Of a stretch of 64,000 nt of DNA, positions 1-64,000 are shown one piece after another. A program made the translations under genes and the position numbers. This stretch comes from an uncultured Atopobiaceae bacterium (GTDB lineage: Bacteria; Actinomycetota; Coriobacteriia; Coriobacteriales; Atopobiaceae): NCBI GenBank assembly GCA_947625405.1, contig CANQOF010000004.1:1-64000 (forward strand), given 5' to 3'. Within the stretch, counting starts at the first letter, position 1, and every line of letters begins with the position of its first letter. Below the pieces are notes generated by a model. That model was not told where the DNA came from. It was given only the letters and a program-made list of their open reading frames with translations, and ran no database searches.

Positions 1-753
1 GCGAAGGGCCTGCGGCTTCGTGAGCTTGGCGTTCGTGAGGACGCAGGAGATCGTGGTGTTTGCGCGCGGGGTGAGGTCCGCGCCCGCGCTCGCCATGGCG
101 CCGAGGGCGGCGTCGAGCGGCAGGGGTGCGGCTACGGCGGGATCGGGCCGCGCGCCGGCGACGACCGCGCCACCCGGCGCGATCACGTCGCCTACGGCAT
201 TCACGGCGCAGATGGCGCCCACGTAGAGCGGGCCGGCTTCGATGACGGCCGTGCCGAGGCCGCTCTTCATCGAGCGCTCGGGGCCGAGGAACTTGCCCAC
301 GGTGCAGCCCGTACCCGCGCCCACGTTTCCCGTGGGAAGAGGAGTCTCGGGATCGGCGTCGAGCGCGTCCGCTACCGCGGCGGCTCCTTCGGCAAGCCCG
401 GGGCGCGTGAAGGCGTCGCCCACCGTGAGGTCGAAGACGCAGGCGGCGCTCACGATGGGCACCTTGCAGACCCCCATGTCGAGGCCGATGTCGCGTCGCT
501 CGAGCTCCTCGGCCGCCCCGGAGGCGGCGGTGAGCCCGAAGGCCGAGCCACCGGAGAGTACGACGGCGTTCACGCGCTCCACCGTCTCCTCGGGGCGAAG
601 GAGGTCCGTCTCGCGCGTGGCCGGCGCGCCTCCGCGCACGTCCACCGCTCCGACGGCGCCCTCGGGGCACACGATGGCGGTGCAGCCGGTGCCCGCCTCC
701 TCGAGCGTGGCGTGGCCGATGAAAAAGCCCGGGATCTGTCGCACATCTGCCAT
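1..753 (-). CDS. P1-family (DmpA-like) peptidase, 3' end outside window
   Basis: The 251 codons visible read as an N-terminal-nucleophile hydrolase of the DmpA/P1 (S58) family, which includes L-aminopeptidase/D-esterases and 6-aminohexanoate-type hydrolases. Visible family signatures are the glycine-rich stretches VVLSGGSAFGL (about residues 64-74) and GNVGAGTGCTVGK (142-154), and ANTTIS (231-236). The family's autocatalytic cleavage falls just before a Ser/Thr nucleophile; by analogy with short actinobacterial members I expect it at Asn232/Thr233, which is inference. The ATG at 751-753 is preceded by a strong GAGGAGG site. The gene runs off the left edge, so length and C-terminus are unknown. 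Substrate cannot be told from sequence. It is divergent from the following toxin-antitoxin pair. Confidence 0.88.
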   Translation of the reverse strand, partial: MADVRQIPGFFIGHATLEEAGTGCTAIVCPEGAVGAVDVRGGAPATRETDLLRPEETVERVNAVVLSGGSAFGLTAASGAAEELERRDIGLDMGVCKVPIVSAACVFDLTVGDAFTRPGLAEGAAAVADALDADPETPLPTGNVGAGTGCTVGKFLGPERSMKSGLGTAVIEAGPLYVGAICAVNAVGDVIAPGGAVVAGARPDPAVAAPLPLDAALGAMASAGADLTPRANTTISCVLTNAKLTKPQALR

Positions 754-836
754 GGATCCTCCTCAAACGAGACATTCGTCCTCGCTTCGGCACTGTAACT
801 CATGCCTATAGCCCAGAACCTCCGTCATAACCGAAT

Positions 837-847
837 TGGCTAAGCCA
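837..847. promoter_or_regulatory. Palindrome upstream of the antitoxin at 901
   Basis: TGGCTAAGCCA is a perfect 11-nt palindrome in an AT-richer stretch just ahead of the Phd-like antitoxin, with a TAGAAT -10-like hexamer at 854-859. Its position suits an autoregulatory operator for the toxin-antitoxin pair. That role is inferred from position only. Confidence 0.4.
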
Positions 848-900
848 TTAAGTTAGAATGGCCATTGGTTGTTCCGAAAATAGTCGATGAGAGGTTTTCC

Positions 901-1149
901 ATGGTGGTGACGGCGACGGACCTTAAGAACAATCTCGGTCGGTATCTCGAGGCGGCGCAACAAGAAGATGTGCTCATCACGAGGAACGGCGAGCCCTACG
1001 CGACGCTCTCGTCGGTCCGGAACGACCGGCTTGGACGCATGGAAGCGCTCTTTGGCATCCTTCCTCCTGAGGTAACGGCCGAAGATGCGCGCCGCTCGCG
1101 ACTCGAAGCCCACCATCCCTCCCCTGAAGCCGACGGAGCAGTGGCGTGA
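901..1149 (+). CDS. Phd/YefM-type antitoxin
   Basis: An 82-residue protein starting MVVTATDLKNNLGRYLEAA, the typical beginning of Phd/YefM antitoxins, where the N-terminal domain binds DNA and the C-terminal tail wraps the toxin. LITRNGEPYATL forms the usual central strand pair. I chose ATG 901 over an upstream TTG at 865 because GAGAGG lies 6 nt ahead and homologues begin here. It overlaps the downstream PIN toxin (GTGA overlap), so the two are translationally coupled. It should repress its own promoter and neutralise the toxin at 1146. Confidence 0.8.
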   Translation: MVVTATDLKNNLGRYLEAAQQEDVLITRNGEPYATLSSVRNDRLGRMEALFGILPPEVTAEDARRSRLEAHHPSPEADGAVA

Positions 1150-1613
1150 AGGCCGACACGCCGAATGGGATCGTCTCAAAGGGGCGAGACCTGCGAGCGG
1201 TGGTCGATACGAATGTCATGATCGACGCCTTGGCAAACAGAACTCCATGGGCTGAGGATGCGCAAGAGCTCCTCCGATTGGCCTCGCTCGGAAACGCGAA
1301 GCTCTATCTCTCGGGTAGCACCATCACCGATCTTTTTTACCTGCTGAACAAATGGACCTTTCATGATCGCCGCAAGACCCGCGCGGCGATCCAGGTTCTT
1401 CTCGAGTCCTTCGGAGTGGTGCCGGTGGGCTACGCCGAATGCAGCCTTGCGGCGCATTCCGACATGCCTGACTTCGAGGATGCCGTCCTCGCCTATGCGG
1501 CTCAGGCAGCCCATGTCGATTACCTCGTCACGAGGGATCTTGAAGATTACGAAAAGAGCCCTGTGCCCGCGATTCTTCCCGGCGACTATTTGGAGCTCCT
1601 TGCCCAGAGCTGA
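1146..1613 (+). CDS. PIN-domain toxin (VapC-like ribonuclease)
   Basis: A 155-residue PIN-domain protein. The acidic residues of the metal-dependent RNase centre are visible: VVDTNVMID near residue 20, MPDFEDAVLA near 110 and VTRDLEDY near 128. The family cleaves RNA, often tRNA, and is held in check by the cognate antitoxin, here the gene at 901. The GTG start overlaps the antitoxin stop. The last acidic motif, TRD followed by residues resembling F-x-x-S/P, matches PIN proteins of the COG1569/COG4113 type. The RNA target cannot be predicted. The extra N-terminal 16 residues before the first beta strand are slightly long for the family, so an internal start is possible. Confidence 0.82.
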   Translation: MKADTPNGIVSKGRDLRAVVDTNVMIDALANRTPWAEDAQELLRLASLGNAKLYLSGSTITDLFYLLNKWTFHDRRKTRAAIQVLLESFGVVPVGYAECSLAAHSDMPDFEDAVLAYAAQAAHVDYLVTRDLEDYEKSPVPAILPGDYLELLAQS

Positions 1614-1730
1614 ACCGACGACGGCCTCGAGGAGCGCATGGATTTCCCGAGGCGCGGCGTTCCTATGCGATACTTTTCTGGAGCCTTGACGCCGCGCGGG
1701 CGCCGCGAGGCGATATTCGAAAGGAGCCCC

Positions 1731-2744
1731 ATGGGTGAAAGTGCGCTCAAGCCCGGCTACGTCCCCCCAACCGACGGCGATCGCTATGTCCCGCCCGCGG
1801 AGCGCACGGGAAACGAATCGATCGTCTACTTCACGCGTGACCTCTCCGCCGCTGGCTTGAAGAAGGCCTATGAGGCGGTCTCTGGCGAGATCGACGGAAA
1901 GATCGCCGTGAAGCTCCACACAGGCGAGAAGCACGGGCCGAACATCATTCCGCACGCCTGGGTGCAGGAGCTCATGGAAGCGGACATCCCGGACGGCACG
2001 ATCGTCGAGACGAACACCTACTACGAAGGCGACCGCGACACGACCGAGAAGCATCTCGAGACGCTCAAGGTGAACGGCTGGACGTTCTGCCCCGTGGACA
2101 TCATGGACGCCGAGGGCACCGCGCTCCTGCCCGTGGAGAACGGCAATTTCTTCGAGGAGATGAGCGTCGGCAAGGGCCTCCTCGACTACGACTCCTTCGT
2201 GGCGCTCACGCACTTCAAGGGCCACGTGAAGGGCGGTTTCGGCGGCTCCAACAAGAACATCGGCATCGGCTGCGCCGACGGCAAAGAGGGCAAGAAGTGG
2301 ATCCACACGACGCCCGGCTCGGACGACATGTGGGACATCTCGAACGAGGAGCTCATGGAGCGCATGACCGAGAGCTGCAAGTCGGTGGTGTCGCACTTCG
2401 GCAAGAAGATCTGCTACATGAACGTGCTCCGCAACATGAGCGTCGACTGCGACTGCGCCGGCGTCGGGGCTACGCCCGTGGTGATGCCCAACATCGGCAT
2501 CCTCTCCTCGACGGACATCCTCGCGGCAGACCAGGCTTCCGTGGACCTCGTCTACGCGCTTCCCGAGAAGTACCCCGACGACCTCAAGGAGCGCATGGAG
2601 AGCCGCCATGGCCTGCGCCAGCTCACCTACATGAAGGAGCTCGGCATGGGCAACGACCGCTACGTGCTCATCGACCTCGACCACGACGGCAAGCGCATCA
2701 CGCTCGACGAGGCGCTTGATTCCGTGGTGCCCTGGGAGGGCTAG
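1731..2744 (+). CDS. DUF362 domain protein
   Basis: A 337-residue protein of the DUF362 family. Recognisable stretches are ALTHFKGHVKGGFGGSNKNI (about 160-180), GIGCADGKEGKKWIH, and SVDCDCAGVG near 242. Family members are mostly uncharacterised and are often tied to Fe-S or redox functions; longer homologues carry a C-terminal 2[4Fe-4S] ferredoxin, which is absent here, leaving only the DCDC cysteine cluster and a few scattered Cys. I set the start at ATG 1731 because GAAAGGAG precedes it by about 5 nt; an in-frame upstream ATG at 1638 has no good ribosome site. It stands alone between a toxin gene and the PTS IIA gene. Function unknown. Confidence 0.8.
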   Translation: MGESALKPGYVPPTDGDRYVPPAERTGNESIVYFTRDLSAAGLKKAYEAVSGEIDGKIAVKLHTGEKHGPNIIPHAWVQELMEADIPDGTIVETNTYYEGDRDTTEKHLETLKVNGWTFCPVDIMDAEGTALLPVENGNFFEEMSVGKGLLDYDSFVALTHFKGHVKGGFGGSNKNIGIGCADGKEGKKWIHTTPGSDDMWDISNEELMERMTESCKSVVSHFGKKICYMNVLRNMSVDCDCAGVGATPVVMPNIGILSSTDILAADQASVDLVYALPEKYPDDLKERMESRHGLRQLTYMKELGMGNDRYVLIDLDHDGKRITLDEALDSVVPWEG

Positions 2745-2865
2745 GCAACCTCATCGATCGACCTGCGCGCCCCGCTTGGGCCCTCGCTCGAGCGGGGCGT
2801 GCTCGTTCTGCGTCACCGCTGGGAGGCAACGGGCATGCCATTTGCGGGAGGAACGCGGTTTCCTC

Positions 2866-2894
2866 TCGACAAGCCCATCTACTCATGTTATAGA
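2866..2894 (+). promoter_or_regulatory. Sigma70-type promoter of the orphan EIIA gene, with possible GntR site
   Basis: TCGACA (2866-2871) and TATAGA (2889-2894) are separated by exactly 17 nt, 38 nt upstream of the EIIA start. The -10 lies inside TGTTATAGACA, a TGT-N5-ACA dyad resembling operators of HutC-type GntR regulators. The gntR-type gene at 3417 is the obvious candidate to bind it. Promoter geometry is seen directly; operator assignment is inference. Confidence 0.55.
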
Positions 2895-2931
2895 CAAGTA
2901 AACAAATTGCTCGAGAGCAGAGGAGGCTCCC

Positions 2932-3309
2932 ATGAAGCAGATCGTCCTCGCGTCCCATGGCAAGTTCGCAGAGGGTGCGGCCGATACCCTGAAGATGGTG
3001 CTCGGCGACATTCCCGGCCTGCACGTGATCACCTTCGAGATGGACGACGCCTCCACCATCGAGGGCCCGGCGCGCGAGCTCCTGAAGAGCATCGGTACGA
3101 TCGATGACGTCTACGTGCTCACCGACATGATGGGCTCTTCCGTGAACACCGCCATGGTGAACCTCAAGAAGGAGTTCCCGAACATCATCGTCATCGCCGG
3201 CGTGAACTTCCCGCTTATCCTCTCCGTGGCCATGCCGATGTTCGGCGCCAAGGGCGACGCGCTCCAGGCGGTCGTCGACGAGTGCAAGAGCGGCATGATC
3301 GTCTGCTAG
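2932..3309 (+). CDS. PTS EIIA, mannose/fructose-type (orphan)
   Basis: A 125-residue soluble protein of the EIIA-Man superfamily. It opens with MKQIVLASHGKFAEG; His9 in the ASHG motif is the expected phosphorylated residue that accepts phosphate from HPr. The full fold length of about 125 residues is present, without the IIB domain that is fused in E. coli ManX. A GAGGAGG site precedes the ATG. No mannose-family IIB, IIC or IID gene lies nearby; the next PTS gene, at 4222, is a lactose-type IIB of another family. It could serve a distant permease, act as a regulatory phosphocarrier, or resemble the DhaM-type EIIA of dihydroxyacetone kinases. A GntR regulator follows beyond a terminator. Confidence 0.85.
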   Translation: MKQIVLASHGKFAEGAADTLKMVLGDIPGLHVITFEMDDASTIEGPARELLKSIGTIDDVYVLTDMMGSSVNTAMVNLKKEFPNIIVIAGVNFPLILSVAMPMFGAKGDALQAVVDECKSGMIVC

Positions 3310-3337
3310 CTCGTATTTCAACTGGTTCCATCTCGAG

Positions 3338-3366
3338 GCCCCGCCTTCTTCGGAAGGCGGGGCTTT
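3338..3366 (+). terminator. Rho-independent terminator after EIIA
   Basis: An 11-bp perfect GC-rich stem (GCCCCGCCTTC / GAAGGCGGGGC) with a TTCG tetraloop, followed by TTT. It separates the EIIA gene from the gntR-type regulator. Confidence 0.85.
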
Positions 3367-3416
3367 CCTCGTACAATGGCGCGTTGGAACATCACATCGC
3401 TTTGAAAGACCACGCC

Positions 3417-4133
3417 ATGGCCGAAAACCAGCCGCTGTATCGCCAAATCTACGAGGATCTGCGCGATCGCATCGCCGACGGCACCTACCCCGTGGGCGCG
3501 AAGCTGCCCTCCGAGACCGAGCTCGTCGCGGACTACAACGTGAGCCGCCTCACCGTGCGCCGCGCCATCGCCGACCTCGCGGCCGATGGCTTCCTCGTCA
3601 CCGAACAGGGCCGCGGGAGCTTCGTGCGCAAGCACAAGCTCTGGGCCTCATCGCTTCGCTCCTCGGTGACGAAGAGCTTCACGGACATTTGCATGGAGGC
3701 GGGGCTCGCCGCGGGTGCGCGCCTCGTCTCGCAGGAGATCGTGCGCGCGCCAGCCCGCTACGCCCAGGCGCTCGGCGTTTCCGAGGGATCGCTTCTCCTC
3801 TGCATTCGCCGCATTCGCTCGGCCGACGATTGGCCCATCATCGACGAGTACACGTACCTGCCCTACGAGCGCTTCGAGGGCATGCTCTCGAAGGACCTGA
3901 ACGACACCTCGATCTTCCAGGCGATCGAGGAGGTGGGCGGGATGCGCCCCTTCCACGCGCATGACCAGGTGGTGAGCGCGGTGAACGCGACGCCCGACCA
4001 AGCGAAGGAGCTGAACGTCTCCCAAGGCGCGGCGCTCTTGAGGAGGAGCGTCACGTTCGTGGGTGCCGATGGCAAGCCGATCTCCGTCGCGCGTTCGTAC
4101 TTCGTGGGGAGCCGCTTCTCCTTCGAGCTCTAG
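3417..4133 (+). CDS. GntR-family (HutC subfamily) transcriptional regulator
   Basis: A 238-residue regulator. Residues 1-70 form a GntR winged helix (LYRQIYEDLRDRIADGTYPVG, then KLPSETELVADYNVSRLTVRRAI), and residues 85-238 form a UbiC/UTRA effector-binding domain ending in VARSYFVGSRFSFEL, which places it in the HutC subfamily that senses sugars or other small metabolites. ATG 3417 was chosen because the domain begins at once after it; the ribosome site is weak. Neighbouring PTS IIA and IIB genes and a hexitol-type dehydrogenase suggest a sugar or sugar-alcohol effector. The probable operator is the TGT-N5-ACA dyad over the EIIA promoter. Confidence 0.88.
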   Translation: MAENQPLYRQIYEDLRDRIADGTYPVGAKLPSETELVADYNVSRLTVRRAIADLAADGFLVTEQGRGSFVRKHKLWASSLRSSVTKSFTDICMEAGLAAGARLVSQEIVRAPARYAQALGVSEGSLLLCIRRIRSADDWPIIDEYTYLPYERFEGMLSKDLNDTSIFQAIEEVGGMRPFHAHDQVVSAVNATPDQAKELNVSQGAALLRRSVTFVGADGKPISVARSYFVGSRFSFEL

Positions 4134-4167
4134 CGAGGTCACGGCATCCTTCACGGCGCCATATGGA

Positions 4168-4197
4168 AAAGGGCTGGTCATCGGATGGCCAGCCCTT
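4168..4197. terminator. Bidirectional terminator between gntR-type gene and EIIB
   Basis: A 14-bp stem (AAAGGGCTGGTCAT / ATGGCCAGCCCTTT) closes a CGG triloop, with one G-T pair. Flanking A and T runs let it work for both convergent genes. Confidence 0.85.
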
Positions 4198-4221
4198 TCG
4201 CATGCGCGGTGTGGGGGAGCG

Positions 4222-4533
4222 TTAATCCTTGATGTGCGAGAGGCCGAGCTCCACGACGGCCTTCGCGTTCATGCGGCCGTAGTCCATCATCGGGATCACG
4301 ACGACGTCGATGCCCTTGTCGTTGAAGGGCTCGAAGGTGGGCTTCGCGTAGCCGCACTGGGGGCCGAGGAGCACCACGTCGAACTCGTTCAGGCGCTGCA
4401 TGCAGGAGCCCTCCATGAGCGGGATGAAGGTCACATCCGCGTCGATGTCATTCGTCTTCACGTACTCCTGCATCTTCTGGGTGAGGAGGCTCGAGGACAT
4501 GCCGGCACCGCAGACCACGAGGATGTGCTTCAT
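4222..4533 (-). CDS. PTS EIIB, lactose/cellobiose-type (orphan)
   Basis: A 103-residue IIB protein. MKHILVVCGAGMSSSLLTQK carries the phosphocysteine (Cys8) in the family's P-loop-like turn, and VVLLGPQCGYAKP is the matching second-half motif. It would accept phosphate from a IIA-Lac type protein and pass it to sugar bound by a IIC permease. Neither a cognate IIA nor a IIC is in the neighbourhood, so it is an orphan or serves a remote or regulatory partner. GAAAGGAG precedes the ATG. It is divergent from the zinc dehydrogenase at 4643, and the 109-nt gap probably holds both promoters. Confidence 0.85.
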   Translation of the reverse strand: MKHILVVCGAGMSSSLLTQKMQEYVKTNDIDADVTFIPLMEGSCMQRLNEFDVVLLGPQCGYAKPTFEPFNDKGIDVVVIPMMDYGRMNAKAVVELGLSHIKD

Positions 4534-4642
4534 TCGGAAACTCCTTTCAAGGGAAACGTCATATCCTCTTTATTGTGCGTGAAAGCGCGCGTGATCGTGT
4601 GCGCGAATCGTGGGGTTTGCGCGGTCTGGAGAGGAGTGGAAG

Positions 4643-5680
4643 ATGGCCGAGACGATGCTCCAGGAAGTGATGACGGCGCCGGGCGAGATCGAGTTTCGCG
4701 AGGTGGAGGTGCCCGAGTCGGGCCCTGGCCAGGTGCTCGTGAAGATCATGAACATCGGCATCTGCGGCTCCGACATCCACGTCTACCAAGGCGAGCATCC
4801 CTTCACCTCCTATCCCGTGACGCAGGGCCACGAGGTCTCGGGCGAGATCGTCGCGCTCGGCGAGGGGGTCGAGGATCTTTCCGTCGGCCAGCCGGTGACG
4901 ATCGAGCCGCAGGTCACGTGTGGCGAGTGCCACCCCTGCACGCACGGCAAGTACAACCTCTGCGAGAACCTCAAGGTCATGGGCTTCCAAACGACCGGCA
5001 CGGCGTCGCGCTACTTCGCCGTCGACGCGTCGAAGGTGACGCCGCTTCCCGAGGGCATGAGCTATGAACACGGCGCGATGATCGAGCCGCTCGCGGTGGC
5101 GGTGCACGCGGTGCGGCAGATGGGCGAGGTCGAGGGGCTCGACGTGTGCGTGATCGGCGCGGGCCCCATCGGAAACCTCGTCGCGCAGGTGGCCAAGGGC
5201 CTCGGCGCGCGCAAGGTGCTCATCACCGACGTCTCCGACCTGCGGCTTTCCATCGCGCGCGAGTGCGGCATCGACGACGCGGTGAACACGCACGACAAGG
5301 ACTTCGGCGAGGCGCTCGTCGAGACCTTCGGGCCGAGCAAGGCCGACGTGATCTACGACTGCGCGGGCAACAACATCACGATGGGGCAGGCCATTGCGAA
5401 CGCGCGCAAGGGTTCCGTGATCGTGCTCGTGGCGGTCTTCGCGGGCATGGCCACCGTCGACCTCGCCGTGCTGAACGACCACGAGCTCGACCTCAAGACC
5501 TCGATGATGTATCGCCATCCGGACTATGTGGAGGCCATTCGCCTCGTTAAGGAGGACAAGGTCCACCTCGCGCCGCTCGTGTCGAAGCACTTTCCGTTCG
5601 AGCGCTACTTCGACGCCTACAAGTACATCGACGAGAACCGCGAATCCACGATGAAGGTCATCATCGACGTCCAGGAGTGA
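4643..5680 (+). CDS. Zinc-dependent MDR dehydrogenase (sorbitol/threonine dehydrogenase type)
   Basis: A 345-residue medium-chain dehydrogenase. Catalytic-zinc ligands appear in ICGSDIH (Cys37) and GHEVSGE; the structural zinc site is the CGECHPC...LC cluster near residues 93-107; the Rossmann glycine motif VIGAGPIGNLVAQ is near 170. These features match sorbitol/butanediol/threonine dehydrogenases that oxidise secondary alcohols with NAD(P). ATG 4643 follows GAGGAG by 6 nt. The nearby orphan PTS subunits and GntR regulator point to a sugar-alcohol or amino-sugar substrate, but substrate is not readable from sequence. Confidence 0.87.
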   Translation: MAETMLQEVMTAPGEIEFREVEVPESGPGQVLVKIMNIGICGSDIHVYQGEHPFTSYPVTQGHEVSGEIVALGEGVEDLSVGQPVTIEPQVTCGECHPCTHGKYNLCENLKVMGFQTTGTASRYFAVDASKVTPLPEGMSYEHGAMIEPLAVAVHAVRQMGEVEGLDVCVIGAGPIGNLVAQVAKGLGARKVLITDVSDLRLSIARECGIDDAVNTHDKDFGEALVETFGPSKADVIYDCAGNNITMGQAIANARKGSVIVLVAVFAGMATVDLAVLNDHELDLKTSMMYRHPDYVEAIRLVKEDKVHLAPLVSKHFPFERYFDAYKYIDENRESTMKVIIDVQE

Positions 5681-5791
5681 ACGCGCGCGGAGCGATCCCG
5701 CACGTTTGCAAACATTTGAAAAAACATGCCCTTTTAGGAGGGCAATGCGCGCTAGCATCCTCCCTGAGAGAAATCGACGGGGGGATGCGAC

Positions 5792-6055
5792 GTGTTTGAG
5801 TGGAAAGAGACGCGGATCGGCTCGCACAACATGTTCGAGGGCTATGACGCTGAGAGCTGCATTGAGGCGTGGATCGGCCTCACGCCAGAGGGCGAGGACG
5901 ATCGAGCGGTGAAGTGGCACTGGGAAAGCGACGAGGATAGCGAGCGCGGCCTCGTCTACATCGACGATAAGGGCGTCGGCTGGGCCATGAACGAGGCCAT
6001 GCAACGCGTCGAGCGCAGCGCCGAGCTGGAGAGCCGCTCCTGGTCCAACCGCTAG
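5792..6055 (+). CDS. Small hypothetical acidic protein
   Basis: An 87-residue protein beginning with GTG 5792 behind a G-rich ribosome-binding stretch (GGGGGGA). It is rich in Trp, Glu and Asp (GWAMNEAMQRVE) with no signal peptide, membrane segment or cysteine. I do not recognise the family. Codon use matches the neighbours, and an AT-rich leader with a GCCCT/AGGGC hairpin lies just upstream at about 5729-5744, which supports a real gene. It is followed directly by a convergent toxin-antitoxin pair. Confidence 0.55.
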   Translation: MFEWKETRIGSHNMFEGYDAESCIEAWIGLTPEGEDDRAVKWHWESDEDSERGLVYIDDKGVGWAMNEAMQRVERSAELESRSWSNR

Positions 6056-6369
6056 TGCGAGGTATCAGGGCCTTTTCGATCAATGCGCGTGGTTGCGTGC
6101 CGATAGACTGCACTGTCGGCACGCCTTCCTATCGCCACGATCTCCATCACCTCGATACGACCGTCCACTTCGCGAAAGACGATGCGAAGTCCGAGCTTGC
6201 GATGCTTGATCTTGCGACAGCCAGCGAGCGCGCCCGAGAGGGGTTGGCCCGCTTCCATGCCCCGTTCTCGGATGCGCGCGAGCCCCTTGTCCACGACGAT
6301 TCGCTCGGAACCATCGAGCCGCCGGTAGTCGTCGCGCGAATAGGCGGTCCACAGAAGTTCAAAGGCCAC
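6052..6369 (-). CDS. RelE/ParE-superfamily toxin (RNA interferase-like)
   Basis: A 105-residue basic protein with the RelE/ParE pattern: an N-terminal helix pair (YSRDDYRRLDGSERIVVDKGLARI), then ALAGCRKIKHRKLGLRIVFREVDGRIEVMEIVAIGRR, the strand-turn-strand core in which Arg and Lys residues of RelE-type mRNA cleavage reside. The C-terminal tail after RADSAVYRHA is typical. It starts with GTG two bases after the antitoxin stop, so it is translationally coupled. The partner antitoxin is at 6372. Target ribosome-bound mRNA is family knowledge, not shown here. Confidence 0.82.
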   Translation of the reverse strand: MAFELLWTAYSRDDYRRLDGSERIVVDKGLARIRERGMEAGQPLSGALAGCRKIKHRKLGLRIVFREVDGRIEVMEIVAIGRRADSAVYRHATTRIDRKGPDTSH

Positions 6370-6371
6370 GA

Positions 6372-6683
6372 CTACTCCCAGCCATCTTCCTCGCTGAACT
6401 GCGTAGCCCTCGAAGCGGGGCTTCGAACCTCGTCGTCCGTGTAGAGGGTGAGGGGCTCTTCCAAGAGGCGATACGCCGCCTCTTGGAGCACGAGCGCTTC
6501 TTCGAGCTCCTCCACCTGATGCACGAGATGCTCGTACTGCTCGCGCGTGAGCATGACCCCGCTCACCGTGCCATGGCTCAGCACGTAGACACCGTTGCCC
6601 GTTTCCTGGGAGCGTTCGAACACCGCGATGGGGGAGCGCTTGACCTCGGTAATGCTCGTCGTCGGAACATCGAGTGTGCGCAT
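6372..6683 (-). CDS. Phd/YefM-type antitoxin
   Basis: A 103-residue antitoxin. MRTLDVPTTSITEVKRSPIAVFERSQETGNGVYVLSHGTVSGVMLTREQYE matches the Phd/YefM N-terminal DNA-binding fold, and the long acidic helical C-terminus (VEELEEALVLQEAAYRLLEE) is the toxin-binding part. It precedes the toxin by two bases. A consensus TATAAT box lies about 40 nt upstream in an AT-rich segment unlike the surrounding DNA, where the complex would autorepress. Confidence 0.83.
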   Translation of the reverse strand: MRTLDVPTTSITEVKRSPIAVFERSQETGNGVYVLSHGTVSGVMLTREQYEHLVHQVEELEEALVLQEAAYRLLEEPLTLYTDDEVRSPASRATQFSEEDGWE

Positions 6684-6719
6684 GGGATTCCTGCTTTCTG
6701 AATAGCTAAACTGAGATTA

Positions 6720-6725
6720 ATTATA
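6720..6725 (-). promoter_or_regulatory. Consensus -10 box of the toxin-antitoxin operon
   Basis: ATTATA on the plus strand is a perfect TATAAT on the minus strand, in a strongly AT-rich stretch (about 6695-6755) 37 nt upstream of the antitoxin start. I did not find a convincing -35. Confidence 0.5.
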
Positions 6726-6757
6726 GTCAGAAATAAGTTTATATAATCGCTGAAATG

Positions 6758-7714
6758 CTAGTGCGATTGCATGCCAACCAGGGATCGTGGCGAGACGTCG
6801 TAGCGCGCCTTGAAGGCGCGATAGAAGTTCGAGCTGTTGCGATAGCCGAGCATCTGGGCGATCTCCTCCACGGAGAGCGATGTTTCGCGCAAGAGCGTCT
6901 CCGCACGCTCCATTCGCTGCTCCGTCACGAGTTCGGTGAAGGTACGTCCAGTCTCTTGGTGGATGAGGGTGGAGAGGTAGTTCGGGTGGTACTTGAAGTG
7001 GTGTGCAGCCTGCGCGAGGGTGGGCGCGTCAGGCTGCTCGGCCACGTAGGCGAGTACGCGCGCCGAGAGGCTTTGCTCCTGCTCGTCCTCGGAGTTCGCG
7101 CGGTAGGCGCGCGCCACCTGCATCATGAGCGCGAGCGCCATCGGCTTGAGGATGGCCTGGGTGTCGAACTTCGGCTTCGCGTACTCGATGATCATCTGGT
7201 TCAACAGGGCGCGTACGCGCGACTCGTCCTCGCCAAAGCGCAGGTGGATCGCCTCGTCGGAGAGCCGATTGGTCTCTGGCTTGAGGAAGAACTGCAGCAT
7301 GTGGTCGTCATAGGCGAGGGTGGGAAGGAACTCGTGGACGAAGGCCTCGCGCTGGATGAGGACGCCGACCACGATGTAGGGGTGCTCGCCGGTGGGCCGG
7401 AGCGCGTAGCCGGTGTGGGGCTGGCCCACATAGCACTCGCCCTCGCGGATGGTGATGAGGTTGTCCGGCCGTGCGGACAGCGCCTGGTAGTCGCCTTAGT
7501 AGGCGAAGTTGTAGAAGAAGAACCCGTGGCGGTGGAAGTGCTCGTGCACCGCCACGTCCTTGAGCACCATCACCATGATGGTCTCGTCCGGCCTGCCGAA
7601 CCAACGGAAGTAGGTCTCGCCGGGGATGCCCGTCTCCTCCGGCCGGTACGTCCAGTCGTAGGTGGCGAAGCGCTTGGCGAGTATGTCGATCGCCCTCGTG
7701 ATGCTGAGTGCCAT
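6758..7714 (-). pseudogene. AraC-family regulator interrupted by an in-frame TAA
   Basis: Both halves lie in one frame. The N-terminal part (from ATG 7714, with GAAAGG 7 nt ahead) is an AraC cupin-like sensor beginning; it stops at TAA 7496-7498 after HGFFFYNFAY. Reading through gives GDYQALSARPDNLITIREGECYVGQPHTGYALR and continues through the rest of the sensor to a full AraC double helix-turn-helix (LAQAAHHFKYHPNYLSTLIHQ and SVEEIAQMLGYRNSSNFYRAF) ending at 6758. A single CAA-to-TAA change, or a sequencing error, explains it. If real, the DNA-binding half could still be made from an internal start near 7429. It is divergent from the acetyltransferase at 7832. Confidence 0.8.
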
Positions 7715-7831
7715 GGCACGGCCTTTCGCAATATGAGGAAAAGTCACACTAGATCATAGGATTTAGCGCAGACAACCGCATCGCTTCTCGAGAAGATGTG
7801 CGTGGTATGAACGGTTCTTCAAGGAGCGCAC

Positions 7832-8401
7832 ATGACCGAACTCGAGAAGCTCGACGCGGGACTCGAATACGACTTCTGGGACAAGGACGTGAACGCGCGT
7901 AAGCTTCGCGCGATCGACCTCTGTGCCGAGCTCAACGCCGCCGACCAGTACGGAAACGGCATCGTCGAGCCCATCATCCGCAAGCTCTTCGGCTCCTGCG
8001 GGAGCGACCCGACGGTGCTCCCCGTCTTCAACTGCGACTGGGGGCTGAACATCCACGTGGGCGACGAGTTCCTCGCGAACTACAACGTGACGATCCTCGA
8101 CATCGCGCCGGTGCACATGGGCGACCACGTGTGGCTCGGGCCGGGCACGAAGATCATCACCGTGAACCATCCGCTCACCCCCATGGGGCGTCGCAGGCAC
8201 CTCGGCATCGCCAAGCCGGTGACGATCGGAAACGACGTGTGGATGGGGGCGAACGTCGTGGTGATGCCGGGCGTGACCATCGGGGACAACGTGGTCGTCG
8301 CGGCCGGAGCCGTCGTGACGAAGGACGTGCCCTCGAACACGCTCGTCGCAGGCGTGCCCGCCAAGAAGATCCGCGATCTCGAAAACGATGTCGAGAGGTA
8401 G
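7832..8401 (+). CDS. Maltose/galactoside O-acetyltransferase family protein
   Basis: A 189-residue left-handed beta-helix acetyltransferase of the Maa/LacA/NodL type. A helical Mac domain (residues 1-50) is followed by hexapeptide repeats such as GDHVWLGPGTKI, GNDVWMGANVVVMPGVTIGDNVVVAAGAVV. The catalytic His is in VNHPLTP near 108. It would move acetyl from acetyl-CoA to a sugar hydroxyl, in the cytoplasm. It sits 9 nt before the HAD phosphatase gene, so the two are probably one operon, and it is divergent from the broken AraC regulator, which may once have controlled it. Confidence 0.88.
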   Translation: MTELEKLDAGLEYDFWDKDVNARKLRAIDLCAELNAADQYGNGIVEPIIRKLFGSCGSDPTVLPVFNCDWGLNIHVGDEFLANYNVTILDIAPVHMGDHVWLGPGTKIITVNHPLTPMGRRRHLGIAKPVTIGNDVWMGANVVVMPGVTIGDNVVVAAGAVVTKDVPSNTLVAGVPAKKIRDLENDVER

Positions 8402-8410
8402 GGGACTTTG

Positions 8411-9298
8411 ATGGAAACCAAGGAAAAGCCGCGGGTCAAGGCTGCGTTCTTCGATATCGACGGGACGCTCATCCCCTTTGGGCCGAAGGGGCAGCGCTTC
8501 GTGCCGAACGACACGGTGGCCGCGCTCATGGCGCTTCGCACGCAAGGCGTGAAGCTCATCGTCTGCACCGGGCGCTTCGTGCGCTTCGCGAAGATGGTGG
8601 AAGAGCACTTCCCCATGGACGGCTACGCGACGCTGAACGGCCAGTACTGCCTCCTCAACACCGAAGACGCAGACGGCGTCGTCATCGGCGAGGAGGTCGT
8701 GCGCGAGGTGCCCGTGAACGAGGAGGACAAGGCCACGATGCTCGATCTCCTTCGCAATGGAAAGATCGTGGGCATCGTGAACTTCTCCGATGAGCTCTTC
8801 GTGACGGGCACTCCCGAGAGGCTAGAGGAGGTGGAGGATCGCTGGATCATGACGCCCCACAAGGCCATCGAGGAGATTGACGCCAATCGCCCCATCTACC
8901 AGTTCGTGCTGAACGCCGCGCCCGAGGAGGACGAGCGCGTCCAGGCGCTCACGAAGCACCTCATCACCCAGCGCTGGGAGCCCACGGCGGTGGACATCAT
9001 CCAAGAAGGTGGCGGCAAGCGGCGTGCGATGGAGGCGTACTTCGAGCGGCTCGGGATACAGCCCGAGGAGACCATCGCCTTCGGCGACGGCGCGAACGAC
9101 ATCCCCATGCTCGAGACCGCGGGCATCGGCGTGGCGATGGGAAACGCATCGGACGAGGTGAAGGCCCACGCCGATTTCGTGAGCGACGCCTGCGACGCGG
9201 GAGGCATCTGGAACGCGCTCGTCGCGCTCGGCGTGATCGAAGGCGCGCGCGTGGAGCGCGAAAGCGCAGGCCAGACGGGTGCGAGCGCGGTTTCGTAA
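8411..9298 (+). CDS. Cof-type HAD hydrolase
   Basis: A 295-residue HAD phosphatase of the Cof/IIB class. Motif I is FFDIDGTLIPFG (near residue 14), motif II is VCTGR (near 54), and motif IV is AFGDGANDIPMLETAGIGVAMGNA (near 220-245); a cap domain lies between. Such enzymes dephosphorylate sugar phosphates or nucleotides. It follows the acetyltransferase by 9 nt with AGGTAGGGGA as ribosome site. ATG 8411 is preferred over the TTG directly before it. Substrate unknown; linkage to a sugar acetyltransferase hints at sugar detoxification. Confidence 0.88.
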   Translation: METKEKPRVKAAFFDIDGTLIPFGPKGQRFVPNDTVAALMALRTQGVKLIVCTGRFVRFAKMVEEHFPMDGYATLNGQYCLLNTEDADGVVIGEEVVREVPVNEEDKATMLDLLRNGKIVGIVNFSDELFVTGTPERLEEVEDRWIMTPHKAIEEIDANRPIYQFVLNAAPEEDERVQALTKHLITQRWEPTAVDIIQEGGGKRRAMEAYFERLGIQPEETIAFGDGANDIPMLETAGIGVAMGNASDEVKAHADFVSDACDAGGIWNALVALGVIEGARVERESAGQTGASAVS

Positions 9299-9386
9299 GA
9301 AGCTTTCAACGTGCGAGGGGAGTTCGAGTCGTGCTCCTCGGATCGTATCTCGCGTGCGAAGAATCAGGATCGTAGCGGGTAACGAT

Positions 9387-9428
9387 TCTCCAATCAGCTA
9401 ATATTACATAGTAATATCAGATTGGAGA
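9387..9428. promoter_or_regulatory. Nested palindrome over promoter/RBS of toxin-antitoxin locus
   Basis: An outer inverted repeat TCTCCAATC (9387-9395) / GATTGGAGA (9420-9428) encloses an inner ATATTAC (9401-9407) / GTAATAT (9411-9417). The TTGGAG ribosome site of the antitoxin at 9433 is inside the right outer arm. An autoregulatory operator, or a hairpin that hides the ribosome site, is likely. Confidence 0.65.
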
Positions 9429-9432
9429 TCGT

Positions 9433-9738
9433 ATGGAACCCATTATGCCGCTCACTACTTTGCTTAGGAACCCGGGCAAGGTGAAGGACGCCGCGAAGGA
9501 AAGCATCGTTCGCATCACCGAGCACGGGGAGGGTGCCTATATCTTCGCCACCGAGGAATCCTTCGAAGCCTACGTGCGCCGCCAGAGGGAGGAAGCGGCC
9601 TTCGAGGAGCGTCTCGCAAGAGCCGTTGAGCAGGGGCTAGAGGACATTGAGGCCGGGCGCGTTTCTGACGATCTTGATGGCCTGTTCACTCACGTAGAGG
9701 CGAAGTTCCAGGAGGAGACCCGCGATGAGCGAAGGTGA
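9433..9738 (+). CDS. Probable antitoxin
   Basis: A 101-residue protein with a Phd-like start (MPLTTLLRNPGKVKDAAKESIVRITEHGEGAYIFATEESFEAYV) and an acidic helical C-terminus (ARAVEQGLEDIEAGRVSDDLDG). The pattern of helix, then strand pair, then helix is that of Phd/YefM antitoxins, though similarity is weaker than for the other pairs here. It overlaps the next gene, a ParE/RelE-like toxin, by 14 nt. The nested palindrome upstream supports autoregulation. Confidence 0.65.
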   Translation: MEPIMPLTTLLRNPGKVKDAAKESIVRITEHGEGAYIFATEESFEAYVRRQREEAAFEERLARAVEQGLEDIEAGRVSDDLDGLFTHVEAKFQEETRDERR

Positions 9739-10009
9739 TCGCGCGGAGCGCACGGTCGTCTTCACGAACCTCTTCGCCGAGCAGCTCGACGAAGTTTTCT
9801 CCAAGACCGCCTATCAAAAGATAAAGCGGCGGATCCTCACGCTCGCACGGTTTCCCGCCATTGGGAGCCCCACCCCTCGAGCAAGCCTTATCGACCGCTT
9901 CGGTTCAGGCATTCGGATTTCTCCGGTAGCCGGCTTTGTGATCATCTATCGGGAAACCGATGAATCTATCGAGCTTCTCGCATTGGTTTTTGGCCGGACA
10001 ATCATTTGA
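9725..10009 (+). CDS. RelE/ParE-like toxin
   Basis: A 94-residue protein with the ParE/RelE layout: VVFTNLFAEQLDEVFSKTAYQKIKRRILTLARFPAIG (paired helices) followed by GIRISPVAGFVIIYRETDESIELLALVFGR (beta sheet with the usual YR-x5-I-x-L-L-x3 pattern). Whether it acts on gyrase or mRNA cannot be told. It is translationally coupled to the antitoxin gene at 9433 through a 14-nt overlap. Confidence 0.75.
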   Translation: MSEGDRAERTVVFTNLFAEQLDEVFSKTAYQKIKRRILTLARFPAIGSPTPRASLIDRFGSGIRISPVAGFVIIYRETDESIELLALVFGRTII

Positions 10010-10031
10010 TGTCGATATGTTTGGAGCGCGC

Positions 10032-11483
10032 ATGACCGAGCTTTCAGAGTCCTTTATCTCCTGGGTGCTCGAGCAGGGGCTTTCGGGCGAGATCGTCGAG
10101 CGTCGAAGCGATGGTCCCATGGCGTGCTCCCTCGAGATCGAGACCGCGCAAGCCACGGGCACCGTCAACGTCTACGATCTCGGTGCCGACGTGCCGAACA
10201 TCGTGGAGTTTCGCATCGTGCGGAAGGGCCATGAGGACGATCCCGCCTTCCACCTGCACTTCGAGATGCTCGACCTCGCCCGCGCCAAGGAACTCTTTGG
10301 CGAGATGCGCGATGTGCTCGCGCGGCTCGAGCACCCGAGGGCCACAAAGGTGCTGCTCTGCTGCTCGGGTGGCCTCACGACGACGATGTTCGCCGACGAG
10401 CTCACGCGTACGGCCGAGCGCTTCCACCAGGACTACGTCTTCGAGGCGAAGGGGCTCGAACGCGCGATCGAGGAGGCGCGTCGCACGGACGAGGGCTACG
10501 CCTGCGTGATGCTCGCGCCGCAGGTGGGCTACCAGCGCGAGCGCGCCGCGAGGGCCTTCCCGGGCATCCCCGTCTTCGAGGTGCCGGCGAAGACCTTCGG
10601 CACCTACGACGCGCTCGGCGCCTTCCGCCTCGTGATGGACGCGCTCGAGCAGGAGATCGACGAGCCGGATCCGGCGGGGGAGAGGATCGCGCTCGAGCCG
10701 CTCCTCGACCTCGCACGCACCTCGAGGGTGCTCGTCATCCTCCTTCGGCATCTGAGCTCGGGGGCGCGCCTCGAATGGCGGCTTTACGAGCATGATGCGG
10801 TCGTGAAGAGCGGGCGCGTGGTGAAGGGGGCGCTTCGCTACCACGACGCGCGGGATCTCATCGCCGCGCTCGCCTGCGGAGAGCTCGACGTGGCGAGCCT
10901 CGACGCGATTGGCATCGCGGTGCCCGGGATCGTGAAGGACGGGACGGCGATGCTGCCGTGGCGAAAGCTCGCGCCCTATGACCTCGCGGGCAAGATCGAG
11001 GCGCGCTTCGGCGTGCCCGCCTTCGTGGAAAACGACGCGAACGCCGCGTGCGTGGGCTGCTACGTCTCGCAGAGCGACTACGAGAACGTGACGCTCCTCG
11101 TGCAGCACGCGGGCCACATCGTGGGTGGCGCGGGCACCATCGTGGGCGGCAGGCTCGTGAAGGGCTACAAGGGCTACGCGGGCGAGATTAAGTCCATCCA
11201 GCAGCTTTACAGCCTCCCCGAGGACATCGAATCGCGCGCGTGGAGTCCCGAGGCCATGACGCAGGTGGCGATGGCGCACATCGTGGCCGTCTCCTCGCTC
11301 GTGGCGCCCGAGGCGTGCTTCGTCGCCATGGACATGGTCCCCGACATGGAGGCGCTCAAGGTCGAGGTGGAAAAGCACATGCCCGCCGCCTTCGCGCCCG
11401 CGCTCATCCACGTGGCAAACGAGCGCGAGCGCACGTTCCTCGGCATGTTCGCCCTCGCGCTCTCGGGCCTCCAAGCGAGGTAG
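10032..11483 (+). CDS. EIIB-like phosphocysteine domain fused to a degenerate ROK domain
   Basis: A 483-residue protein with three parts. Residues 1-100 are a novel alpha/beta segment. Residues 105-200 look like a lactose-type PTS IIB domain: VLLCCSGGLTTTMFADEL with Cys111 aligned to the phosphocysteine, and VMLAPQVGYQRERAARAFPGIPVFEVP as the second half. Residues 230-483 resemble a ROK sugar kinase/regulator: AIGIAVPGIVKDG, FVENDANAACVGC with the catalytic-position Asp335, and GYKGYAGEIKSI. The ROK N-terminal phosphate loop (D-x-G-G-T) is missing, being replaced by LLRHLSSGARLEW, and the ROK zinc cluster is not evident. No helix-turn-helix is seen. I infer a signalling protein rather than an active kinase. 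ATG 10032 has GGAG 6 nt ahead. Confidence 0.72.
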   Translation: MTELSESFISWVLEQGLSGEIVERRSDGPMACSLEIETAQATGTVNVYDLGADVPNIVEFRIVRKGHEDDPAFHLHFEMLDLARAKELFGEMRDVLARLEHPRATKVLLCCSGGLTTTMFADELTRTAERFHQDYVFEAKGLERAIEEARRTDEGYACVMLAPQVGYQRERAARAFPGIPVFEVPAKTFGTYDALGAFRLVMDALEQEIDEPDPAGERIALEPLLDLARTSRVLVILLRHLSSGARLEWRLYEHDAVVKSGRVVKGALRYHDARDLIAALACGELDVASLDAIGIAVPGIVKDGTAMLPWRKLAPYDLAGKIEARFGVPAFVENDANAACVGCYVSQSDYENVTLLVQHAGHIVGGAGTIVGGRLVKGYKGYAGEIKSIQQLYSLPEDIESRAWSPEAMTQVAMAHIVAVSSLVAPEACFVAMDMVPDMEALKVEVEKHMPAAFAPALIHVANERERTFLGMFALALSGLQAR

Positions 11484-11554
11484 CGCGCCTAAGCGTCGTG
11501 CACGCTTTGAGAGCTTCTCTCGCAGCGCGATGGCGTCGGCCGCCCCATGCGTTG

Positions 11555-12922
11555 CTAGGGCCCAAGGCAGCCTATCGGGGCGACGATAATGCCGTCGTCT
11601 CGCTGATAGGCGTACGCGCCACCCGTCAACACCATCAAGAATCGTGGCCTGCGCACTTTGGGATCCAGCCTCTCCACGAGACGGCGCAGGTTGTTGGCAC
11701 CTTCGGTGATCCTCGCCTCTCCGCCGAGCTTGATCTCGATTCCAGCCCAGCGTCCGTCGCGAAGTTGCACGATGGCATCGACCTCGAGCCCAGTACGGTC
11801 TCTAAAATGCAACACCTCTCCGCCGATGGCATCGGCGTAGATCCTGAGGTCGCGCACGCAGAGGTTCTCGAAGAGGAATCCCATCGTCTCCAAGTCGCCC
11901 AGAAGACGCTCGGGTCCAGCGCCGAGGGCCGCAGCGGCGAGCGACGGATCCACGAAATAGCGGGTTGGGTCAGTTCGAAGCGCCGTCTTCGATCGCAGCT
12001 TCGGCGACCAAGCCGCCGCATCCTCTACGACGAAGATCCTCCGGAGGGCATTGAGGTAGGTCGAAACGGTTTGGTCGCCCACTGAGACGCCGTCGCCTGC
12101 CATGTCGGCGTTGATGGTTGGGATCTTGACCTGCTGGGCGCAATTACGAGCGAGCGAGCGGAGTAGGGCGAGCGCGTTCCTAGGATTGCGATGCACATTG
12201 TCTACCCGGCTGATGTCGCTCTCGATGATGGCCGTGAGGTAGTCGTAGGGGATGTCCGTGGAAGGGTAAGGGGGAAGTCCCGCATCGACATAGGCCCTGT
12301 CGGCACGAAGTCGCGCGACTGCCTCCGGCCAGCCGCCCCTGCAGATGAGCTGCGCGTAATCGGAGACAGTGAGTTCGCAGTGCCCGAAGACGGACGAAGG
12401 CGCGCCTTCCTCGAGGAAGGCGTCAACTCCCTCCGAGGAGGGTTCGCCACCAGATACCGCATCTCCGAAGAGGGATGCAAGGGAGAGCTCGCCAGTCGAA
12501 GAGCCGCTCTCGAAGAGGCTCATTGGGCGCATGGTGAGGCGCGCGATGCGTCCCGTGCCCGTATGCATCACCGCATCATCCGCGGGTACGGCAGATCCCG
12601 TGAGGATGAACTGTCCGCGTTCGTGACGCCGATCCACCTCGTAGCGAACCGCATCCCAGAGTACCGGGGCCATCTGCCACTCGTCGATGAGGCGCGGCGT
12701 CTCTCCTTGAAGCAACGCCGTCGGCTCTATCTCCGCGAGCCTCAGGTTCTGGAGGTATTCGCGGGGATCCTGCATCCGTAGCACGCTCTTCGCCAGCTGC
12801 TCCGAGGTGCTGGTCTTGCCACACCACTTGGCGCCGCGGACGAGCACCGCGCCCGAGGCGGCGAGCCGATCCCGCAGTTGCTCGTCCGCGATTCTAGGGA
12901 GATATTCGGCATTCGTCACCAT
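11555..12922 (-). CDS. ATP-binding protein of the AAA_14/DUF4143 family
   Basis: A 455-residue protein. The N-terminal AAA_14 ATPase carries a Walker A loop GAKWCGKTST (near residue 31) and LIDEWQMAPVLWDAVRYEVD as the Walker B region, then the FILTGSAVP sensor motif. The C-terminal DUF4143 part includes LRRIFVVEDAAAW and FRDRTGLEVDAIVQLRDGRWAGIEIKLGG, the restriction-endonuclease-like half of the family. Such proteins are common, strain-variable and of unknown role. Start set at ATG 12922 because AAGGGG precedes it; an in-frame ATG at 12946 lacks a site. An AT-rich promoter region lies at 12950-13040, unlike the bulk GC. Confidence 0.82.
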   Translation of the reverse strand: MVTNAEYLPRIADEQLRDRLAASGAVLVRGAKWCGKTSTSEQLAKSVLRMQDPREYLQNLRLAEIEPTALLQGETPRLIDEWQMAPVLWDAVRYEVDRRHERGQFILTGSAVPADDAVMHTGTGRIARLTMRPMSLFESGSSTGELSLASLFGDAVSGGEPSSEGVDAFLEEGAPSSVFGHCELTVSDYAQLICRGGWPEAVARLRADRAYVDAGLPPYPSTDIPYDYLTAIIESDISRVDNVHRNPRNALALLRSLARNCAQQVKIPTINADMAGDGVSVGDQTVSTYLNALRRIFVVEDAAAWSPKLRSKTALRTDPTRYFVDPSLAAAALGAGPERLLGDLETMGFLFENLCVRDLRIYADAIGGEVLHFRDRTGLEVDAIVQLRDGRWAGIEIKLGGEARITEGANNLRRLVERLDPKVRRPRFLMVLTGGAYAYQRDDGIIVAPIGCLGP

Positions 12923-13080
12923 GACGCCCCTTGGGATCATGCCCATCCAGCTGGTGAGCAGAAGAGACTATATCAATCACACTAACGATATTCAGCAAAA
13001 TACGATATCAATACTACCGATTTTTGCAACAACGAGACATAGCAAATGGTGTTTTTGCTGCTTCGCTCAGTCATTTGGGC

Positions 13081-13488
13081 TTAGCGATAGATGGCGATGC
13101 AATCTTCTCCGTACAGTCCGAGAAGGCGATCGCAGGTGGCGAGGGTGAGATGCTCCTGCTTGGCTTGGGCTATGAGCAGACGATCGAATGGATCCCTGTG
13201 GAGATCGCCCACCCTCTCGAGATCGAGCGTCCCGTAGCAGAAGATGGCCTCGAGGGTGATCGGCCTGAGGTTAATGGACGCCATCTCGCAGAGCTCGACG
13301 AATCGCTCGCCTGTGTAGGGCATGGCCGCAGGGTTCTTGCCGTGCTTTATGACGATCTCCAGCACGGAGGTCTCGCTCGCGAAAACGGCATTTCGCGGAT
13401 CTTCGATGGCCTTGCGAAGTGCTGTGGGAAGTCTTTCGTCACCTTTGAGAAACCAGAGGATGACGTGGGTGTCGAGGAGGAGCTTCAT
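13081..13488 (-). CDS. PIN-domain toxin (VapC-like)
   Basis: A 135-residue PIN protein with LLLDTHVILWFLKGDERLP at the start, EIVIKHGK, DLHRDPFDRLLIAQA and LATCDR, which together supply the acidic metal-binding centre. This is the 'DTH...W' subtype, common next to Phd/YefM-like antitoxins. It would act as an endoribonuclease. Its ATG overlaps the antitoxin stop by one base (TGATG), giving tight coupling. Confidence 0.85.
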   Translation of the reverse strand: MKLLLDTHVILWFLKGDERLPTALRKAIEDPRNAVFASETSVLEIVIKHGKNPAAMPYTGERFVELCEMASINLRPITLEAIFCYGTLDLERVGDLHRDPFDRLLIAQAKQEHLTLATCDRLLGLYGEDCIAIYR

Positions 13489-13736
13489 CAGCTCAGCCCG
13501 AACATCTCTGCAATCTCATCGTCCATGGCGTCGAAGGCATCCCAGTCGATATCGAAGCCGTCGCCTTTGGCGATGCCGATCCTCCGCGGCGTTTCAGACT
13601 CCGCTGCGTAAGGCACGATAATGGCAATCGGCACGTCGCGATTCCTGATGACATGCTCCCGCTCGGAACCGTCCGAGAGGGTGGCGAGGATGGCCGAGAG
13701 GTTGTTCTTCGTCTCCGCGATGGTTGAACTGGACAT
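13488..13736 (-). CDS. Phd/YefM-type antitoxin
   Basis: An 82-residue antitoxin. MSSSTIAETKNNLSAILATL and REHVIRNRDVPIAIIVPY form the Phd/YefM DNA-binding fold, and the acidic C-terminus (DIDWDAFDAMDDEIAEMFG) binds toxin. It lies first in the operon with the PIN toxin at 13081. A 12-nt perfect dyad sits 18 nt ahead of its start. Confidence 0.83.
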   Translation of the reverse strand: MSSSTIAETKNNLSAILATLSDGSEREHVIRNRDVPIAIIVPYAAESETPRRIGIAKGDGFDIDWDAFDAMDDEIAEMFGLS

Positions 13737-13753
13737 GTTGCTCCTTATGGCTT

Positions 13754-13765
13754 ACTTGACCAAGT
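13754..13765. promoter_or_regulatory. Dyad ahead of antitoxin 13736
   Basis: ACTTGACCAAGT is a perfect ACTTG-N2-CAAGT dyad directly upstream of the antitoxin, close to a TATACT -10-like sequence on the minus strand. Likely the autoregulatory operator. Confidence 0.5.
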
Positions 13766-13846
13766 TGAGTATAGCAAGATGGCTATCTTAGACATATACC
13801 CATAGGGCGAGCTTGCTGAGTGCCTATGCGGGAATGCATGGATTAC

Positions 13847-14818
13847 TCAAACCTCCACGACGATCTTGCCGTCGACGGAGCCCCCGTCTTGGGCGATGAG
13901 AGCGTCGCGGATGCGGGAGAAGGGGAAGACGGCGCCGATCCGCGGCTTCAGGTCGTGTTCGGCGATAAACGCGAAGATAGCATCCATCGTCTCTCGATCC
14001 GGCCAGTTGGAGTGGAAGCCCGTGAGGTAGACGCCGTTCGGAATGTCGGAGATCGGGTTGAACTGTCGGAGGCTGAAGACGCCGCCGAGGACGCCCGTGT
14101 CGCAGACGACGCCTCCCCTCGGCATGCAGCGGAGGGTGTCGAGGAGCGTCTTCGCACCCACGAGCTCGAGCGCCTTGTCCGCGTAGGCGTGGCCGTCAGC
14201 GAGGCGGCCCGCGTCGAGCACGACCTCGTCGGCGCAGGCGACGAGCGGGAGCTTCGCCTCCTTATGGGTGGTGGCCACGACCCGGCAGCCGAGCGCCTTC
14301 GCCAGCTGTAGGGCAGCGTAGCCGAGGGCGCAGGTGGCGCCGCGGATGAGGAGGCTCTCTCCACGCTCTAGCCGAAGTCCTTGGAAGAGCGAGCCCCAGG
14401 CCGTGAAGCAGGTCTCGGGGATGGCCGCGAGCTCGGGCCAAGGCAGGTCGCTTTCGACGGGGAAGACGTGGTCCGCGGGCAGGAGCGCGTACTCGGCGTA
14501 GCTGCCGTCGAAGCTCCGGCCCATGCCGCCCATGAGGGCGACCACCCTCTGGCCGGGTGCGAGGCCGCTATCCGCGGGGTCGGCCACCTCGCCCGCGCAC
14601 TCGATGCCCGGGATGACGGGCTTTTGGATGGAGGGTTCGTCGATCTCTTCCTGTCGCAGGATCTGCTCGGAGTGGTTGAGCCCGAAGGCCCGCACGCGCA
14701 CGAGCACCCAGCCGGGACGGGCGTGCGGGACGGGCACCTCGGTGAGGTGGACATCCTCTGCCCTCGTCCTCCCCGTGAGCACGACGGCCCGCATTGTCTC
14801 GGGAATCTGGCCGCTCAT
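13847..14818 (-). CDS. MDR (quinone-reductase type) oxidoreductase, last gene of the RiPP-type operon
   Basis: A 323-residue zinc-free medium-chain reductase of the NADPH:quinone reductase type. It has LTEVPVPHARPGWVLVRVRAFGLNHSE, PGIECAGEV, and the nucleotide-binding segment LLIRGATCALGYAALQLAKALGCRVVATT. No zinc-binding Cys cluster is present. The ATG overlaps the stop of the flavin/ferredoxin gene (ATGA), so the two are co-translated, and both lie downstream of the radical SAM enzyme and peptide gene. A role in reducing a modified peptide, an intermediate or a quinone is plausible, but only context supports it. Confidence 0.82.
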   Translation of the reverse strand: MSGQIPETMRAVVLTGRTRAEDVHLTEVPVPHARPGWVLVRVRAFGLNHSEQILRQEEIDEPSIQKPVIPGIECAGEVADPADSGLAPGQRVVALMGGMGRSFDGSYAEYALLPADHVFPVESDLPWPELAAIPETCFTAWGSLFQGLRLERGESLLIRGATCALGYAALQLAKALGCRVVATTHKEAKLPLVACADEVVLDAGRLADGHAYADKALELVGAKTLLDTLRCMPRGGVVCDTGVLGGVFSLRQFNPISDIPNGVYLTGFHSNWPDRETMDAIFAFIAEHDLKPRIGAVFPFSRIRDALIAQDGGSVDGKIVVEV

Positions 14819-15441
14819 CCGAGGCGCTCCACCGCGCCAACCGGGCAGGCCTCGAAGCAGGCGCCGCAGTGGAGGCAGTGCGCGGCCACGATGGCAAAGG
14901 GGTCGCCCGCCTCGATGCAGCCCTGCGGGCAGACGGCCGCGCACGTGCCGCAGCCGATGCAGGCGTCGGTGATGGCGAATCCCTTCGGCTTCGCCGCTCC
15001 CGCCCCGAGCGCGTACGTCTCGCGGAAGATAGGGCGCTCGCCGAGGTTGAAGTACTCAATCGAGAGGTCCGTGAGCTCGAAGACGATGCCGATGGAGCGG
15101 GTGTCGCCCGGATAGACGTTTTCAAGGAGCGGCTGCTCGGCGAAGATGCGATCGATCCAGGCCGACTGCTCGGCCTCGGGCACAGGCTTCGCGATCCCGC
15201 TCACGCGGATCATCTCGTTGAACCGCGTGTGGACCACGAGCTGCGAGCGCCCGTCCGCCAGCAGTTCCTCGCAGAAGTCCTTACCGCGGGCCGTGAAGAA
15301 GAAGAGCCGCTCGGGTCTGTCCTTGGGCTCGAGCGAAATGGCGCTGATAAGCCGCACCTGCGGCGCGCCCGTGGCGTCCACGGTGGCGTAGGAGACGACG
15401 CCCACGAGGGCGACCTTCTGAAGGCAGGTGGCGGCGTCCAT
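14815..15441 (-). CDS. Flavin-binding split-barrel protein fused to a 2[4Fe-4S] ferredoxin
   Basis: A 208-residue protein. Residues 1-130 match the pyridoxamine-phosphate-oxidase-like FMN-binding split barrel (VALVGVVSYATVDATGAPQVRLI, LFFFTARGKDFCEELL, VVHTRFNEMIRVSGIA). Residues 150-205 are a bacterial ferredoxin with two CxxCxxCxxxCP clusters (CIGCGTCAAVCP and CLHCGACFEACP). Such fusions pass electrons between flavin and Fe-S partners. It lies 10 nt after the radical SAM gene and overlaps the MDR gene, so it is a good candidate for the reductant that supplies electrons to the radical SAM enzyme. That role is inferred. Confidence 0.85.
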   Translation of the reverse strand: MDAATCLQKVALVGVVSYATVDATGAPQVRLISAISLEPKDRPERLFFFTARGKDFCEELLADGRSQLVVHTRFNEMIRVSGIAKPVPEAEQSAWIDRIFAEQPLLENVYPGDTRSIGIVFELTDLSIEYFNLGERPIFRETYALGAGAAKPKGFAITDACIGCGTCAAVCPQGCIEAGDPFAIVAAHCLHCGACFEACPVGAVERLG

Positions 15442-15451
15442 GGTGCTCCTC

Positions 15452-16534
15452 TCAGGCGGGAACCGATTCGACGGTGATTGCGGGCTGGGCGGCCTTCCAA
15501 CACTGCGGATCCTGGGCGTAGAAGCTGCCCGACGTGCCCGAGGCGACGGCGGGGCAGCCTCGGCAGAACCGGAGGAGCTCGCAGTCCGAGCACTTCTCGA
15601 AACTGCCGAGCTCGCGGAAGGCCTCGAAGGGACCGAGCCAGAGGTCCTGGAGCCGATCCTCGAAGACGTTTCCGACGACGCTTCCGGCTACACGACGGCA
15701 CGCCATGACGTCGCCCTCGGAGGTGATGGTGAGGTGGCAGTCGCCACAATGGCAGCCGCCGTGGACGAGCCCGTCATCGCTCTGGTCATCGAGCGAGAAG
15801 GCCCCCGTCTCGTAGTCGTAGAGCGTCCAGAGGTGGTCCTTCTTGTTGAAGTAGGTCTCGGCGCCGTGGGCCTCGTGCCACCTGAAGCGTTCATCGCAGG
15901 CGGCGAGGAGCGACCGATAGCGCTCCGGCGCGATACCCACATCCTTGTCCTCGGCTGTCGGGCAGTAGCGCGAGAAGGCGAAGACGTCCGCCCCCGCCTC
16001 GACGACGACGTCGATGAGCTCGGGAATCTCATCCACGTTCGCCGCGGAGACGGTCGTCATGACGATGGCACGGATGCCGCCTGCCTTGAGCTTGGGGATC
16101 GTCTCGAGGGTCGCTCGGTAGGAGCCGGGCTTGCGAAACCAGTCGTGGGTCTTCTCGAGGCCGTCCAACGAGAGCTGGTAGCGGATCACGCCAAGCGCTT
16201 GCATCCGAGCGATGGATTCTTCCGTTAGGTGGAAGGGATTACCCATCACCGTGATGCCATAGCCGCCCTCGCGGATGAGGGCGAGGAGGCGCCAGAAGTC
16301 CGGGTGGAGGATGGGATCGCCGCCGGTTATATAGAAATAGGGCCTTCGCCCGAAGACCTCGCAGAACTCGAGGATGCGGGCGAAGGTCCGCTCGATTTGC
16401 TCCCAGCTCATCTCCATTGGACGCCGCGCAACGTCCTCCGCGTAGAGGTAGCAGTGCTTGCAGCGCTGGTCGCACGCGTCCGTGATGTGCCACTGGAAGG
16501 CGAAGGGCTCTCCGGTAAGGGCGATTTGGCTCAC
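15452..16534 (-). CDS. Radical SAM/SPASM peptide-modifying enzyme
   Basis: A 360-residue enzyme. The radical SAM cluster ligands are Cys21, Cys25 and Cys28 in TDACDQRCKHCYLYAED. YFYITGGDPILHPDFW is the GGEP-like motif. The C-terminal SPASM region has CHCGDCHLTITSEGDVMAC, then CSDCELLRFCRGC and a final Cys near the end, enough for two auxiliary [4Fe-4S] clusters. SPASM enzymes commonly make thioether or C-C crosslinks in ribosomal peptides. The gene starts with GTG 6 nt after the stop of the Cys-repeat peptide gene, so the two are coupled, and the peptide is the evident substrate. From memory it resembles the TIGRFAM CbpB class acting on CbpA peptides; I could not verify this. Confidence 0.87.
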   Translation of the reverse strand: MSQIALTGEPFAFQWHITDACDQRCKHCYLYAEDVARRPMEMSWEQIERTFARILEFCEVFGRRPYFYITGGDPILHPDFWRLLALIREGGYGITVMGNPFHLTEESIARMQALGVIRYQLSLDGLEKTHDWFRKPGSYRATLETIPKLKAGGIRAIVMTTVSAANVDEIPELIDVVVEAGADVFAFSRYCPTAEDKDVGIAPERYRSLLAACDERFRWHEAHGAETYFNKKDHLWTLYDYETGAFSLDDQSDDGLVHGGCHCGDCHLTITSEGDVMACRRVAGSVVGNVFEDRLQDLWLGPFEAFRELGSFEKCSDCELLRFCRGCPAVASGTSGSFYAQDPQCWKAAQPAITVESVPA

Positions 16535-16540
16535 CGATAC

Positions 16541-16735
16541 CTACTTATCTGCGGCGCCACAAGCAGCTGGCTTGTCGGCGGCTCCGCATGCAGCTGGCTT
16601 GTCGGCGGGCTTGTCGGCGGCGCCACACGCAGCTGGCTTGTCCGATGCGCCACACGCGGCGGGCTTGTCGGCCGCGCCACACGCGGCTTCGGGAGCATAG
16701 GCGTGAGCCCACGACGCGAAATCTTTGAGGGACAT
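16541..16735 (-). CDS. RiPP precursor with five Cys-x3-Asp repeats
   Basis: A 64-residue peptide. Residues 1-17 (MSLKDFASWAHAYAPEA) look like a short leader. Residues 18-64 hold five copies of a nine-residue unit, consensus ACGAADKPA, with Cys at 19, 28, 37, 50 and 59 and an Asp exactly four residues after each. The spacing is 9, 9, 13, 9; the 13 comes from an inserted KPAD. No other Cys is present. AAGGAGG sits 4 nt before the ATG. Cys-x3-Asp repeats are the known crosslink motif of the ranthipeptide freyrasin, where a radical SAM enzyme joins Cys sulfur to the Asp beta carbon. The gene lies directly ahead of a radical SAM/SPASM enzyme, which makes a modified peptide very likely. Confidence 0.85.
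   Translation of the reverse strand: MSLKDFASWAHAYAPEAACGAADKPAACGASDKPAACGAADKPADKPAACGAADKPAACGAADK
16544..16684. repeat. Tandem 27-nt coding repeats inside the precursor gene
   Basis: Five imperfect 27-nt units encode the nine-residue Cys repeat; one spacing carries an extra 12 nt. Copies differ at some third positions, and one has an Ala-to-Ser change. The array can expand or shrink by recombination, which would change the number of crosslink sites between strains. Confidence 0.85.
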
Positions 16736-16796
16736 GGGGCCTCCTTCGGCTCGATTGGGATGTGCCTTAAGTCTCGGGCCCCCATGCAATCCCACA

Positions 16797-16820
16797 AGTA
16801 CGCACTTCGAAGTAACTACT
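16797..16820. promoter_or_regulatory. Dyad operator between the RiPP operon and hxlR-type gene
   Basis: AGTA-N3-ACTTCGAAGT-N3-TACT is a symmetrical 24-nt dyad with a perfect 10-nt core (16804-16813). It lies 62 nt from the peptide start and 68 nt from the HxlR start, in the only gap between these divergent units. It is probably the HxlR binding site. Confidence 0.65.
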
Positions 16821-16839
16821 GGCAGCCGGAAGCACCATA

Positions 16840-16866
16840 TGGATACTTGGAAAGCGTCGAGCTAGA
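16840..16866. repeat. 27-nt sequence shared with 22507-22533
   Basis: The segment beginning TGGATACTTGGAAAGCGTCG is 25/27 identical to 22507-22533, upstream of the macrodomain gene. Both copies lie in 5' regions of unrelated genes, 22 and 34 nt before the start codons. Confidence 0.6.
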
Positions 16867-16887
16867 CGCATCGGAAAGGGAGCTTCC

Positions 16888-17229
16888 ATGGCATTCGATC
16901 CCCAAAACCCGCCCGAGTGCCCGGTTGCCCTCACCGTTGCTCTCATCGGCTCCAAATGGAAGCTCCTCATCATCCGAAACCTCCTCAAGCGCCCCTGGCG
17001 CTTCAACGAGCTCCACCGCGACCTCGACGGCGTCTCGCAGAAGGTGCTCACCTCGAGCCTTCGCGAGCTGGAGGCCGACGGCCTCGTCCACCGCGAGGTC
17101 TTCCCCGAGGTCCCGCCTCGCGTGGAGTATTCGCTCACCGATCTCGGCAAGACCCTCGAGCCGGTGCTCGCGTCAATGGAGGAGTGGGCCATCGCCTATC
17201 GGGATACGATTCTCTGTGACGCCAGTTGA
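16888..17229 (+). CDS. HxlR-family transcriptional regulator
   Basis: A 113-residue winged-helix regulator. ECPVALTVALIGSKWKLLIIRNLLKRPWRFNELHRDLDGVSQKVLTSSLRELEADGLVHR matches HxlR proteins closely, including the N-terminal Cys (Cys11) that in HypR-type members senses electrophiles or disulfide stress. YSLTDLGKTLEPVLASMEEWA closes the domain. It is divergent from the RiPP-type operon, with a dyad in between, so it most likely controls that operon. A redox signal through Cys11 is possible but unproven. Confidence 0.88.
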   Translation: MAFDPQNPPECPVALTVALIGSKWKLLIIRNLLKRPWRFNELHRDLDGVSQKVLTSSLRELEADGLVHREVFPEVPPRVEYSLTDLGKTLEPVLASMEEWAIAYRDTILCDAS

Positions 17230-17277
17230 CGAAGGCCTTGCAGGCCGTGTCTTCACGACGACCATGAGGGGCACTCG

Positions 17278-18129
17278 ATGCAGGTCATTCGCTCGATCAA
17301 TCACAACGCAGCCATCGGCTTTGACTCGCTCGGGCGAGAGGTTGTCGTCATGGGTCGCGGCGTGGGGTTCGGAAAGCTGCCGCGCGACATCCCCCTCGCC
17401 GAGATAGAACGCACATTCGTGGGCATCGATCCCAAGTACTTCCAGCTCATCGCTGATATGCCCTATGAGTACCTCTCGTTTGCCGCGCAATTTGCCGACG
17501 TCGTACGGGTTCAGGTCTCCCACGAGCTCTCTTCGAATCTCCCCATCACCCTCGCCGACCACATCGCCTTCATGGTGAAGCGCGCTCGCGAAGGTCTCTA
17601 CCTTGCAATGCCGCTTGCAGAGGACGTCGCACAGTCCTATCCGGTCGAATTCCGGCTTGGGAAGTTCTGCGTCCAAGCGGTAGAGAGGACGTTCAACGTA
17701 CGCCTGCCACGTGGCGAGGCCGTGGGCGTGGCCCTCTCCATCGCCATGAATGCCGTCTCCTCAAGCGAGGCCACGGCCATGCAAGCCGTCCGCGATGAGC
17801 AGGCAGTTGATCGGGCCACGCGCATCATCGAACGTGAATTCGATGTGAGGATCGACCGCGATTCCTTCGACTACGCGCGCTTTTCCACCCATGTGCGAAG
17901 CCTGTTGCAGCGCATGCGCAAGAACGCACCCATGGACACGTCGAACCGAGACCTCATCTCCGAATTGCGCGATCGATACCCTGCTACCGCGGCCTGCGTG
18001 GATGAGATGGCACGCACGCTCGTCCCGCTGGATCCCGCGAAGGTCACCGAGGAAGAGCGCATGTACCTCCTCCTCCATACGAACAGGATTCTCAGCCGGG
18101 CAAAACAGCCCTCGAAGAAGAGCGCTTGA
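17278..18129 (+). CDS. BglG/LicT-type transcription antiterminator with two PRDs
   Basis: A 283-residue antiterminator. Residues 1-58 are the CAT RNA-binding domain (MQVIRSINHNAAIGFDSLGREVVVMGRGVGFGK). PRD1 contains LADHIAFMV with its first His; at the position of LicT His159 (LHIVNA) this protein has LSIAMNA, so the second PRD1 His is replaced by Ser. PRD2 keeps both His (FSTHVRSLL and LLLHTNRIL). PTS phosphorylation of PRDs controls dimerisation; losing one PRD1 site should alter response to the cognate EIIB. It is 179 nt upstream of the PTS gene whose leader carries the RNA target. Confidence 0.9.
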   Translation: MQVIRSINHNAAIGFDSLGREVVVMGRGVGFGKLPRDIPLAEIERTFVGIDPKYFQLIADMPYEYLSFAAQFADVVRVQVSHELSSNLPITLADHIAFMVKRAREGLYLAMPLAEDVAQSYPVEFRLGKFCVQAVERTFNVRLPRGEAVGVALSIAMNAVSSSEATAMQAVRDEQAVDRATRIIEREFDVRIDRDSFDYARFSTHVRSLLQRMRKNAPMDTSNRDLISELRDRYPATAACVDEMARTLVPLDPAKVTEEERMYLLLHTNRILSRAKQPSKKSA

Positions 18130-18153
18130 CTCCCGCCAAAAGGTCGCTACGAT
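18126..18153 (+). promoter_or_regulatory. Promoter of the beta-glucoside PTS operon
   Basis: TTGACT (18126-18131) and TACGAT (18148-18153) with a 16-nt spacer. Transcription would begin near 18160, just before the antiterminator hairpin. The -35 overlaps the stop codon region of the PRD gene. Confidence 0.6.
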
Positions 18154-18164
18154 TCCAATCAAAT

Positions 18165-18194
18165 GAGACGTTACTCGCTGAGCTGCGAGGTGTC
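18165..18194 (+). promoter_or_regulatory. Candidate ribonucleic antiterminator (RAT) of the PTS leader
   Basis: GACG (18167-18170) pairs with TGTC (18191-18194), and CTCGC pairs with GCGAG, separated by an asymmetric internal loop containing TTA. This is the two-stem layout of BglG/LicT RNA targets, and the GTTACT stretch recalls the GGATTGTTACTG consensus. The gene for the RNA-binding partner is directly upstream. Confidence 0.5.
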
Positions 18195-18195
18195 G

Positions 18196-18247
18196 CATTG
18201 GCAGCCGGGATAGTAATCCCAAGGCCAACGATGCCTGCGGCTCTTTT
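18196..18247 (+). terminator. Candidate leader terminator controlled by the RAT
   Basis: AGCCG pairs with CGGCT (18241 region) and GCATTGGC with GCCA..ATGC around an inner GGGAT-AGTA-ATCCC hairpin (perfect 5-bp stem), followed by CTTTTC. It abuts the RAT, so antitermination is sterically possible. Energy was not computed. Confidence 0.45.
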
Positions 18248-18308
18248 CGTGGATCCTTCCCGACTGCCAAACGGTCAATTGCCATGAGCAGTCGCGGAAG
18301 GAGATTTC

Positions 18309-20249
18309 ATGGCCGACGACAAGAACCAGCGCATTGCATCCGATGTGCTCCAAGCCGTTGGCGGCAAGGACAACGTGTCCTCGGCGCTTCACTGCATGAC
18401 CCGCCTGCGCCTTCACCTGAAGGATGAGGGTCTCGCCGATATCGACAAGATCAAGGAGATCCCCGGCGTGCTCGGTGCCCAATGGGCCGGTGGCCAGCTT
18501 CAGGTGATCATCGGCCAGAACGTACCGAAGGTGCATCAGGCCGTCATCGCCCTCGGCGTCGCTTCCGGCGGAAACATCGAGGAAAACCTTGATGCGCCGG
18601 AGGAGAAGCTCACGTGGGCGCTCGTCGGGCAAAAGATCATGGGCTATCTCTCAGGCTCCATGGTCCCGCTCATCCCCGTCCTCATGGCCGCGGGCCTCAT
18701 CAAGGCCCTCACCGCCATCATCGGCCCCGACTTCTTGAACCTCGTGTCGGTTGAGAGTGGCGTCTATATCATCCTCGACTTCGTCTATGACGCCGGCTTC
18801 TACTTCATCCCTATCCTCATCGGCTTCAACGCGGCGAAGGCGCTGAATATCAACCAGCTGCTCGGGGCGTACATGGGCTGCATCCTCATCGCGCCCGACC
18901 TCATCGCGCTCGCTACGACGGAGGGTGCGTCGCTCGATCTGTTCGGGATGCCAATCATCCTCAACAACTATTCCCAGAGCGTGCTTCCCATCCTCCTGTC
19001 TGTGTGGATCATGAGCTTCCTCTACAAGTTCTTCGAGCGCTACATGCCAAGCACGCTCTCGACGATCTTCACGCCCTTCCTCACGATCTTCATCATGACG
19101 CCCATTTCACTCATCGCGCTTGCGCCCCTCGGCTCCATCCTTGGCACCTACGTCTCGCAGGGCCTCTACGCCTTCGGCGCCGTGGGCGGCTTCATCGCAG
19201 TGGGCGTGGTTGCCGGCCTCTGGGAGTTCCTCGTCCTCACCGGTATGCACATGGTGCTCATCGTCCTCATGATGAACGAGCTCCTCACCACCGGTGCCAT
19301 GACCGGCGTCGCGACGGCTGGCTCGTTTGCCACATGGGCGGCGTTCGGCGTGGCGCTCGGTGCGATGATCCGACTCAAGAACAAGGAAGATAAGTCCACT
19401 AACCTTGGCTTCTTCATCTCCGGCATCATCGGCGGTGTTACCGAACCCGTTCTCTACGGCACGTGCTTCAAGTTCCAGCGCACCTTCATCGCGCTTGTGA
19501 TCGGAGGCTTTGCCGGCGGCATCTACGCGGGCATCACCGGTGTAAAGATGTTCCTCATGTCGAGCACGAACGTGCTGAGCCTGCTCGGCTTCATGGGCGG
19601 CGACATGGCCAACATGGTGAACGGCACGATCGCCTGCCTCATTGCCTTCGTGCTGACTGCCATCCTCACGTACTTCATCGGCTTCACCAAGGAGCAAATC
19701 GAGGGCAAGCCCGCCACTGGGATTGAAGCCGATGAATCCTCCTCTGAGCAGGAGGGCTTCCAGCCGGTGGAGGAGGTCACGATCGAAAGCCCCATTCCTG
19801 GAACCGTCGTGCCCCTCGACACCGTGAAGGATCCTACCTTCGCATCCGGCGTCCTCGGCCATGGGTTTGCCGTCGAGCCCATTGAGGGCAAGGTCTACGC
19901 TCCATTCGATGGCACCGTCGTGACGATCTTCGACACCAAGCATGCCATCGGCCTGCGTTCCGACGAGGGGGTCGAGCTGCTCATCCATATCGGACTCGAG
20001 ACCGTGAACCTTGGTGGCAAGCCCTTCATCGCGCACTGCGTCGACGGACAACACGTGAAGAAGGGCGATCTCTTGATGGAATTCGACATCGACGAGATTG
20101 CGAAAGCCGGTTGCGACACGATCGTGCCCGTCATCGTCTCAAACGAGTACGAGGTGGGAGAAGCCAAGGTCGAGGGTGACCGCATCATCGTCGGCGGCCC
20201 TTCCGAGGTGTCAGGCGCGCTTCCCGCAGCGGACACGGCAACTGCCTAG
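18309..20249 (+). CDS. PTS EIIBCA, beta-glucoside family
   Basis: A 646-residue membrane permease of the glucose/beta-glucoside superfamily in B-C-A order. EIIB: SALHCMTRLRL with phosphocysteine Cys29. EIIC: residues about 105-465, some ten hydrophobic segments, with GVTEPVLYG typical of the sugar site. EIIA: residues about 490-640, with His560 in LLIHIGLETV as the HPr-phosphorylated residue. It imports and phosphorylates a beta-glucoside, or possibly a diacetylchitobiose-like sugar given the deacetylase downstream. GGAAGGAG precedes the ATG. Expression should depend on the PRD protein at 17278 through the leader structures. No phospho-beta-glucosidase gene follows, which is unusual for this family. 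Confidence 0.93.
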   Translation: MADDKNQRIASDVLQAVGGKDNVSSALHCMTRLRLHLKDEGLADIDKIKEIPGVLGAQWAGGQLQVIIGQNVPKVHQAVIALGVASGGNIEENLDAPEEKLTWALVGQKIMGYLSGSMVPLIPVLMAAGLIKALTAIIGPDFLNLVSVESGVYIILDFVYDAGFYFIPILIGFNAAKALNINQLLGAYMGCILIAPDLIALATTEGASLDLFGMPIILNNYSQSVLPILLSVWIMSFLYKFFERYMPSTLSTIFTPFLTIFIMTPISLIALAPLGSILGTYVSQGLYAFGAVGGFIAVGVVAGLWEFLVLTGMHMVLIVLMMNELLTTGAMTGVATAGSFATWAAFGVALGAMIRLKNKEDKSTNLGFFISGIIGGVTEPVLYGTCFKFQRTFIALVIGGFAGGIYAGITGVKMFLMSSTNVLSLLGFMGGDMANMVNGTIACLIAFVLTAILTYFIGFTKEQIEGKPATGIEADESSSEQEGFQPVEEVTIESPIPGTVVPLDTVKDPTFASGVLGHGFAVEPIEGKVYAPFDGTVVTIFDTKHAIGLRSDEGVELLIHIGLETVNLGGKPFIAHCVDGQHVKKGDLLMEFDIDEIAKAGCDTIVPVIVSNEYEVGEAKVEGDRIIVGGPSEVSGALPAADTATA

Positions 20250-20265
20250 GCCCTCCTCTCTCTAG

Positions 20266-20298
20266 GACCCGGCGCCTTGATGACGGGCGCCGGGTCTT
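20266..20298 (+). terminator. Terminator after EIIBCA
   Basis: An 11-bp perfect stem (GACCCGGCGCC / GGCGCCGGGTC) around a 9-nt loop, followed by TTCCTTCT. The deacetylase gene 60 nt further on needs read-through or its own promoter. Confidence 0.8.
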
Positions 20299-20356
20299 CC
20301 TTCTCAAAACATAAGCGAAAAAACGCTTGACCCAATCACGTCGAAAGGGGCGGACG

Positions 20357-21127
20357 ATGACGCGGCGCATTCTCATACGTGCAGATGACCTTGGGTATTC
20401 CCGTGGGGTGAATTACGGTATCGCGGACTCGGTGAGGCACGGGATCATCCGATCGGTGGGCGTCATGCCCAACATGCCCGAGGCGGAGATGGGCCTCCGA
20501 CTATTGGAAGGAGTGTCCGTTTGCTACGGGCAGCACACCAACGTCTGCGTCGGGCAGCCCCTCACCGACCCCGCGCGCATCCCGAGCCTCTGTCAGCCGA
20601 ATGGCGAGTTCAAGGCGAGCCGAGAGTATCGTGAGGCCTTCAAGCGGGGCGAGGATTTCGTCGACGTCGATGAGGCCTGCCTCGAGATCGAGGCGCAGCT
20701 TACGCGCTTCATCGAACTCGTCGGCGACGAACCCCATTACTTCGAGGGACACGCCATCGCGAGCAAGAACTTCTTCACAGCGCTCGAGGTGGTAGCTAAG
20801 CGCCACGAGCTTCCCTATCTCGGCATGAGCTTCGACTTCAGCGCCCCCATCACCTTCCGGCGCTCTAGGCTCTACACCTCCATGGATAGCATGGGCCCCG
20901 ACTACGACCTCTTCGAGAGCCTGAAGCGCGCCGCTCTCAAGGACTACGACGAAGACGCGTGTTGCATGTTCGTCTGCCATCCGGGGTATCTCGACGCCTA
21001 CATCCTCGCCACGTCCTCGCTCACCATCCCGCGCACGCAGGAGGTGGCGATGGCGATGGATCCGAAGACCCGCGAGTGGCTCTCGGACCATGGGGTGGAG
21101 GTCATCACCTACGATGACCTCGCGTAA
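20357..21127 (+). CDS. ChbG/HpnK (YdjC-like) carbohydrate deacetylase
   Basis: A 256-residue protein. RILIRADDLGYSRGVNYGIADSV contains the Asp pair of the YdjC metal site; EGHAIA near residue 135 and FVCHPGYLD near 205 supply His ligands. Family members remove acetyl groups from diacetylchitobiose or related N-acetyl sugars, often on the phosphorylated form that a PTS delivers. ATG 20357 follows AAAGGGG. Placed after the PTS permease, it suggests that the imported sugar carries an N-acetyl group. Between the genes there is a terminator and a small AAGCG-N6-CGCTT dyad. Confidence 0.85.
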   Translation: MTRRILIRADDLGYSRGVNYGIADSVRHGIIRSVGVMPNMPEAEMGLRLLEGVSVCYGQHTNVCVGQPLTDPARIPSLCQPNGEFKASREYREAFKRGEDFVDVDEACLEIEAQLTRFIELVGDEPHYFEGHAIASKNFFTALEVVAKRHELPYLGMSFDFSAPITFRRSRLYTSMDSMGPDYDLFESLKRAALKDYDEDACCMFVCHPGYLDAYILATSSLTIPRTQEVAMAMDPKTREWLSDHGVEVITYDDLA

Positions 21128-21214
21128 GCTCCTTAACCAGCTCGCGATGTAGCGCATCGGAGGTGCTCCAGAGGATTACGGAGACACCGGGCGTTCGAGG
21201 GAAAGAAGGGCAAC

Positions 21215-22465
21215 ATGACCGGAGGAGAGCAGCTCGCGGCGTTTGCGAGCGAGGCGTATCGGCGAACCATCACGCGGGTGGGCGAGCGAATCTATCACTT
21301 CCTCGGATTCGGGCACTCCAACGCCACGGCCATCATCGGCGGTACCTCGGTCATCCTCGTGGACGCACTCGACTCGCCGGGCTACGCAGCCGAGCTCGAC
21401 CGGGCGCTCAAAGGCATCACCGAGAAACCCGTGAAGACCATCATCTACACCCATGGCCACCCCGACCATCGGGGTGGCGCGGGATATTGGCGCGGCACCG
21501 TCGAAGAGGTGATCGCCCACGCCCCCGTCCGCGAGCCCCTTGAGGGCTACGACCGCATCGCCTCCGCCCTCGAGCGCAGGGGCGCGCGCCAGCACGGCTA
21601 TGGGCTGAGCGACGAAGAGGCCATCTGCCAGGGCATCGGCATCCGCGAGGGGCACGAGACGGGTGCCGGTGGCTACGATTTCCTCGCCCCGACGAATCTC
21701 CTCGAAGGCGGCCTCGCCACGATGGAGATCGACGGCGTGGCGTTGGAGCTCCGTTCGGCGCCAGGCGAGACCGATGACGCGATGCTCGTCTGGCTTCCCG
21801 ATGACGCCGTGCTCTGCTCAGGAGATGTCTACTACGCCACCTTCCCCAACCTCTACGCTATCCGCGGGACCCAGTACCGAGACGTCGCGCAATGGATCCA
21901 CGCGCTCGACCTCGTGCTCTCCTATCCCGCCGAGGCGCTGCTTCCAGGCCATACCGCCGCGCTCATAGGCCATGGCCTCATCCAAGAGCAGGTGGGCGCG
22001 TACCGGGACGCCCTCCGTTTCCTGCTCGAGGGCACGCTCGCCGCCATCGAGGCGGGCCTCACCGAAGACGAGGCGGTGGAGGCGGTGCGCCTGCCGGAAG
22101 AGCTCGCGGCAAAGCCCTTCCTCGGCGAGTTCTACGGCATGGTGGAGTGGGCAGTGCGCAGCATCTACGTGGGCTATGTGGGCTGGTTCGACGGCAATCC
22201 TGCGAAGCTCCTCCCGCTCTCCGAGGACGCATGGCAGGACGAGCTTCGTGCGCTTATCGGTGATCGCAGGCTCGAGAATCGCACGCTCCGGGCCATCGAC
22301 GAAGGGGAGTACCAGCTTGCGCTCCAGCTGCTCGGCATCTGGGAGCCCACGCGCGAGCGGACGCGGCTCCTCGCCAAGGCGCTGCGTGGTCGCGCGGAGC
22401 AGGTGACGAGCGCCAACGCTCGGCACTACTACTTCGCCTGCGCGCACGAGCTCGACGAACCCTAG
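21215..22465 (+). CDS. Alkylsulfatase-type metallo-beta-lactamase-fold hydrolase
   Basis: A 416-residue protein. Residues 25-260 form a metallo-beta-lactamase fold with THGHPDHRGG as the metal motif, plus LCSGDVYYATFPNLYAIRGTQYRD, which is the alkylsulfatase signature region. Residues 270-400 match the alkylsulfatase dimerisation domain (YVGYVGWFDGNPAKLLPLS is diagnostic). Homologues of the SdsA/BDS1 type release sulfate from alkyl sulfates, usually after export; no signal peptide is visible here, so a cytoplasmic enzyme is likely. At about 416 residues it is shorter than SdsA (about 650), lacking the C-terminal SCP2-like domain. Confidence 0.85.
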   Translation: MTGGEQLAAFASEAYRRTITRVGERIYHFLGFGHSNATAIIGGTSVILVDALDSPGYAAELDRALKGITEKPVKTIIYTHGHPDHRGGAGYWRGTVEEVIAHAPVREPLEGYDRIASALERRGARQHGYGLSDEEAICQGIGIREGHETGAGGYDFLAPTNLLEGGLATMEIDGVALELRSAPGETDDAMLVWLPDDAVLCSGDVYYATFPNLYAIRGTQYRDVAQWIHALDLVLSYPAEALLPGHTAALIGHGLIQEQVGAYRDALRFLLEGTLAAIEAGLTEDEAVEAVRLPEELAAKPFLGEFYGMVEWAVRSIYVGYVGWFDGNPAKLLPLSEDAWQDELRALIGDRRLENRTLRAIDEGEYQLALQLLGIWEPTRERTRLLAKALRGRAEQVTSANARHYYFACAHELDEP

Positions 22466-22506
22466 GCAACTCGGCGGGATACCTACGAGTAGCCGTTTTC
22501 GCCTTG

Positions 22507-22533
22507 TGGATACTTGGGAAGCGTCGAGCTCGA
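22507..22533. repeat. 27-nt sequence shared with 16840-16866
   Basis: The partner copy of the upstream repeat, beginning TGGATACTTGGGAAGCGTCG, 34 nt ahead of the macrodomain gene. Confidence 0.6.
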
Positions 22534-22566
22534 TGAGCTGTCGGAGGAGTGTGTAGGGAATCATCA

Positions 22567-23361
22567 ATGAATACGAAGCCCCAAAGCCAAGGAGATCGGC
22601 TCCTCTGGCTCATACGCGCACTTCTCGCCGAAGACCCGAGGTATCGGGGCCTCGCGATCCCCGACGACCCTGAGGGGCAATGGCGCCTTTATCGAGCGCT
22701 CGTCAACGTGCGTCCGCCGAGGCCCGTCAGCGATGAGTACCTGCGCATCCAAGACGCCTACCTGCAGGATCTCCTCTGCGAGAGGGGTGTGGCCGATTAC
22801 CGCGAGCTCGAGCCGAGGGCGCCGCATCTCTATCTCTGGCAAGGCGACATCACCGCGCTCGCCGTGGACGCCATCGTGAACGCCGCCAACAGCCAGATGC
22901 TCGGATGCTTTTATCCCAACCACGGCTGCATCGATAACGCGATCCACACGTTCGCGGGCGTCGAGCTTCGCCTCGCGTGCGCCGAGCTCATGGCAAAGCA
23001 AGGGCATGAGGAGCCTGCGGGCCACGCGAAGGCCACGCCGGCCTTCAACCTCCCCAGTCGCTTCGTGATCCACACCGTGGGGCCCGTGGTTCGCGGTATT
23101 CCCACGCCGAGGGATCGCGCGCTCCTCGCTTCCTGCTATTGGAACTGTCTCGACGCGGCTGCCGAGAGGGGCCTTGCCAGCATCGCCTTCTGTTGCATCT
23201 CTACTGGCGAGTTCGGCTATCCGCAGGAAGAGGCCGCTGAGACGGCACTGGCCGCAGTGGGGGAGTGGCAACGAGCCCATTTTGGCGCCGCGAAGCCCAT
23301 CGATGTGGTCTTCAATGTGTTCAAGGATGATGACTATGCCATCTACCAGCGGCTTCTTTAG
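22567..23361 (+). CDS. Zinc-containing macrodomain protein (ADP-ribosyl hydrolase, SirTM-linked)
   Basis: A 264-residue macrodomain protein. An N-terminal helical extension (1-85) precedes the macro fold: LYLWQGDITALAVDAIVNAANSQMLGC, then FYPNHGCIDNAIHTFAGVELR, which is the zinc-binding insertion typical of macrodomains encoded with class M sirtuins, and CCISTGEFGYPQEEAAETAL as the phosphate loop. It would remove ADP-ribose placed on a target protein by the sirtuin-like partner. The next gene starts 26 nt before this one ends, so the two proteins are made together. Confidence 0.9.
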   Translation: MNTKPQSQGDRLLWLIRALLAEDPRYRGLAIPDDPEGQWRLYRALVNVRPPRPVSDEYLRIQDAYLQDLLCERGVADYRELEPRAPHLYLWQGDITALAVDAIVNAANSQMLGCFYPNHGCIDNAIHTFAGVELRLACAELMAKQGHEEPAGHAKATPAFNLPSRFVIHTVGPVVRGIPTPRDRALLASCYWNCLDAAAERGLASIAFCCISTGEFGYPQEEAAETALAAVGEWQRAHFGAAKPIDVVFNVFKDDDYAIYQRLL

Positions 23362-24211
23362 TTCACGAGCAACGGATGTCCGCCGCGGCCTTCGGCGGCT
23401 CGCGGGGATGCTGAATGACGTCGACGCCGTGGTCATCGGCGCGGGAGCGGGCCTCTCCACAGCCGCGGGATTCGCGTACTCGGGCGAGCGCTTCGAGCGT
23501 TACTTCGGCGACTTCGCCGAGCGCTATGGCATCGCCGACATGTACTCCGGCGGCTTCTATGCGTTCCCGTCGCCGGAGACCACGTGGGCGTGGTGGGCGC
23601 GCCACATCTTCTACAACCGCTACGTCGAAGCGCCAAAGGCCACGTACCAGCGGCTGCGCAAGTTGGTGGATGGCCGAGACCACTTCGTGATCACCACGAA
23701 CGTGGACCACTGCTTCCAAAAGGCGGGGTTCGAGAAGGAACGCCTCTTCTACACGCAAGGCGACTACGGCCTTTGGCAGTGCTCGCTACCCTGCCACCAG
23801 GAGACCTACGACAACGAGGCGCAGGTGCGGCGCATGCTCGTCGAAGAGCGGGATATGGCCATCCCCTCCGAGCTCATGCCCACCTGTCCGCGGTGCGGAC
23901 GTCCAATGTCGATGAACCTTCGCGCCGACGACACGTTCGTCGAGGATGCGGGCTGGCATGCCGCCGCGAAGCGCTACGCGAGCTACCTCGATGCCCATGC
24001 GACGTCGCGCGTGCTCTACCTCGAACTCGGCGTGGGCGCGAACACCCCCGTCATCATCAAGTATCCCTTCTGGCAGTTCACCGCGCTCAATCCCCGCGCC
24101 TCCTACGCCTGCGTGAACCTCGGCGAGGCCTTCTGCCCACAAGAGATCGCCGAGCGCTCCGTGTGCGTCAACGCCGACATCAACGACGTACTCGACGCCC
24201 TCGGCGTGTGA
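23336..24211 (+). CDS. SirTM-type sirtuin (protein ADP-ribosyltransferase)
   Basis: A 291-residue class M sirtuin. AVVIGAGAGLSTAAGFAYSG binds NAD; VITTNVDHCFQKAGF and FYTQGDYGLWQCS replace the canonical sirtuin TQN-D and catalytic His motifs in the way SirTM proteins do, which favours ADP-ribosylation over deacetylation. CPRCG is part of the zinc site. I chose ATG 23336, inside the macrodomain gene, with AAGGA ahead, because a full N-terminal helix is then present. In staphylococci and streptococci this pair is linked to a lipoylated GcvH-like carrier and a lipoate ligase; neither is in this window, so the substrate here is open. Confidence 0.88.
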   Translation: MPSTSGFFSSRATDVRRGLRRLAGMLNDVDAVVIGAGAGLSTAAGFAYSGERFERYFGDFAERYGIADMYSGGFYAFPSPETTWAWWARHIFYNRYVEAPKATYQRLRKLVDGRDHFVITTNVDHCFQKAGFEKERLFYTQGDYGLWQCSLPCHQETYDNEAQVRRMLVEERDMAIPSELMPTCPRCGRPMSMNLRADDTFVEDAGWHAAAKRYASYLDAHATSRVLYLELGVGANTPVIIKYPFWQFTALNPRASYACVNLGEAFCPQEIAERSVCVNADINDVLDALGV

Positions 24212-24236
24212 GCGCAATCAAAGCGGGCGATTAGGG

Positions 24237-25172
24237 TTATTCCCGTGGTTCCTCGCAGAGCTCGCGGACGACGTCGAGGAAGACCTGCGCCTGCTTGGAG
24301 AGCATGACCTTTCGCCAGAGGAGGCCGTGGCGCGCAAGATAGCGCCCGGGCTTGCCGTGAGGGCTCTCCGCCGGCTCCTTAAGCGGCACGAAGACGAGCC
24401 CCGTGTCGCCGCCCACCTCCATGAGGCCGCCGTAGACCGCGGCGATGCCGATGCCGGCCTTCACGAGGAAGCGCGTGTTGTAGGCAAGCGTGAAGGAAGC
24501 CACCACGTTGCCGATGCTCGCGAGCCGCGAGGTGAGCGAGAGGCTGTCGGAGGTGTGGTCGCCGCGCTCGGTGCGCATCTCCTGGCGCGAGAGGATGAGA
24601 TCGCGGCCGGCGAGGTCGTCGATGGCGAGGCTCGCGCGATCGGCGAGCGGGTCGTCGTCGCGCATGACGATGCCCCACTCGTCCGCGTGGGGGAGATCGA
24701 GCTCGTTCAGGTCGTGGTGCGGGCGCACGTCGCACTCGAGGAGGAAGTCGAGGGCACCCGCGACGAGGCTGTCCATGAGGTCGGCCGACGTGCCGCTGTG
24801 CAGGCGAAACGTCACACCGGGATGCTCCGCGCGCACGCGCGCCATCGCCTCTGCGAGGATCCCCACCGCCGCCGTCTCGCCAAGGCCGAGGTAGACGGGC
24901 CCGGAGATCTCGCGCGCGGTGAGGCTGAGCGCGTCCTCCGCCTTGTCGGAGAGCTCGACGATGGAGGCGGCGTAACCCCGCAGGATCTCGCCCGCCTGCG
25001 TGAGGCGAATGCCGGTGTGGGAGCGCAGGTAGAGCTGCTGGCCGAACTCCTTCTCGAGCGAGGCGAGCTGGCGCGAAAGCGTGGGCTGCGTCACGTGGAG
25101 CGCCTTCGCGGCGCGGGTGAGCGAGCCCTCGCGGGCGATAGCGAGGAAGTAGGAAAGGGTCCTGAGCTCCAT
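24237..25172 (-). CDS. LysR-family regulator
   Basis: A 311-residue LysR regulator. The N-terminal winged helix is MELRTLSYFLAIAREGSLTRAAKALHVTQPTLSRQLASLEKEFG; the rest is a type-2 periplasmic-binding-like effector domain (GPVYLGLGETAAVGILAEAM, then GALDFLLECDV). ATG 25172 follows AAGGAG by 7 nt. It is divergent from the DUF3737 gene at 25316, which with the aldo/keto reductase behind it is the likely target. The gap holds GCATGC-N7-GTATAT at 25211-25229, a LysR-like dyad. Confidence 0.9.
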   Translation of the reverse strand: MELRTLSYFLAIAREGSLTRAAKALHVTQPTLSRQLASLEKEFGQQLYLRSHTGIRLTQAGEILRGYAASIVELSDKAEDALSLTAREISGPVYLGLGETAAVGILAEAMARVRAEHPGVTFRLHSGTSADLMDSLVAGALDFLLECDVRPHHDLNELDLPHADEWGIVMRDDDPLADRASLAIDDLAGRDLILSRQEMRTERGDHTSDSLSLTSRLASIGNVVASFTLAYNTRFLVKAGIGIAAVYGGLMEVGGDTGLVFVPLKEPAESPHGKPGRYLARHGLLWRKVMLSKQAQVFLDVVRELCEEPRE

Positions 25173-25315
25173 GACGCACTCCTTCGCAAGGTGCGGAATT
25201 GCCGGCAAGAGCATGCAATGAGCGTATATCTCAATATGAAGGATAAGCAATGGATATAGGAGCGCAAGGATCGCAGAATGAGGCTGAGATCACTTCTCGA
25301 GGGAAGAGGGAATCC

Positions 25316-26224
25316 ATGGCGCTCATTCACGACCAAACGTTCGAGGGCGAGCGCGCCCTCTACCAAACGCGCAACGCGCGCATCGAGCGCTGCGTCTTCC
25401 ACGACGGTGAATCGCCCCTCAAGGAGTCGCGCGACGTGCACGTGGCAGATTCGGTCTTCCGGTGGCGCTACCCGCTCTGGTACTGCACAGACGCGAGCGT
25501 TGAGGGGTCGCTCTGGCTCGACACGTGCCGCGCTCCCCTCTGGTACACCAACCATCTCACCCTCACGAACAACACCTTCCAGGCACCCAAGGGCATTCGC
25601 CGATGCCGCGATGTGATGATCGCGGACACGAACTTCCCCAACGCGCAGGAGACGCTCTGGAACTGCCGCGACATCACCGCCACGCACATCAGCGTGAACG
25701 GAGACTACTTCGCCAAGGACTGCGAGAACCTGCACATCGACGGCCTCGACCTCACGGGGAAGTACCCCTTCGACGGGTGCCGCCACGTGGTGGTGGAAAA
25801 CGCGAGGATGGTGACGAAGGACGCGTTCTGGAATTGCGAGGACGTCGTCGTGCGGAACTCCTTCATCTCCGGCGAGTACCTCGCATGGAACACGAGGAAC
25901 CTCACGCTCGAGCACTGCGTCGTCGAGAGCCTCCAGGGGCTTTGCTACATCGAGGGTCTCACGCTCGTGGACTGCCAGCTCGTGAACACGACGCTCGCCT
26001 TCGAGCGCTGCTTTGACATCGACGCCGAGGTCGTGGGCCACGTCGATTCGATCGCGAACCCCGGCTCCGGAGTGATCCGCGTAGGCAGCGTGGGCGAGCT
26101 CATCCAAGACGACCCCGAGATCGACGCGAGCCAGGTGGAGATCATCGTGGCAAGCGAGGACCGCGAGGTTTCCGTGGAGGCCGTCCAGGATGCAAAGTCC
26201 CAGCGTCTGGCCCTTGTAGGATAG
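25316..26224 (+). CDS. DUF3737 beta-helix protein
   Basis: A 302-residue protein of the DUF3737 family. It is a run of beta-helix coils of about 20 residues (FRWRYPLWYCTDASVEGSLWLDTCRAPLWYTNHLTLTNN, and so on) with ladders of Asn, Trp and Cys. There is no signal peptide, so it is cytoplasmic. The family is found in gut anaerobes, frequently near LysR regulators and oxidoreductases; its function is unknown. GAAGAGGG lies ahead of ATG 25316. It is followed 57 nt later by a Fe-S aldo/keto reductase, probably in one operon. Confidence 0.85.
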   Translation: MALIHDQTFEGERALYQTRNARIERCVFHDGESPLKESRDVHVADSVFRWRYPLWYCTDASVEGSLWLDTCRAPLWYTNHLTLTNNTFQAPKGIRRCRDVMIADTNFPNAQETLWNCRDITATHISVNGDYFAKDCENLHIDGLDLTGKYPFDGCRHVVVENARMVTKDAFWNCEDVVVRNSFISGEYLAWNTRNLTLEHCVVESLQGLCYIEGLTLVDCQLVNTTLAFERCFDIDAEVVGHVDSIANPGSGVIRVGSVGELIQDDPEIDASQVEIIVASEDREVSVEAVQDAKSQRLALVG

Positions 26225-26281
26225 ATGTGAGATCGCGTGGCATCGAAGGATGGTGTCGCGAGAGGGAGAGAGGAACTTCCC

Positions 26282-27406
26282 ATGGCAAAACTCGGCTTCG
26301 GACTCATGCGCCTTCCCCAAACCGACCCCGCCAACGCCGCCGCGGTGGACGTGCCTCAGGTGGAGGCTATGGTCGATCGCTTCCTCGACGCGGGCTTCAC
26401 GTACTTCGACACCGCGTGGATGTACAACGGCTTCGCGAGCGAGCGCGTGGCCAAGGAGGCGCTCGTCGAGCGCCATCCGCGCGAGAGCTTTACGCTCGCA
26501 ACGAAGCTCCATGCGGGATTCTTCAACTCCCTCGAGGATCGGGACAAGGTCTTCAACGAGCAGCTGGAGAAGACCGGCGCGGGCTACTTCGACTACTACC
26601 TCGCGCATGGCGTCGAGGCCGCGATGTATCCCAAGTACGAGGAGTTCAAGATCTTCGATTGGATGCTCGAGAAGAAGGCCCAGGGTCTCGTGCGCCACGT
26701 GGGCTTCTCGTTCCACGACACGCCGGAGCTCCTCGACGAGATCCTCACCGCGCACCCCGAGATGGAGTTCGTGCAGCTCCAGCTGAACTACCTCGACTGG
26801 GAGAGCCCCTGGGTGCACAGCCGCGAGGTGTACGAGGTGGCGCGCGCCCATGGCAAGCCCATCATCGTGATGGAACCCGTGAAGGGCGGCACCCTCGCGA
26901 ACGTGCCCCCCGAGGTGGAGATGCTCTTCCGGGCGCACGATCCGAACATGAGCCCCGCGAGCTGGGCCATCCGCTTCGCCGCGAGCCTCGAGGGCGTGGA
27001 GGTCGTGCTCTCCGGCATGAGCACCCTCGCCCAGATGGAGGACAACCTCTCCTTCATGGAGCACTTCACCCCGCTCACCGAGGACGAGAAGGAGATGTGC
27101 TTCGAGGCCGCGCGCATCATCAACGCCCAGACCGCCATTCCCTGCACCGCCTGCCACTACTGCACCGAGGGCTGTCCGATGCAGATCGCCATCCCCGAGT
27201 ACTTCTCGCTCTACAACGAGGACATGCGCGAGGACCTCGAGCAAAAGGGTTGGACGGTGAACTTCACGAACTACGAGATCGTGGCGCAAAACGCCGGCAA
27301 GGCCTCCGACTGCATCGCATGCGGGCAGTGCGAGAGCGTGTGCCCGCAACATCTGCCGATCATCGAGGACCTGCAGAAGGTGGCAGCGCACTTCGAAGAC
27401 AGGTGA
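26282..27406 (+). CDS. Aldo/keto reductase with C-terminal 4Fe-4S domain
   Basis: A 374-residue protein. Residues 1-270 are the AKR barrel with the catalytic set: Asp in FDTAWMYN, Tyr in that same motif, Lys in LATKLHAGF and His in YYLAHGVE. Residues 285-365 hold two Fe-S motifs, CTACHYCTEGCP and CIACGQCESVCP. Such proteins, common in anaerobes, probably couple ferredoxin-like electron transfer to carbonyl reduction. ATG 26282 follows GAGAGGAAC. In an apparent operon with the DUF3737 gene and divergent from the LysR gene at 24237. Confidence 0.9.
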   Translation: MAKLGFGLMRLPQTDPANAAAVDVPQVEAMVDRFLDAGFTYFDTAWMYNGFASERVAKEALVERHPRESFTLATKLHAGFFNSLEDRDKVFNEQLEKTGAGYFDYYLAHGVEAAMYPKYEEFKIFDWMLEKKAQGLVRHVGFSFHDTPELLDEILTAHPEMEFVQLQLNYLDWESPWVHSREVYEVARAHGKPIIVMEPVKGGTLANVPPEVEMLFRAHDPNMSPASWAIRFAASLEGVEVVLSGMSTLAQMEDNLSFMEHFTPLTEDEKEMCFEAARIINAQTAIPCTACHYCTEGCPMQIAIPEYFSLYNEDMREDLEQKGWTVNFTNYEIVAQNAGKASDCIACGQCESVCPQHLPIIEDLQKVAAHFEDR

Positions 27407-27425
27407 CGCGGAGCGCGGCGAGGCC

Positions 27426-28220
27426 TTACAGGGTCGTGGTCGGCCTATCCGTGCGAGGCGGCGTGGCGCCCGGCTTGGGGAGCGCCTCGATCGAGGGATC
27501 CTCGGAGCCGTAGTGGCCCTCGAAGCTCGGGCTTCCGTCGTAAAAACGATACGTGACGTGGTAGGCGTCGCAGAAAGGCACATCCTTCGAGTGGCCACAG
27601 CGGCAAAGGGCATAGCGGTTCTGGACCTCGTATTGGAAGCCATCGGATCCGACGAGGGGAATGCCGCCGCGCACGAAGAGAGGGCCGCTCGCGCGCTCCT
27701 CCACGTCCTCGAGGATGACGATGCTCGGCTCGAAGGGCTGCTCATAGACTTCGCCGCTCGCCAGGTCGCAGCTCACGAGTCTCCCCGTCGGACACTCCCA
27801 CGCCGCCGCGATGGCGTTTTCCCTCGTGGCCTCGTCCGTGGCGTCCTCGGTGAGGCTCCACACCTCGGAGTCCATCCGATGGCAAAAGCGCGCGTAGGCG
27901 CAGCGGTTGTCGTCGAAGAGCACGAGCTCGGGGCCCGTGTAGCGCTGCGCGCGCTCGGCGTAGGGCGCGCGCGAGGCGCACTCCTCGGCGCGAAAGCCGA
28001 TGCGCGCGTGCGTGCCGTTGCAAAACGGCATCGCCTTCGAGCGCCCGCAGCGGCAAAGCAAGTAGCCGTCCCTGTCCTCGGTGGCGTAGTCGCACACGCG
28101 GCGGTACTGCATGGGATAGTGGCCGTTGGTGGAGACTATGGCGTCTTGGGTGAGCGGCACGTGGCCCTCGACCTTGTACGGGCCGTTCTCGATGATGGTG
28201 ATCCGGGGTTCGCTCGCCAT
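27426..28220 (-). CDS. Double-CDGSH iron-sulfur protein
   Basis: A 264-residue protein. Two CDGSH zinc-finger-like [2Fe-2S] motifs are clear: CRCGRSKAMPFCNGTH (near residue 54) and CRCGHSKDVPFCDAYH (near 218). Each has the CxC-x2-(S/T)-x3-P-x-C-(D/N)-x-x-H ligand set (3 Cys, 1 His). Between them, CAYARFCHRMDSEVW and AAAWECPTGRL resemble a divergent monocluster ferredoxin domain often paired with CDGSH. Likely a redox carrier or sensor. ATG 28220 is preceded by AAAGGGG. It is convergent with the aldo/keto reductase and divergent from the hydrolase at 28327. Confidence 0.87.
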   Translation of the reverse strand: MASEPRITIIENGPYKVEGHVPLTQDAIVSTNGHYPMQYRRVCDYATEDRDGYLLCRCGRSKAMPFCNGTHARIGFRAEECASRAPYAERAQRYTGPELVLFDDNRCAYARFCHRMDSEVWSLTEDATDEATRENAIAAAWECPTGRLVSCDLASGEVYEQPFEPSIVILEDVEERASGPLFVRGGIPLVGSDGFQYEVQNRYALCRCGHSKDVPFCDAYHVTYRFYDGSPSFEGHYGSEDPSIEALPKPGATPPRTDRPTTTL

Positions 28221-28326
28221 GGGAGCCCCTTTCGCGCGAAGAGCATGGTGCATGGGCACCATGATGGACCTCGGGTAGTGCATTTGGCGTGGTAACGGTT
28301 TGACAATCGGCAGGAGAGGGATGCCA

Positions 28327-29151
28327 ATGGGAGACATCAGGGAGAGCGTGGCCTACAGCGAGCGCGAGCAGGCGATGCCCGCGACGATCGAGCAGGTGGG
28401 GCCGGAGGCCTTCGCGCCCATCGACCACACGGAGGTGCGCTGGCTCGGGAGCGCGAGCCTCATGGTGAACAGCCGCGGCACCACGATCCTCATAGATCCG
28501 CTCCTCGAGGGCTTCGACATGCCGCTTCTCTTCGAGCCGCCACTCAAGGTGGCAGACGTAGCCCATGTGGACGCCATCCTCATCACCCACATCGACAACG
28601 ACCACTTCTCCCGCCAGACCTGCCGGGACCTGAAGGACGTGTGCGATGTGTTCCACGCGCCCCAGTACGTGGCCGAGGTCATGCGCGAGGAGGGCTTGCG
28701 GGCCATCGGCCACGACATCGGCGAGACCTTTGCCGTGGACGAGCTTCGGGTGATGCTCACGCCGGCAGAGCACAACTGGCAAAACGACGTGGCCAAATGG
28801 CAGTACCGCGAATGGAAGCTCGAGGACTACTGCGGCTTTTGGATCGAGACGCCAGACGGCGCCGTCTGGACGCCCGGCGATTCACGCCTCCTCCAGGCGC
28901 AGCTCGAGATGCCTGAGCAGCCCGACCTCATCTTCATGGACTTCGCGGACAACGGCTGGCACATCACCTTCGACGGCGCAGTGAGGCTCGCGAACGCCTA
29001 CCCCAACTCCGAGCTCGTGTGCATCCACTGGGGAAGCGTCGACGCGCCGGACTGGAACACCTTCAACGGCGACCCCGTGAAGCTCGCCGCAGAGGTGGTG
29101 AACCCCGAGCGCGTGCACGCACTCGCGCCGGGCGCCGCGCTCACGATCTAG
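28327..29151 (+). CDS. Metallo-beta-lactamase-fold hydrolase
   Basis: A 274-residue UlaG-like metal hydrolase. VRWLGSASLMVNSRGTTILIDPLL is the typical start of the fold; LITHIDNDHFS gives the H-x-D-x-D-H metal motif; GDSRLL and LVCIHWGSV supply further ligands. Substrate unknown; relatives act on sugar lactones or phosphodiesters. The start is ambiguous between ATG 28321 and 28327, because AGGAGAGGG precedes both; I prefer 28327 on spacing. A cupin gene follows, probably co-transcribed with attenuation by a small hairpin. Confidence 0.8.
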   Translation: MGDIRESVAYSEREQAMPATIEQVGPEAFAPIDHTEVRWLGSASLMVNSRGTTILIDPLLEGFDMPLLFEPPLKVADVAHVDAILITHIDNDHFSRQTCRDLKDVCDVFHAPQYVAEVMREEGLRAIGHDIGETFAVDELRVMLTPAEHNWQNDVAKWQYREWKLEDYCGFWIETPDGAVWTPGDSRLLQAQLEMPEQPDLIFMDFADNGWHITFDGAVRLANAYPNSELVCIHWGSVDAPDWNTFNGDPVKLAAEVVNPERVHALAPGAALTI

Positions 29152-29162
29152 CAGGAAAGACG

Positions 29163-29180
29163 CCGCCCATCGGGCGGTTT
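29163..29180 (+). terminator. Short hairpin between hydrolase and cupin genes
   Basis: CCGCCC-ATC-GGGCGG followed by TTT: a compact 6-bp stem that could attenuate transcription before the cupin gene. Confidence 0.45.
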
Positions 29181-29206
29181 GGATCAGCGAAAGTGAGGAG
29201 ACAGGC

Positions 29207-29626
29207 ATGATGACCAAAGACGAGTTCCAGAAGACGATCATCTTCCCGATCGGCGAGCCCAACCCCTTCGGCCAGTACTTCGACGGGCAGAGCTACCTTG
29301 CGAGGCTCTCGAGCGAGCAGGTGGGCATCGCGAACGTGACCTTCGAGCCGGGGTGCCGCAACAATTGGCACATCCACCACGCCGACAAGGGCGGCGGGCA
29401 GATCCTCGTCTGCGTGGGTGGCCGCGGCTACTACCAGGCCGAGGGCGAGGAGCCCATCGAGATGGGCCCAGGCGATGTGGTGAACATCCCGCCCGAGGTG
29501 AAGCACTGGCACGGCGCCTCGCCGAACAGCTGGTTCGCGCACCTCTCCATCGAGGTTCCGGGCGTGAACTTCACCACCGAGTGGCTCGAGCCCGTCGACG
29601 CGGCCTTCTACGAGGCGCTCGCGTAG
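29207..29626 (+). CDS. Cupin-domain protein
   Basis: A 139-residue single-cupin protein. Motif 1 is NNWHIHHADKGGGQILVCVGGRGYYQAEGEEP, with His residues and the Glu, and motif 2 is PGDVVNIPPEVKHWHGASPNSWFAHL, so a metal site is likely. It resembles cupins found beside carboxymuconolactone-decarboxylase proteins and aldo/keto reductases in anaerobes. Role unknown. GTGAGGAG lies ahead of the ATG pair (29207 and 29210). Confidence 0.85.
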   Translation: MMTKDEFQKTIIFPIGEPNPFGQYFDGQSYLARLSSEQVGIANVTFEPGCRNNWHIHHADKGGGQILVCVGGRGYYQAEGEEPIEMGPGDVVNIPPEVKHWHGASPNSWFAHLSIEVPGVNFTTEWLEPVDAAFYEALA

Positions 29627-29676
29627 GCGCTTCCAGGAGCACCTTGAAGTGAAGGGCGGGCGGCGCGGGACGTCTT

Positions 29677-29970
29677 CTTTCGCACCCCTCCATGGCGTGC
29701 GACGATCTCTTTCGCACTTCTACGGTGTGTAGGGCGCCTTCTTTCGCAGATGAATCCGTAGGGGCGCCTCTTTCGCACCGCTCTTTCGCACGGGAGGTGG
29801 CGGGCGACGCTCTCTTTCGCGCGAATCTGGTTGATTCGACCTCCCGAGGCCCTTCAAGCGCCCACCTCCCGTGCGAAAGAGAGCGCCTCACGGATTCATC
29901 TGCGAAGGAAAGCCCCTCGCGCCACCACGCGTGCGAAAGAAGACCGCTTGCGACACCTCCCGTGCGAAGG
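29677..29970. repeat. Inverted-repeat array built on CTTTCGCA
   Basis: This 364-nt gap between two convergent genes holds no plausible gene. CTTTCGCA occurs at 29677, 29709, 29741, 29770 and 29783, with a variant at 29814. Its inverse TGCGAAAG occurs at 29872 and 29932, with TGCGAAGG variants at 29901 and 29963. Longer arms match: 29745-29759 is the exact reverse complement of 29890-29904 (15 bp), and CACGGGAGGTGG at 29789 pairs with 29859-29873. A perfect CGAATC-N5-GATTCG hairpin marks the centre (29822-29838). It can fold into one long branched hairpin. A bidirectional terminator or a remnant of a mobile palindromic repeat are the likely readings. Confidence 0.75.
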
Positions 29971-29990
29971 AGCGTCGCCTAGGAAGCTGC

Positions 29991-30926
29991 TCAGGCCACG
30001 AAGAGGACCACGATCGTGTAGACCGCGAGGGAGACGAGCAGGTAGAGGCTCATGAACGCCGAGACGAAGCCCGCGTCCTTCTCGTCCTTATAGAGGGGCT
30101 CGATGATCGGCGCCATGCCGAAGCCCGTGGGCGCCGAGAAGTAGATGAGGACGGCGATGAGCCAGAGGGGGTCGGCCATGAGAGTGGGGAAGAGCAGGAA
30201 GAATCCGCAGACGATGGCCGCCGAGCACGCGAGGCGCATCGCGAGGAGCTTCAAGATGGGCGCGAGCGTCTCGCGATCGACGGCGAGGTCGAAGCCGAGG
30301 ATGAAGAGGATCATGCCCACGATGGGGCCGGTCGCCTCATCAAGCGTCGCCGTCCACGCGGGGCCGAAGGGCGAGGCCACGATCCACTGGTAGAGCCCGG
30401 TGAGGTTGAAGAGGAGGCCGAGGACGACCGCGATCACGAAGCTGTTCGTGAAGATGTTCCTGAGGATCTCCCTGCCGCTCGCGTTTCCCGCCGCCGCCTC
30501 GCGGGCGACCACGATGGGCGCCACGATGAAGGCGATCGAGAGCCCCGCCATGTCGAAGATCACGGTGATGCTCGAGGTGCCCACGATGGAGAGGAAGAGC
30601 GGAAGGGCGACGCTCCCGCCCTCGTGCGAGACGAGCAGGTACTTGGAGATGTGCGCGAAGCGCGGGCTCGTGAAGCGAGAGGTGAGCGGGCCGATCACGA
30701 AGAGGATCACGAGATAGCAGCAGAAGAGGTAGGCGATGGTCGAGAGGTCGGCGAGGTTGAAGGACGCGGTGCAGACGAGGTTGAAGATGAGGATGGGGAA
30801 GAGGATGCCGAAGACGACGGCGTTTGCCCCCGCCTTCTGCTCGGGCGAGATCCATCCCGTGCCGCGGCTGACCATGCCGAGGGCGATCATGAAGAAGACG
30901 GGCAGAAGCGTGGCAACGGCAGCCAT
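29991..30926 (-). CDS. AEC-family (auxin efflux carrier-type) transporter
   Basis: A 311-residue membrane protein with about ten hydrophobic helices in two halves, the AEC/YfdV layout: LLPVFFMIALGMVSRGTGWISPEQKAGANAVVFGILFPILIFNLV at the start, and FSAPTGFGMAPIIEPLYKDEKDAGFVSAFMSLYLLVSLAVYTIVVLFVA at the end. Bacterial members carry malonate, malate or other organic acids. AAAGG precedes ATG 30926. It is divergent from the glutathione peroxidase gene; the 203-nt gap is AT-rich around 30990-31050 and probably holds both promoters. Confidence 0.87.
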   Translation of the reverse strand: MAAVATLLPVFFMIALGMVSRGTGWISPEQKAGANAVVFGILFPILIFNLVCTASFNLADLSTIAYLFCCYLVILFVIGPLTSRFTSPRFAHISKYLLVSHEGGSVALPLFLSIVGTSSITVIFDMAGLSIAFIVAPIVVAREAAAGNASGREILRNIFTNSFVIAVVLGLLFNLTGLYQWIVASPFGPAWTATLDEATGPIVGMILFILGFDLAVDRETLAPILKLLAMRLACSAAIVCGFFLLFPTLMADPLWLIAVLIYFSAPTGFGMAPIIEPLYKDEKDAGFVSAFMSLYLLVSLAVYTIVVLFVA

Positions 30927-31129
30927 GGGAGCCTTTCTCTCGTGGGGTGAGATGGCCCTCACTCTACGATGAAAATGGCTGGTGCGATCATGCTTAGAAC
31001 ATATAAAACTAGATATACCAACGGTTATGGGTATGAAAATCCCGAAGACCATAAGCCAACTGGCTGATGCTCCAGATGTAGGGGAACAAGCAGCCCGGAC
31101 ACAGTTCACGAGCGGCCAGAGGAGGCGCC

Positions 31130-31603
31130 ATGGAAACCATATACGACTTTACGGTGACAGACGCACAGGGAAACGACGTGAGCCTTGCCGAGTACGCGGG
31201 CAAGGTGCTCCTCGTGGTGAACACCGCCACGGGCTGCGGCTTCACGCCCCAGTACGAGGGACTCGAGAAGCTCTACGAGGCCTACCACGAGCAAGGCCTC
31301 GAGATCCTCGACTTCCCGTGCAACCAGTTCGGCCATCAGGCCCCTGGCACGGCGGAGGAGATCACCGAGTTTTGCACCCTGAATTACCACACGCAGTTCC
31401 CGCAGATGGCGAAGATCGAGGTCAACGGGCCAAACGAGGCGCCGCTCTACACTTGGCTGAAGGCACAGAAGGGCGGGCTCGGCAAGAAGATCAAGTGGAA
31501 CTTCACGAAGTTCCTCGTGGATCGCGAGGGCAACGTCGTGGAGCGCTACGCCCCGCAGACGAAGCCCGAGGACATCGAGAAGGACATTCAGGCGCTCCTC
31601 TAG
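31130..31603 (+). CDS. Glutathione peroxidase-family thiol peroxidase
   Basis: A 157-residue thioredoxin-fold peroxidase. VVNTATGCGFTPQYEGLEKLY holds the catalytic Cys (Cys36) in place of selenocysteine; LDFPCNQFGHQAPGT and WNFTKFLVDREGNVVERYAP are the two other GPx signatures with the Gln and Trp of the active site. Bacterial homologues use thioredoxin more often than glutathione. RBS GGAGGCGCC. Antioxidant defence fits an anaerobe. A strong terminator follows. Confidence 0.93.
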   Translation: METIYDFTVTDAQGNDVSLAEYAGKVLLVVNTATGCGFTPQYEGLEKLYEAYHEQGLEILDFPCNQFGHQAPGTAEEITEFCTLNYHTQFPQMAKIEVNGPNEAPLYTWLKAQKGGLGKKIKWNFTKFLVDREGNVVERYAPQTKPEDIEKDIQALL

Positions 31604-31629
31604 GCGCGTGCCGCACGTCCGTTTGAGCG

Positions 31630-31662
31630 AAGGCTCCCGTTGCTTCAGCGGGAGCCTTATTT
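31630..31662 (+). terminator. Terminator after glutathione peroxidase gene
   Basis: A 10-bp perfect stem (AAGGCTCCCG / CGGGAGCCTT) with a 9-nt loop, then ATTTG. Confidence 0.85.
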
Positions 31663-31734
31663 GCGTGGTACCAGAAGGTGATCGCGACGAACGACGAGGA
31701 CTTGAGCTAGCTCGAAGGCGGGCGGCCTAAAGGG

Positions 31735-31764
31735 AACGGGCGGCGCGTGCGCGTCGCCCGTTTT
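31735..31764. terminator. Bidirectional terminator before the convergent small gene
   Basis: AACGGGCG pairs with CGCCCGTT around a GCGCGTGCGC inner palindrome, flanked by TTTTG on one side. It probably ends the minus-strand gene at 31786. Confidence 0.65.
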
Positions 31765-31785
31765 GCGTTCCATCCAGCGATCCGC

Positions 31786-32082
31786 CTACTCGTCGCCTTC
31801 CTCGCGTTCGCGCTCGAGCTCCACGCGCGTGTCGTGTTGCTCCTTCGCGCGCTCGAGCTTGGCGGCCTCCTTGGCCACGTGCTCGGCGGCGTCGAAAGTC
31901 TCGCTCGCCATGAAGCCGACGCCCTTGCCCACGTCGGCGCCGATCTTCTCGGCCGTCTTCACCTCGCGCTGGTGGCGGCGATGCTTCATCTGGTGCTCCG
32001 TCACCCATTCGCCCGTCTCGCGGTCGTAGATCTCGCCCGCATGTTTCTCTTCCGGTGTTTGATCCAGCTCGTCATCGGCCAT
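31786..32082 (-). CDS. Small charged coiled-coil hypothetical protein
   Basis: A 98-residue, highly charged protein, about half Glu, Asp, Lys and Arg, with a long predicted helix in the C-terminal half (FDAAEHVAKEAAKLERAKEQHDTRVELERERE). No Cys, membrane segment or known motif. AAGGGA lies 8 nt before ATG 32082. It is flanked by a terminator and the FMN reductase gene. I do not recognise the family; a general stress-type protein is possible. Confidence 0.6.
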   Translation of the reverse strand: MADDELDQTPEEKHAGEIYDRETGEWVTEHQMKHRRHQREVKTAEKIGADVGKGVGFMASETFDAAEHVAKEAAKLERAKEQHDTRVELEREREEGDE

Positions 32083-32211
32083 GATGCGTCCCTTCGCGTG
32101 TGGTAAATCCATCTGGAAGGTTAGATGCCCATCCGCGCGGCACGCTAGGCGCTCAAGCGCGAATGGGCATCCCATGCAGTGCGTTTCCTTGCCGGCTGCG
32201 GGTACTCGCCG

Positions 32212-32841
32212 CTAGCGGATGAAGTTCGTCATCACCGGCTCACGAGGCGCGGGGTTCGCTACGCCGGCGGCTCGGCCTGCCTCGATGCAGCGCAGGAGCC
32301 AGGCGAGGTTGCGCGCGAGCTGTCGCATGATGGCGAGGCCCTCCTCGTCGCCCTCGATCTCGCCCGGCATCTGGCCGAAGACGTCGTTCCAGTAGCGGTT
32401 GCCCACGACGGGCATCTCGGTGATCGTGGCGTACTTGTTCAGCACGTCGAAGCTCGCGACGGTGCCCGCGCGCCTCGCCACGGCGATGGCGGCGTAGGGC
32501 TTGTAGCGAAAGATCGACGAATCGGCCGAGTAGAAGAGGCGATCAAGGCAGGCGAGGAGCGCGCCGTTGGGGTGCGCGTAGTAGACCGGCGTGCCCACGA
32601 CGAGGGCGTCGGCCTCGGCCATCTTCTCCTTCAAGCCCTCCACGAGCTCGTCGCCCACGATGCAGTGGCCGCCGTTCCTGCTGCAGGCGCGGCACCCCAT
32701 GCAGCCCGCGATGGGCTTGTTGCCGATGGGCACGATCTCGCTCGAGACACCGAGTTCCTCGAGCTCGGCGGCCACCGCCTGGAGGGCTCGCATGGTGTTT
32801 CCCCTGGGCTTCGGGCTTCCGCAGATCATCAGCACGTGCAT
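32212..32841 (-). CDS. Flavodoxin-fold NAD(P)H-dependent FMN reductase
   Basis: A 209-residue protein. MHVLMICGSPKPRGNTMRALQ is the FMN phosphate-binding loop; IAGCMGCRACSRNGGHCIVGDE carries a Cys cluster (CxxCxxC-x5-C) typical of iron-sulfur flavoproteins and related NAD(P)H-dependent reductases; VVGTPVYYAHPNGALLACLDRLFYS binds the flavin ring. The Cys set could hold a [4Fe-4S] cluster. GAGAGGAG precedes ATG 32841. It is divergent from the toxin-antitoxin pair at 32951. Confidence 0.87.
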   Translation of the reverse strand: MHVLMICGSPKPRGNTMRALQAVAAELEELGVSSEIVPIGNKPIAGCMGCRACSRNGGHCIVGDELVEGLKEKMAEADALVVGTPVYYAHPNGALLACLDRLFYSADSSIFRYKPYAAIAVARRAGTVASFDVLNKYATITEMPVVGNRYWNDVFGQMPGEIEGDEEGLAIMRQLARNLAWLLRCIEAGRAAGVANPAPREPVMTNFIR

Positions 32842-32904
32842 GGCAGGCTCCTCTCTTCGCGTGCGCACTCGCTTCGATGGTACTGGTATTCGAGGATCGG
32901 CGTG

Positions 32905-32923
32905 GGTATAGTTGTGTCATACC
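32905..32923. promoter_or_regulatory. Dyad ahead of RHH antitoxin
   Basis: GGTAT-N9-ATACC, with a TATAGT -10-like sequence within it, 28 nt before the antitoxin start. Likely autoregulatory. Confidence 0.45.
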
Positions 32924-32950
32924 GTAAGACAGTTCGGCGATGGGAGCATT

Positions 32951-33361
32951 ATGAGCGCCAAGGCGGCAGTTTCCCTCGAGGCCGAAGCGGGCGAGGGGCG
33001 TCCGCGCACGCGCGCCCGCGAAAAGACCGTGATGGTCTCCGCGCGCATCCCCGAGAGCACGTACCTACGGGTGAAGGACATTCTCAACGAAATTGGAGAG
33101 AGCCAGACAGATCTCATTCTCGCGGCATTTGAGTATGTTCTCGCGCGAGGCGCAGTGCCTGAAGCTCGGCCTTACGTGCACAGGCGACGCAAACCGAGCG
33201 AGAGCGAACTGGAAGCCATTAAGCAGCACATACGTGATTTGCAAATCGTCCATGTAGATGGGCCTGACCACGAATTGGAATACGAAGGTCTTAGCGATAA
33301 GGAAGTCCTCACCCAAGCGCTCGTGGAGAAGTACCTTGGGATCGAAGGCGATGGCGAATGA
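32951..33361 (+). CDS. Ribbon-helix-helix antitoxin-like protein
   Basis: A 136-residue protein. Residues 30-70 (KTVMVSARIPESTYLRVKDILNEIGESQTDLILAAFEYVLARG) form a RelB/DinJ-like ribbon-helix-helix DNA-binding unit. The remaining acidic and basic helical part would bind the toxin. ATG 32951 is used because GGGAG precedes it; homologues begin near here. Its TGA overlaps the ATG of the PIN toxin (ATGA). RHH antitoxin with PIN toxin is a VapBC-type arrangement. Confidence 0.78.
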   Translation: MSAKAAVSLEAEAGEGRPRTRAREKTVMVSARIPESTYLRVKDILNEIGESQTDLILAAFEYVLARGAVPEARPYVHRRRKPSESELEAIKQHIRDLQIVHVDGPDHELEYEGLSDKEVLTQALVEKYLGIEGDGE

Positions 33362-33834
33362 GGTATCCGCTCAAGCTCTTCCTCGACACGAATGTGCTTG
33401 TGGATCTTCTCGAGCCTCGCGAGGAGTTTCTCGAAAGCATACGGCGAGTCTTCTGCATGGCCTCTTTTGGCGATGCCGTGCTTTGGGCATCGTCGAGCTG
33501 TATGACAGACCTCTACTTCATTCTCATGAGGGAATCCTCGGGCACGAATAGCGAAATTCAGCGGGCGATACTCAAGCTCATTTCCACAGACGACAAGAGC
33601 AAGCTCCACATCTACGCCCCGCAGGAGCGCGACGTGGTGCGGGCGCTCAATTACCGATGGCCTGACTTTGAGGATTGCCTTGTGTCGGTGTGCGCCGAGA
33701 GCGTGCAGGCGGATTACATCGTCACGCGCGATGCAAAGGGTTTTGAGCACGCCGCGTTGCCTTCGATATCCCCCCGTCGATTGCTGGGGATGATTGCGCA
33801 GGACGGACTCACCTACGACGAGCTCGAGTGGTAG
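33358..33834 (+). CDS. PIN-domain toxin (VapC-like)
   Basis: A 158-residue PIN protein of the same subtype as the one at 1146. LFLDTNVLVDLLEPREEF, then SCMTDLYFILM, WPDFEDCLVSVCAESVQADYIVTRD supply the four acidic metal ligands (Asp in DTN, Asp/Glu in DFED and Asp in TRD). Expected endoribonuclease activity. Coupled by overlap to the RHH antitoxin. Confidence 0.85.
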   Translation: MRYPLKLFLDTNVLVDLLEPREEFLESIRRVFCMASFGDAVLWASSSCMTDLYFILMRESSGTNSEIQRAILKLISTDDKSKLHIYAPQERDVVRALNYRWPDFEDCLVSVCAESVQADYIVTRDAKGFEHAALPSISPRRLLGMIAQDGLTYDELEW

Positions 33835-33852
33835 GGGAGTAGCTCTTCGCTG

Positions 33853-34680
33853 CTAGAAGAGCTTCGCGAGGACCCCGGCGTTTTCCTCGCGGCAGCAGAC
33901 GAAGAAGGTCTGGCGGGCGGCCGCGTCGGTGATGGGGACGCGCACGCGGCCAGGGGGCGTGCTTCCGTTCTGCGATGCGTCGGTGGTGAACGCGAGGACG
34001 TCGGTCGTGGAGAGGAGCTGCGTGAAGACGGTGCGGTCCTCCTGCACGAGCACCTGAGAATGCGGCATCTCGCGCTTGTGGAGGTTCATCCAAAAGCCCA
34101 CCTGGGAGTAGATGAGGAAGGGCTCGCCGTCCGCATCGGCGAAGGAGAGTTCCTTGCGGCGGGAGAGCGGATGCGTCTCGGGGATGAGGAACTGCAGCGT
34201 CTCCGTCATGAACGGGCGGCTGAGGAGCCCCGGGGTCATGAGCGCGTGGAGGACGACGCCGAGGTCGGCATGGCCGTGGGCCACGGCATCGATGACCTCG
34301 GATTCCGAGTCCGTCAAGAATGGCTCGATGATGGTGCCGGGTGCCTCCTCGCAGAGGCGCGCGGCGAGGCGCCACACGGGCGCCGGCGCCACGGAGCGGA
34401 TGACGAACGTGCGGCGCTTGCGCGCGAGGTCGGCGAATGCGTCGCGCATCGCCTGCTCGGCATCGAGGATCTCCTTTGCGTGGGTGAGGGCGAGGCGTCC
34501 CGCGTCGTTGATGCGCACGCGGTTGCCCTCGTGTTCGAAGAGCTCGCAGCCGAGATCGCGCTCGAGGCGCTGGAGCGAGCGCGAGAGCGAGGGCTGGGTG
34601 AGATGGAGGGACGCCGCCGCGGCGGTGATGGTGCCCTCGCGCTCGACGGCCACGAGCTGCCTCAACTGCTCGAGTTCCAT
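33853..34680 (-). CDS. LysR-family regulator, probable master of the redox regulon
   Basis: A 275-residue LysR protein. The DNA-binding part is MELEQLRQLVAVEREGTITAAAASLHLTQPSLSRSLQRLERDLGCELFEH; the effector domain begins near residue 90 (TFVIRSVAPAPVWRLAARL). It has Cys266-Cys267 near the C-terminus, which could sense redox state (speculation). It is divergent from the aldo/keto reductase at 34827, and the gap contains GCTATGC-N7-GCATAGC, a perfect inverted repeat that is repeated with the same promoter geometry at two further loci. That places this gene as the likely regulator of all three. Confidence 0.88.
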   Translation of the reverse strand: MELEQLRQLVAVEREGTITAAAASLHLTQPSLSRSLQRLERDLGCELFEHEGNRVRINDAGRLALTHAKEILDAEQAMRDAFADLARKRRTFVIRSVAPAPVWRLAARLCEEAPGTIIEPFLTDSESEVIDAVAHGHADLGVVLHALMTPGLLSRPFMTETLQFLIPETHPLSRRKELSFADADGEPFLIYSQVGFWMNLHKREMPHSQVLVQEDRTVFTQLLSTTDVLAFTTDASQNGSTPPGRVRVPITDAAARQTFFVCCREENAGVLAKLF

Positions 34681-34702
34681 GTTTGCCCCCACGCCTTCAT
34701 GA

Positions 34703-34770
34703 GCTATGCAATCGGCGCATAGCAGTATCACCAATCGGCATTGTACTTATCTTGGAGTGATCCCCATTAT
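34703..34770 (+). promoter_or_regulatory. LysR-controlled promoter A
   Basis: GCTATGC-N7-GCATAGC (34703-34723), then 17 nt, -35 TTGTAC (34741-34746), 18-nt spacer, -10 CATTAT (34765-34770). It drives the aldo/keto reductase at 34827 and lies beside the LysR gene. Confidence 0.75.
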
Positions 34771-34826
34771 TACTACAAGAACTACGACCCTGCTCTCGTA
34801 GAGAGCCATGACAAGGAGGCATACCC

Positions 34827-35678
34827 ATGGAGTACACCACCCTCGCAAACGGCGTGAAGATGCCGATGCTCGGCTATGGCGTGTTCCAAATCGACGACGC
34901 CACGACGGAGCGTTGCGTCAAGGACGCCCTCTCCCTCGGCTACCGCCTCATCGACACCGCCCAGGCTTATGGCAATGAGCGTGGCGTGGGCGCCGCCATC
35001 CGTGAATCCGGCGTGCCGCGCGAGGAGATCTTCCTCGTGGACAAGGTGTGGGTTTCCAACTACGGCGACGGCAAGGCCTACGACTCCGTGAAGGCGTCGC
35101 TCGAGCTCCTCGGCCTCGACTACATCGACTGCATGCTCCTGCACCAGCCCTACAACGACTACTACGGCGCCTGGCGCGATCTCGAGCGCGCCTACGAGGA
35201 CGGCCTCGTGCGCTCCATCGGCGTCTCGAACTTCAACCCGAACCGCCTCCTCGACATCTGCTCCTTCAACAAGGTGAATCCGATGGTGAACCAGGTGGAG
35301 ACCCACGTGTATTGGCAACAGCACGCGGCGCACGAGAACATGGAGCGCCTCGGCGTGGCGCACATGGCGTGGGGTCCCTTCGCCGAGGGCGCAAACAACT
35401 TCTTCACGGATCCGCTGCTCAGCGAGATCGGCCAGGAGCATGGCAAGGGCGTCGGCCAGGTGGCGCTTCGCTATCTCATCGACTCCGGCGTGATCGTCAT
35501 CCCCAAGTCCGTGCATAAGGAGCGCATGGAGCAGAACTTCGACGTCTTCGACTTCGAGCTTTCCGAAGACGAGAAGAAGCTCATCGCCGGCATGGACCTC
35601 GATCGCGCCCTCGTCTACGACCACGACAACCTCGAGCTCATCGGCGGCCTCATCGACCGCATCAAGGGCATGATGTGA
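34827..35678 (+). CDS. Aldo/keto reductase (2,5-diketo-gluconate reductase type)
   Basis: A 283-residue AKR. Catalytic residues: Asp and Tyr in DTAQAYGNE, Lys in FLVDKVWVSN, His in MLLHQPYND. SIGVSNFNPNRLLD and PKSVHKERMEQNFDVFDF are the cofactor-binding signatures. It reduces small carbonyl compounds with NADPH. It is 57% or so alike by eye to the reductase at 37372 (MEYTTLANGVKMPMLGYGV against MEYATLANGVKMPMLGYGV), so the two are recent duplicates or parallel imports. First gene of a unit that continues with an FMN reductase and a CMD-family protein. Confidence 0.92.
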   Translation: MEYTTLANGVKMPMLGYGVFQIDDATTERCVKDALSLGYRLIDTAQAYGNERGVGAAIRESGVPREEIFLVDKVWVSNYGDGKAYDSVKASLELLGLDYIDCMLLHQPYNDYYGAWRDLERAYEDGLVRSIGVSNFNPNRLLDICSFNKVNPMVNQVETHVYWQQHAAHENMERLGVAHMAWGPFAEGANNFFTDPLLSEIGQEHGKGVGQVALRYLIDSGVIVIPKSVHKERMEQNFDVFDFELSEDEKKLIAGMDLDRALVYDHDNLELIGGLIDRIKGMM

Positions 35679-35689
35679 GGTCGGTGGCC

Positions 35690-36139
35690 ATGAAAGTCCT
35701 CTTCATCAACGGCAGCCCGAACCCGAAGGGCGCCACCGCCCATCTCGCCGAGACGCTCCTTGCAGGACGCGCCCACGAGACCGTCGAGCTGGGCACGACC
35801 AAGGTCTACGACTACGGCCAGAACTTCGGCGACGACCAGTTCGACGAGGTCCTCGCCAAGATGCGCACGGCGGACCTCCTGACCTTGGGCTCGCCTGTCT
35901 ACTGGCACGACCTCTCCGGCATGCTCCGGAACCTCCTCGACCGCTGCTATGGGCCCGTGGAGCAGGGCGACTTCAGCGGCAAGCGCCTCGTCTTCCTCTT
36001 CCAGGGCGCTTCGCCCACCAAGGAGATGTTCGAGCGCGCCGAGTACACGATGCGACGCTTCGCCGGACTTTACGGAGCCGAGTACCTCGGCATGGTCACG
36101 AGCGAGCGTGACGCGAAGGCGATGGCCCGGAGGCTCTAG
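35690..36139 (+). CDS. Flavodoxin-fold FMN reductase-like protein, probably truncated
   Basis: A 149-residue protein. MKVLFINGSPNPKGATAHLAETLL is the FMN phosphate loop and LLTLGSPVYWHDLSGMLRNLLDRCYG the flavin ring loop; the C-terminus after MVTSERDAKAM is short for the family. In the -1 frame the DNA continues as EALGTVAEGWFDDAVAFWEAQMPS before a stop at 36202-36204, which looks like a genuine C-terminal helix. One lost base near 36120-36130 would explain this. It starts 11 nt after the AKR gene. Confidence 0.8.
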   Translation: MKVLFINGSPNPKGATAHLAETLLAGRAHETVELGTTKVYDYGQNFGDDQFDEVLAKMRTADLLTLGSPVYWHDLSGMLRNLLDRCYGPVEQGDFSGKRLVFLFQGASPTKEMFERAEYTMRRFAGLYGAEYLGMVTSERDAKAMARRL

Positions 36140-36204
36140 GCACCGTCGCCGAGGGCTGGTTCGACGATGCGGTCGCTTTCTGGGAGGCCCAGATGCCCTC
36201 GTGA
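36130..36204 (+). pseudogene. Out-of-frame tail of the FMN reductase
   Basis: This frame encodes EALGTVAEGWFDDAVAFWEAQMPS followed by TGA, with codon use like the neighbours, directly after the reductase stop codon. It is best read as the missing C-terminus displaced by a one-base deletion. Confidence 0.45.
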
Positions 36205-36277
36205 GCCTGGTTGTTTTTGACACATGGATGAAACGACTCCTTGGAGCCGCTGGATAAGAAGGAGGAAAGGATTTCCC

Positions 36278-36604
36278 ATGGCAGAGAAGCAAACGGCAGG
36301 GCACGACCGCCTCGGCGACTTCGCACCGCAGTTCGCGGAGCTCAACGACGACGTGCTGTTCGGCGAGGTCTGGTCGCGCGAGAGCGAGCTGTCGCCGCAC
36401 GACCGCTCGATGATCACGATCGCCGCTCTCATGAGCGCCGGGCAGTTCGAGCAGCTCAAGTCCCACATCGCCCTCGGCAAGCAGCACGGCATCACCAAGA
36501 CCGAGATCGTGGAGATCATCACCCAGCTCGCCTTCTACTGCGGCTGGCCCAAGGCCTGGAGCGCGTTCCCCATCGCCAAGGCCATCTACGGCGAGGAGGA
36601 GTAG
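36278..36604 (+). CDS. Carboxymuconolactone decarboxylase (CMD) family protein
   Basis: A 108-residue all-alpha protein. LSPHDRSMITIAALMSAGQFEQLKSHIALGKQHGITKTEIVEIITQLAFYCGWPKAWSAF matches the CMD/AhpD family. The AhpD C-x-x-C pair is missing; only a single Cys (YCGWP) remains. It belongs to the gamma-CMD-like group seen beside AKRs and cupins. AAGGAGGAAAGG lies ahead of the ATG. A TTGACA sequence at about 36210 could give the gene a promoter of its own, but I see no matching -10. Confidence 0.87.
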   Translation: MAEKQTAGHDRLGDFAPQFAELNDDVLFGEVWSRESELSPHDRSMITIAALMSAGQFEQLKSHIALGKQHGITKTEIVEIITQLAFYCGWPKAWSAFPIAKAIYGEEE

Positions 36605-36681
36605 GGCGTCCCAATCGGACTCGATCAAAGGAGGGGCTCCAAGATGAGCGCCACAATCGGGGAATCGTGAGGGGGACCTTC

Positions 36682-36789
36682 ATGGGAACGCACGACAGCG
36701 TCGGCATCGATCGAAGGACGTTCATCGGGGCCGGGCTGGTGGCCCTGGGCGCCCTCGGCATCGCCGACTACGAGCTGGTGGAGATCTAG
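36682..36789 (+). pseudogene. Tat signal-peptide remnant
   Basis: A 35-residue reading frame, starting after a GAGGGGG site, encodes MGTHDSVGIDRRTFIGAGLVALGALGIADYELVEI and then TAG. RRTFIG followed by a hydrophobic Ala/Gly/Leu stretch is a textbook twin-arginine signal, but nothing follows it. A second short frame with a good AAAGGAGG site (36644, MSATIGES) also stops at once. Both look like leftovers of a decayed exported oxidoreductase gene between the CMD gene and promoter B. Confidence 0.5.
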
Positions 36790-36815
36790 GGCGGAGACAG
36801 GCGGTCATAGCTCAA

Positions 36816-36883
36816 AGCATGCATGAAGCGCATGCAATGATGGCGAATCGGCATTGTACATATCCTTTGAGACACCCCATCAT
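36816..36883 (+). promoter_or_regulatory. LysR-controlled promoter B
   Basis: AGCATGC-N7-GCATGCA (36816-36836), 17 nt, -35 TTGTAC (36854-36859), 18-nt spacer, -10 CATCAT (36878-36883). Geometry identical to promoters A and C. It drives the NTF2-like and two AKR genes. Confidence 0.75.
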
Positions 36884-36938
36884 CCATGGTGAGCTTGGGA
36901 ACTGAAGGTTTCACGGACCATGATTGGAAGGTATGGCT

Positions 36939-37298
36939 ATGGAGAACGTCATCGAGGTGTCGCAGAGTTTCTGGAACGCCTTGGAGCGCTCGGACGAGGC
37001 CGGCATGCGCGCCATCGCCGACCCCGACTGCCAATTCGTCCACATCGGCATCACCTGCGGGCTGGACCATGAGATCGGCTTCTACACAAGCGGCGCCTTC
37101 CAACCGACGGGCGTCACGTTCCACAGCCAGATGGAGCGCGACTTCGGCGACACGGCCATCGTCACCACCGACTGCGACTGCGCGCTGCTCCTGGACGGCA
37201 AGGAGACGACCCACCACTTCGCGGTCACCGAGGTCTACGTCGTCCGTGAGGACGAGTGGAAGCTCGTCCAGTTCTCGTTCACGGCATTGGTCTACTAG
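36939..37298 (+). CDS. NTF2-like (SnoaL/DUF4440-type) protein
   Basis: A 119-residue protein with the cone-shaped NTF2-like fold: MENVIEVSQSFWNALERSDEAGMRAIADPDCQFVHIG, then FGDTAIVTTDCDCALLL and WKLVQFSFTALVY. The family covers isomerases, dehydratases and non-catalytic ligand binders, so function cannot be fixed. GGAAGG is 7 nt before ATG 36939, which I prefer to 36933. It is the first gene after promoter B and precedes an AKR gene by 73 nt. Confidence 0.8.
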   Translation: MENVIEVSQSFWNALERSDEAGMRAIADPDCQFVHIGITCGLDHEIGFYTSGAFQPTGVTFHSQMERDFGDTAIVTTDCDCALLLDGKETTHHFAVTEVYVVREDEWKLVQFSFTALVY

Positions 37299-37371
37299 CG
37301 ACGTCACTATGCGAACAATGTGGCGCTGTCGATGAGTGTGTAGCGTCATGAGACTTCCAGAAGGAGGAACG

Positions 37372-38259
37372 ATGGAGTACGCGACCCTCGCCAACGGAGT
37401 GAAGATGCCGATGCTGGGCTACGGCGTCTACCAGGTGACCCAGGGCGATTGCCAGCAGTGCGTGGAGGACGCCCTCGCGGTGGGCTACCGCTCGCTGGAC
37501 ACGGCCCAGAGCTACTTCAACGAGGAGCAGGTGGGATCAGCCATCGAGGCCTCAGGCGTGTCGCGCGGCGATATCTTCCTCACCACCAAGGTCTGGCTCG
37601 AGCACTACGGCGAGGGCCCGACCCGGGCCTCCGTCGAGGACTCGCTCAGGAAGCTCAAGACCGACTACCTCGACCTCTGCCTCCTGCACCAGCCCTTCGG
37701 CGACGCCTTCGGCGCCTGGCGCGACCTCGTGAAGCTCTACGAGGAGGGCGTCATCAAGACCATCGGCGTCTCGAACTTCTACGCCGACAGGCTCGTGGAG
37801 TTCTGCGCCTTCAACGAGGTCATGCCCATGGTGAACCAGATGGAGACCCATCCGCTGAACCAGCAGGCGGAGCTCATGGAGTGGGAGAAGAAATACCAGG
37901 TGCAGCCCGAGGCCTGGGCGCCCTTCGGCGAGGGCCGCGGCGGCCTCTTCAACAACCCCGTGCTCACCGAGATCGCCGAGCGTCACGGCAAGTCCACGGC
38001 CCAGGTGATGCTGCGCTGGAACATCCAGCGCGGCGTCGTGGTGATCCCGAAGTCCGTGCATAGGGAGCGCATGGAGCAGAACTTCGACATCTTCGACTTC
38101 GCCCTCGACGACACCGACATGGCCGCCATCGCCGGGCTGGACACGAAGACGAGCTCCTTCTTCAGCCACAGCGATCCCAAGATGGTGGAGTGGTTCGCGC
38201 AGATGGTGGAGGAGCGCAAGCACCAGCACGACTCCTCCAAGGAGAAGAAGAACTGGTAG
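37372..38259 (+). CDS. Aldo/keto reductase (2,5-diketo-gluconate reductase type)
   Basis: A 295-residue AKR with the catalytic set Asp/Tyr in DTAQSYFNE, Lys in LTTKVWLEHY and His in LLHQPFGD. PKSVHRERMEQNFDIFDF is the NADPH-binding signature. The C-terminus carries a Lys/Glu/His-rich tail (ERKHQHDSSKEKKNW) absent from the sister enzyme at 34827. AAGGAGGAAC precedes the ATG. It lies in the operon driven by promoter B and is followed by a second AKR of a different subfamily 26 nt on. Confidence 0.92.
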   Translation: MEYATLANGVKMPMLGYGVYQVTQGDCQQCVEDALAVGYRSLDTAQSYFNEEQVGSAIEASGVSRGDIFLTTKVWLEHYGEGPTRASVEDSLRKLKTDYLDLCLLHQPFGDAFGAWRDLVKLYEEGVIKTIGVSNFYADRLVEFCAFNEVMPMVNQMETHPLNQQAELMEWEKKYQVQPEAWAPFGEGRGGLFNNPVLTEIAERHGKSTAQVMLRWNIQRGVVVIPKSVHRERMEQNFDIFDFALDDTDMAAIAGLDTKTSSFFSHSDPKMVEWFAQMVEERKHQHDSSKEKKNW

Positions 38260-38285
38260 CCATCCCCTTAGGAAAGGAACTTCCC

Positions 38286-39272
38286 ATGAAGAACCGCGTG
38301 CTCGGATCCAGCGGCATCGAGGTCACCCCGCTCGGCTACGGCTGCATGGGCGTCTCCCACGCCTACGGTGACGCGCTTCCCTTCGAGGAGGCTCGCGCGA
38401 TCATCCGCGACGCCTACGACGCCGGCTACCGCTTCTTCGACACCGCCCCCGCCTACCTCGGCGAGACGGCCGACGGCCAGGTCTCCAACAACGAGGTGCT
38501 CGTCGGCGAGGCTCTGGACGACGTGAAAGACCAAGTGGTCATCGCCACCAAGTTCGGCGTGTCGATCAACCCCGACCGCTCCCTCAACATCTCCTCCAAG
38601 CCAGACGAGATCAAGGAGACCGTCGAGCACAGCCTCGAATACCTCGGCGTCGACAAGATCCAGCTGCTCTACCAGCACCGCATCGACCGTTCCACCGAGC
38701 CGGAGGTCGTGGCGCAGACTGTCTCCGACCTCATGGACGCCGGCCTCGTTCAGGCCTGGGGCATCTCCGAGGTGGATGAGGAGTACCTGCGCCGCGCCCA
38801 CGCCGTGTGCCCCGTCGCGGCCATCGAGAACCGCTATTCGATGATGGCCCGCTGGCACGCCTCGCTCTTCCCGACCCTCGAAGAGCTGGACATCGCCTAC
38901 GTGGCCTTCTCGCCCATGGCCAACGGCTTCCTCGGCGGCCACTTCGACCAGAACCTGACCTTCGCCAAGGGCGACTACCGCGGCGACATGCCCCAGTACA
39001 CGCCCGAGGGCGTCGAGCGCGCGAGGGAGCTCGTTGAGTACCTGAACGCCCTCGCTGAGGCCAAGGGCGCTACGCCGGCGCAGATCAGCCTCGCGTGGAT
39101 GCTCTCAGAGAAGCCCTACATCATCCCCATCCCGGGTTCGCGGAATCCCGAGCGCATGCGCGAGAACCTCGCCGCGGCCGACATCGTCCTCACGCCGCAG
39201 GAGGTGGCCGACATCAACGCCCAACTCGACACTATGGACCTCATGGTCTTCGGCGGCCACGCGGGGAAGTGA
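38286..39272 (+). CDS. Aldo/keto reductase (YhdN/IolS type)
   Basis: A 328-residue AKR of the IolS/YhdN branch. MKNRVLGSSGIEVTPLGYGCMGVSHAYGDALP is characteristic; the catalytic Asp/Tyr are in FFDTAPAYLGE, Lys in IATKFGVS and His in LLYQHRID. PIPGSRNPERMRENLAAADI binds NADPH. It completes the operon of promoter B. Substrate unknown; the family reduces methylglyoxal-like and quinone-like compounds. Confidence 0.92.
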   Translation: MKNRVLGSSGIEVTPLGYGCMGVSHAYGDALPFEEARAIIRDAYDAGYRFFDTAPAYLGETADGQVSNNEVLVGEALDDVKDQVVIATKFGVSINPDRSLNISSKPDEIKETVEHSLEYLGVDKIQLLYQHRIDRSTEPEVVAQTVSDLMDAGLVQAWGISEVDEEYLRRAHAVCPVAAIENRYSMMARWHASLFPTLEELDIAYVAFSPMANGFLGGHFDQNLTFAKGDYRGDMPQYTPEGVERARELVEYLNALAEAKGATPAQISLAWMLSEKPYIIPIPGSRNPERMRENLAAADIVLTPQEVADINAQLDTMDLMVFGGHAGK

Positions 39273-39481
39273 TGACGCGGGCCAAGAGGCTGAGCAGACA
39301 AGCGCAGATTGATTCTCTGGGAAGCGATTGGCCACATTGGCTCTCGAATGGATGATTACTTGGCGCGGGGCTGGTAGCGACCACTCCTCGTGGAGGTGAT
39401 GTCGTTTAGACTCGACGGAAACCCTCGAGAGCCCGGGCGCTATGTAAGGCAGCTGCCGAGCAGCCGTGAGAAAGGGGTGCC

Positions 39482-40738
39482 ATGGGTCGCAAGGCACTCT
39501 TCGTCGTGTTCACCATCGTCTTCGGAGCATTTGCCGGGGCCTTTTGCTGGGCGTTCTTCTATCTGATGAACCTGGGCATCGACGTCCTCTGGAACGTGGT
39601 GCCCGCGCAGCTCGAGGCCGCCGGCTTCCCTGCGGTGTGGTATCCCGTCATCTTCTGCGTGATCGGCGGCGTGTGCATCGGGCTCTTCGTCAAGCGCTTC
39701 GGCGCGTACCCCGAGGGCATGAACGAGGTTCTCGCGAAGGTGAAGCAGACGAGCCGCTACGAGTACGACCACATGGGCGCGTCCTTCTTCGGTGCGCTGC
39801 TGCCGCTGCTCTTCGGCGGCTCCATCGGCCCCGAGGCGGGCCTCACCGGCGTCATCGCAGGACTCTGCACCTGGGTGGGGGATCGCCTTCGCTTCGTCGG
39901 CGCCGAGATGCGCGAGCTCGCCGAGTCGGGTACTGCGGCCGTGATCTCGGCGATCTTCGCGACGCCGCTCTTCGGCATGGTCGTGCCGATGTTGGGGGAG
40001 GCAGATGAATCCGAGGGCCCGCGCATGGCGAGCGAAATCCGCTTCGGGGCCTCCAAGCCCTTGAAGACCGCCGTGTACGTGCTCGCGGTGGCAGGCGCCT
40101 TGGGGATGATGGCGCTTCTGGGCTCCTTCTTCGGCAGCGAGGGCGGCCTTCCGCATTTCTCCGAGATCAACGTGGGCAGCCAAGAGTTGCTCTGGCTCGT
40201 GCCGCTCATGCTCGTGGGCGCTTTCGCCGGGTGGACGTACTTCCCCTTCGGCGCGCTCGCGCGCAAGATCTCCGCCGCCATGGGCGAACGCCCCGTGGCA
40301 AAGGCGGCGCTCGCGGGGTGCCTCCTGGGGCTCGCCGGCATCGTGCTTCCCTTCGCCATGTTCGCGGGCGAATCGCAGACCGAGGAGCTCGCCGAGACGT
40401 GGACCACGCTTCCCATCATCGTGCTCATCGCCACGTGCTTCGTGAAGGTGCTCACCACCCAGCTCTGCCTGAACCTGGGATGGCACGGCGGGCATTTCTT
40501 CCCCATCATCTTCGCGGGCATCGCGCTCGGCTACGGCATGGCGGCCATTGCCGGGATCGACCCCGTCTTCTCGCTCTGCGCCGTCACGGCTGCGCTCATG
40601 GGCGCGGTCATGCGCCAACCACTCATCGCGGCGGCCTTCTTGCTCCTCGTGTTTCCCTTGGCAGGGGCTCCCGTCCTCTTCGTAGCCGCCGCCGTGGGCT
40701 CCCTCTTCCCCGTTCCCAAGGCGTGGCTGGGGGAGTAG
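39482..40738 (+). CDS. ClC-family chloride channel/antiporter
   Basis: A 418-residue membrane protein with ten or more helices. The three anion-selectivity signatures are seen in altered form: GGSIGPEAGLTG (GxxGPEx, with the gating Glu), and GWHGGHFFPIIFAG (the GxFxP position). The first GSGIP-type loop is replaced by AYPEGMNE. The gating Glu suggests proton-coupled exchange, but a Cl/F specificity cannot be told. RBS GAAAGGGG. Followed 28 nt later by a K+ channel gene, which may be co-transcribed. The upstream gap of 209 nt shows no clear promoter. Confidence 0.88.
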   Translation: MGRKALFVVFTIVFGAFAGAFCWAFFYLMNLGIDVLWNVVPAQLEAAGFPAVWYPVIFCVIGGVCIGLFVKRFGAYPEGMNEVLAKVKQTSRYEYDHMGASFFGALLPLLFGGSIGPEAGLTGVIAGLCTWVGDRLRFVGAEMRELAESGTAAVISAIFATPLFGMVVPMLGEADESEGPRMASEIRFGASKPLKTAVYVLAVAGALGMMALLGSFFGSEGGLPHFSEINVGSQELLWLVPLMLVGAFAGWTYFPFGALARKISAAMGERPVAKAALAGCLLGLAGIVLPFAMFAGESQTEELAETWTTLPIIVLIATCFVKVLTTQLCLNLGWHGGHFFPIIFAGIALGYGMAAIAGIDPVFSLCAVTAALMGAVMRQPLIAAAFLLLVFPLAGAPVLFVAAAVGSLFPVPKAWLGE

Positions 40739-40766
40739 CAGTCGTCCTCGTCGAAGGAATCGCACG

Positions 40767-41222
40767 ATGATTCGTCTGAAGCGCATGTGGACCATCCTCA
40801 AGCACACGGGGACGGCCGCCATGCTCATCAACTTCCTCTGGATCTACGCCCTCGCGGCCCTCGCCATCTGGGCCATGGAACCCGGCATTCCCGGCTATGG
40901 CGACGCGCTCTGGTACCTCTACGTCGCGGCCATGACCATTGGGTTCGGCGACTTCGCGGCCGTGACCCTCGTCGGGAGGATCATCACCGTCATCATCACG
41001 CTTATGGCCTGCGTGCTCACGGCCATGATCACCGGCGTCGTCGTGAGCTACTACACCGAGTACTTGAAGGCGAAGGAGAGCGAGACGGTCTCGGCGTTCC
41101 TGGAAGAGCTGGAGCACCTGCCTGAGCTCTCGCCCGAGGAGCTCACCCGTCTCTCCCAAAGGGTCAGTCGCTTCGAGGAGGAGCACTTCGAACACGGCCA
41201 CCTCGCCGACGAGAACCCCTAG
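40767..41222 (+). CDS. Two-helix potassium channel
   Basis: A 151-residue ion-channel protein with two transmembrane helices (NFLWIYALAALAIWAM and GRIITVIITLMACVLTAMITGVVVSYY) around a pore loop. AAMTIGFGDFAAVT is a K+ selectivity filter in which TVGYGD is TIGFGD; TIGFGD/TVGFGD variants are known and K+ selective. The C-terminal 45 residues are acidic and helical, without an RCK domain. It would work as a homotetramer. Possibly paired with the ClC gene for charge-balanced ion movement. Confidence 0.88.
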   Translation: MIRLKRMWTILKHTGTAAMLINFLWIYALAALAIWAMEPGIPGYGDALWYLYVAAMTIGFGDFAAVTLVGRIITVIITLMACVLTAMITGVVVSYYTEYLKAKESETVSAFLEELEHLPELSPEELTRLSQRVSRFEEEHFEHGHLADENP

Positions 41223-41414
41223 GCGAGCTGAGACGCGCTTCGCTTCGGGGAGGGGCGCGACGCTTTAGGTTGATAGTGGAAATGTGAACGGGCGAGGAGC
41301 GGTCCTCTCGGGCAGCCGATCGACCGTTCATAGCGCATATACTGCCGTTGAGAGAGGAAATGGCACCACTCGCCGGAGATTGGGCGGTGCATTGAGCGAG
41401 AGGTTCCTTCTCCA

Positions 41415-41579
41415 ATGGGTGAGTTTTTCCAATGGCTCCTTGCCGATCGGACCTACGTGGACCTTCTGGTCTTCGGCGTGATCATGACGCTCTGCATCAT
41501 CGCCAACCTCATCGAGCAGCGGGACATGGATCCCGCCGACTACGAGGCCGACCTCACCGAACCCACCGACTACCTCTAG
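41415..41579 (+). CDS. Small single-span membrane protein
   Basis: A 54-residue protein too short for most ORF screens. MGEFFQWLLADRTYVDLLVFGVIMTLCIIANLIEQRD gives one transmembrane helix (about residues 14-34) followed by a short acidic tail, PADYEADLTEPTDYL. AGAGG lies 11 nt ahead of the ATG, rather far. Codon use fits the surroundings. It lies between the K+ channel and promoter C and may be an accessory subunit, but nothing else supports this. Confidence 0.5.
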   Translation: MGEFFQWLLADRTYVDLLVFGVIMTLCIIANLIEQRDMDPADYEADLTEPTDYL

Positions 41580-41618
41580 GGCGAGTTCTTTCCTCGCATT
41601 CGGTAGCTGCGAGCAGTA

Positions 41619-41686
41619 GCTATGCACTGAGCGCATGCCATGATGGCGAATTGTCATTGTACATATCCTTTGAAACCTCCCATTAT
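41619..41686 (+). promoter_or_regulatory. LysR-controlled promoter C
   Basis: GCTATGC-N7-GCATGCC (41619-41639), 17 nt, -35 TTGTAC (41657-41662), 18-nt spacer, -10 CATTAT (41681-41686). Same architecture as A and B. It drives the SDR gene at 41761. Confidence 0.75.
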
Positions 41687-41760
41687 CAATGGTGAAGCTC
41701 TTCACGAGTGGTTCTCAGAACCATAAGTGAGAGGCATAGCAACACGCTAAGGAGGCACAA

Positions 41761-42594
41761 ATGGGAGCTTGGCTTATCACCGGTTGTTCATCAGGGCTTG
41801 GCAGGGCGCTCGCGGAGACGCTGCTCGAGAAGGGCTATGACGTCGCAGCTACCGCGCGCAATCCCGAGAAGCTTGCCGATCTTGTGGACGCGTACCCCGA
41901 TCATTGCGCGGCTATCCAGCTGGACGTGACCGATCGTACGTCCATCGACGAGGCGGTCGCTGCGGCCACCGAGGCCTTCGGTTCCCTTGACGTGGTGGTG
42001 AACAACGCCGGCTATTGTCTCCGCGGCGCCGTGGAGGAGTGCACGCCCGAGGAGATCCAGGCGCAGTTCGACACGAACTTCTTCGGCCCCGTCGCCCTCA
42101 TCCAGCGGGTGCTTCCGGCAATGCGCGAGGCGAGGAAGGGCGCCATCATCAACTATTCCTCCATCGCGGCACTCAACACCTCTGCCGGTTCTGCCTTCTA
42201 CGGCGCATCCAAAGCGGCCATCGAGGCCATGAGCGACGGCCTGCGCGATGAGGTCTCGCCCCTCGGCATCAAGGTCATGATCGTGGAGCCGGGCCCCTTC
42301 GCCACGGACTTCTACAACCGTTCGCTGAACGTGAACGAGAATGACATATCTGATTACGCTGCCACGGCGGGCGCCCGCAAGGCACGGCAGGAGGAGCCGG
42401 GTAAGGGTGCTTCCGGTTGGGGTAGCACCCACGGCGCCGCCGAAGCGGTTATCGCCGCCATCGAAGCCGATGAGCCCCCGCTGCGCCTGCTCCTCGGCGA
42501 GGTGGCCATCCAGAGCGCCGAGCGTCTCATCGCCACCAAGCAGGCTGAGATCGACGAGTGGCGCGACGTCATCCTCATGTCGGATAACGCCTAG
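41761..42594 (+). CDS. Short-chain dehydrogenase/reductase (SDR)
   Basis: A 277-residue classical SDR. WLITGCSSGLGRALAE is the TGxxxGxG cofactor motif, VVNNAGYC the NNAG motif, INYSSIAAL contributes the active Ser, and SAFYGASKAAIEAM the YxxxK pair. The C-terminal 80 residues (PFATDFYNRSLN and following) resemble members that act on large or aromatic carbonyls. GAGGC precedes the ATG. It is the first gene after promoter C, followed after 137 nt by a flavin reductase. Confidence 0.92.
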   Translation: MGAWLITGCSSGLGRALAETLLEKGYDVAATARNPEKLADLVDAYPDHCAAIQLDVTDRTSIDEAVAAATEAFGSLDVVVNNAGYCLRGAVEECTPEEIQAQFDTNFFGPVALIQRVLPAMREARKGAIINYSSIAALNTSAGSAFYGASKAAIEAMSDGLRDEVSPLGIKVMIVEPGPFATDFYNRSLNVNENDISDYAATAGARKARQEEPGKGASGWGSTHGAAEAVIAAIEADEPPLRLLLGEVAIQSAERLIATKQAEIDEWRDVILMSDNA

Positions 42595-42731
42595 CCGCCA
42601 CATCAATAACAAAATTCGCAGGGTAAGGAGGCGCCTCGGAGGCATGTCGTTCTCGGGGCGTCTCTCGTGTGCTGATGGCACAATCCATCGAAGCCGCTAA
42701 GCAGCCATATCGAATAGGAGAGGGGAATTAC

Positions 42732-43292
42732 ATGAAGAAGAACCTCGGATCTGCCGGAGAGCTCTTCCCGCAGTCGGTCTTCATCGTCGCGAGTTACGAC
42801 GAGGACGGAGTGCCGAACGCGATGAACGTCGCGTGGGGAGGGGAGTGCCTGCGCCACTCCATCTGCATCAACATCGGCGATCACAAGACCACCGACAACA
42901 TCCTCGCGCGCGGCGCCTTCACGGTGGCACCGGCCGATGCGGCGCATGTGGTGGAGGCCGACTACTTCGGCATCGCCACCGGCCGCAAGGTGAACAAAGC
43001 CGAGGCCTCGGGCCTCACGTTCCGCCCGTCGGAGTTCGTGGACGCGCCCGTGATCGAGGAGTTCCCGCTCACCATGGAGTGCAAGGTCACCGAGGTCCAG
43101 AACGTAAACGGCTCCAAGCGCTTCGTGGGCGAGATCGTGAACACCGTCGTGGACGAGGCCATCCTCGGCGAGGATGGCAAGGTGGACGTCGATGCCTTCA
43201 AGCCGCTCGTCTACGACTCCACCCACACCTGCTATCGCGTCGTCGGCCCCGTCGTCGCCGGCGCCTGGGACGCCGGCAAGGCGCTGATGTAG
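42732..43292 (+). CDS. Flavin reductase-like FMN-binding protein
   Basis: A 186-residue split-barrel flavoprotein of the flavin-reductase/DIM6-NTAB family. GELFPQSVFIVASYDEDGVPNAMNVAWGGECLRHSICINIGDHKTTDNILARGAFTV matches the FMN-binding core. It reduces flavin for other enzymes or acts on its own substrate with NAD(P)H. ATG 42732 follows GGAGAGGGG. It lies after the SDR gene and belongs to the same redox cluster. Confidence 0.88.
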   Translation: MKKNLGSAGELFPQSVFIVASYDEDGVPNAMNVAWGGECLRHSICINIGDHKTTDNILARGAFTVAPADAAHVVEADYFGIATGRKVNKAEASGLTFRPSEFVDAPVIEEFPLTMECKVTEVQNVNGSKRFVGEIVNTVVDEAILGEDGKVDVDAFKPLVYDSTHTCYRVVGPVVAGAWDAGKALM

Positions 43293-43372
43293 CACTCAGT
43301 CCGAGCTGAGCATCAGCGAGGCTTTGCATGGGTCCTTACCTCGGCAATTGGTGAGCCAAGAACGAGCTCACA

Positions 43373-43402
43373 GTCAGCGAGGCACTCTGGGGTGCCTCTG
43401 AC
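43373..43402 (+). terminator. Hairpin downstream of the flavin reductase gene
   Basis: GTCA-GAGGCAC pairs with GTGCCTC-TGAC (11 bp, GC bulge) around a 6-nt loop. There is no U-run. Confidence 0.5.
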
Positions 43403-43408
43403 AGACAG

Positions 43409-43453
43409 GAACTCGGGGGCGAAGCGTACTTGGGTACGTGAGCCCCCGAATTC
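43409..43453. terminator. Repeat-containing bidirectional hairpin
   Basis: GAACTCGGGGGC (43409-43420) pairs with GCCCCCGAATTC (43442-43453) with one mismatch, around a perfect CGTAC-TTGG-GTACG hairpin (43425-43438). It separates convergent genes. Its core (43423-43444) is 19/22 identical to the reverse complement of 49837-49858. Confidence 0.7.
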
Positions 43454-43494
43454 GTGGCTGGATGAGGGGCATCAAGAGTGCCGCGGCGTCGACC

Positions 43495-44805
43495 TTAGAG
43501 GTAGGCGCAGACCGGCAGGAGCACGTTCGCGGTGATCATCAAGATGGCGATGAGGACGAGCATCACGCGGCCGTAGAACTGGGCGAACGCCTCGTTCTCG
43601 ATCTCGTTGCGGATCGTGTTGATGGCGATGACGACGGCCGTCGATGCCACGATGATACCGAGGCCAAAGAGGTTCACGTACTCGATGAGGCCGAGTTGGA
43701 GGGCGCTCGAGAGCATGTTCGCGCCCACCAAGATGTTGGACACGGCGCCGAAGAACGCGGAGCCCACCATGCCGAGCGCGTTCACATGGCGGAATGTGGC
43801 CACGTAGAGGCAGAGGAGGATCCACCCGAGGGTGCCGAACATGGCGACCGTGCACTTGAGGTAGACGCCGATGCCGCTTCGGTTGATCTCGAGTTGGAGC
43901 ATCGCCTCGGTGGTGTAGACCGTGGGGTCGGCGTAGTCGTCGTAGAGCGGGTTCAGCATCGCGTGGTCATCGGCGAGGACCTCGACGTTGGTGTCCCAGC
44001 GCGTGAGCTCGTAGCCCGAGATCGCGAGGTTCGGGTTTACGTAGCAGGCGTCCTTGTCGACGTTGAAGACCACGCGGTTCACGTTGTACGAGGGCTCGAG
44101 GTACATGCGGAGCTGGTGGCTCTCGAGCGGGAAGCGCACCGTCCAGTAGTCCTTGTTGATGGTGACGATGTACTGCACGTACTGGTAGTTCGTGGTGCCG
44201 TCGTGCTCGTCCTCGAGCACGAGGATGTCGGCGATGTCGCCCTTGTAGAAGCTCACGTTGTGCTTCGACGTGAAGTCGAGGTCGTCGTGGCCCTCCCAGC
44301 GATACGCGACGTTCATCATCACCGTGAACGTCGACTTCGCGATGTCGACGGACTGTACCTGCTCCAGGTTGAACGCCACGTCGACCTTCGCGGCGTCTTC
44401 GGAGTACTCGTCCACGAGCGCCTGCACCTCGGTCGAGGGCGGCTCGAGGTAGGAGTTCCAGTAGTCGTTTTCCGCCTGGGCGTCCTGGTACATGTTGAGG
44501 CACGCGAAGACGAGGTAGGGCACGAAGATCACGAGGAGGACGACGACGCTCACCACGAGGCGGCGCTTCTGCCACGCCTGCGCGCGATGCCATTTCTCTG
44601 ACCAGTTCCATGCGGCGTGACGCCCTTCAGAGCGTCGTTCCCGGTCCTCCGCATCGTCCGCGTAGTACTCCTCGCGCGCCTCCACTCCGTCGCCCTCGTC
44701 GAAGATGCCGTCCATGTCGACGACGTCCTCCTCGTCATAGCCGCCCCCATCTTTTGGCGCTTCTTCGCCTTTGCTGTCCTTCCGTGCGTCCTTGTCGTCG
44801 GGCAC
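43495..44805 (-). CDS. Large membrane protein with ligand-gated-channel-like layout
   Basis: A 436-residue protein. Residues 1-75 are very acidic and cytoplasmic; a transmembrane helix follows (VVSVVVLLVIFVPYLVFACLNMY); then about 210 beta-rich extracellular residues (STFTVMMNVAYRWEG, WTVRFPLESHQLRMYLEPSYNV); then four C-terminal transmembrane helices. The extracellular-beta plus four-helix arrangement recalls pentameric ligand-gated channels, and also DUF4436 proteins; I cannot decide between them. GTG 44805 was chosen because GGAGGGAGG precedes it; upstream ATG 44820 lacks a site. Divergent from the LysR gene at 45033. Confidence 0.6.
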   Translation of the reverse strand: MPDDKDARKDSKGEEAPKDGGGYDEEDVVDMDGIFDEGDGVEAREEYYADDAEDRERRSEGRHAAWNWSEKWHRAQAWQKRRLVVSVVVLLVIFVPYLVFACLNMYQDAQAENDYWNSYLEPPSTEVQALVDEYSEDAAKVDVAFNLEQVQSVDIAKSTFTVMMNVAYRWEGHDDLDFTSKHNVSFYKGDIADILVLEDEHDGTTNYQYVQYIVTINKDYWTVRFPLESHQLRMYLEPSYNVNRVVFNVDKDACYVNPNLAISGYELTRWDTNVEVLADDHAMLNPLYDDYADPTVYTTEAMLQLEINRSGIGVYLKCTVAMFGTLGWILLCLYVATFRHVNALGMVGSAFFGAVSNILVGANMLSSALQLGLIEYVNLFGLGIIVASTAVVIAINTIRNEIENEAFAQFYGRVMLVLIAILMITANVLLPVCAYL

Positions 44806-45032
44806 GACGCCTCCCTCCATGTGGGATCGGTTGCTTCGCGCATCCACGATGAAGGGATTCGAGGCGCCCGATTGCGAGCGGGCGACGATTCAACTCGCAG
44901 GTTGATACTTTGCGGAAGCGCAGGTACGGGGTGTGCGGCGTGGCACAATCGCTGCTCAGTGAGCGAGATGGCGTGCGAGGGCAGCGCGCATCTCGCCGTT
45001 TCCGTCAAACGAGCGTGCCATACGGGGGCCAT

Positions 45033-45974
45033 GTGATTTCGCTGAGCCAGATCCAGTGCTTTGTGATGACGGTGGACGAGGGCAGCGTGACGGCGGCCGC
45101 TCGTGCCCTCGGCGTCTCACCCCAGGCGGTGTCGAAGGCCGTGAACGACCTCGAGCGCTCGCTCGGTCGCACGCTCTTCGTGCGTCGCGCCTCGGGCCTG
45201 AAGCCCACGCCCTATGGCCTCACCCTCAGCAAAAAGGCGCACCACATGCTCAAAGAGGCCCAGGAGCTCGAGGACTTCTCCAAGGGCACGAGCGTGGCGA
45301 ATCGCGACCATCTGGTGCTGCTCCTCTGCATCCCGAGAATCGCGAACTTCGCCTCCATCAGCCAAAAGATCGGGAACTTCCTGAACAGTCGCCTCGGCGT
45401 GGCGGCGAGCGTCGACTACTGTTCCTTCGATACGTGCGCGGAGAAGCTCACGTTTGGCGAAGCCGATGCCTTCATCACGATCGGCAAGACCGGGCTTTCG
45501 GGCTTGAACGTCTCGGTGATCGACAGCATCGACGTGGGGGTGCTCCTCTGGGAGAGGAATCCGCTCTCGGCGCGCGAGACGCTCAAGCTCGAAGACGTGG
45601 TGGAGATGCCGCTCTACCTCACGCAGAACTTCCCGTTCTTCACCGACACGGTGCTCGACGAGTTCCAGGAGGCCGAGGAGGCGAAGGGCCTGAAGCTCAT
45701 GCGGCTTGCCATGTCGCTCCACGGGCTCTTCAGCGCGCTCATCACCAAGCAGGGCGGCATCGTCATGCCTACCATCCAGGGCGTGGACGACTGGCTTCCC
45801 GACACCACGACGGTTCCCTTCGACGTTTCAGAGGTGGGTCGCGTGCCGCTCTGCCTCGTGACGCCCCGGGAGGACAAGACCGACTACTGCAAGGCGATCG
45901 AGCAGCTGCTGATTTACGGGTGCGACTCCCACGCGGCCGTGAGCAGAGCCGCCTTAGGGGTTCATCCCCGCTAG
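45033..45974 (+). CDS. LysR-family regulator
   Basis: A 313-residue LysR protein with MISLSQIQCFVMTVDEGSVTAAARALGVSPQAVSKAVNDLERSLG as winged helix, and an effector domain of ordinary length. Start is GTG 45033 with GGGGGCC ahead; the gene reads past the last methyltransferase codons by 4 nt at its end (45971-45974), so the two convergent genes overlap at their 3' ends. It is divergent from the channel-like membrane protein, its likely target. Confidence 0.88.
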   Translation: MISLSQIQCFVMTVDEGSVTAAARALGVSPQAVSKAVNDLERSLGRTLFVRRASGLKPTPYGLTLSKKAHHMLKEAQELEDFSKGTSVANRDHLVLLLCIPRIANFASISQKIGNFLNSRLGVAASVDYCSFDTCAEKLTFGEADAFITIGKTGLSGLNVSVIDSIDVGVLLWERNPLSARETLKLEDVVEMPLYLTQNFPFFTDTVLDEFQEAEEAKGLKLMRLAMSLHGLFSALITKQGGIVMPTIQGVDDWLPDTTTVPFDVSEVGRVPLCLVTPREDKTDYCKAIEQLLIYGCDSHAAVSRAALGVHPR

Positions 45975-47311
45975 CCGCTCCTCTCGAAGGTTGCCACGCA
46001 CTCCACGTGGTAGGTCTCGGGGAAGAGATCGGCGGGCACGACACGCGTGAGGCGCCAAGCGCCCGCTCGTTCCAGCCGTTGCACGTCGCGCGCGAGGGTC
46101 TGCGGGTCGCAGGACACGTAGACGAACAGCTCGGCGCGAGTGTCGCGAAGCCCCTCGACCGCCTCCTTCGAGAGCCCCGCGCGCGGGGGGTCGCAGATGA
46201 TGAGTTCTGCGGGATCCTCGGGCATCTCCCGCGCGGCGTCGCCACCCACGGCCTCGACGTTCTCGAGGCTCGCGGCTTCGAGGTTTGCGCGGAGATCGCG
46301 CACGGCGGGGCCGAAGGCCTCCACGGCCTCCACCCAATCAAGGCGCCTCGCCAAGGGGAGCGTGAAGGTGCCAGCGCCCGAGTAGAGGTCCCACGCGCCG
46401 AGCTCCTCGGGGGAAGAAGACGCCCTCTCGGCGAGCTCACGGGCGTTGCCGAGCACGAGCTCGATCAGCGTATCGGCGCCCTTCGTGTTCACCTGGAAGA
46501 AGGACGGCGCGGAGACCGCCATGCGATGCCCGTCGAGGCGCTCCCGCCATCGCGCATGGCCGCCGAGCACCTCAAACCCCGCGAGCCGACGGGCCTTCTC
46601 GGGCCCTTTTTGCATGACGCGGACGACTCCCGTGGCGCCCGTGCCCTCGGCGATGACCTTCGCGGCGAGCGCGCGAGGAAAGCCCGAGGGGGGAGTCCAG
46701 AGCGCCACCTCCACCTCGCCCGTGCGCTCGGAGGCGCGAATGCCCACCCGAAGGAGCTCGAGCCCATGGCCGCGGGCGAGGTAGGAGACCGCACCCGCCA
46801 CTTTCTTCGGGAGCTTCTGGAAGCGCGAGGGCAAGAGCGGGCAGGCGTCCGCGGCCACCACCTTCTCGCCCGAAAGATCGTGGAAGCCGAGGCGAAGGCC
46901 GCGTTCCGTGCGCGCCACGGCAAGCTCCACCTTGTTGCGATAGCCCCAGGGCTCGCTCGGCGAGACGAGTGGCTGGAGAACCTCGTGTACCCGCGGAGCG
47001 TCGAGGCCACCCGTGCGAGCGAGCGCGGAAGCCACGTTCTCCTCCTTTGCGCGCGCTTGCGCCTCGTGGGAAAGCGCGCCCCAGGGGCATCCCCCGCAAA
47101 GCCCCACGAGGGGGCAAGGCGGCGCCACGCGCTCTGGCGAGGGCTCCACCACCTCGAGCGTACGGGCGCGATCGAAGCGCCTCTGCGTGCTCGTGAGCTC
47201 CGCTTCCACCACGTCGCCCGCCACGGCGCCTTCCACGAAGACGGCCTTTCCATCCGCCTCATGGGCGATTGCGGCGGGGCCGTAGGTCATGGCTTCGACG
47301 TGCAGGCGCAT
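45971..47311 (-). CDS. rlmD: RlmD/RumA-type rRNA (uracil-5-)-methyltransferase
   Basis: A 446-residue class I methyltransferase. An N-terminal TRAM-like OB fold (MRLHVEAMTYGPAAIAHEADGKAVFVEGAVAGDVVEAEL) is followed by CPLVGLCGGCPWG and a further Cys in DACPLL, the four ligands of the RumA [4Fe-4S] cluster. The SAM site is WDLYSGAGTFTLPLARR; IICDPPRAG and YVSCDPQTLARD hold the catalytic Cys and the partner Glu region. It makes m5U in 23S rRNA (target position depends on RlmD or RlmC). ATG 47311 follows GAGGA; a GTG two codons earlier is possible. Gene symbol by family, not proven. Confidence 0.88.
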   Translation of the reverse strand: MRLHVEAMTYGPAAIAHEADGKAVFVEGAVAGDVVEAELTSTQRRFDRARTLEVVEPSPERVAPPCPLVGLCGGCPWGALSHEAQARAKEENVASALARTGGLDAPRVHEVLQPLVSPSEPWGYRNKVELAVARTERGLRLGFHDLSGEKVVAADACPLLPSRFQKLPKKVAGAVSYLARGHGLELLRVGIRASERTGEVEVALWTPPSGFPRALAAKVIAEGTGATGVVRVMQKGPEKARRLAGFEVLGGHARWRERLDGHRMAVSAPSFFQVNTKGADTLIELVLGNARELAERASSSPEELGAWDLYSGAGTFTLPLARRLDWVEAVEAFGPAVRDLRANLEAASLENVEAVGGDAAREMPEDPAELIICDPPRAGLSKEAVEGLRDTRAELFVYVSCDPQTLARDVQRLERAGAWRLTRVVPADLFPETYHVECVATFERSG

Positions 47312-47481
47312 GGACACATCCTCGAATGGCGGCGGGGGTCGCCGCGATTGTACGCGAGACGCGGCTTTGCGCTCATACGGCGTCGCGGCTGCGAAGACTT
47401 CGTGGCGCGACGTGCGACCTCCCCGCTAAAACCGCAGTTAAGGTAGGGTATACGCATCCGTTTGAGCCCGAAGGAGGCAGC

Positions 47482-48732
47482 GTGCCCAAAGCGCTTCGCG
47501 TGGAGAGTGAGATCGGCCCCCTGAAGAAGGTGCTCGTGCACCGCCCGGGCGAGGAGCTCAACAACCTTCCCCCCGAGGATCTCCAGCGCTTGCTCTTCGA
47601 CGACGTGCCCTTCCTCGACGTGGCCCAAGAGGAGCACGACGCCTTCGCAAGCGTGCTCCGAAAGGAGGGCGTTGAGGTGCTCTACCTCGAGCACGTCGTG
47701 GCAGAGGCGCTCGACGCGCATCCCGGGCTCCGCGAGGTCTTCGTGGAGCAATGGCTCTCGGAATCCAACATCGCCGGCGCGGACGCCACGAGCCTTGTGC
47801 GCGATTACGTGCTTTCCATCAAGGACACCCAGGCCATGGTGGCGAAGACCATGGCGGGCATCACGAAGGGCGAGGTGGAGCTCCCTCGGCTCTCGACCCA
47901 CACGCTCTCGGCCCTCCTCGGCACCGCGGCGGACACCGAATCGAACCTCCTCGTCGATCCCATGCCGAGCCTCTACTTCACGCGCGACCCCTTCGCGTGC
48001 GTGGGCGAGGGCGTGATGATCAACCACATGCGCTTCAACATCCGGCGACGCGAGACCATCTACGCCGAGTACCTCTTCACCGCGCACCCCGACTTCCGCG
48101 ACGTACCCCAGTGGTACGGGCGTCGCGACCCCTTCTTCGTGGAGGGTGGCGACGTGCTCGTGTTGGACGATTCGACGCTTGCCATCGGCGTCTCGCAGCG
48201 CACCGAGGCCGCGGCGGTGGACCTCCTCTGCCAGCGGCTCTTCTGGGGCGAAACACCCACGCCCGTACGCTCGATCTTTGCCTTCGACATCCCCGACTCG
48301 CGTGCCTTCATGCACCTCGACACCGTGTTTACGCAGGTGGACGTGGACGCCTTCACGATCCACCCCGCGATCCTCGGCGCGCTCACCGTCTACCAGATGA
48401 CCCCGGGTCGCTCTCCGGGCGACGTGCGGATCGTCGAGCACACGGGACGCTTGGAGGAGATCCTCGCCTCCATCATGGGACTTGACGAGGTGCGCCTCGT
48501 GCCCTGCGGAAACGGCGATTCCATCGCGGCCTCGCGCGAGCAGTGGTCAGACGGCTCGAACACGCTCGCCGTGGCGCCCGGGCGCGTGGTGGTCTACCAG
48601 CGAAACGTCCTCACGAACGAGGCACTTGCCAACGCGGGCGCCGAACTCCTCGTCGTGCCCTCGGCAGAGCTCTCCCGCGGGCGTGGCGGCCCGCGCTGCA
48701 TGTCCATGCCCATCGTGCGCGATCCCCTCTAG
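47482..48732 (+). CDS. arcA: Arginine deiminase
   Basis: A 416-residue deiminase converting arginine to citrulline and ammonia. LRVESEIGPLKKVLVHRPGEELNNL opens the guanidine-modifying fold; FTRDPFACVGEGVMI and FVEGGDVLVLDD hold catalytic Asp and Glu residues; SRGRGGPRCMSMPIVRDPL has the nucleophilic Cys (about Cys408). GTG 47482 follows AAGGAGG by 4 nt. With arcB 72 nt downstream it forms the first two steps of the arginine deiminase pathway. No carbamate kinase or arginine/ornithine antiporter gene lies next to it. Confidence 0.95.
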   Translation: MPKALRVESEIGPLKKVLVHRPGEELNNLPPEDLQRLLFDDVPFLDVAQEEHDAFASVLRKEGVEVLYLEHVVAEALDAHPGLREVFVEQWLSESNIAGADATSLVRDYVLSIKDTQAMVAKTMAGITKGEVELPRLSTHTLSALLGTAADTESNLLVDPMPSLYFTRDPFACVGEGVMINHMRFNIRRRETIYAEYLFTAHPDFRDVPQWYGRRDPFFVEGGDVLVLDDSTLAIGVSQRTEAAAVDLLCQRLFWGETPTPVRSIFAFDIPDSRAFMHLDTVFTQVDVDAFTIHPAILGALTVYQMTPGRSPGDVRIVEHTGRLEEILASIMGLDEVRLVPCGNGDSIAASREQWSDGSNTLAVAPGRVVVYQRNVLTNEALANAGAELLVVPSAELSRGRGGPRCMSMPIVRDPL

Positions 48733-48803
48733 CGCATCGTCCCCACGGGCTTTGCCTCGGTGGCACGGGCTGGCCCCCCAAGACCCCTCGAGAAAGGCGC
48801 TCC

Positions 48804-49793
48804 ATGTCCTCCCTCACCGGCCGCAGCTTCCTCACGCTCCTCGATTTCACCCCCGAGGAGATCCGCTTCCTCATTTCCGAATCAGCGCGCTTCAAGGAAC
48901 TCAAGCACCATTGCGTGAAGCATCGCTGGCTCGAGGGCAAGAACGTCGCCCTCATCTTCGAGAAGACCTCCACGCGCACGCGCTCCTCGTTCGAGGTGGC
49001 GGCGAGCGACCTCGGCATGGGTTCGACGACCCTTGATTCCGGCAACTCGCAGATGGGGGCCAAGGAATCAGTGGAGGACACCGCGATCGTGCTCGGCCGG
49101 ATCTTCGACGGCATCTGCTATCGCGGCTACGCGCAGGCGACGGTGGAGAAGATGGCCGAGGTGGCGGGCGTGCCCGTGTGGAACGCCCTCACCGACGATT
49201 TCCACCCCACCCAGATGATCGCGGACTTCCTCACCATCCAGGAGGAGTTCGGCGAGCTCGAGGGCAAGAAGCTCGTCTTCTTCGGCGACGCGCGCAACAA
49301 CGTGGCGAACTCCCTCATGGTGGCCTCGGCCAAGCTCGGCGTCCACTTCGTGGCCTGCGGGCCCGCGGCGCTCGCACCCGCGAAGGAACTCGTGGAGAAG
49401 TGTCGCGTGATTGCTGAGGAGACGGGCGGCTCCATCACGCTCAGCGAGGATCCCGCGGCCGCGGCGAAGGACGCCGACGCCCTCTACACCGACATCTGGC
49501 TTTCCATGGGCGAGCCGAAGGAGCTTTGGGAGGAGCGCATCCGCCTCCTCGAGCCCTACCGCGTGACGACCGCCCTCATGGCGAAGGCGCGCAAAAACGC
49601 GATCTTCCTCCATTGCCTGCCCTCGTACCACGATCGCGAGACGACCGTCGGCGAGGAGATCTACCAGCGCTTTGGCCTCAAGGAGATGGAGGTGGCGGAC
49701 AAGGTCTTCCGAGGCCCGCGCTCCCGCGTCTTCGACGAAGCCGAAAACCGCATGCACAGCATCAAAGCGGTGATGTACTCAACGCTTTGTTGA
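48804..49793 (+). CDS. arcB: Catabolic ornithine carbamoyltransferase
   Basis: A 329-residue transcarbamoylase. FEKTSTRTRSSFEVA is the carbamoyl-phosphate loop, DDFHPTQMIADFLTI the second substrate loop, and FLHCLPSYHDRETTV the HCLP ornithine loop. Next to arcA it would phosphorolyse citrulline to ornithine and carbamoyl phosphate. AGAAAGGCGC precedes the ATG. An anabolic role in arginine synthesis is also possible, since no argF-type gene is visible elsewhere in the window. Confidence 0.95.
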   Translation: MSSLTGRSFLTLLDFTPEEIRFLISESARFKELKHHCVKHRWLEGKNVALIFEKTSTRTRSSFEVAASDLGMGSTTLDSGNSQMGAKESVEDTAIVLGRIFDGICYRGYAQATVEKMAEVAGVPVWNALTDDFHPTQMIADFLTIQEEFGELEGKKLVFFGDARNNVANSLMVASAKLGVHFVACGPAALAPAKELVEKCRVIAEETGGSITLSEDPAAAAKDADALYTDIWLSMGEPKELWEERIRLLEPYRVTTALMAKARKNAIFLHCLPSYHDRETTVGEEIYQRFGLKEMEVADKVFRGPRSRVFDEAENRMHSIKAVMYSTLC

Positions 49794-49820
49794 CGCTGCG
49801 GCTTTCCATAGCACCCAATC

Positions 49821-49879
49821 TAGGGCTGATCCTGGAGGCTTACGTACCTAAGTACGCCGCGCCACCACGATCGGCCCTA
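49821..49879. terminator. Long hairpin after arcB with the repeated core
   Basis: TAGGGCTGATC (49821-49831) pairs with GATCGGCCCTA (49869-49879), 11 bp with one G-T pair. Inside, ACGTAC-CTAA-GTACG forms a second hairpin. The core 49837-49858 is the inverse of the repeat at 43423-43444. It lies in the 383-nt gap between convergent arcB and trpS. Confidence 0.6.
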
Positions 49880-49958
49880 TCTCGGGCACTCTGAAAACCT
49901 CGCTGACGTTTTGCTCGTTCCTGGCTCGTTGCTTGCTGTGGCAAGGACTTTCGAGGGC

Positions 49959-50149
49959 GGGGGAGGACATAGTCCCCGGAGCCCTGTGAGAGCCGTAATG
50001 AGTAGGTCCTTTTTCTCGGCACGGAGGAGTGGTCCGTCGGTACCTAAGCCCGTATGCCAATTGGAGGTGTGTCACCCGAGAAAAAGGGCCGGTGAAAGCT
50101 GGTAAGCCTTTCGAGCGGGAACCGGGCTCCGGGGACTATGTCGTCCCCC
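49959..50149. repeat. 191-nt structured element with 26-nt inverted ends
   Basis: The ends 49959-49984 and 50124-50149 are reverse complements with a single mismatch (25/26), starting GGGGGAGGACATAG. Inside, 50005-50019 pairs with 50076-50090 (14 Watson-Crick pairs and one G-T), and ACGG/CCGT forms a terminal hairpin. Two unpaired blocks of about 20 and 33 nt separate the stems. No reading frame of note. It may be a non-autonomous mobile element, or a structured RNA with a closing stem, central bubble and apical stem. The remaining bases of this gap show nothing else. Confidence 0.75.
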
Positions 50150-50176
50150 GACCCCCCGAGGCGCCACAAACTCGAG

Positions 50177-51226
50177 CTAGTAGACCATCCCCATAGCTTC
50201 TCGTACCTGAGCCAGGGTCTCATTGGCTACGGCGTTGGCGTGGGCGTTGCCCTCGTGAAGGACGTCGATCACGTAGCCCATGTCCTGCGCGAGCTCCTCG
50301 CGGCGTGCGCGAAGGGGGGCGAGGTAGGTGTTCACCGCGTTCGTCACGTAGGCCTTGAGCGCGGCCGAGCCCGCATCGCCGATCTCCTGGGCGATCTCCC
50401 TGGGGTCGCGCTCCTCGCAGATGGCGGCCGTGGAGAGGAGCGCGGAAACGCCGGGACGGTTCTCGGGATCAAAGGTGATGGTGCGCTCGGAGTCGGTGCG
50501 CGATTTCTTGATGAGCTTGGCGGTTTCCTCGGCGGTCATGGAGAGGGCGATGGCGTTGCCATAGCTCTTCGACATCTTGCGACCGTCGAGGCCGGGAAGG
50601 AGCGGCACGTCCGAGAGGAGCGCCACGGGCTCGGGGAAGACCTTGCCGTAGCGCTTGTTGAAGCGATGCGCGATCTGGCGCGTCTGCTCCACATGGGGAA
50701 GCTGGTCCATGCCCACCGGCACGAGCGTGCCCTTGCAGAAGAGGATGTCGCAGGCCTGGTGCACGGGGTAGGTGAGGAGGAGGCCGGTGAGCGCGTGGCC
50801 CGAGGCCTCGAGCTCGGTCTTCACCGTGGGATTGCGAAGCAGCTCGGCCTCCGTGACGAGCGAGAGGAAGGGGAGCATGAGCTGGTTCAGCGCGGGGACG
50901 GCGGAGTGCGTGAAGATCGTCGTCCTGGCGGGATCCACCCCCATCGCGAGGTAGTCGAGCAGCATCGAGTACGCGTTTTCGCGAATGTGCTCGGTCGTGT
51001 CGCGGTCGGTGATCACCTGATAGTCGGCGATGAGGATGTAGCACTTCACGCCGAGGTTCTGGAGTTTCACGCGCGGGGCCTCAGTGCCGAAGTAGTGGCC
51101 GAGGTGGAGGGCGCCCGTGGGGCGATCGCCCGAGAGCATGACGTGCTTTTCGGGGTGGGTCGCGAGCTCGGCCCAGGTGGCGTCGGAGCGTCGCTTCGCC
51201 TCTTGGTAGCTGCCTTCGTTGGGCAT
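50177..51226 (-). CDS. trpS: Tryptophanyl-tRNA synthetase
   Basis: A 349-residue class Ic synthetase. HIGH-like motif: RPTGALHLGHYFG (near residue 34); KMSKS motif: DGRKMSKSYGNAI (near residue 220). PVHQACDILFCKGTLVPVGMDQLPHVEQTRQIAHRFN is typical of bacterial TrpRS. It charges tRNA-Trp. ATG 51226 follows CGGAGGAGG. Its 5' region (51227-51430) has a 10-bp inverted repeat, AGCGTAGCGG at 51323-51332 against CCGCTACGCT at 51417-51426, so a structured leader is likely; no T-box sequence is seen. Confidence 0.96.
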   Translation of the reverse strand: MPNEGSYQEAKRRSDATWAELATHPEKHVMLSGDRPTGALHLGHYFGTEAPRVKLQNLGVKCYILIADYQVITDRDTTEHIRENAYSMLLDYLAMGVDPARTTIFTHSAVPALNQLMLPFLSLVTEAELLRNPTVKTELEASGHALTGLLLTYPVHQACDILFCKGTLVPVGMDQLPHVEQTRQIAHRFNKRYGKVFPEPVALLSDVPLLPGLDGRKMSKSYGNAIALSMTAEETAKLIKKSRTDSERTITFDPENRPGVSALLSTAAICEERDPREIAQEIGDAGSAALKAYVTNAVNTYLAPLRARREELAQDMGYVIDVLHEGNAHANAVANETLAQVREAMGMVY

Positions 51227-51509
51227 GGACCCTCCTCCGTGGCGCGGCGTGAATTCCGGGGCCCCATGGTAGCCCGATGCCGCCATGACCGCTCACCGAA
51301 AATGCCGTTCGCGGAAAACGCGAGCGTAGCGGCCTACGACCCCTAGGCGCCTCGAAAACCGCCGACCCCAAGATGTTGTGGTGTGGCTTTCTCGTTTCAG
51401 GGATTCGAAAGCATGCCCGCTACGCTGCGCATTGTTCAAAACTAGGACAAAACGTATGTTCGATTTTCGCAGGTCACGCGATTTTGAACCACGCGGATGG
51501 GTATGTTGA
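51227..51509. other. Non-coding gap between trpS and nrdD, trpS side
   Basis: No gene is supported here. It contains the 10-bp inverted repeat at 51323-51332 and 51417-51426, a TCGCG-GAAAA-CGCGA hairpin at about 51309-51323, and an AT-richer stretch from 51430. These probably form the leader and promoter of trpS. Confidence 0.4.
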
Positions 51510-51531
51510 GATCCACAACATATTGTGGATC
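51510..51531 (+). promoter_or_regulatory. NrdR-type box upstream of nrdD
   Basis: A 22-nt dyad, GATCCACAA (51510-51518) and TTGTGGATC (51523-51531) around CATA. Its central 16 nt match the NrdR consensus acaCwAtATaTwGtgt at about 13 positions. NrdR represses ribonucleotide reductase genes when ATP/dATP is high. It lies 170 nt upstream of nrdD; a TTGCAC/TATGCT promoter-like pair follows at about 51572-51598. A second box is not clear; a weak ACAAAACGTATGTTCG lies at about 51449. Confidence 0.6.
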
Positions 51532-51699
51532 GAGATCCCATTCACGCAAGGAGTTGTTATCGCGGGCTTGCACGTGACGTGATTGCGCTATGCTAGCGAA
51601 CGCGCTCAAATCGCCCTCGCGGTGGCGGCAAACCCGCCCTAGGCGAGGCCAAACGAAGCATGTGGAACCCCAAACGCATGACGAAAGGATCTGAGGGCC

Positions 51700-53922
51700 T
51701 TGAAGATCATCAAGCGAAACGGTGCCGAAGTCGCCTTTGACGTCCAGAAGATCGTGAACGCGATCTCCAAGGCCAACGACACGGTGGCGCTCGCCGAGCG
51801 TCTCACCGATTCCCAGGTCGACGACATCGCCACCGTGGTGGAGGCCGAGTGCGCGGCCTGTGGCCACACGGCCACGGTCGAGGAGATCCAGGACATGGTG
51901 GAGGACCACATCATGGCCAAGGGCGCCTTCGCCGTCGCCCGCAACTACATCACCTATCGCTACGTGCAGAACCTCAAGCGCCAGTCGAACACCACGGATG
52001 ACCGCATCATCTCCCTCATCGACTGCAACAACGAGGACGTGAAGCAGGAGAACTCCAACAAGAACCCCACGGTGAACTCCGTGCAGCGCGACTACATGGC
52101 GGGCGAGGTATCGAAGGACCTCGCGATGCGCCTCCTCCTTCCGCAGGAGGTCGTCGACGCGCACAACGAGGGCATCCTCCATTTCCACGACGCGGACTAC
52201 TACGCGCAGCGCATGCACAACTGCGACCTCGTGAACCTCGAGGACATGCTCCAGAACGGCACCGTCATCTCCGGCACCCTCATCGAAAAGCCGCACTCCT
52301 TCTCCACCGCCTGCAACATCGCGACGCAGATCATCGCGCAGGTGGCCTCCAACCAGTACGGCGGTCAGTCGATCTCCCTCACGCATCTCGCGCCCTTCGT
52401 TGACGTGTCACGCAAGCGCATCCGCGCCGAGGTGAACCGCGAGTTCGCCGAGCTCGGCCTCGACGTCGCGCAGGAGAAGCAGGACACGATCGTCGAGGAG
52501 CGCCTCCTCGCCGAGATCCGCAAAGGCGTGCAGACCATCCAATACCAAGTGGTCACCCTCATGACCACGAACGGTCAGGCGCCCTTCCTCTCCGTGTTCA
52601 TGTACGTGGGCGAGGCCCGCAGCGAGCAGGAGAAGCACGACCTCGCGCTCATCATCGAGGAGATGCTTCGCCAGCGCTATGAGGGCGTGAAGAACGAATC
52701 GGGCGTGTGGATCACCCCGGCCTTCCCGAAGCTCATCTACGTCCTCGAAAAGGACAACATCGAGCCCGGCCAGCCGTACTACTACCTCACGCAGCTCGCC
52801 GCGAAGTGCACCGCCAAGCGCATGGTGCCCGACTACATCTCCGAGAAGATCATGCGCGAGCTCAAGCTCTCGAAGGGCGAGGAGCCGGGTGACGGCGACG
52901 TCTACACCTGCATGGGCTGCCGCAGCTTCCTCACGCCGGATCGCTCGGGCAACGGCTACGACAACATCGCGAACGCCGGCAACTACGAGCCTGGCAAGCC
53001 CAAGTACTACGGCCGCTTCAACCAGGGCGTCGTCACCATCAACCTCCCCGACGTGGCGCTTTCCTCGGGTGGCTCGATGGAGGAGTTCTGGAAGATCTTC
53101 GACGAGCGCCTCGAGCTCTGCCATCGCGCGCTGCAGTGCCGCCACGAGCGCCTCTCAGGCACCCTCTCCGACGCGGCGCCCATCCTCTGGCAGTACGGCG
53201 CGCTCGCGCGCCTGAAGAAGGGCGAGACGATCGACAAGCTCCTCCACCATGGCTATTCGACGATCAGCCTCGGCTTCGCCGGCCTCTACGAGTGCGTCCG
53301 CTACATGACCGGCCACTCGCACACCGATCGCGAGGCCACCGACTTCGCGCTCGCCGTCATGCAGCGCATGAACGACAAGTGCGCCGAGTGGAAGGCCGCG
53401 GAGGACATCGACTACTCGCTCTACGGCACGCCGCTTGAATCCACCACGTACAAGTTCGCGAAGTGCCTCCAGCGCCGCTTCGGCATCGTCCCCGGCGTCA
53501 CGGACCACGGCTACATCACGAACAGCTACCACGTGCACGTGACCGAGCAGATCGACGCCTTCACGAAGCTCAAGTTCGAGAGCGAGTTCCAGCAGCTCTC
53601 TCCCGGCGGCGCCATCTCCTACGTCGAGGTGCCCGACATGCAGGACAACCTCGAGGCCGTGATGAGCGTGCTCCACTTCATCTACGACAACATCATGTAC
53701 GCCGAGCTCAACACCAAGAGCGATTACTGCCAGGTGTGCGGCTTCGACGGGGAGATCCAGATCGTGGAGGATGACGGCAAGCTCGTGTGGGAGTGCCCGC
53801 ACTGCGGAAACCGCGATCAGGCCAAGCTGAACGTCGCGCGTCGCACCTGCGGCTACATCGGCACGCAGTTCTGGAACCAAGGCCGCACCGAGGAGATCCG
53901 CGACCGCGTGCTCCATCTCTAG
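51700..53922 (+). CDS. nrdD: Anaerobic ribonucleoside-triphosphate reductase
   Basis: A 740-residue class III reductase. Residues 1-90 form an ATP-cone (MKIIKRNGAEVAFDVQKIVNAISKAN) for allosteric control. The glycyl radical site is RRTCGYIGTQFWNQGR near the C-terminus (the Gly in CGYIG). CQVCGFDGEI and CPHCGNRD provide the four-Cys zinc site. It reduces NTPs to dNTPs using formate or a thiol. The start is TTG 51700 with GGATCTGAGG ahead. The nrdG activase follows. Confidence 0.96.
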   Translation: MKIIKRNGAEVAFDVQKIVNAISKANDTVALAERLTDSQVDDIATVVEAECAACGHTATVEEIQDMVEDHIMAKGAFAVARNYITYRYVQNLKRQSNTTDDRIISLIDCNNEDVKQENSNKNPTVNSVQRDYMAGEVSKDLAMRLLLPQEVVDAHNEGILHFHDADYYAQRMHNCDLVNLEDMLQNGTVISGTLIEKPHSFSTACNIATQIIAQVASNQYGGQSISLTHLAPFVDVSRKRIRAEVNREFAELGLDVAQEKQDTIVEERLLAEIRKGVQTIQYQVVTLMTTNGQAPFLSVFMYVGEARSEQEKHDLALIIEEMLRQRYEGVKNESGVWITPAFPKLIYVLEKDNIEPGQPYYYLTQLAAKCTAKRMVPDYISEKIMRELKLSKGEEPGDGDVYTCMGCRSFLTPDRSGNGYDNIANAGNYEPGKPKYYGRFNQGVVTINLPDVALSSGGSMEEFWKIFDERLELCHRALQCRHERLSGTLSDAAPILWQYGALARLKKGETIDKLLHHGYSTISLGFAGLYECVRYMTGHSHTDREATDFALAVMQRMNDKCAEWKAAEDIDYSLYGTPLESTTYKFAKCLQRRFGIVPGVTDHGYITNSYHVHVTEQIDAFTKLKFESEFQQLSPGGAISYVEVPDMQDNLEAVMSVLHFIYDNIMYAELNTKSDYCQVCGFDGEIQIVEDDGKLVWECPHCGNRDQAKLNVARRTCGYIGTQFWNQGRTEEIRDRVLHL

Positions 53923-53931
53923 GCGCTCCTT

Positions 53932-53961
53932 CGAGCCCCGAGCGCGCTCACTCGGGGCTCG
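53932..53961 (+). terminator. Hairpin between nrdD and nrdG
   Basis: CGAGCCCCGAG (53932-53942) pairs perfectly with CTCGGGGCTCG (53951-53961) around an 8-nt loop. No U-run follows, so it probably stabilises or attenuates the transcript rather than ending it. Confidence 0.6.
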
Positions 53962-54027
53962 AGCTGTGCTTCGCGTCGCCTTCGCGGCGCGTTTCCCAAT
54001 CCTCTACGTCGATCCGCGGGGAGAGTC

Positions 54028-54609
54028 ATGCGCTACGCCGAAATCAAGCAGTGCGACATCGCCAACGGGACGGGCGTGCGCACGAGCCTCTTCGTCTCGG
54101 GCTGCCGGCGCAAGTGCCCCGGCTGCTTCAACCTCGTGGCGTGGGACTTCGGCTATGGCTACGACTTCACGCCCGAGGTGGAGGGCGAGATCGTCGATTC
54201 CCTTCGCCCCAGCTACGTGGCCGGCCTCTCCCTGCTCGGCGGCGAGCCCATGGAACCGGAAAATCGTGGCGCGCTGCTCAGGCTCCTTCGCCGCGTGCGA
54301 GAGGAGCTGCCCGAAAAGGACGTGTGGACCTTCAGCGGCTTCACGTGGGAGGAGCTCCTCGAGGGCGACGGATCCGACCCCGCGCCGCGCGAGCTCCTCG
54401 AGCTCATCGACGTGCTCGTGGACGGTCCGTACGTGGGTGAGCTCCATGACATCACGCTGCGCTTCCACGGCTCCTCGAACCAGCGCGTGATCGACGTGCC
54501 GGCCTCGCTTGCGGCGGGGCGCGTCATCGAGTGGTCTGATGATCCCGTCTTCGCCAAGCGCGGCATGGAGGGTTGGGTGAGCTCCACCGTGAAGCCGGCC
54601 ATCGCGTAG
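54028..54609 (+). CDS. nrdG: Anaerobic ribonucleotide reductase activating protein
   Basis: A 193-residue radical SAM activase. FVSGCRRKCPGCFNLVAWDF carries the C-x3-C-x2-C cluster that binds the [4Fe-4S]/SAM centre; LSLLGGEPMEPEN is the GGEP motif. It abstracts a hydrogen from the NrdD glycine to form the radical. It follows nrdD by 105 nt, behind a hairpin. RBS GGGGAG. Confidence 0.95.
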   Translation: MRYAEIKQCDIANGTGVRTSLFVSGCRRKCPGCFNLVAWDFGYGYDFTPEVEGEIVDSLRPSYVAGLSLLGGEPMEPENRGALLRLLRRVREELPEKDVWTFSGFTWEELLEGDGSDPAPRELLELIDVLVDGPYVGELHDITLRFHGSSNQRVIDVPASLAAGRVIEWSDDPVFAKRGMEGWVSSTVKPAIA

Positions 54610-54700
54610 TCCCCATGCTTCCGTAAGCATCTCGCAGGCGCCGATTGGGGTGCTAGTATGAGGCCCTTCGAGAAAACCAACCAAAAAGGTAGGGAATGTC

Positions 54701-55531
54701 ATGGTCGTCGATGACGCGCGCAGCCGGCTCGAGAAGCTTCTCCGGGAGCTGGGAGGGCGTGGACGTGTGGCCGTGGCCTTCTCGGCCGGCGTCGATTCGA
54801 CGCTCCTTTTGGAGATGGCGCATCGCGTGCTCGGCGAGGGTGTGCTCGCCGTCACCGCGGCCTCGCTCTTCGTCTTGGCGCAAGACGTGCGCGAGGCCGA
54901 GGCCTTCTGCGAGGCGAGGGGCATCGAGCACCTCGTCCTCGCATTCGATCCCTTCTCCGTCGAAGGGCTTGCGGGCAATCCCAAGGACCGCTGTTATTGG
55001 TGCAAGCGGGCAATCATGGGCGGGCTCGTGGAGGCGGCAAGGGCGCGTGGCTGCACCGTCTTCGCCGATGGCACCAACGCCGATGACATCTCTGGCAACG
55101 CCTATCGCCCTGGCATCAAGGCGCTTGAGGAGCTCGGCTTCGAGAGCCCCCTCGCCGAGGCTGGCTTCACGAAGGACGACGTGCGCGCGCTCGCGCGCGA
55201 GCTCGGCCTCGAGGCGTGGGACAAGCCCGCCGCCGCCTGCCTCGCCACGCGCTTTCCCTATGGCGCTCGCCTCACGCCCGAGGGCCTTGCGAGGGTGGGG
55301 GAGGCGGAGCGAATACTGCGCGAGCTCGGCTTTTCCCAGGTGCGCGTGCGCGTGGAGGGGGAGCTCGCGCGCATCGAGCTCCTGCCCGGGGAGTTTGGCC
55401 TCCTTCTCGAGGACAACCGCGCAAAGGAGGTGGACCGTCGCCTTCGCTCCCTCGGCTTCTCGCGCGTGACCCTCGACCTCGCGGGCTTCGCCTCGGGCTC
55501 ATGGGACGGCCCCAAGGGCGATAATCCGTAA
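54701..55531 (+). CDS. larE: LarE-type ATP-dependent sacrificial sulfur transferase
   Basis: A 276-residue PP-loop ATPase. VAFSAGVDSTLLLEMA is the SGGxDS-like pyrophosphate loop; NPKDRCYWCKRA carries two Cys; PAAACLATRFPYGARLT carries the Cys that in lactobacilli is sacrificed as sulfur donor. LarE converts the carboxyls of a nicotinate-derived intermediate to thioacids for the nickel-pincer cofactor of lactate racemase. larB, larC and larA are not in the window. The extra Cys pair could hold an Fe-S cluster, as in some LarE proteins that recycle sulfur; this is inference. Confidence 0.88.
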   Translation: MVVDDARSRLEKLLRELGGRGRVAVAFSAGVDSTLLLEMAHRVLGEGVLAVTAASLFVLAQDVREAEAFCEARGIEHLVLAFDPFSVEGLAGNPKDRCYWCKRAIMGGLVEAARARGCTVFADGTNADDISGNAYRPGIKALEELGFESPLAEAGFTKDDVRALARELGLEAWDKPAAACLATRFPYGARLTPEGLARVGEAERILRELGFSQVRVRVEGELARIELLPGEFGLLLEDNRAKEVDRRLRSLGFSRVTLDLAGFASGSWDGPKGDNP

Positions 55532-55561
55532 GGCGAATCCGCGCCGATGGGGGGGAGGGCC

Positions 55562-56161
55562 ATGCTCAGCTGCGTCGCGATCCGTCGCCTACTCATGGCG
55601 ATCGCCATCGTCTGCTACGTCTTCGCGATCTTCCCCTACACCTACGTCTCCACGCTCTTCTTCGCCTTCGACTGCGCGGCGGCCTTCCTCTTCCTCTATC
55701 TCGCGAAGTTCAAGGAGCTTGTCGAGGGAGACGCGGACGAGCCCACGCGCGGCGGCACGGGTGGCATCCCGATGCTCGACATGGTGCTCTACGTGCTCGC
55801 CGTCGGTCTCGCGTTTTTCCTCTGGCCCGAAAACTTCGGCCTGCCCGAGAGCGTCGTCTGGTTCATCGCCGCGGTGATCATCGCCACCGTGACGCTCACG
55901 ATCGGCTCGATCCTGCCGATCCTCCCCTTCGACCAGTACGCCACGTGGCGTCCGCTCTTCACGATGACGAGCAAGCGCCAGTGGCTGCTCACGGATCGCC
56001 TCTTCGGCTATGGATCCTGCCCGCTCGCGATCTGCTACATCGCGTGCCTGCCGTCTGGCCTCAACTTCTGGGTCCTCACGGTCCTCTACCTCGTGTGTTG
56101 GGCGGGCATCCCGCTCCTTCTCAGCTATCTCGCGTCTCGCCGCGAAGCGCGCTCGTCCTGA
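55562..56161 (+). CDS. Polytopic membrane protein, hypothetical
   Basis: A 199-residue protein with about six hydrophobic helices (for example LLMAIAIVCYVFAIFPYTYVSTLFFAF, LYVLAVGLAFFLWP, SVVWFIAAVIIATVTLTIGSILPILP). A short hydrophilic loop after the second helix is acidic. I do not recognise the family. ATG 55562 follows GGGGGGAGGG. It lies between larE and the ABC exporter pair and ends 10 nt before the exporter gene, so it may be part of that unit. Confidence 0.6.
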   Translation: MLSCVAIRRLLMAIAIVCYVFAIFPYTYVSTLFFAFDCAAAFLFLYLAKFKELVEGDADEPTRGGTGGIPMLDMVLYVLAVGLAFFLWPENFGLPESVVWFIAAVIIATVTLTIGSILPILPFDQYATWRPLFTMTSKRQWLLTDRLFGYGSCPLAICYIACLPSGLNFWVLTVLYLVCWAGIPLLLSYLASRREARSS

Positions 56162-56171
56162 GAATCCACGC

Positions 56172-58319
56172 ATGTTCCAGATCTTCCGGTTCTTCAAGGG
56201 GCACGTGCCCTCGTTCATCGCCTGCCTCGCGCTCCTCGTGGTCCAGGCGCTCTTCGAGCTCGCCCTTCCGGGCTTCATGAGCGACATCGTCGACGTGGGC
56301 ATCCAGCAGGGAGGCATCGAGAGCTGCGTGCCCGCGACCATTCAAGCGAACGTGCTCTTGGAGCTCGAGGCCGAGATGACGCCGAGCGAGCGCGCGTGCG
56401 TGGACGCGTCCTATGGGCCAGCGGACGCCCACGGCGTTCGCGCGCTCGCGCCCGATGCGGACGCGTCGCCCGATGGGGCGCTCGCGAAGGCGCTCGAGGC
56501 GCCCGAAGCGGCGTACTACGGCGCGTGGGAGGCCGCCTCCGGCGCGGAAGACGTGGCGGCCTCCTCCGGCGATGCGGATGTGGCGGAGCTGCGCGCCATC
56601 GAGTTCGTACGCGAGGAGTATCGCGCGCAGGGCGTGGACCTCGTGGCCATCCAAAACGGCTACCTCGCGAAGATGGCGTGGCTCATGTTCGGCGTCACCG
56701 CGGGCTCATTCGCGGCCACCTTCTGCGTGGGCTATATCGCGAGTCGCACCGGGGCCGCCATCGCGCGCGACACGCGACGCGCGCTCTTCTCCCGCGTGAT
56801 GGATTTCTCGCCCGCTGAGGTCGGACGCTTCTCGCAAGCCTCCCTCATCACCCGCTCCACCAACGATGTCCAGCAGATCCAGTTCGTCGCCACGATGAGC
56901 CTTCGCATGGTGCTCTTCGCCCCCATCATGGGGATCGTGGCGACGCTGGAGGTGGTGGCGGCCTCCACGGGCCTCGAATGGGTGATCCCGGTGGCGGTGA
57001 TCGTGATCCTCGCCCTCATGGGGCTCATGTTCGGCCTCACGATGCCGCGCTTTCGCCTGATGCAGCGGCTTGTGGACCGAGTGAACTTCGTCGCCCGCGA
57101 CCTCCTCGACGGCCTCATGCCGATCCGCGCCTTCAACCGCGAGGAGTTCGAGCTCGAGCGCTTCGACGACGCCTCGGGGGAGCTTCGCGACACGCAGCTC
57201 TTCACCGGCCGCGTGATGAGTCTCGTGAACCCGATGATCATGCTCGTGATGAACCTCGTGACGGTGGCCATCGTGTGGTTCGGGGCGGAACACATCGCCC
57301 AAGGCGGCCTTCTCGTGGGCACGATGATGGCGTTCATCTCCTACACGATGTTGATCGTGAGCGCGTTCATGGTGCTCGCCATGGTGGCCGTCATGCTCCC
57401 GAGGGCGCAGGTGGCGGCCCAGCGCATCCACGAGGTGCTCGAGACGGAGCCGTCGATCGTGAGTCCCGAGAGCCCGAAGGCGCCGGGCGAGGAGGCCCGT
57501 GGCACCATCGCGTTCAAGGACGTGTCCTTCACCTATCCCGGTGCCGCGGAACCGGTGCTCAGGCACGTGAGCTTTTCCTGCGAGCGCGGGGAGACGGTGG
57601 CCGTCATCGGCGCCACCGGCACGGGGAAGTCGACCCTCGTCTCGCTCGTGCCGAGGCTCTGGGACGTGGGCGAGGGATCGGTCGAGGTGGACGGCGTGGA
57701 TGTGCGCGAGCTCTCGCTCTCGGATCTTCGCAGTCGCATCGGCTACGTGCCCCAGCAGGGCCTCCTCTTCAAGGGAACCATCACCTCGAACATCGCGTTC
57801 GGCGAGGAAGAGGCCTCAAAATCCACGATCGAGCGCGCGGCGGCCATCGCACAGGCCACCGAGTTCATCGAGGAGCGCGAGGGCGGCTTCGAGGCGCCGG
57901 TTGCCGAGCGCGGCTCCAACGTCTCCGGCGGGCAGCGCCAGCGCCTCGCGATCGCGCGCGCACTCGCCGTTTCGCCCGAGATCCTCATCCTCGACGACGC
58001 CTTCAGCGCGCTCGATTACCAAACCGACGCGGCGCTTAGGCAGGCACTTGCGGCCGAGGAGGAGGGCGCGACGGTGCTCGTGGTGGCCCAGCGCGTGGCC
58101 ACCATCATGGGCGCGGACAAGATCCTCGTGCTCGACGACGGCGAGGTGGTGGGCGAGGGCACCCACGCGGAGCTCCTGGGATCCTGCCCCGCCTATCTGC
58201 GCATCGCGGTCTCGCAGCTTGCGCCCGAAGAGCTGGGGCTTTCCGAGGAGGAGGTCGCGCGCGTGCTCCGGGGCACCTCGTTCGCTACGCCTTCGGCGGG
58301 GGAGGTGGGCCATGGCTGA
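56172..58319 (+). CDS. ABC exporter subunit with large extracellular insert (degenerate ATPase site)
   Basis: A 715-residue half-transporter. Transmembrane helix 1 (residues 10-35) is followed by a 120-residue Ala/Glu/Asp-rich insert predicted to face outside, then the other five helices, then the ATPase: Walker A VIGATGTGKSTLV, signature NVSGGQRQRLAIARAL, Walker B LILDDAFSALD. The residue after Walker B Asp is Asp instead of the catalytic Glu, which marks the weak site of a heterodimeric exporter. The partner gene overlaps by 8 nt. Substrate unknown. Confidence 0.88.
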   Translation: MFQIFRFFKGHVPSFIACLALLVVQALFELALPGFMSDIVDVGIQQGGIESCVPATIQANVLLELEAEMTPSERACVDASYGPADAHGVRALAPDADASPDGALAKALEAPEAAYYGAWEAASGAEDVAASSGDADVAELRAIEFVREEYRAQGVDLVAIQNGYLAKMAWLMFGVTAGSFAATFCVGYIASRTGAAIARDTRRALFSRVMDFSPAEVGRFSQASLITRSTNDVQQIQFVATMSLRMVLFAPIMGIVATLEVVAASTGLEWVIPVAVIVILALMGLMFGLTMPRFRLMQRLVDRVNFVARDLLDGLMPIRAFNREEFELERFDDASGELRDTQLFTGRVMSLVNPMIMLVMNLVTVAIVWFGAEHIAQGGLLVGTMMAFISYTMLIVSAFMVLAMVAVMLPRAQVAAQRIHEVLETEPSIVSPESPKAPGEEARGTIAFKDVSFTYPGAAEPVLRHVSFSCERGETVAVIGATGTGKSTLVSLVPRLWDVGEGSVEVDGVDVRELSLSDLRSRIGYVPQQGLLFKGTITSNIAFGEEEASKSTIERAAAIAQATEFIEEREGGFEAPVAERGSNVSGGQRQRLAIARALAVSPEILILDDAFSALDYQTDAALRQALAAEEEGATVLVVAQRVATIMGADKILVLDDGEVVGEGTHAELLGSCPAYLRIAVSQLAPEELGLSEEEVARVLRGTSFATPSAGEVGHG

Positions 58320-60141
58320 CGAGCGCACGGAGATCCCCAAGCGCGGAAACCGTCGCATGAGCCGCTTCGACAAGCCGCACGACTTCCGCCATGCGATGCG
58401 CGGCCTCCTCGCCTTCGCGCGCCCGCACTTGCCGGCGATCCTCCTCGGCGTCGTGCTCTCCATGGCGAGCGTCGCCTTCTCCGTCATCGGCCCCTATGTG
58501 CTCGGTCTCGTGACGACGCAGCTCTTCGAGGGGGTGGCGGCGCAGGTGGCGGGCACGGGGGGCATCGACTTCGCGGGCATCGGGCGCACGATCCTTTTGC
58601 TCATCGGCATCTACTGCGCCTCGAGCGCGTGCTCGGCGGTGCAGGGCTTCGTGATGACCGGCGTGAACCAGCGCATCTGCTTCCGCCTGAGGAACACGCT
58701 CGCCGAGAAGGTGGCCTCCATCTCCATGGGCTACTTCGAGGACCACCAGCGAGGCGACGTCCTCTCGCGCATCACGAACGACGTAGACACGGTGGGCCAG
58801 AGCCTGAACCAGGTGGTGAACCAGGCCGTGAGCTCCGCGACGCAGGTGGTGGGGGTGACGGTGATGATGTTCGCCGTCTCGGCCCCGCTCGCGGGCATCA
58901 CGCTCCTCACGCTTCCCGTCTCGCTTCTCATCGTCGGCGTGATGGTGGGCGTGTCGCAGAAGCACTTTGTGCGCCAGCAGAACATCCTCGGGCAGGTGAA
59001 CGCCATCGTGGAGGAGGACTTCACGGGCCAGCTCGTGATCCAGGTCTTCGACGAGGCGGATAACGCGCGCAAGCGCTTCGACGAGGCCAATGGCGAGCTC
59101 TACACCGCGGGATGGAAGAGCCAGTTCCTCTCCGGCCTCATGCAGCCGCTCATGGGCTTCGTCTCGAACATGGGCTATGTGGCGGTGGTCGTGGCGGGCG
59201 CCGCGTTCGTGCTCGGTGGCGCCGTGACGGTGGGCGACGTGCAGGCCTTCATGCAATACGTGCGTAACTTCACCCAGCCCATCGCCTCGCTCGCGAACGT
59301 CTCGAACCTCGTGCAGTCCATGGCCGCCGCGGCCGAGCGCATCTTCACCTTCCTCGATGGCGAGGAGGAGAGGGATCCCGCGCATCCGGTGGCGCCTGAG
59401 GGGCCGCGCGACACCGTCTCCTTCGAGCGCGTGCGCTTCGGCTATACCCCCGAGGAGCCGGTGATCCACGACTTCTCGCTCGACGTGGATCCCGGGGAGA
59501 CCGTAGCCATCGTGGGCCCCACGGGGGCGGGCAAGACCACCCTCATGAAGCTCCTCCTGCGCTTCTGGGACGTGGACGCGGGGCGGCTCTCGGTGGGCGG
59601 CGTCGATGTGCGCGAGCGAGAGCTCCACGACCTCCGAGGCGATTTTGCGATGGTGCTCCAAGACGCGTGGCTCTTCGAGGGAACGATCCGCGAGAACGTG
59701 CGCTACGGGCGCCTCGACGCCACGGACGAGGAGGTGGAGGAGGCCTGCAGGATCGCGCGCTGCGATCGCTTCATCCACACGCTCGACGGCGGCTACGATT
59801 TCGTGATCAACGAGGAGGCCACGAACATCTCGCAGGGCCAGCGCCAGCTCATCACGATCGCCCGCGCGGTGCTCGCGGCGCGCCCCATCCTCATCCTCGA
59901 CGAGGCCACGTCGAACGTGGATACGATGACCGAGGAGCTCATCCAAGAGGCGATGGACAGGCTTCGCGTCGGGCGCACGTCGTTCGTGATCGCGCACCGC
60001 CTCTCCACCATCCGCTCGGCCGATCGCATCATCGTGATGAACGAGGGCGACGTGGTGGAAACCGGCACGCACGACGAGCTCCTCGCGGCTGGCGGCTTCT
60101 ACGCCACCCTCTATGAAAGCCAGTTCGAAGAGGTGGCTTAA
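58312..60141 (+). CDS. ABC exporter subunit with consensus ATPase site
   Basis: A 609-residue half-transporter: cytoplasmic N-terminus with a basic segment, six transmembrane helices (residues 35-320), then the ATPase. Walker A is VGPTGAGKTTLMKLLL, Walker B is ILILDEATSNVD with the catalytic Glu, and the signature is NISQGQRQLITIARA, a common variant. With the preceding gene it would form a heterodimer of the LmrCD/TM287-288 kind, having one canonical and one degenerate ATP site. ATG 58312 lies inside the previous gene behind GGAGGTGG. Confidence 0.92.
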   Translation: MADERTEIPKRGNRRMSRFDKPHDFRHAMRGLLAFARPHLPAILLGVVLSMASVAFSVIGPYVLGLVTTQLFEGVAAQVAGTGGIDFAGIGRTILLLIGIYCASSACSAVQGFVMTGVNQRICFRLRNTLAEKVASISMGYFEDHQRGDVLSRITNDVDTVGQSLNQVVNQAVSSATQVVGVTVMMFAVSAPLAGITLLTLPVSLLIVGVMVGVSQKHFVRQQNILGQVNAIVEEDFTGQLVIQVFDEADNARKRFDEANGELYTAGWKSQFLSGLMQPLMGFVSNMGYVAVVVAGAAFVLGGAVTVGDVQAFMQYVRNFTQPIASLANVSNLVQSMAAAAERIFTFLDGEEERDPAHPVAPEGPRDTVSFERVRFGYTPEEPVIHDFSLDVDPGETVAIVGPTGAGKTTLMKLLLRFWDVDAGRLSVGGVDVRERELHDLRGDFAMVLQDAWLFEGTIRENVRYGRLDATDEEVEEACRIARCDRFIHTLDGGYDFVINEEATNISQGQRQLITIARAVLAARPILILDEATSNVDTMTEELIQEAMDRLRVGRTSFVIAHRLSTIRSADRIIVMNEGDVVETGTHDELLAAGGFYATLYESQFEEVA

Positions 60142-60172
60142 GGCGGGTAAAGTCCGAGTTCAGGGCCTTTTC

Positions 60173-60919
60173 TCAGCGTAGTCGCATGCCCTCTTCGCGA
60201 AGGGCGCGGTCGAGCTCTCGCCAGCTCGGTGAGACGCGATCCATGAGCGCCTTGAAGCGCGCGCCGTGGTCGTGCGCGAGGAGGTGGCACGCCTCGTGGA
60301 GGGCCACGTTTTCGAGATAGCGCGGATCGTGCGTGGCGAGGTCGAGGTTCAAGGTGATGCGTTTCGTCTCCCAGCGACACGACCCCCATCGACTCGTCAT
60401 CGCCCGCACGAACCATCGCTCGGCGGTGGTGCCGAGCGCGGCCTCGCACGCTGCGGAGAGTTGGGGAATACGGGCTTCCATCTCGCGCTTGAGCAGGCGC
60501 TCGAGCGCCATGCGTCGCGCGGTGCGGGCTGCCTCGCTCGACCCTTGGGCATCCGGCGGCAAGGAGAGCACGAGGCTTCCGCGCTCGAGCTTCGCGCTTG
60601 CGCGCGATTTCGCGTCCTGATGGAGCACCGTCACGTCCCTGCCCCACACGGGCACCTTGTCGAGCTCGCCCAGGCGCGCGAGCGCCTCGCGATACGCCTG
60701 CTCCTTCGGGGAACGCTCCACGCGCTTGGCCTGCGAGAGGATCTTCGCGCGATGCTCGATGGCGAACTCCCGCGCCTTCGCCTTCGTGAACCACGTGGGC
60801 ACGGAGAGCGTCACGCGGCCATCGGGATAGGCGCGGATGACCACGCCCTGCCTGCGGCGCCGGGTGACGCTCACGGAAAGCCCGTCGAGCTCGAGCGTGA
60901 ATTGCCTTGGCGTGGGCAT
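60173..60919 (-). CDS. YgjP-type (DUF45) zinc metallopeptidase
   Basis: A 248-residue protein. VALHEACHLLAHDHGARFKALMD contains the HExxH-like metal site (HEACH, a third His in HDHG) and TSRWGSCRWETKRITLNLDLATHDPRYLENV the diagnostic RWGSC stretch. The N-terminal half carries the usual FTLELDGLSVSVTRRRRQGVVIRAYPDGRVTLSVP. Role in RNA or protein turnover is suspected for homologues; often encoded next to restriction or repair genes, which is not the case here. Convergent with the ABC exporter genes. Confidence 0.88.
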   Translation of the reverse strand: MPTPRQFTLELDGLSVSVTRRRRQGVVIRAYPDGRVTLSVPTWFTKAKAREFAIEHRAKILSQAKRVERSPKEQAYREALARLGELDKVPVWGRDVTVLHQDAKSRASAKLERGSLVLSLPPDAQGSSEAARTARRMALERLLKREMEARIPQLSAACEAALGTTAERWFVRAMTSRWGSCRWETKRITLNLDLATHDPRYLENVALHEACHLLAHDHGARFKALMDRVSPSWRELDRALREEGMRLR

Positions 60920-60931
60920 GGCGGCGAAAGG

Positions 60932-61276
60932 CTAGCGCTCGATGGGGTGCGAGGGGTCGGAGCTCCAATCGAGCCAGCTGCCGGAGTAGTCGCGAATGTC
61001 GTCATAACCCGCGTGGGCGAGGATCTTCGCGGCGGCCGCGGAGCGCACGCCGCTTCGGCAGTAGACGATGAGGGGCTGGGCGCGATCAGGGAAGGCGGCC
61101 TCGACGCCCGCGATGAAGGCGGCGTGGCCGGGATCCTCCTCGTGGGGAGTGACCGTGACGTTCCTCGCTCCGGGGATGTGGCCCTGTGCGAATTCATCCG
61201 GCTTTCGCACATCGAGGATGCGCTCGCATCCGAGGTGCGCGAGCACATCGCGCGCGTCGATCGTCGTGATGGCCAT
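60932..61276 (-). CDS. Rhodanese-like sulfurtransferase
   Basis: A 114-residue single-domain rhodanese. ILDVRKPDEFAQGHIPGARNV is the CH2A motif and IVYCRSGVRSAAAAKIL contains the active Cys loop (Cys81, CRSGVRS). It moves sulfane sulfur to thiols or cyanide. ATG 61276 follows CGAAGGGAG. It lies 12 nt upstream of the metallopeptidase gene, so the two are probably one operon. The upstream 250 nt hold only a GTGCACG-N13-CGTGCAC dyad of unknown role. Confidence 0.88.
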   Translation of the reverse strand: MAITTIDARDVLAHLGCERILDVRKPDEFAQGHIPGARNVTVTPHEEDPGHAAFIAGVEAAFPDRAQPLIVYCRSGVRSAAAAKILAHAGYDDIRDYSGSWLDWSSDPSHPIER

Positions 61277-61525
61277 GGCACTCCCTTCGCACGCGTCTTC
61301 CATGCGGGCTCATACCCCTTGGCTGTTGCTTGTACCACGCCACTCGCCGGCGTGCTCCGTTCGCAAATGTGCACGAAACGCCATCAGACGTGCACGGAGG
61401 GAGCGAAACCGTACATTCATCGAACTCATCATGCAGATTTTGTGATGACGAGCTACCCTCTAGCCGTTTGGACAGCCCAAAACCCGATGGGTTCTCATGG
61501 AGGGGACCCGTGAAAGGGAGGAACT

Positions 61526-62068
61526 ATGCCCCTCACCAACGAAGAAGCGCTCCACAAGGACATCGTGGGCGTGAAGGTCTCCTCGTGGATCCTCATCATC
61601 CTCGGCATCATCGGTGTCGTCGCGAGCGTCATCCTGCTCATCACCGGCCCCTTCGTGCTCGGGGCCTCGGGCAACTCGGAGGTCATCGAGGGCGTCGCCG
61701 AGGAGATCGGCTCGAGCAGCATCGAGGGCGTGTCGGTCGAGTCAGGAATCGCCGTAATCGGCGTCCTCGTCACCATCATGGGCCTCGTGAGCCTCGCCGT
61801 CGGCGTGCTCGACATCGTCACGGGCTGCTTCGGCCTGCGCGGTGCGAACGACCCCAGTAAGATCAACCCGTACCTCATCCTCTCCTGGATCTCCCTCGTC
61901 TTGGCCATCGTGTCGTTCATCGTGTCACTCATCGGCCACTTCTCGGGCCAAGCGAGCGCGGGCGGATCGATCGTCACCGAGATCATCCAAGACAGCGCGA
62001 GCATCGTCTTCACCGGCTGCTGCGTGTTCTACGGCACGCGCGTGAAGCAGCTGACGAGTCAGAACTAG
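61526..62068 (+). CDS. Polytopic membrane protein, hypothetical
   Basis: A 180-residue protein with four hydrophobic helices (SSWILIILGIIGVVASVILLITGPFVLGA, GIAVIGVLVTIMGLVSLAVGVLDIVTG, YLILSWISLVLAIVSFIVSLIG and a C-terminal IVFTGCCVFYGTRV segment). The N-terminus MPLTNEEALHKDIVGVK is polar. AAAGGGAGGAAC precedes the ATG. I do not recognise the family. It ends 13 nt before the ABC transporter binding-protein gene. Confidence 0.6.
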   Translation: MPLTNEEALHKDIVGVKVSSWILIILGIIGVVASVILLITGPFVLGASGNSEVIEGVAEEIGSSSIEGVSVESGIAVIGVLVTIMGLVSLAVGVLDIVTGCFGLRGANDPSKINPYLILSWISLVLAIVSFIVSLIGHFSGQASAGGSIVTEIIQDSASIVFTGCCVFYGTRVKQLTSQN

Positions 62069-62080
62069 CCTTCGAGGCGC

Positions 62081-63763
62081 ATGGACAAATTCCCGCAAAC
62101 ACGAGATAGGCGAGCGTCGGGGCCCTCCCGGCGCTCGTTTCTTTGCGCAAGCGCGGCATTCGCGGGTGGCCTTGCCGCCGCGCTCGGGGGATGCGGATCG
62201 TCTGGCGAGGCCCCCGGCGAGGGCGCCTCACCCGAGGGACCCGCCGATACCTCCCAGGTGGTCGTCACCCTCTCGAAGGAGGCCGAGCCCGCGGCGGGGT
62301 TCGATCCGCTCTACGCTTGGGGCGATGGCGAGCACGTCCACGAGCCGCTCATCCAGTCGACCCTCTTCACCACCGATGCCGAGATGGACTTCGTGAACGA
62401 CCTCGCCACCTCCTACGAGGCCTCCGAAGACGGGCTCACCTGGACCTTCCACATCCGCGACGACGTGAAGTTCAGCGACGGCGAGCCGCTTACCGCCTCC
62501 GACGTGGCCTTCACGGTGAACGGCATCATCGAAAACGACGCCGCCGAGGCCGATCTCACGATGGTGGACGAGGCCGAGGCCCCCGACGCCACCACCTGCG
62601 TGCTCCACCTGAACAAGCCCTATAACGCGATTCTCTACACGCTCGCGGTGGTGGGGATCGTGCCCGAGCACGCCTACGGGCCCGGCTACGGCGAGCACCC
62701 GATCGGCTCCGGCAGATACCTCCTCGCGCAATGGGACAAGGGCCAGCAGGTGATCCTCGAGGCCAACCCCGGCTACTACGGCGAGCCTCCTCGCATGAAG
62801 CGCGTGGTCGTACTCTTCACGGACGAGGTGGCCTCTCTCGCAGCGGCCAAGGCGGGCGAGGTCGACCTTGCCTACACGGCGGCGACGTACGCGAGCGAGG
62901 TGCCGCAGGGCTTCTCGCTCATGAACGCGAAATCCGTCGATTCGCGGGGCATCTCGCTTCCCACGCAGCCCGCGGAAAGCTCCCCCAAGGTAGTCGAGGG
63001 CGACATGGCCTACGCCGTGGGAAACGCCGTGACGAGCGACGTGGCGGTGCGACGCGCGATGAACCTCGCGCTTGATCGCGAGGCGGCCGTTTCCGCCGTG
63101 CTCAACGGCTACGGCGACGCGACGTACAGCGTGAGCCAGGGGATGCCGTGGATCTCGCCCGACATGGAGTGCGCGTATGACGTCGAGGAGGCCAAGCGCC
63201 TCTTGGACGAGGCCGGGTGGATCGCGGGCGACGGCGCGCCCGAGCGACGAGCGAAGGATGGGATCCCGCTCGAGGTCACCCTCTGGTACACGGCTGGCGA
63301 TTCCGTGCGCCAGGCCCTCGCCACGCACTTCGCCCAGCAAATGGCCGAGGTCGGCATCCAGGTGGAGGTTTCCGGCGCGTCCTTCGAGGACATTTACCCC
63401 CGCCAATACGCGGACCCCGTGCTCTGGGGCTGGGGCTCGAACTCGCCCTCCGAGTACTACAACCTCTACTACTCATCCGGCTGGGGGAACTTCCCCTGCT
63501 ACGAGAACGCCACCCTCGACGCCTACATGGACGAGGCGCTCGCGCAGCCGACGGTGACCGATTCCTATGCCCTCTGGCAAGACTCGCAGTGGGATGGCTC
63601 CGAGGGCTTCTGCCCCAAGGGCGCTTCGACGTGGGTGTGGATCTGCAACATCGACCACCTCTACTTCAAGCGCGACGGCCTCGAGGTGGCCCCCCAGAAG
63701 CCGCACCCTCATGGCCACGGTTGGTCGGTCCTCAACAACGTTGACCAATGGGAGTGGCGATAG
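62081..63763 (+). CDS. Peptide/nickel-type ABC transporter substrate-binding lipoprotein
   Basis: A 560-residue family-5 solute-binding protein. SRRSFLCASAAFAGGLAAALGGC combines a twin-arginine export motif with a lipobox Cys (about residue 38), so it is exported folded and anchored to the membrane. WTFHIRDDVKFSDGEPLTASDVAFTVNGI and PIGSGRYLLAQW are SBP_bac_5 signatures. It binds oligopeptides, nickel complexes or similar ligands. The gene following is a DppB-like permease, so an importer operon begins here. Confidence 0.9.
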   Translation: MDKFPQTRDRRASGPSRRSFLCASAAFAGGLAAALGGCGSSGEAPGEGASPEGPADTSQVVVTLSKEAEPAAGFDPLYAWGDGEHVHEPLIQSTLFTTDAEMDFVNDLATSYEASEDGLTWTFHIRDDVKFSDGEPLTASDVAFTVNGIIENDAAEADLTMVDEAEAPDATTCVLHLNKPYNAILYTLAVVGIVPEHAYGPGYGEHPIGSGRYLLAQWDKGQQVILEANPGYYGEPPRMKRVVVLFTDEVASLAAAKAGEVDLAYTAATYASEVPQGFSLMNAKSVDSRGISLPTQPAESSPKVVEGDMAYAVGNAVTSDVAVRRAMNLALDREAAVSAVLNGYGDATYSVSQGMPWISPDMECAYDVEEAKRLLDEAGWIAGDGAPERRAKDGIPLEVTLWYTAGDSVRQALATHFAQQMAEVGIQVEVSGASFEDIYPRQYADPVLWGWGSNSPSEYYNLYYSSGWGNFPCYENATLDAYMDEALAQPTVTDSYALWQDSQWDGSEGFCPKGASTWVWICNIDHLYFKRDGLEVAPQKPHPHGHGWSVLNNVDQWEWR

Positions 63764-63795
63764 GCTGCGACTGCGGGAGCGCTAGAATCCCGTTC

Positions 63796-64000
63796 GTGTT
63801 TCGATTCTTCGCAAAGAACCTGCTCAAGGCTTGCGTGCTCGTGCTCGTGGTGAGCTTCGTGGTCTTCCTCCTCGTGGACCTCTCGCCGGTGGATCCCGTG
63901 CAGGCCAACGTGGGGCAGGCCGCCACCCTCTCCATGTCCGAGGCCAAGCGCGCCCAGCTTGAGGCGTACTGGGGGGTGGGCGAGTCGCTCCTCGAGCGCT
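63796..64000 (+). CDS. DppB/OppB-type ABC permease (5' part only)
   Basis: The first 68 residues: MFRFFAKNLLKACVLVLVVSFVVFLLVDLSPVDPVQANVG and the following segment match the start of oligopeptide/nickel permeases of the DppB kind. It uses GTG 63796 with GGAGCG ahead, 32 nt after the binding-protein gene. The window cuts it off. Confidence 0.85.
   Translation, partial: MFRFFAKNLLKACVLVLVVSFVVFLLVDLSPVDPVQANVGQAATLSMSEAKRAQLEAYWGVGESLLER

Follow-up and report, generated by a model that had tools for sequence, protein, structure and literature searches.

A conserved EIIB-ROK fusion protein of uncultured Atopobiaceae, with an invariant cysteine and a lost ATP loop, as a candidate PTS-linked sensor

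The fusion gene and its product

The DNA analysed here, referred to as the window, is a stretch of 64,000 nucleotides from an uncultured Atopobiaceae bacterium, an actinobacterium of the gut (contig CANQOF010000004.1). The gene under study lies on the forward strand at positions 10032-11483 and consists of one stop-free ORF encoding a protein of 483 aa. The ATG at 10032 was chosen as the start, being preceded by GGAG and in agreement with the relatives in the alignment. A longer ORF, from the ATG at 9960, overlaps the ParE-like gene upstream. The features to which we refer are the following:

8408..9298, + strand, HAD Cof-type (PF08282) phosphatase gene, upstream of the fusion gene (Pfam)
10032..11483, + strand, EIIB-ROK fusion protein, 483 aa (ORF, orthologues, dN/dS)
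10032..10343, + strand, N-terminal domain, residues 1-104 (AlphaFold2 of the domain alone, no family match)
10341..10646, + strand, EIIB-Lac/Cel-type domain, residues 104-205 (PF02302, IIB-chitobiose alignment)
10362..10364, + strand, codon of Cys111, predicted phosphocysteine (invariant in 127/127 members)
10719..11480, + strand, ROK pseudokinase domain without the ATP loop, residues 230-483 (PF00480, Foldseek)
11034..11036, + strand, codon of Asp335, ROK catalytic-base position (Asp here, Asn in most relatives)

Orthologues of the product are found in congeners, with 93% identity in three of them and 73% in a fourth. Compared with the congeners' copies, dN/dS is 0.18-0.30 for the whole gene and 0.10-0.31 for the EIIB part, which is thus under strong constraint.

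Domain architecture

The initial annotation had described three parts in this protein, namely a new N-terminal domain, an EIIB domain carrying Cys111 and a ROK domain devoid of the ATP loop, and this architecture is borne out by Pfam, by alignment and by AlphaFold2 modelling. No recognisable DNA-binding or membrane part was found in the sequence of the fusion protein.

Residues 1-104, modelled with AlphaFold2 as an isolated domain (pLDDT 95), fold as a helix, five strands and a helix. This conserved domain has no match in NCBIfam, none in Pfam (for either the window protein or the relatives scanned) and none to an HTH family. Comparison with the PDB returned nothing convincing, the best hit being the N-domain of KhtT (E 0.025, TM about 0.5), so that its description as new still stands with respect to these collections. 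Within a sample of 347 genomes of the phylum, the domain was seen in its own genome only and in none of the 346 others.

The central region is recognised by the Pfam model PTS_IIB (PF02302) at residues 106-188 (E 5e-6; 27.4 bits against a cut-off of 23.6), and 22 of 22 relatives scanned match both this model and PF00480 at E<1. A family profile made from these 22 relatives aligns, over residues from about 104 to 205, to E. coli IIB-chitobiose 1h9c (E 5e-14) and also to 2wy2 and 1e2b/1iib, further E. coli IIB-chitobiose structures; in these alignments Cys111 falls on the active-site cysteine. Structure prediction had been proposed as a check on the placement of this residue. In the AlphaFold2 model of the full protein, computed on the family alignment (pLDDT 85.6, pTM 0.82), strand 105-111 ends at Cys111 and is followed just after by helix 116-130, which puts the cysteine in an EIIB-like loop. 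The 50 best Foldseek matches of the full model are folds of the ROK type plus a small number of unrelated chains, with no EIIB among them; therefore, the assignment of the EIIB fold relies on the profile alignment and on the secondary structure. Conservation was counted on 127 distinct full-length members of the family, and Cys111, Thr116, Pro163 and Gln164 are invariant in all of them (127/127). The EIIB-Lac motif that had been read around Cys111 is confirmed, and we infer that this cysteine may accept phosphate from EIIA-Lac. E. coli ChbB (1iib, 1h9c, 2wy2) resembles residues 104-205 in sequence, in fold and in the cysteine that aligns with Cys111, but it is a stand-alone transport subunit of 106 aa.

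The C-terminal part matches Pfam ROK (PF00480) at residues 286-386 (E 2e-13; 50.9 bits against a cut-off of 22.9), and Foldseek relates it to ROK kinases and repressors, including 2aa4 (E 1.7e-13) and, in 3bp8, the complex of Mlc with EIIB. The fold of residues 230-483, together with the END/NAAA and AGE segments, is shared with the ROK kinases and regulators NanK (2aa4), StgGlk (3vgk) and XylR (4ija), whereas the fusion has lost their ATP loop, GTGxG loop, ExGH and zinc motif. The loss extends to the whole family: as had been noted for the window protein, the D-x-G-G-T loop is missing at its proper position in all members (0/127; two string matches fall elsewhere), and the zinc motif CxCGxxGC, GTGxG and AGExGH are each found in 0/127. 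On the other hand, the residues on the sugar side are mostly kept, with N334 present in 120/127 members and E385 in 114/127. The catalytic Asp335, which the initial annotation reported as conserved, is indeed part of an END at residues 333-335 of the window protein, but this does not hold for the family, where the position is Asn in 96 members, Asp in 28 (the window protein included) and Ser in 3. Judging from the sequences, selection has kept the phosphate acceptor and dropped the kinase chemistry, since Cys111 is invariant and the ATP loop, zinc motif, GTGxG and AGExGH occur in no member.

In a tree of ROK domains the fusion family groups (SH-aLRT 100) with four HTH-ROK proteins that come from the same bacterial family, and the 12 other ROK proteins sampled fall outside this group; the sampling is small, with long branches. 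The sister HTH-ROK proteins (e.g., L150:4686-5672, L240, L241) also lack the ATP loop, and they differ from the fusion in carrying an N-terminal winged-helix-like part in place of the N-terminal domain and EIIB.

Distribution of the family

A second full-length copy, 46% identical, is present in the same genome. Searching other genomes for the architecture, as had been suggested, retrieved matches at E below 1e-30 in 42 of 140 Atopobiaceae genomes, belonging to 5 of 35 genera, with 1-8 matches per genome and about 175 overall. Among 399 genomes of the order, no full-length match was found outside these 5 genera or outside the family, the other matches looking like ordinary EIIB or ROK proteins; viral contigs and plasmids gave no full-length match either. 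Relatives that bear a name in GTDB are uncultured members of the Atopobiaceae, their assemblies being of rabbit ('Lapin') origin. As the fusion recurs in 42 genomes from 5 genera and has a paralogue in its own genome, a chimera produced by an assembly error, which had been named as an observation that would overturn the reading, is ruled out. The EIIB-ROK fusion family is real and conserved. We found no described protein with an EIIB-ROK architecture in Pfam, NCBIfam, the PDB sequences or limited literature searches, in line with the earlier statement that none was known. At L152:5325-5645, next to what is left of a GH1 gene, there is a fragment of the N-terminal domain, in a genome (G018) whose genus is otherwise devoid of the family; it is a decayed copy.

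Genomic neighbourhoods

Each group of paralogues has neighbours of its own, consisting of sugar and phospho-sugar genes (GH1, GH13, MupG, HAD phosphatases, EIIA-Lac). A GH13 gene is found directly upstream in 5/5 members of group 4, eight members of group 8 are immediately preceded by a HUMPS-family gene, and MupG with EIIA-Lac lies upstream in group 1; GH1 genes occur near several groups according to Pfam. In muropeptide recovery, MupG acts as the 6-phospho-N-acetylmuramidase and works with the MurP PTS (PMC6262408). Of 101 members, 10 have a HAD Cof-type phosphatase gene no more than 300 bp away (0.46 expected), and this occurs in 3 of 14 groups; the enrichment is modest, with p about 0.01 under a crude model that ignores the clustering of sugar genes. 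In the window, two genes (9433-10009) separate the HAD gene from the fusion gene: one for a ParE-type toxin and, upstream of it, a small one that presumably encodes the antitoxin. This pair was probably inserted between them, because the two genes are only 27 bp apart in the congener G002 (L093).

The copy in the window does not belong to a clear PTS operon, and most copies have no EIIC nearby: the MupG operon of group 1 is the one place where an intact EIIC gene was seen. Fusion copies in operons with EIIC and EIIA-Lac are found in L142 and L153. The possibility that the fused EIIB replaces a lost EIIB of these operons was considered and rejected: the operon EIIB looks broken in L142 and L153, but in L182 it is a normal EIIB, nearly whole and cut only by the end of the contig, and in L184 a run of N stands at this place. 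Since the L182 operon encodes its own EIIB, the fused one is not the sole EIIB of the MupG operon. The operon EIIB genes that lack their middle part or contain an N-run (in L142, beside EIIA and EIIC; L153:500-930; L153:3850-4310; L184:1126-1368) are likely to reflect assembly gaps in near-identical copies.

In one clade of the family (26 members, support 1.0), a calcineurin-like metallophosphoesterase is fused to the N-terminus, giving proteins of 737-769 aa (e.g., L142:6554-8764, L106, L153) in which the motifs GDIHG, GDFG, GNH and GHxH of the phosphoesterase are intact. Several of these members are located in operons with EIIA-Lac and MupG. Furthermore, in group 7 (L220, L215) the next gene downstream encodes a stand-alone protein 58% identical to the fused metallophosphoesterase domain.

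A split form of the protein is found at L150:4686-7323, where a gene for the N-terminal domain plus EIIB (207 aa), a HAD phosphatase gene and an HTH-ROK gene without the ATP loop lie on one strand. The arrangement is known from G074, where a gene with the N-terminal domain and EIIB only is on the same strand as HAD phosphatase and HTH-ROK genes; in G075 these pieces are located at the ends of contigs. A protein of 87-88 aa with no Pfam match is encoded at L099:3127-3393, directly upstream of a member of the fusion family, and at L102:14296-14559.

Candidate PTS partners

The genome to which the window belongs encodes EI, two HPr-like proteins and a single EIIA-Lac, as against two fusion proteins; in the relatives checked, 1-3 EIIA-Lac genes stand against 3-6 fusion copies. 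Because the genomes checked hold 1-3 EIIA-Lac genes and a genome of the family can encode up to eight fusion proteins, the copies probably share a phosphodonor, as would be expected of read-outs and not of dedicated transport subunits.

Proposed function and alternatives

Taken together, the sequence data lead us to favour, with some reserve, a soluble two-input sensor or regulator linked to the PTS, which has a dead sugar-kinase domain and would act through protein contact. If PTS substrates run short, Cys111 would be phosphorylated by EI, HPr and the only EIIA-Lac of the genome; as long as sugar is flowing, it would be left unphosphorylated. The pocket of the ROK domain may bind a sugar or sugar phosphate of the pathway and would leave this ligand unphosphorylated. 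The combined state of phosphorylation and ligand binding could then alter the contact with a partner of the local pathway. This partner is probably the phosphatase in the clade fused to the metallophosphoesterase and in the clade that has it as the next gene; for the window protein, a candidate is the HAD sugar-phosphatase encoded upstream. The initial annotation had proposed a sensor for which PTS phosphorylation and sugar binding are simultaneous inputs and which perhaps modulates another protein. Its outline fits four results, namely the invariance of Cys111 in proteins that have lost the kinase site, the sister relationship of the ROK half with HTH-ROK regulators, the many copies facing few EIIA-Lac genes, and the fusion of one clade to a metallophosphoesterase; phosphorylation, ligand and partner are the parts that we infer. 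The metallophosphoesterase, fused in one clade and adjacent in another, and in both cases in MupG operons, is the best clue to an output; its fusion suggests one that is non-transcriptional, which would represent a new kind of PTS target. That the sensor would have an output independent of a DNA-binding domain of its own is an argument from absence.

The descent from HTH-ROK regulators could also indicate a transcription factor or co-repressor acting via another DNA-binding protein. The winged-helix-like part in the sister ROK proteins is consistent with this idea, as are the N-domain-EIIB gene or pieces in G074 and G075, in the former on one strand with the HAD and HTH-ROK genes. Nevertheless, the fusion itself has no HTH and the split arrangement is confined to one genus, and we regard this explanation as unlikely. 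The intact EIIB active site and the operons of L142 and L153 would suit a standard transport EIIB that carries a passenger domain and phosphorylates the incoming sugar via EIIC; this is made improbable by the presence of 1-8 copies per genome facing 1-3 EIIA-Lac genes, by the scarcity of neighbouring EIIC genes and by the normal EIIB in the MupG operon of L182. Alternatively, if only in those clades where Asp335 persists, phosphocysteine 111 could pass its phosphate to a sugar in the ROK pocket, making the protein a soluble sugar kinase driven by PEP and independent of ATP. An invariant Cys111, an ATP loop lost everywhere, the largely kept N334 and E385, and Asp335 itself in the window protein and in group 4 would all be in accord with such an enzyme, but the catalytic base is Asn in 96/127 members and the sister HTH-ROK regulators lack the loop as well, so that we consider it very improbable. 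Finally, a decaying or non-functional fusion, which the fragment in G018 might bring to mind, is hardly credible, as dN/dS is far below 1 for each of the three domains, the cysteine is invariant in 127 members and the family spans 5 genera.

The sensor that we favour may be compared with two known types of control. In E. coli, the ROK repressor Mlc loses its activity on binding the glucose transporter that bears EIIB (PMC10305011; complex in PDB 3bp8), and here too the activity of a ROK domain would depend on a PTS EIIB. In that case, however, two proteins are involved, the EIIB is membrane-bound and of the glucose family, and the ROK protein has DNA-binding and zinc motifs, whereas the fusion has a soluble EIIB of the Lac type in one chain with ROK, and neither HTH nor zinc motif. 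In regulators of the MtlR type, with PRDs, the transporter acts on EIIA- and EIIB-like domains that they contain (PMC6148471). As is proposed for the fusion, MtlR and CelR (PMC6148471, PMC3478281) are soluble regulators with an EIIB-like domain read by the PTS, but they possess HTH, PRD and EIIA-like domains, none of which was found in the fusion, and have no ROK domain; no PRD match was obtained in the 22 members of the fusion family scanned. By analogy, the fusion would resemble both EIIB-containing regulators and the Mlc-EIIB pair in its way of working, but it belongs to neither class, having no HTH and no PRD. In the known control of ROK by EIIB, two distinct proteins make contact, and here both modules form one chain, a unit with its cysteine kept in 127 members, its ATP site gone, and up to eight copies per genome beside different sugar pathways. 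It offers a compact system in which the PTS phosphorylation state and sugar binding could vary independently.

Another sequence in the window

Elsewhere in the window, between a radical-SAM-like and an HxlR-like gene, positions 16500-16800 contain a low-complexity repeat that reads as AAPHAAGLS units in one frame.

Follow-up and report, generated by a model that had tools for sequence, protein, structure and literature searches.

An acgA-acgM peptide/radical SAM operon of an Atopobiaceae bacterium and its possible link to SirTM ADP-ribosylation

Several described systems bear on the locus presented here. In the freyrasin system (PapA/PapB), the radical SAM/SPASM enzyme PapB crosslinks Cys-x3-Asp motifs, nested and in-line motifs included, and also accepts Glu (PMC9413430). 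The class M sirtuin SirTM modifies Asp27 of lipoylated GcvH-L, a modification reversed by a zinc-dependent macrodomain (Zn-Macro) (Rack et al. 2015, PMC4518038; 2024, PMC11490716), and a connection of the system with oxidative stress is described (PMC4518038, PMC11490716). Its extended operon, found in Staphylococcus and Streptococcus, comprises GcvH-L, LplA2, Zn-Macro, SirTM, OYE and LLM. According to Rack et al. (2024, PMC11490716), no SirTM target other than GcvH-L is known, and other SirTM/Zn-Macro systems have no assigned target. HypR (YybR), a regulator of the HxlR/DUF24 type, has one conserved Cys near its N-terminus. Finally, the NCBIfam models of the gut-bacterial ACGX system (acgA/acgM) describe a peptide/enzyme pair only, without function. 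A search of the open PMC literature, with subscription journals outside its scope, returned nothing relevant on ACGX, TIGR04340/41, acgA/acgM or a SirTM-radical SAM link.

The window analysed here is the whole stretch of 64,000 nucleotides from an uncultured Atopobiaceae bacterium. The features discussed below are:

13847..14821, minus strand: MDR-type quinone/zinc-less oxidoreductase (ADH_N, ADH_zinc_N)
14815..15441, minus strand: PNPOx-like flavin barrel fused to a 2x[4Fe-4S] ferredoxin (Pfam PNPOx_N, Fer4)
15452..16534, minus strand: acgM, radical SAM/SPASM enzyme of the ACGX system (GTG start; TIGR04340)
16541..16735, minus strand: acgA, ACGX-repeat precursor peptide (ATG start, 64 aa; TIGR04341)
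16798..16819, unstranded: imperfect dyad GTACGCACTTCGAAGTAACTAC in the HxlR/acgA intergenic region (sequence)
16840..16863, plus strand: promoter/leader element of the HxlR gene, copy 1 (sequence match)
16888..17229, plus strand: HxlR-family regulator, divergent from acgA (PF01638)
22507..22530, plus strand: promoter/leader element upstream of the Zn-macrodomain gene, copy 2 (sequence match)
22567..23361, plus strand: zinc-dependent macrodomain, predicted protein-ADP-ribose hydrolase (SauMacro 5kiv, 1.6e-74)
23336..24211, plus strand: SirTM, class M sirtuin (SpySirTM 5a3a, 1.1e-67)

The initial annotation had described a 64-residue peptide with five Cys, each followed by Asp at +4, a radical SAM/SPASM gene 6 nt downstream, PNPOx-ferredoxin and MDR genes and a divergent HxlR gene, all of which were confirmed. 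AcgA carries an N-terminal MSLKDFASW motif and five C-G-x-x-D units (Cys 19, 28, 37, 50 and 59); the proposed nine-residue repeat holds for most units, the single exception being a 13-residue interval where ADKP is inserted. Both members of the pair pass their curated cut-offs (AcgA, TIGR04341, 48.7 bits for a cut-off of 28; AcgM, TIGR04340, 525.6 bits for 400) and stand in the gene order of the NCBIfam system, which upholds the proposed RiPP-type precursor/radical SAM pair. AcgM carries the CX3CX2C motif and seven SPASM Cys, all conserved, and its AlphaFold model (pLDDT 85) has SuiB, anSME, CteB and ChlB as nearest folds. Judged by these profile matches, peptide and enzyme are NCBI's uncharacterised gut-bacterial ACGX system and not members of the PapB or CbpB families. 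Membership of the PapB family was not supported (NF047865, 53.8 bits for a cut-off of 340), nor was the CbpA/CbpB (cobopep) model suggested for comparison (TIGR04163, 52.5 bits for 375), AcgA matching TIGR04341 instead. The second-best family for AcgM is SbtM (TIGR04082, 165 bits), below its cut-off of 350, and the only other NCBIfam match of AcgA is a weak one to methanobactin-like MovA, which was rejected (15 bits for 33). In a phylum-wide sampling that was coarse, the TIGR04340 cut-off was passed by the window's genome alone; two divergent enzymes at 44-46% identity (L142, L143) lacked a recognisable precursor.

Homologues of acgA were found in 77 loci. In 77 distinct related peptides CxxxD occurs 266 times for a shuffle mean of 32, which together with the TIGR04341 score argues against chance. 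The motif is present at 266/491 Cys family-wide, compared to 5/5 in the window peptide, and 266 of the 278 core Asp have a Cys at -4. Gly directly follows 98% of Cys and is more constant than Asp at +4. In Firmicutes peptides the +4 residue is Cys instead of Asp for 40% of Cys (CGSACGAGD), and an archaeal homologue, encoded on a Methanosphaera plasmid, has Glu at +3 as its acid (Cys-Gly-x-Glu). The Cys/acid pairing is real, since 94% of Cys in the 77 peptides have Asp or Cys at +4 and the archaeal variant keeps the acid as Glu; as read from the peptides, Cys...Asp pairing is strongly constrained across homologues. The same Firmicutes and Methanosphaera variants mean that one Cys-x3-Asp thioether per Cys, as initially proposed, does not generalise. 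The ACGX system thus shares with PapA/PapB a repeated Cys-x3-Asp peptide and a radical SAM/SPASM enzyme, but differs in an enzyme score far under the PapB cut-off, in the Cys-x3-Cys and Cys-x2-Glu variants and in its partners, which are intracellular redox/ADP-ribosylation genes.

This neighbourhood of HxlR, reductase, Zn-Macro and SirTM genes is what we add to the NCBIfam description. The top NCBIfam match of the MDR oxidoreductase is quinone_pig3, under its cut-off, and its position is held in relatives by an MDR or a nitroreductase. The nearest solved relative of the HxlR protein is YybR (HypR) (1.4e-30), and its N-terminal Cys11 is invariant in 11 homologues; its regulon differs from that of HypR, and redox sensing is putative. 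Of 57 intergenic regions, 38 carry a family operator RGTTAC-N6-GTRACY with no more than one mismatch (2.8 expected). The operator dyad noted earlier does exist in the window, as an imperfect and degenerate form of this operator, but it matches poorly (at least 3 mismatches). The promoter element of the HxlR gene has two matches in the window at ≤3 mismatches (none in shuffles), with 41/54 bases identical around the two copies, and across the whole genome (1.72 Mb) just two sites match its 17-base core at ≤2 mismatches. A scan of 16500-17300 gave no sigma-70-type promoter or terminator, and an Rfam scan of 10-30 kb of the window no match.

The unique second copy of this element precedes a Macro/SirTM pair (22567-24211) linked to the acg operon and absent from the initial annotation; a 5.3-kb LicT-PTS-ChbG-MBL block lies between operon and pair. 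The macrodomain zinc loop LGCFYPNHGCIDN aligns with the Cys/His/Cys of SauMacro 5kiv, and the macrodomain homologue in locus L062 passes NF003163 (377 bits for a cut-off of 272). The sirtuin has Gln in place of the catalytic His (TQGDYG), as do 59/59 SirTM sequences, is overlapped upstream by the macrodomain gene and is 63% identical to the SirTM of the ACGX operon of L062. By motif and macrodomain neighbour it is a SirTM, with predicted ADP-ribosyl transferase activity. Neither GCV_H (GcvH) nor BPL_LplA_LipB (lipoate ligase, LplA/BPL family) had a match in the window's genome (98.5% complete), and the only known SirTM target is therefore absent; a full-length GcvH match was likewise lacking in 24 of the 27 genomes searched, including that of the window. 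The locus shares with the extended SirTM operon the Gln-for-His SirTM, the Cys-His-Cys Zn-Macro, flavin oxidoreductases and a redox link, whereas the place of the lipoyl carrier and its ligase is taken by a Cys/Asp repeat peptide together with a radical SAM enzyme.

Gene neighbourhoods were compared across the 65 related loci whose downstream sequence extends for 4.5 kb or more. A co-directional SirTM gene follows acgM within 6 kb in 32 of them, usually accompanied by Zn-Macro, and is missing from the examined stretch in about half of acgM loci; Zn-Macro (23), nitroreductase (40), PNPOx-ferredoxin (33) and MDR (15) genes are also found downstream. The RefSeq annotation of a Roseburia plasmid independently gives HTH | acgA-acgM-nitroreductase-4Fe4S-ADP-ribose hydrolase-Sir2. 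In a sample of 299 genomes from the family to which L123 belongs (Lachnospiraceae), 36 (about 12%) carry acgM. SirTM is present in 31/36 genomes with acgM compared to 109/263 without (Fisher p = 2.5e-7); it lies within 5 kb of acgM in 21/36 in any orientation, 19/36 co-directionally. In six genomes of the window's genus, SirTM occurs in 3/3 with acgM and 0/3 without, and in the nearest relative (L145) HxlR-Macro-SirTM is contiguous and divergent from acgM. In 140 genomes of the window's family, SirTM is found in 87 and acgM in 14. A SirTM tree, in which the ACGX-linked label is confounded with taxonomy, gave weak support for ACGX-linked forms as one group, not firmly split from solo forms.

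Our preferred reading, held with roughly even confidence, is that the window carries the Atopobiaceae form of a widespread module that acts inside the cell in thiol/electrophile stress under HxlR control, its Cys/Asp peptide being the likely SirTM target. The acg operon itself is well supported; the thioether chemistry of AcgM, the targeting of AcgA by SirTM and the stress role are what we infer. HxlR, through its single conserved HypR-like Cys, would sense thiols or electrophiles and control acgA-acgM, the flavin/Fe-S reductases and the Zn-macrodomain-SirTM pair. By radical SAM chemistry, AcgM would modify the repeat Cys of AcgA; a link from Cys-S to an Asp/Glu carbon is the most economical guess for its product, because the carboxylate would stay free. 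Modified AcgA could then be a carrier with several redox or scavenging sites, which PNPOx-ferredoxin and MDR/nitroreductase would serve. Its C-G-x-x-D units would be ADP-ribosylated by SirTM, with Asp the most probable acceptor and Cys a possible one, and the Zn-macrodomain would strip the ADP-ribose, toggling the carrier off and on. AcgA is a candidate SirTM/macrodomain target, rather than a classical exported antibiotic peptide, because ACGX operons repeatedly include both genes, and the proposed module parallels lipoyl-GcvH-L/LplA2/OYE-LLM/Zn-Macro/SirTM of Staphylococcus and Streptococcus. Also counted in its favour are the genome-level co-occurrence of acgM and SirTM, the contiguous HxlR-Macro-SirTM of L145, the second promoter copy, the lack of GcvH and lipoate ligase matches and the Cys/acid pairing. 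More tentatively, and somewhat short of even confidence, AcgA may represent a novel type of SirTM substrate: a ribosomally made multi-Cys/Asp peptide, modified by radical SAM chemistry, that replaces lipoylated GcvH-L in gut anaerobes as the thiol carrier subject to reversible ADP-ribosylation. It would then be the first RiPP under ADP-ribosylation control.

The acg-SirTM link could reflect shared regulation only, because SirTM/Zn-Macro pairs are common without acgM and, in Atopobiaceae, often stand beside an HxlR gene without acgA. The two gene pairs would then be separate thiol-stress effectors under one HxlR, with another protein as SirTM target. The separation of the two halves in the window and the acgM loci lacking a nearby SirTM fit this alternative, which we consider unlikely while giving it real weight: Macro-SirTM is repeatedly co-operonic downstream of acgM in Firmicutes, acgM and SirTM co-occur at genome level, and AcgA is carrier-like with conserved Asp. 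We counted against the favoured module the split halves in the window, the poor operator match, the SirTM tree and the SirTM-less acgM loci.

AcgM might also oxidise Cys otherwise, giving an anSME-like formylglycine or thioaldehyde, or an SbtM-like Cys-Gly thiazole/oxazole type, in a redox or metal-binding peptide. The constancy of Cys-Gly, the place of SbtM as second-best family and the presence of anSME among the nearest folds keep this unlikely option a serious one, but the SbtM cut-off is missed and the conservation of Asp/Glu is left unexplained unless it serves ADP-ribosylation. A ranthipeptide-type natural product, in which AcgM would make up to five Cys-x3-Asp thioethers before trimming by a general protease and export, was the earlier reading. 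The PapB crosslink motif, the constrained Cys/Asp and the maturase-like fold of AcgM agree with it; AcgM is outside the PapB family, however, and Asp is missing at +4 for many Firmicutes Cys. The lack of a protease or exporter already noted in the operon extends to 80 homologous loci, around which none recurs. This reading is weakened, and we hold it improbable, because the recurrent neighbours are instead HxlR, flavin/ferredoxin reductases, Zn-macrodomain and SirTM. A metallothionein- or methanobactin-like binder with Cys/Asp ligands is very improbable: the regular spacing and the MovA match point that way, but the latter falls short of its curated cut-off and no metal transporter or metalloregulator is conserved among acg neighbours.

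The favoured module, present in about 12% of the sampled Lachnospiraceae-type family and in some Atopobiaceae, would provide a concrete co-encoded candidate for unassigned SirTM targets. With it, a curated RiPP family that lacks an assigned function would pass from the presumed natural products to what is probably intracellular redox biology, and the ACGX repeats may offer radical SAM chemists an abundant substrate.

The initial annotation had described a peptide with every Cys paired to Asp at +4 in a nine-residue repeat, a radical SAM/SPASM enzyme 6 nt on, a flavin/ferredoxin fusion, an MDR oxidoreductase and a divergent HxlR regulator. The peptide is real, an ATG ORF in which Cys 19, 28, 37, 50 and 59 all carry Asp at +4 (5/5), and all these neighbours are present; the nine-residue spacing holds except for a single 13-residue interval. 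What had been missed is half of the system, a zinc-dependent macrodomain (Zn-Macro) and a class M sirtuin (SirTM):

13847-14821, MDR oxidoreductase, after the PNPOx-ferredoxin gene
14815-15441, PNPOx-ferredoxin fusion, downstream of acgM
15452-16534, minus strand, acgM, radical SAM/SPASM enzyme, starting 6 nt after acgA
16541-16735, minus strand, acgA, 64-aa peptide
16888-17229, HxlR, divergent from acgA
22567-23361, Zn-Macro (SauMacro 5kiv match, 1.6e-74; Cys-His-Cys loop kept)
23336-24211, SirTM (SpySirTM 5a3a match, 1.1e-67; Gln for His)

A PIN-domain toxin-like gene (13081-13736) adjoins the locus, and a small gene upstream resembles its antitoxin.

The proposed precursor HMM search was run, and the model matched was TIGR04341 (AcgA, 48.7 bits, cut-off 28). 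AcgM passes TIGR04340 (525.6 bits, cut-off 400); together these form the NCBIfam 'ACGX system', named acgA and acgM in RefSeq, for which no naming paper was found in the open PMC literature (subscription journals outside scope). Assignment to the PapB or CbpB family was rejected, AcgM scoring far under both cut-offs (53.8 bits for 340 and 52.5 for 375). The AlphaFold model of AcgM (pLDDT 85) shows an unadorned radical SAM/SPASM fold whose closest matches are SuiB, SkfB, anSME, CteB and ChlB; it begins at the radical SAM core with no evident separate N-terminal recognition domain. Homologues retain the CX3CX2C motif and seven SPASM Cys, apart from a few isolated exceptions among draft sequences. 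Near two homologues of 44-46% identity (L142, L143), no ACGX precursor was recognised.

Screening 84,980 species genomes identified 464 relatives; the 80 best loci, mainly from gut Lachnospiraceae and Oscillospiraceae, were retained. A typical gut-Firmicutes ACGX locus on a contig labelled Candidatus Brocadia (L057) is probably mis-binned. In 77 distinct precursors (491 Cys), Gly follows Cys in 98%, and position +4 is Asp (266) or Cys (196), together 94%, so that C-x3-C-x3-D units result; a Cys stands four residues before 266 of the 278 core Asp. CxxxD occurs 266 times against 32 in shuffles, a test that ignores relatedness of repeats. Flanks differ (ACGTPDP, ACGASDL, ACGAADK) around constant Cys, Gly and Asp. 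A homologue on a plasmid of the archaeon Methanosphaera has repeats ACGSEVVSSACGTE, with Glu at +3. On these sequence counts the Cys/acid pairing is under constraint across the family, but the strict Cys-x3-Asp rule is not universal, given the 196 Cys at +4 and the archaeal Glu. The archaeal locus (L187:4138-7722; Cys-Gly-x-Glu repeats) lies near BREX defence genes, with its enzyme annotated as two ORFs and 4Fe-4S and MDR-type genes alongside.

Neighbour clustering of the best 80 of 464 loci gave a conserved run: divergent HxlR, then acgA, acgM, nitroreductase or MDR, PNPOx-ferredoxin, Zn-Macro and SirTM. Where 4.5 kb or more of downstream sequence was available (65 loci), 32 carried SirTM and 23 carried Zn-Macro. 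A Roseburia plasmid, annotated independently, carries the full six-gene run and a divergent helix-turn-helix gene; there a DUF1848 gene adjoins SirTM (L186:10007-10948). DUF5131 genes lie downstream of several ACGX operons (L062:10715-11629, L087, L094, L106).

In the window, Zn-Macro and SirTM stand 5.3 kb past HxlR, beyond LicT antiterminator, bgl-type PTS, ChbG-like and metallo-beta-lactamase-fold genes (17278-22465). This block is probably an insertion, since the nearest relative, of the same genus (L145), and a more distant family member (L135) have HxlR, Macro and SirTM in order without it; in L145 they are contiguous, with about 12 nt between HxlR and Macro matches. Copies of the element TGGATACTTGGRAAGCGTCGAGCT stand at 16840, on the HxlR side, and at 22507, ahead of Macro, with 41/54 bases identical around them; when up to 2 mismatches are allowed, the 17-base core of the element matches nowhere else in the 1.72 Mb genome. 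Through this second copy, the window's own sequence ties the pair to the acg locus.

In a sample of 299 Lachnospiraceae genomes (the family of L123), acgM was found in 36 and SirTM in 140; SirTM accompanied acgM in 31/36 genomes versus 109/263 lacking it (OR 8.8, p = 2.5e-7), lying co-directionally within 5 kb in 19/36 and in any orientation in 21/36. Three of six genomes of the window's genus have both and three neither. The link could reflect nothing more than shared regulation, because SirTM is also common in genomes that lack acgM, where it often adjoins HxlR; the SirTM tree is not decisive. Solo SirTM/Zn-Macro pairs in the window's family, often near HxlR (L167, L172, L175-L182), suggest that HxlR controls SirTM systems more generally. 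The window HxlR is closest to YybR/HypR, with Cys11 invariant. Intergenic RGTTAC-N6-GTRACY is found at 38/57 loci with at most 1 mismatch, against 2.8 in shuffles, and the window dyad (16798-16819) is a degenerate form of it.

Work by Rack et al. (PMC4518038, PMC11490716) showed that lipoylated GcvH-L, the only SirTM target known, is ADP-ribosylated by SirTM at Asp27 and that Zn-Macro reverses this. The open PMC literature (subscription journals outside scope) yielded no paper connecting a radical SAM peptide with SirTM. Neither a GcvH nor an LplA/BPL family match was found in the window's genome (98.5% complete), and a full-length GcvH match was absent in 24/27 genomes tested, the window's included. 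AcgA, its modifying enzyme and the flavin/Fe-S reductases formally replace lipoyl carrier, ligase and oxidoreductases. Because the carrier's formal place is thus filled and GcvH and LplA were not found, we propose AcgA as a switched carrier, inferring all chemical steps: AcgM would modify AcgA, the carboxylate would stay free if Cys S were bonded to Asp C-beta, and AcgA may act inside the cell as a thiol carrier or scavenger switched by reversible ADP-ribosylation.
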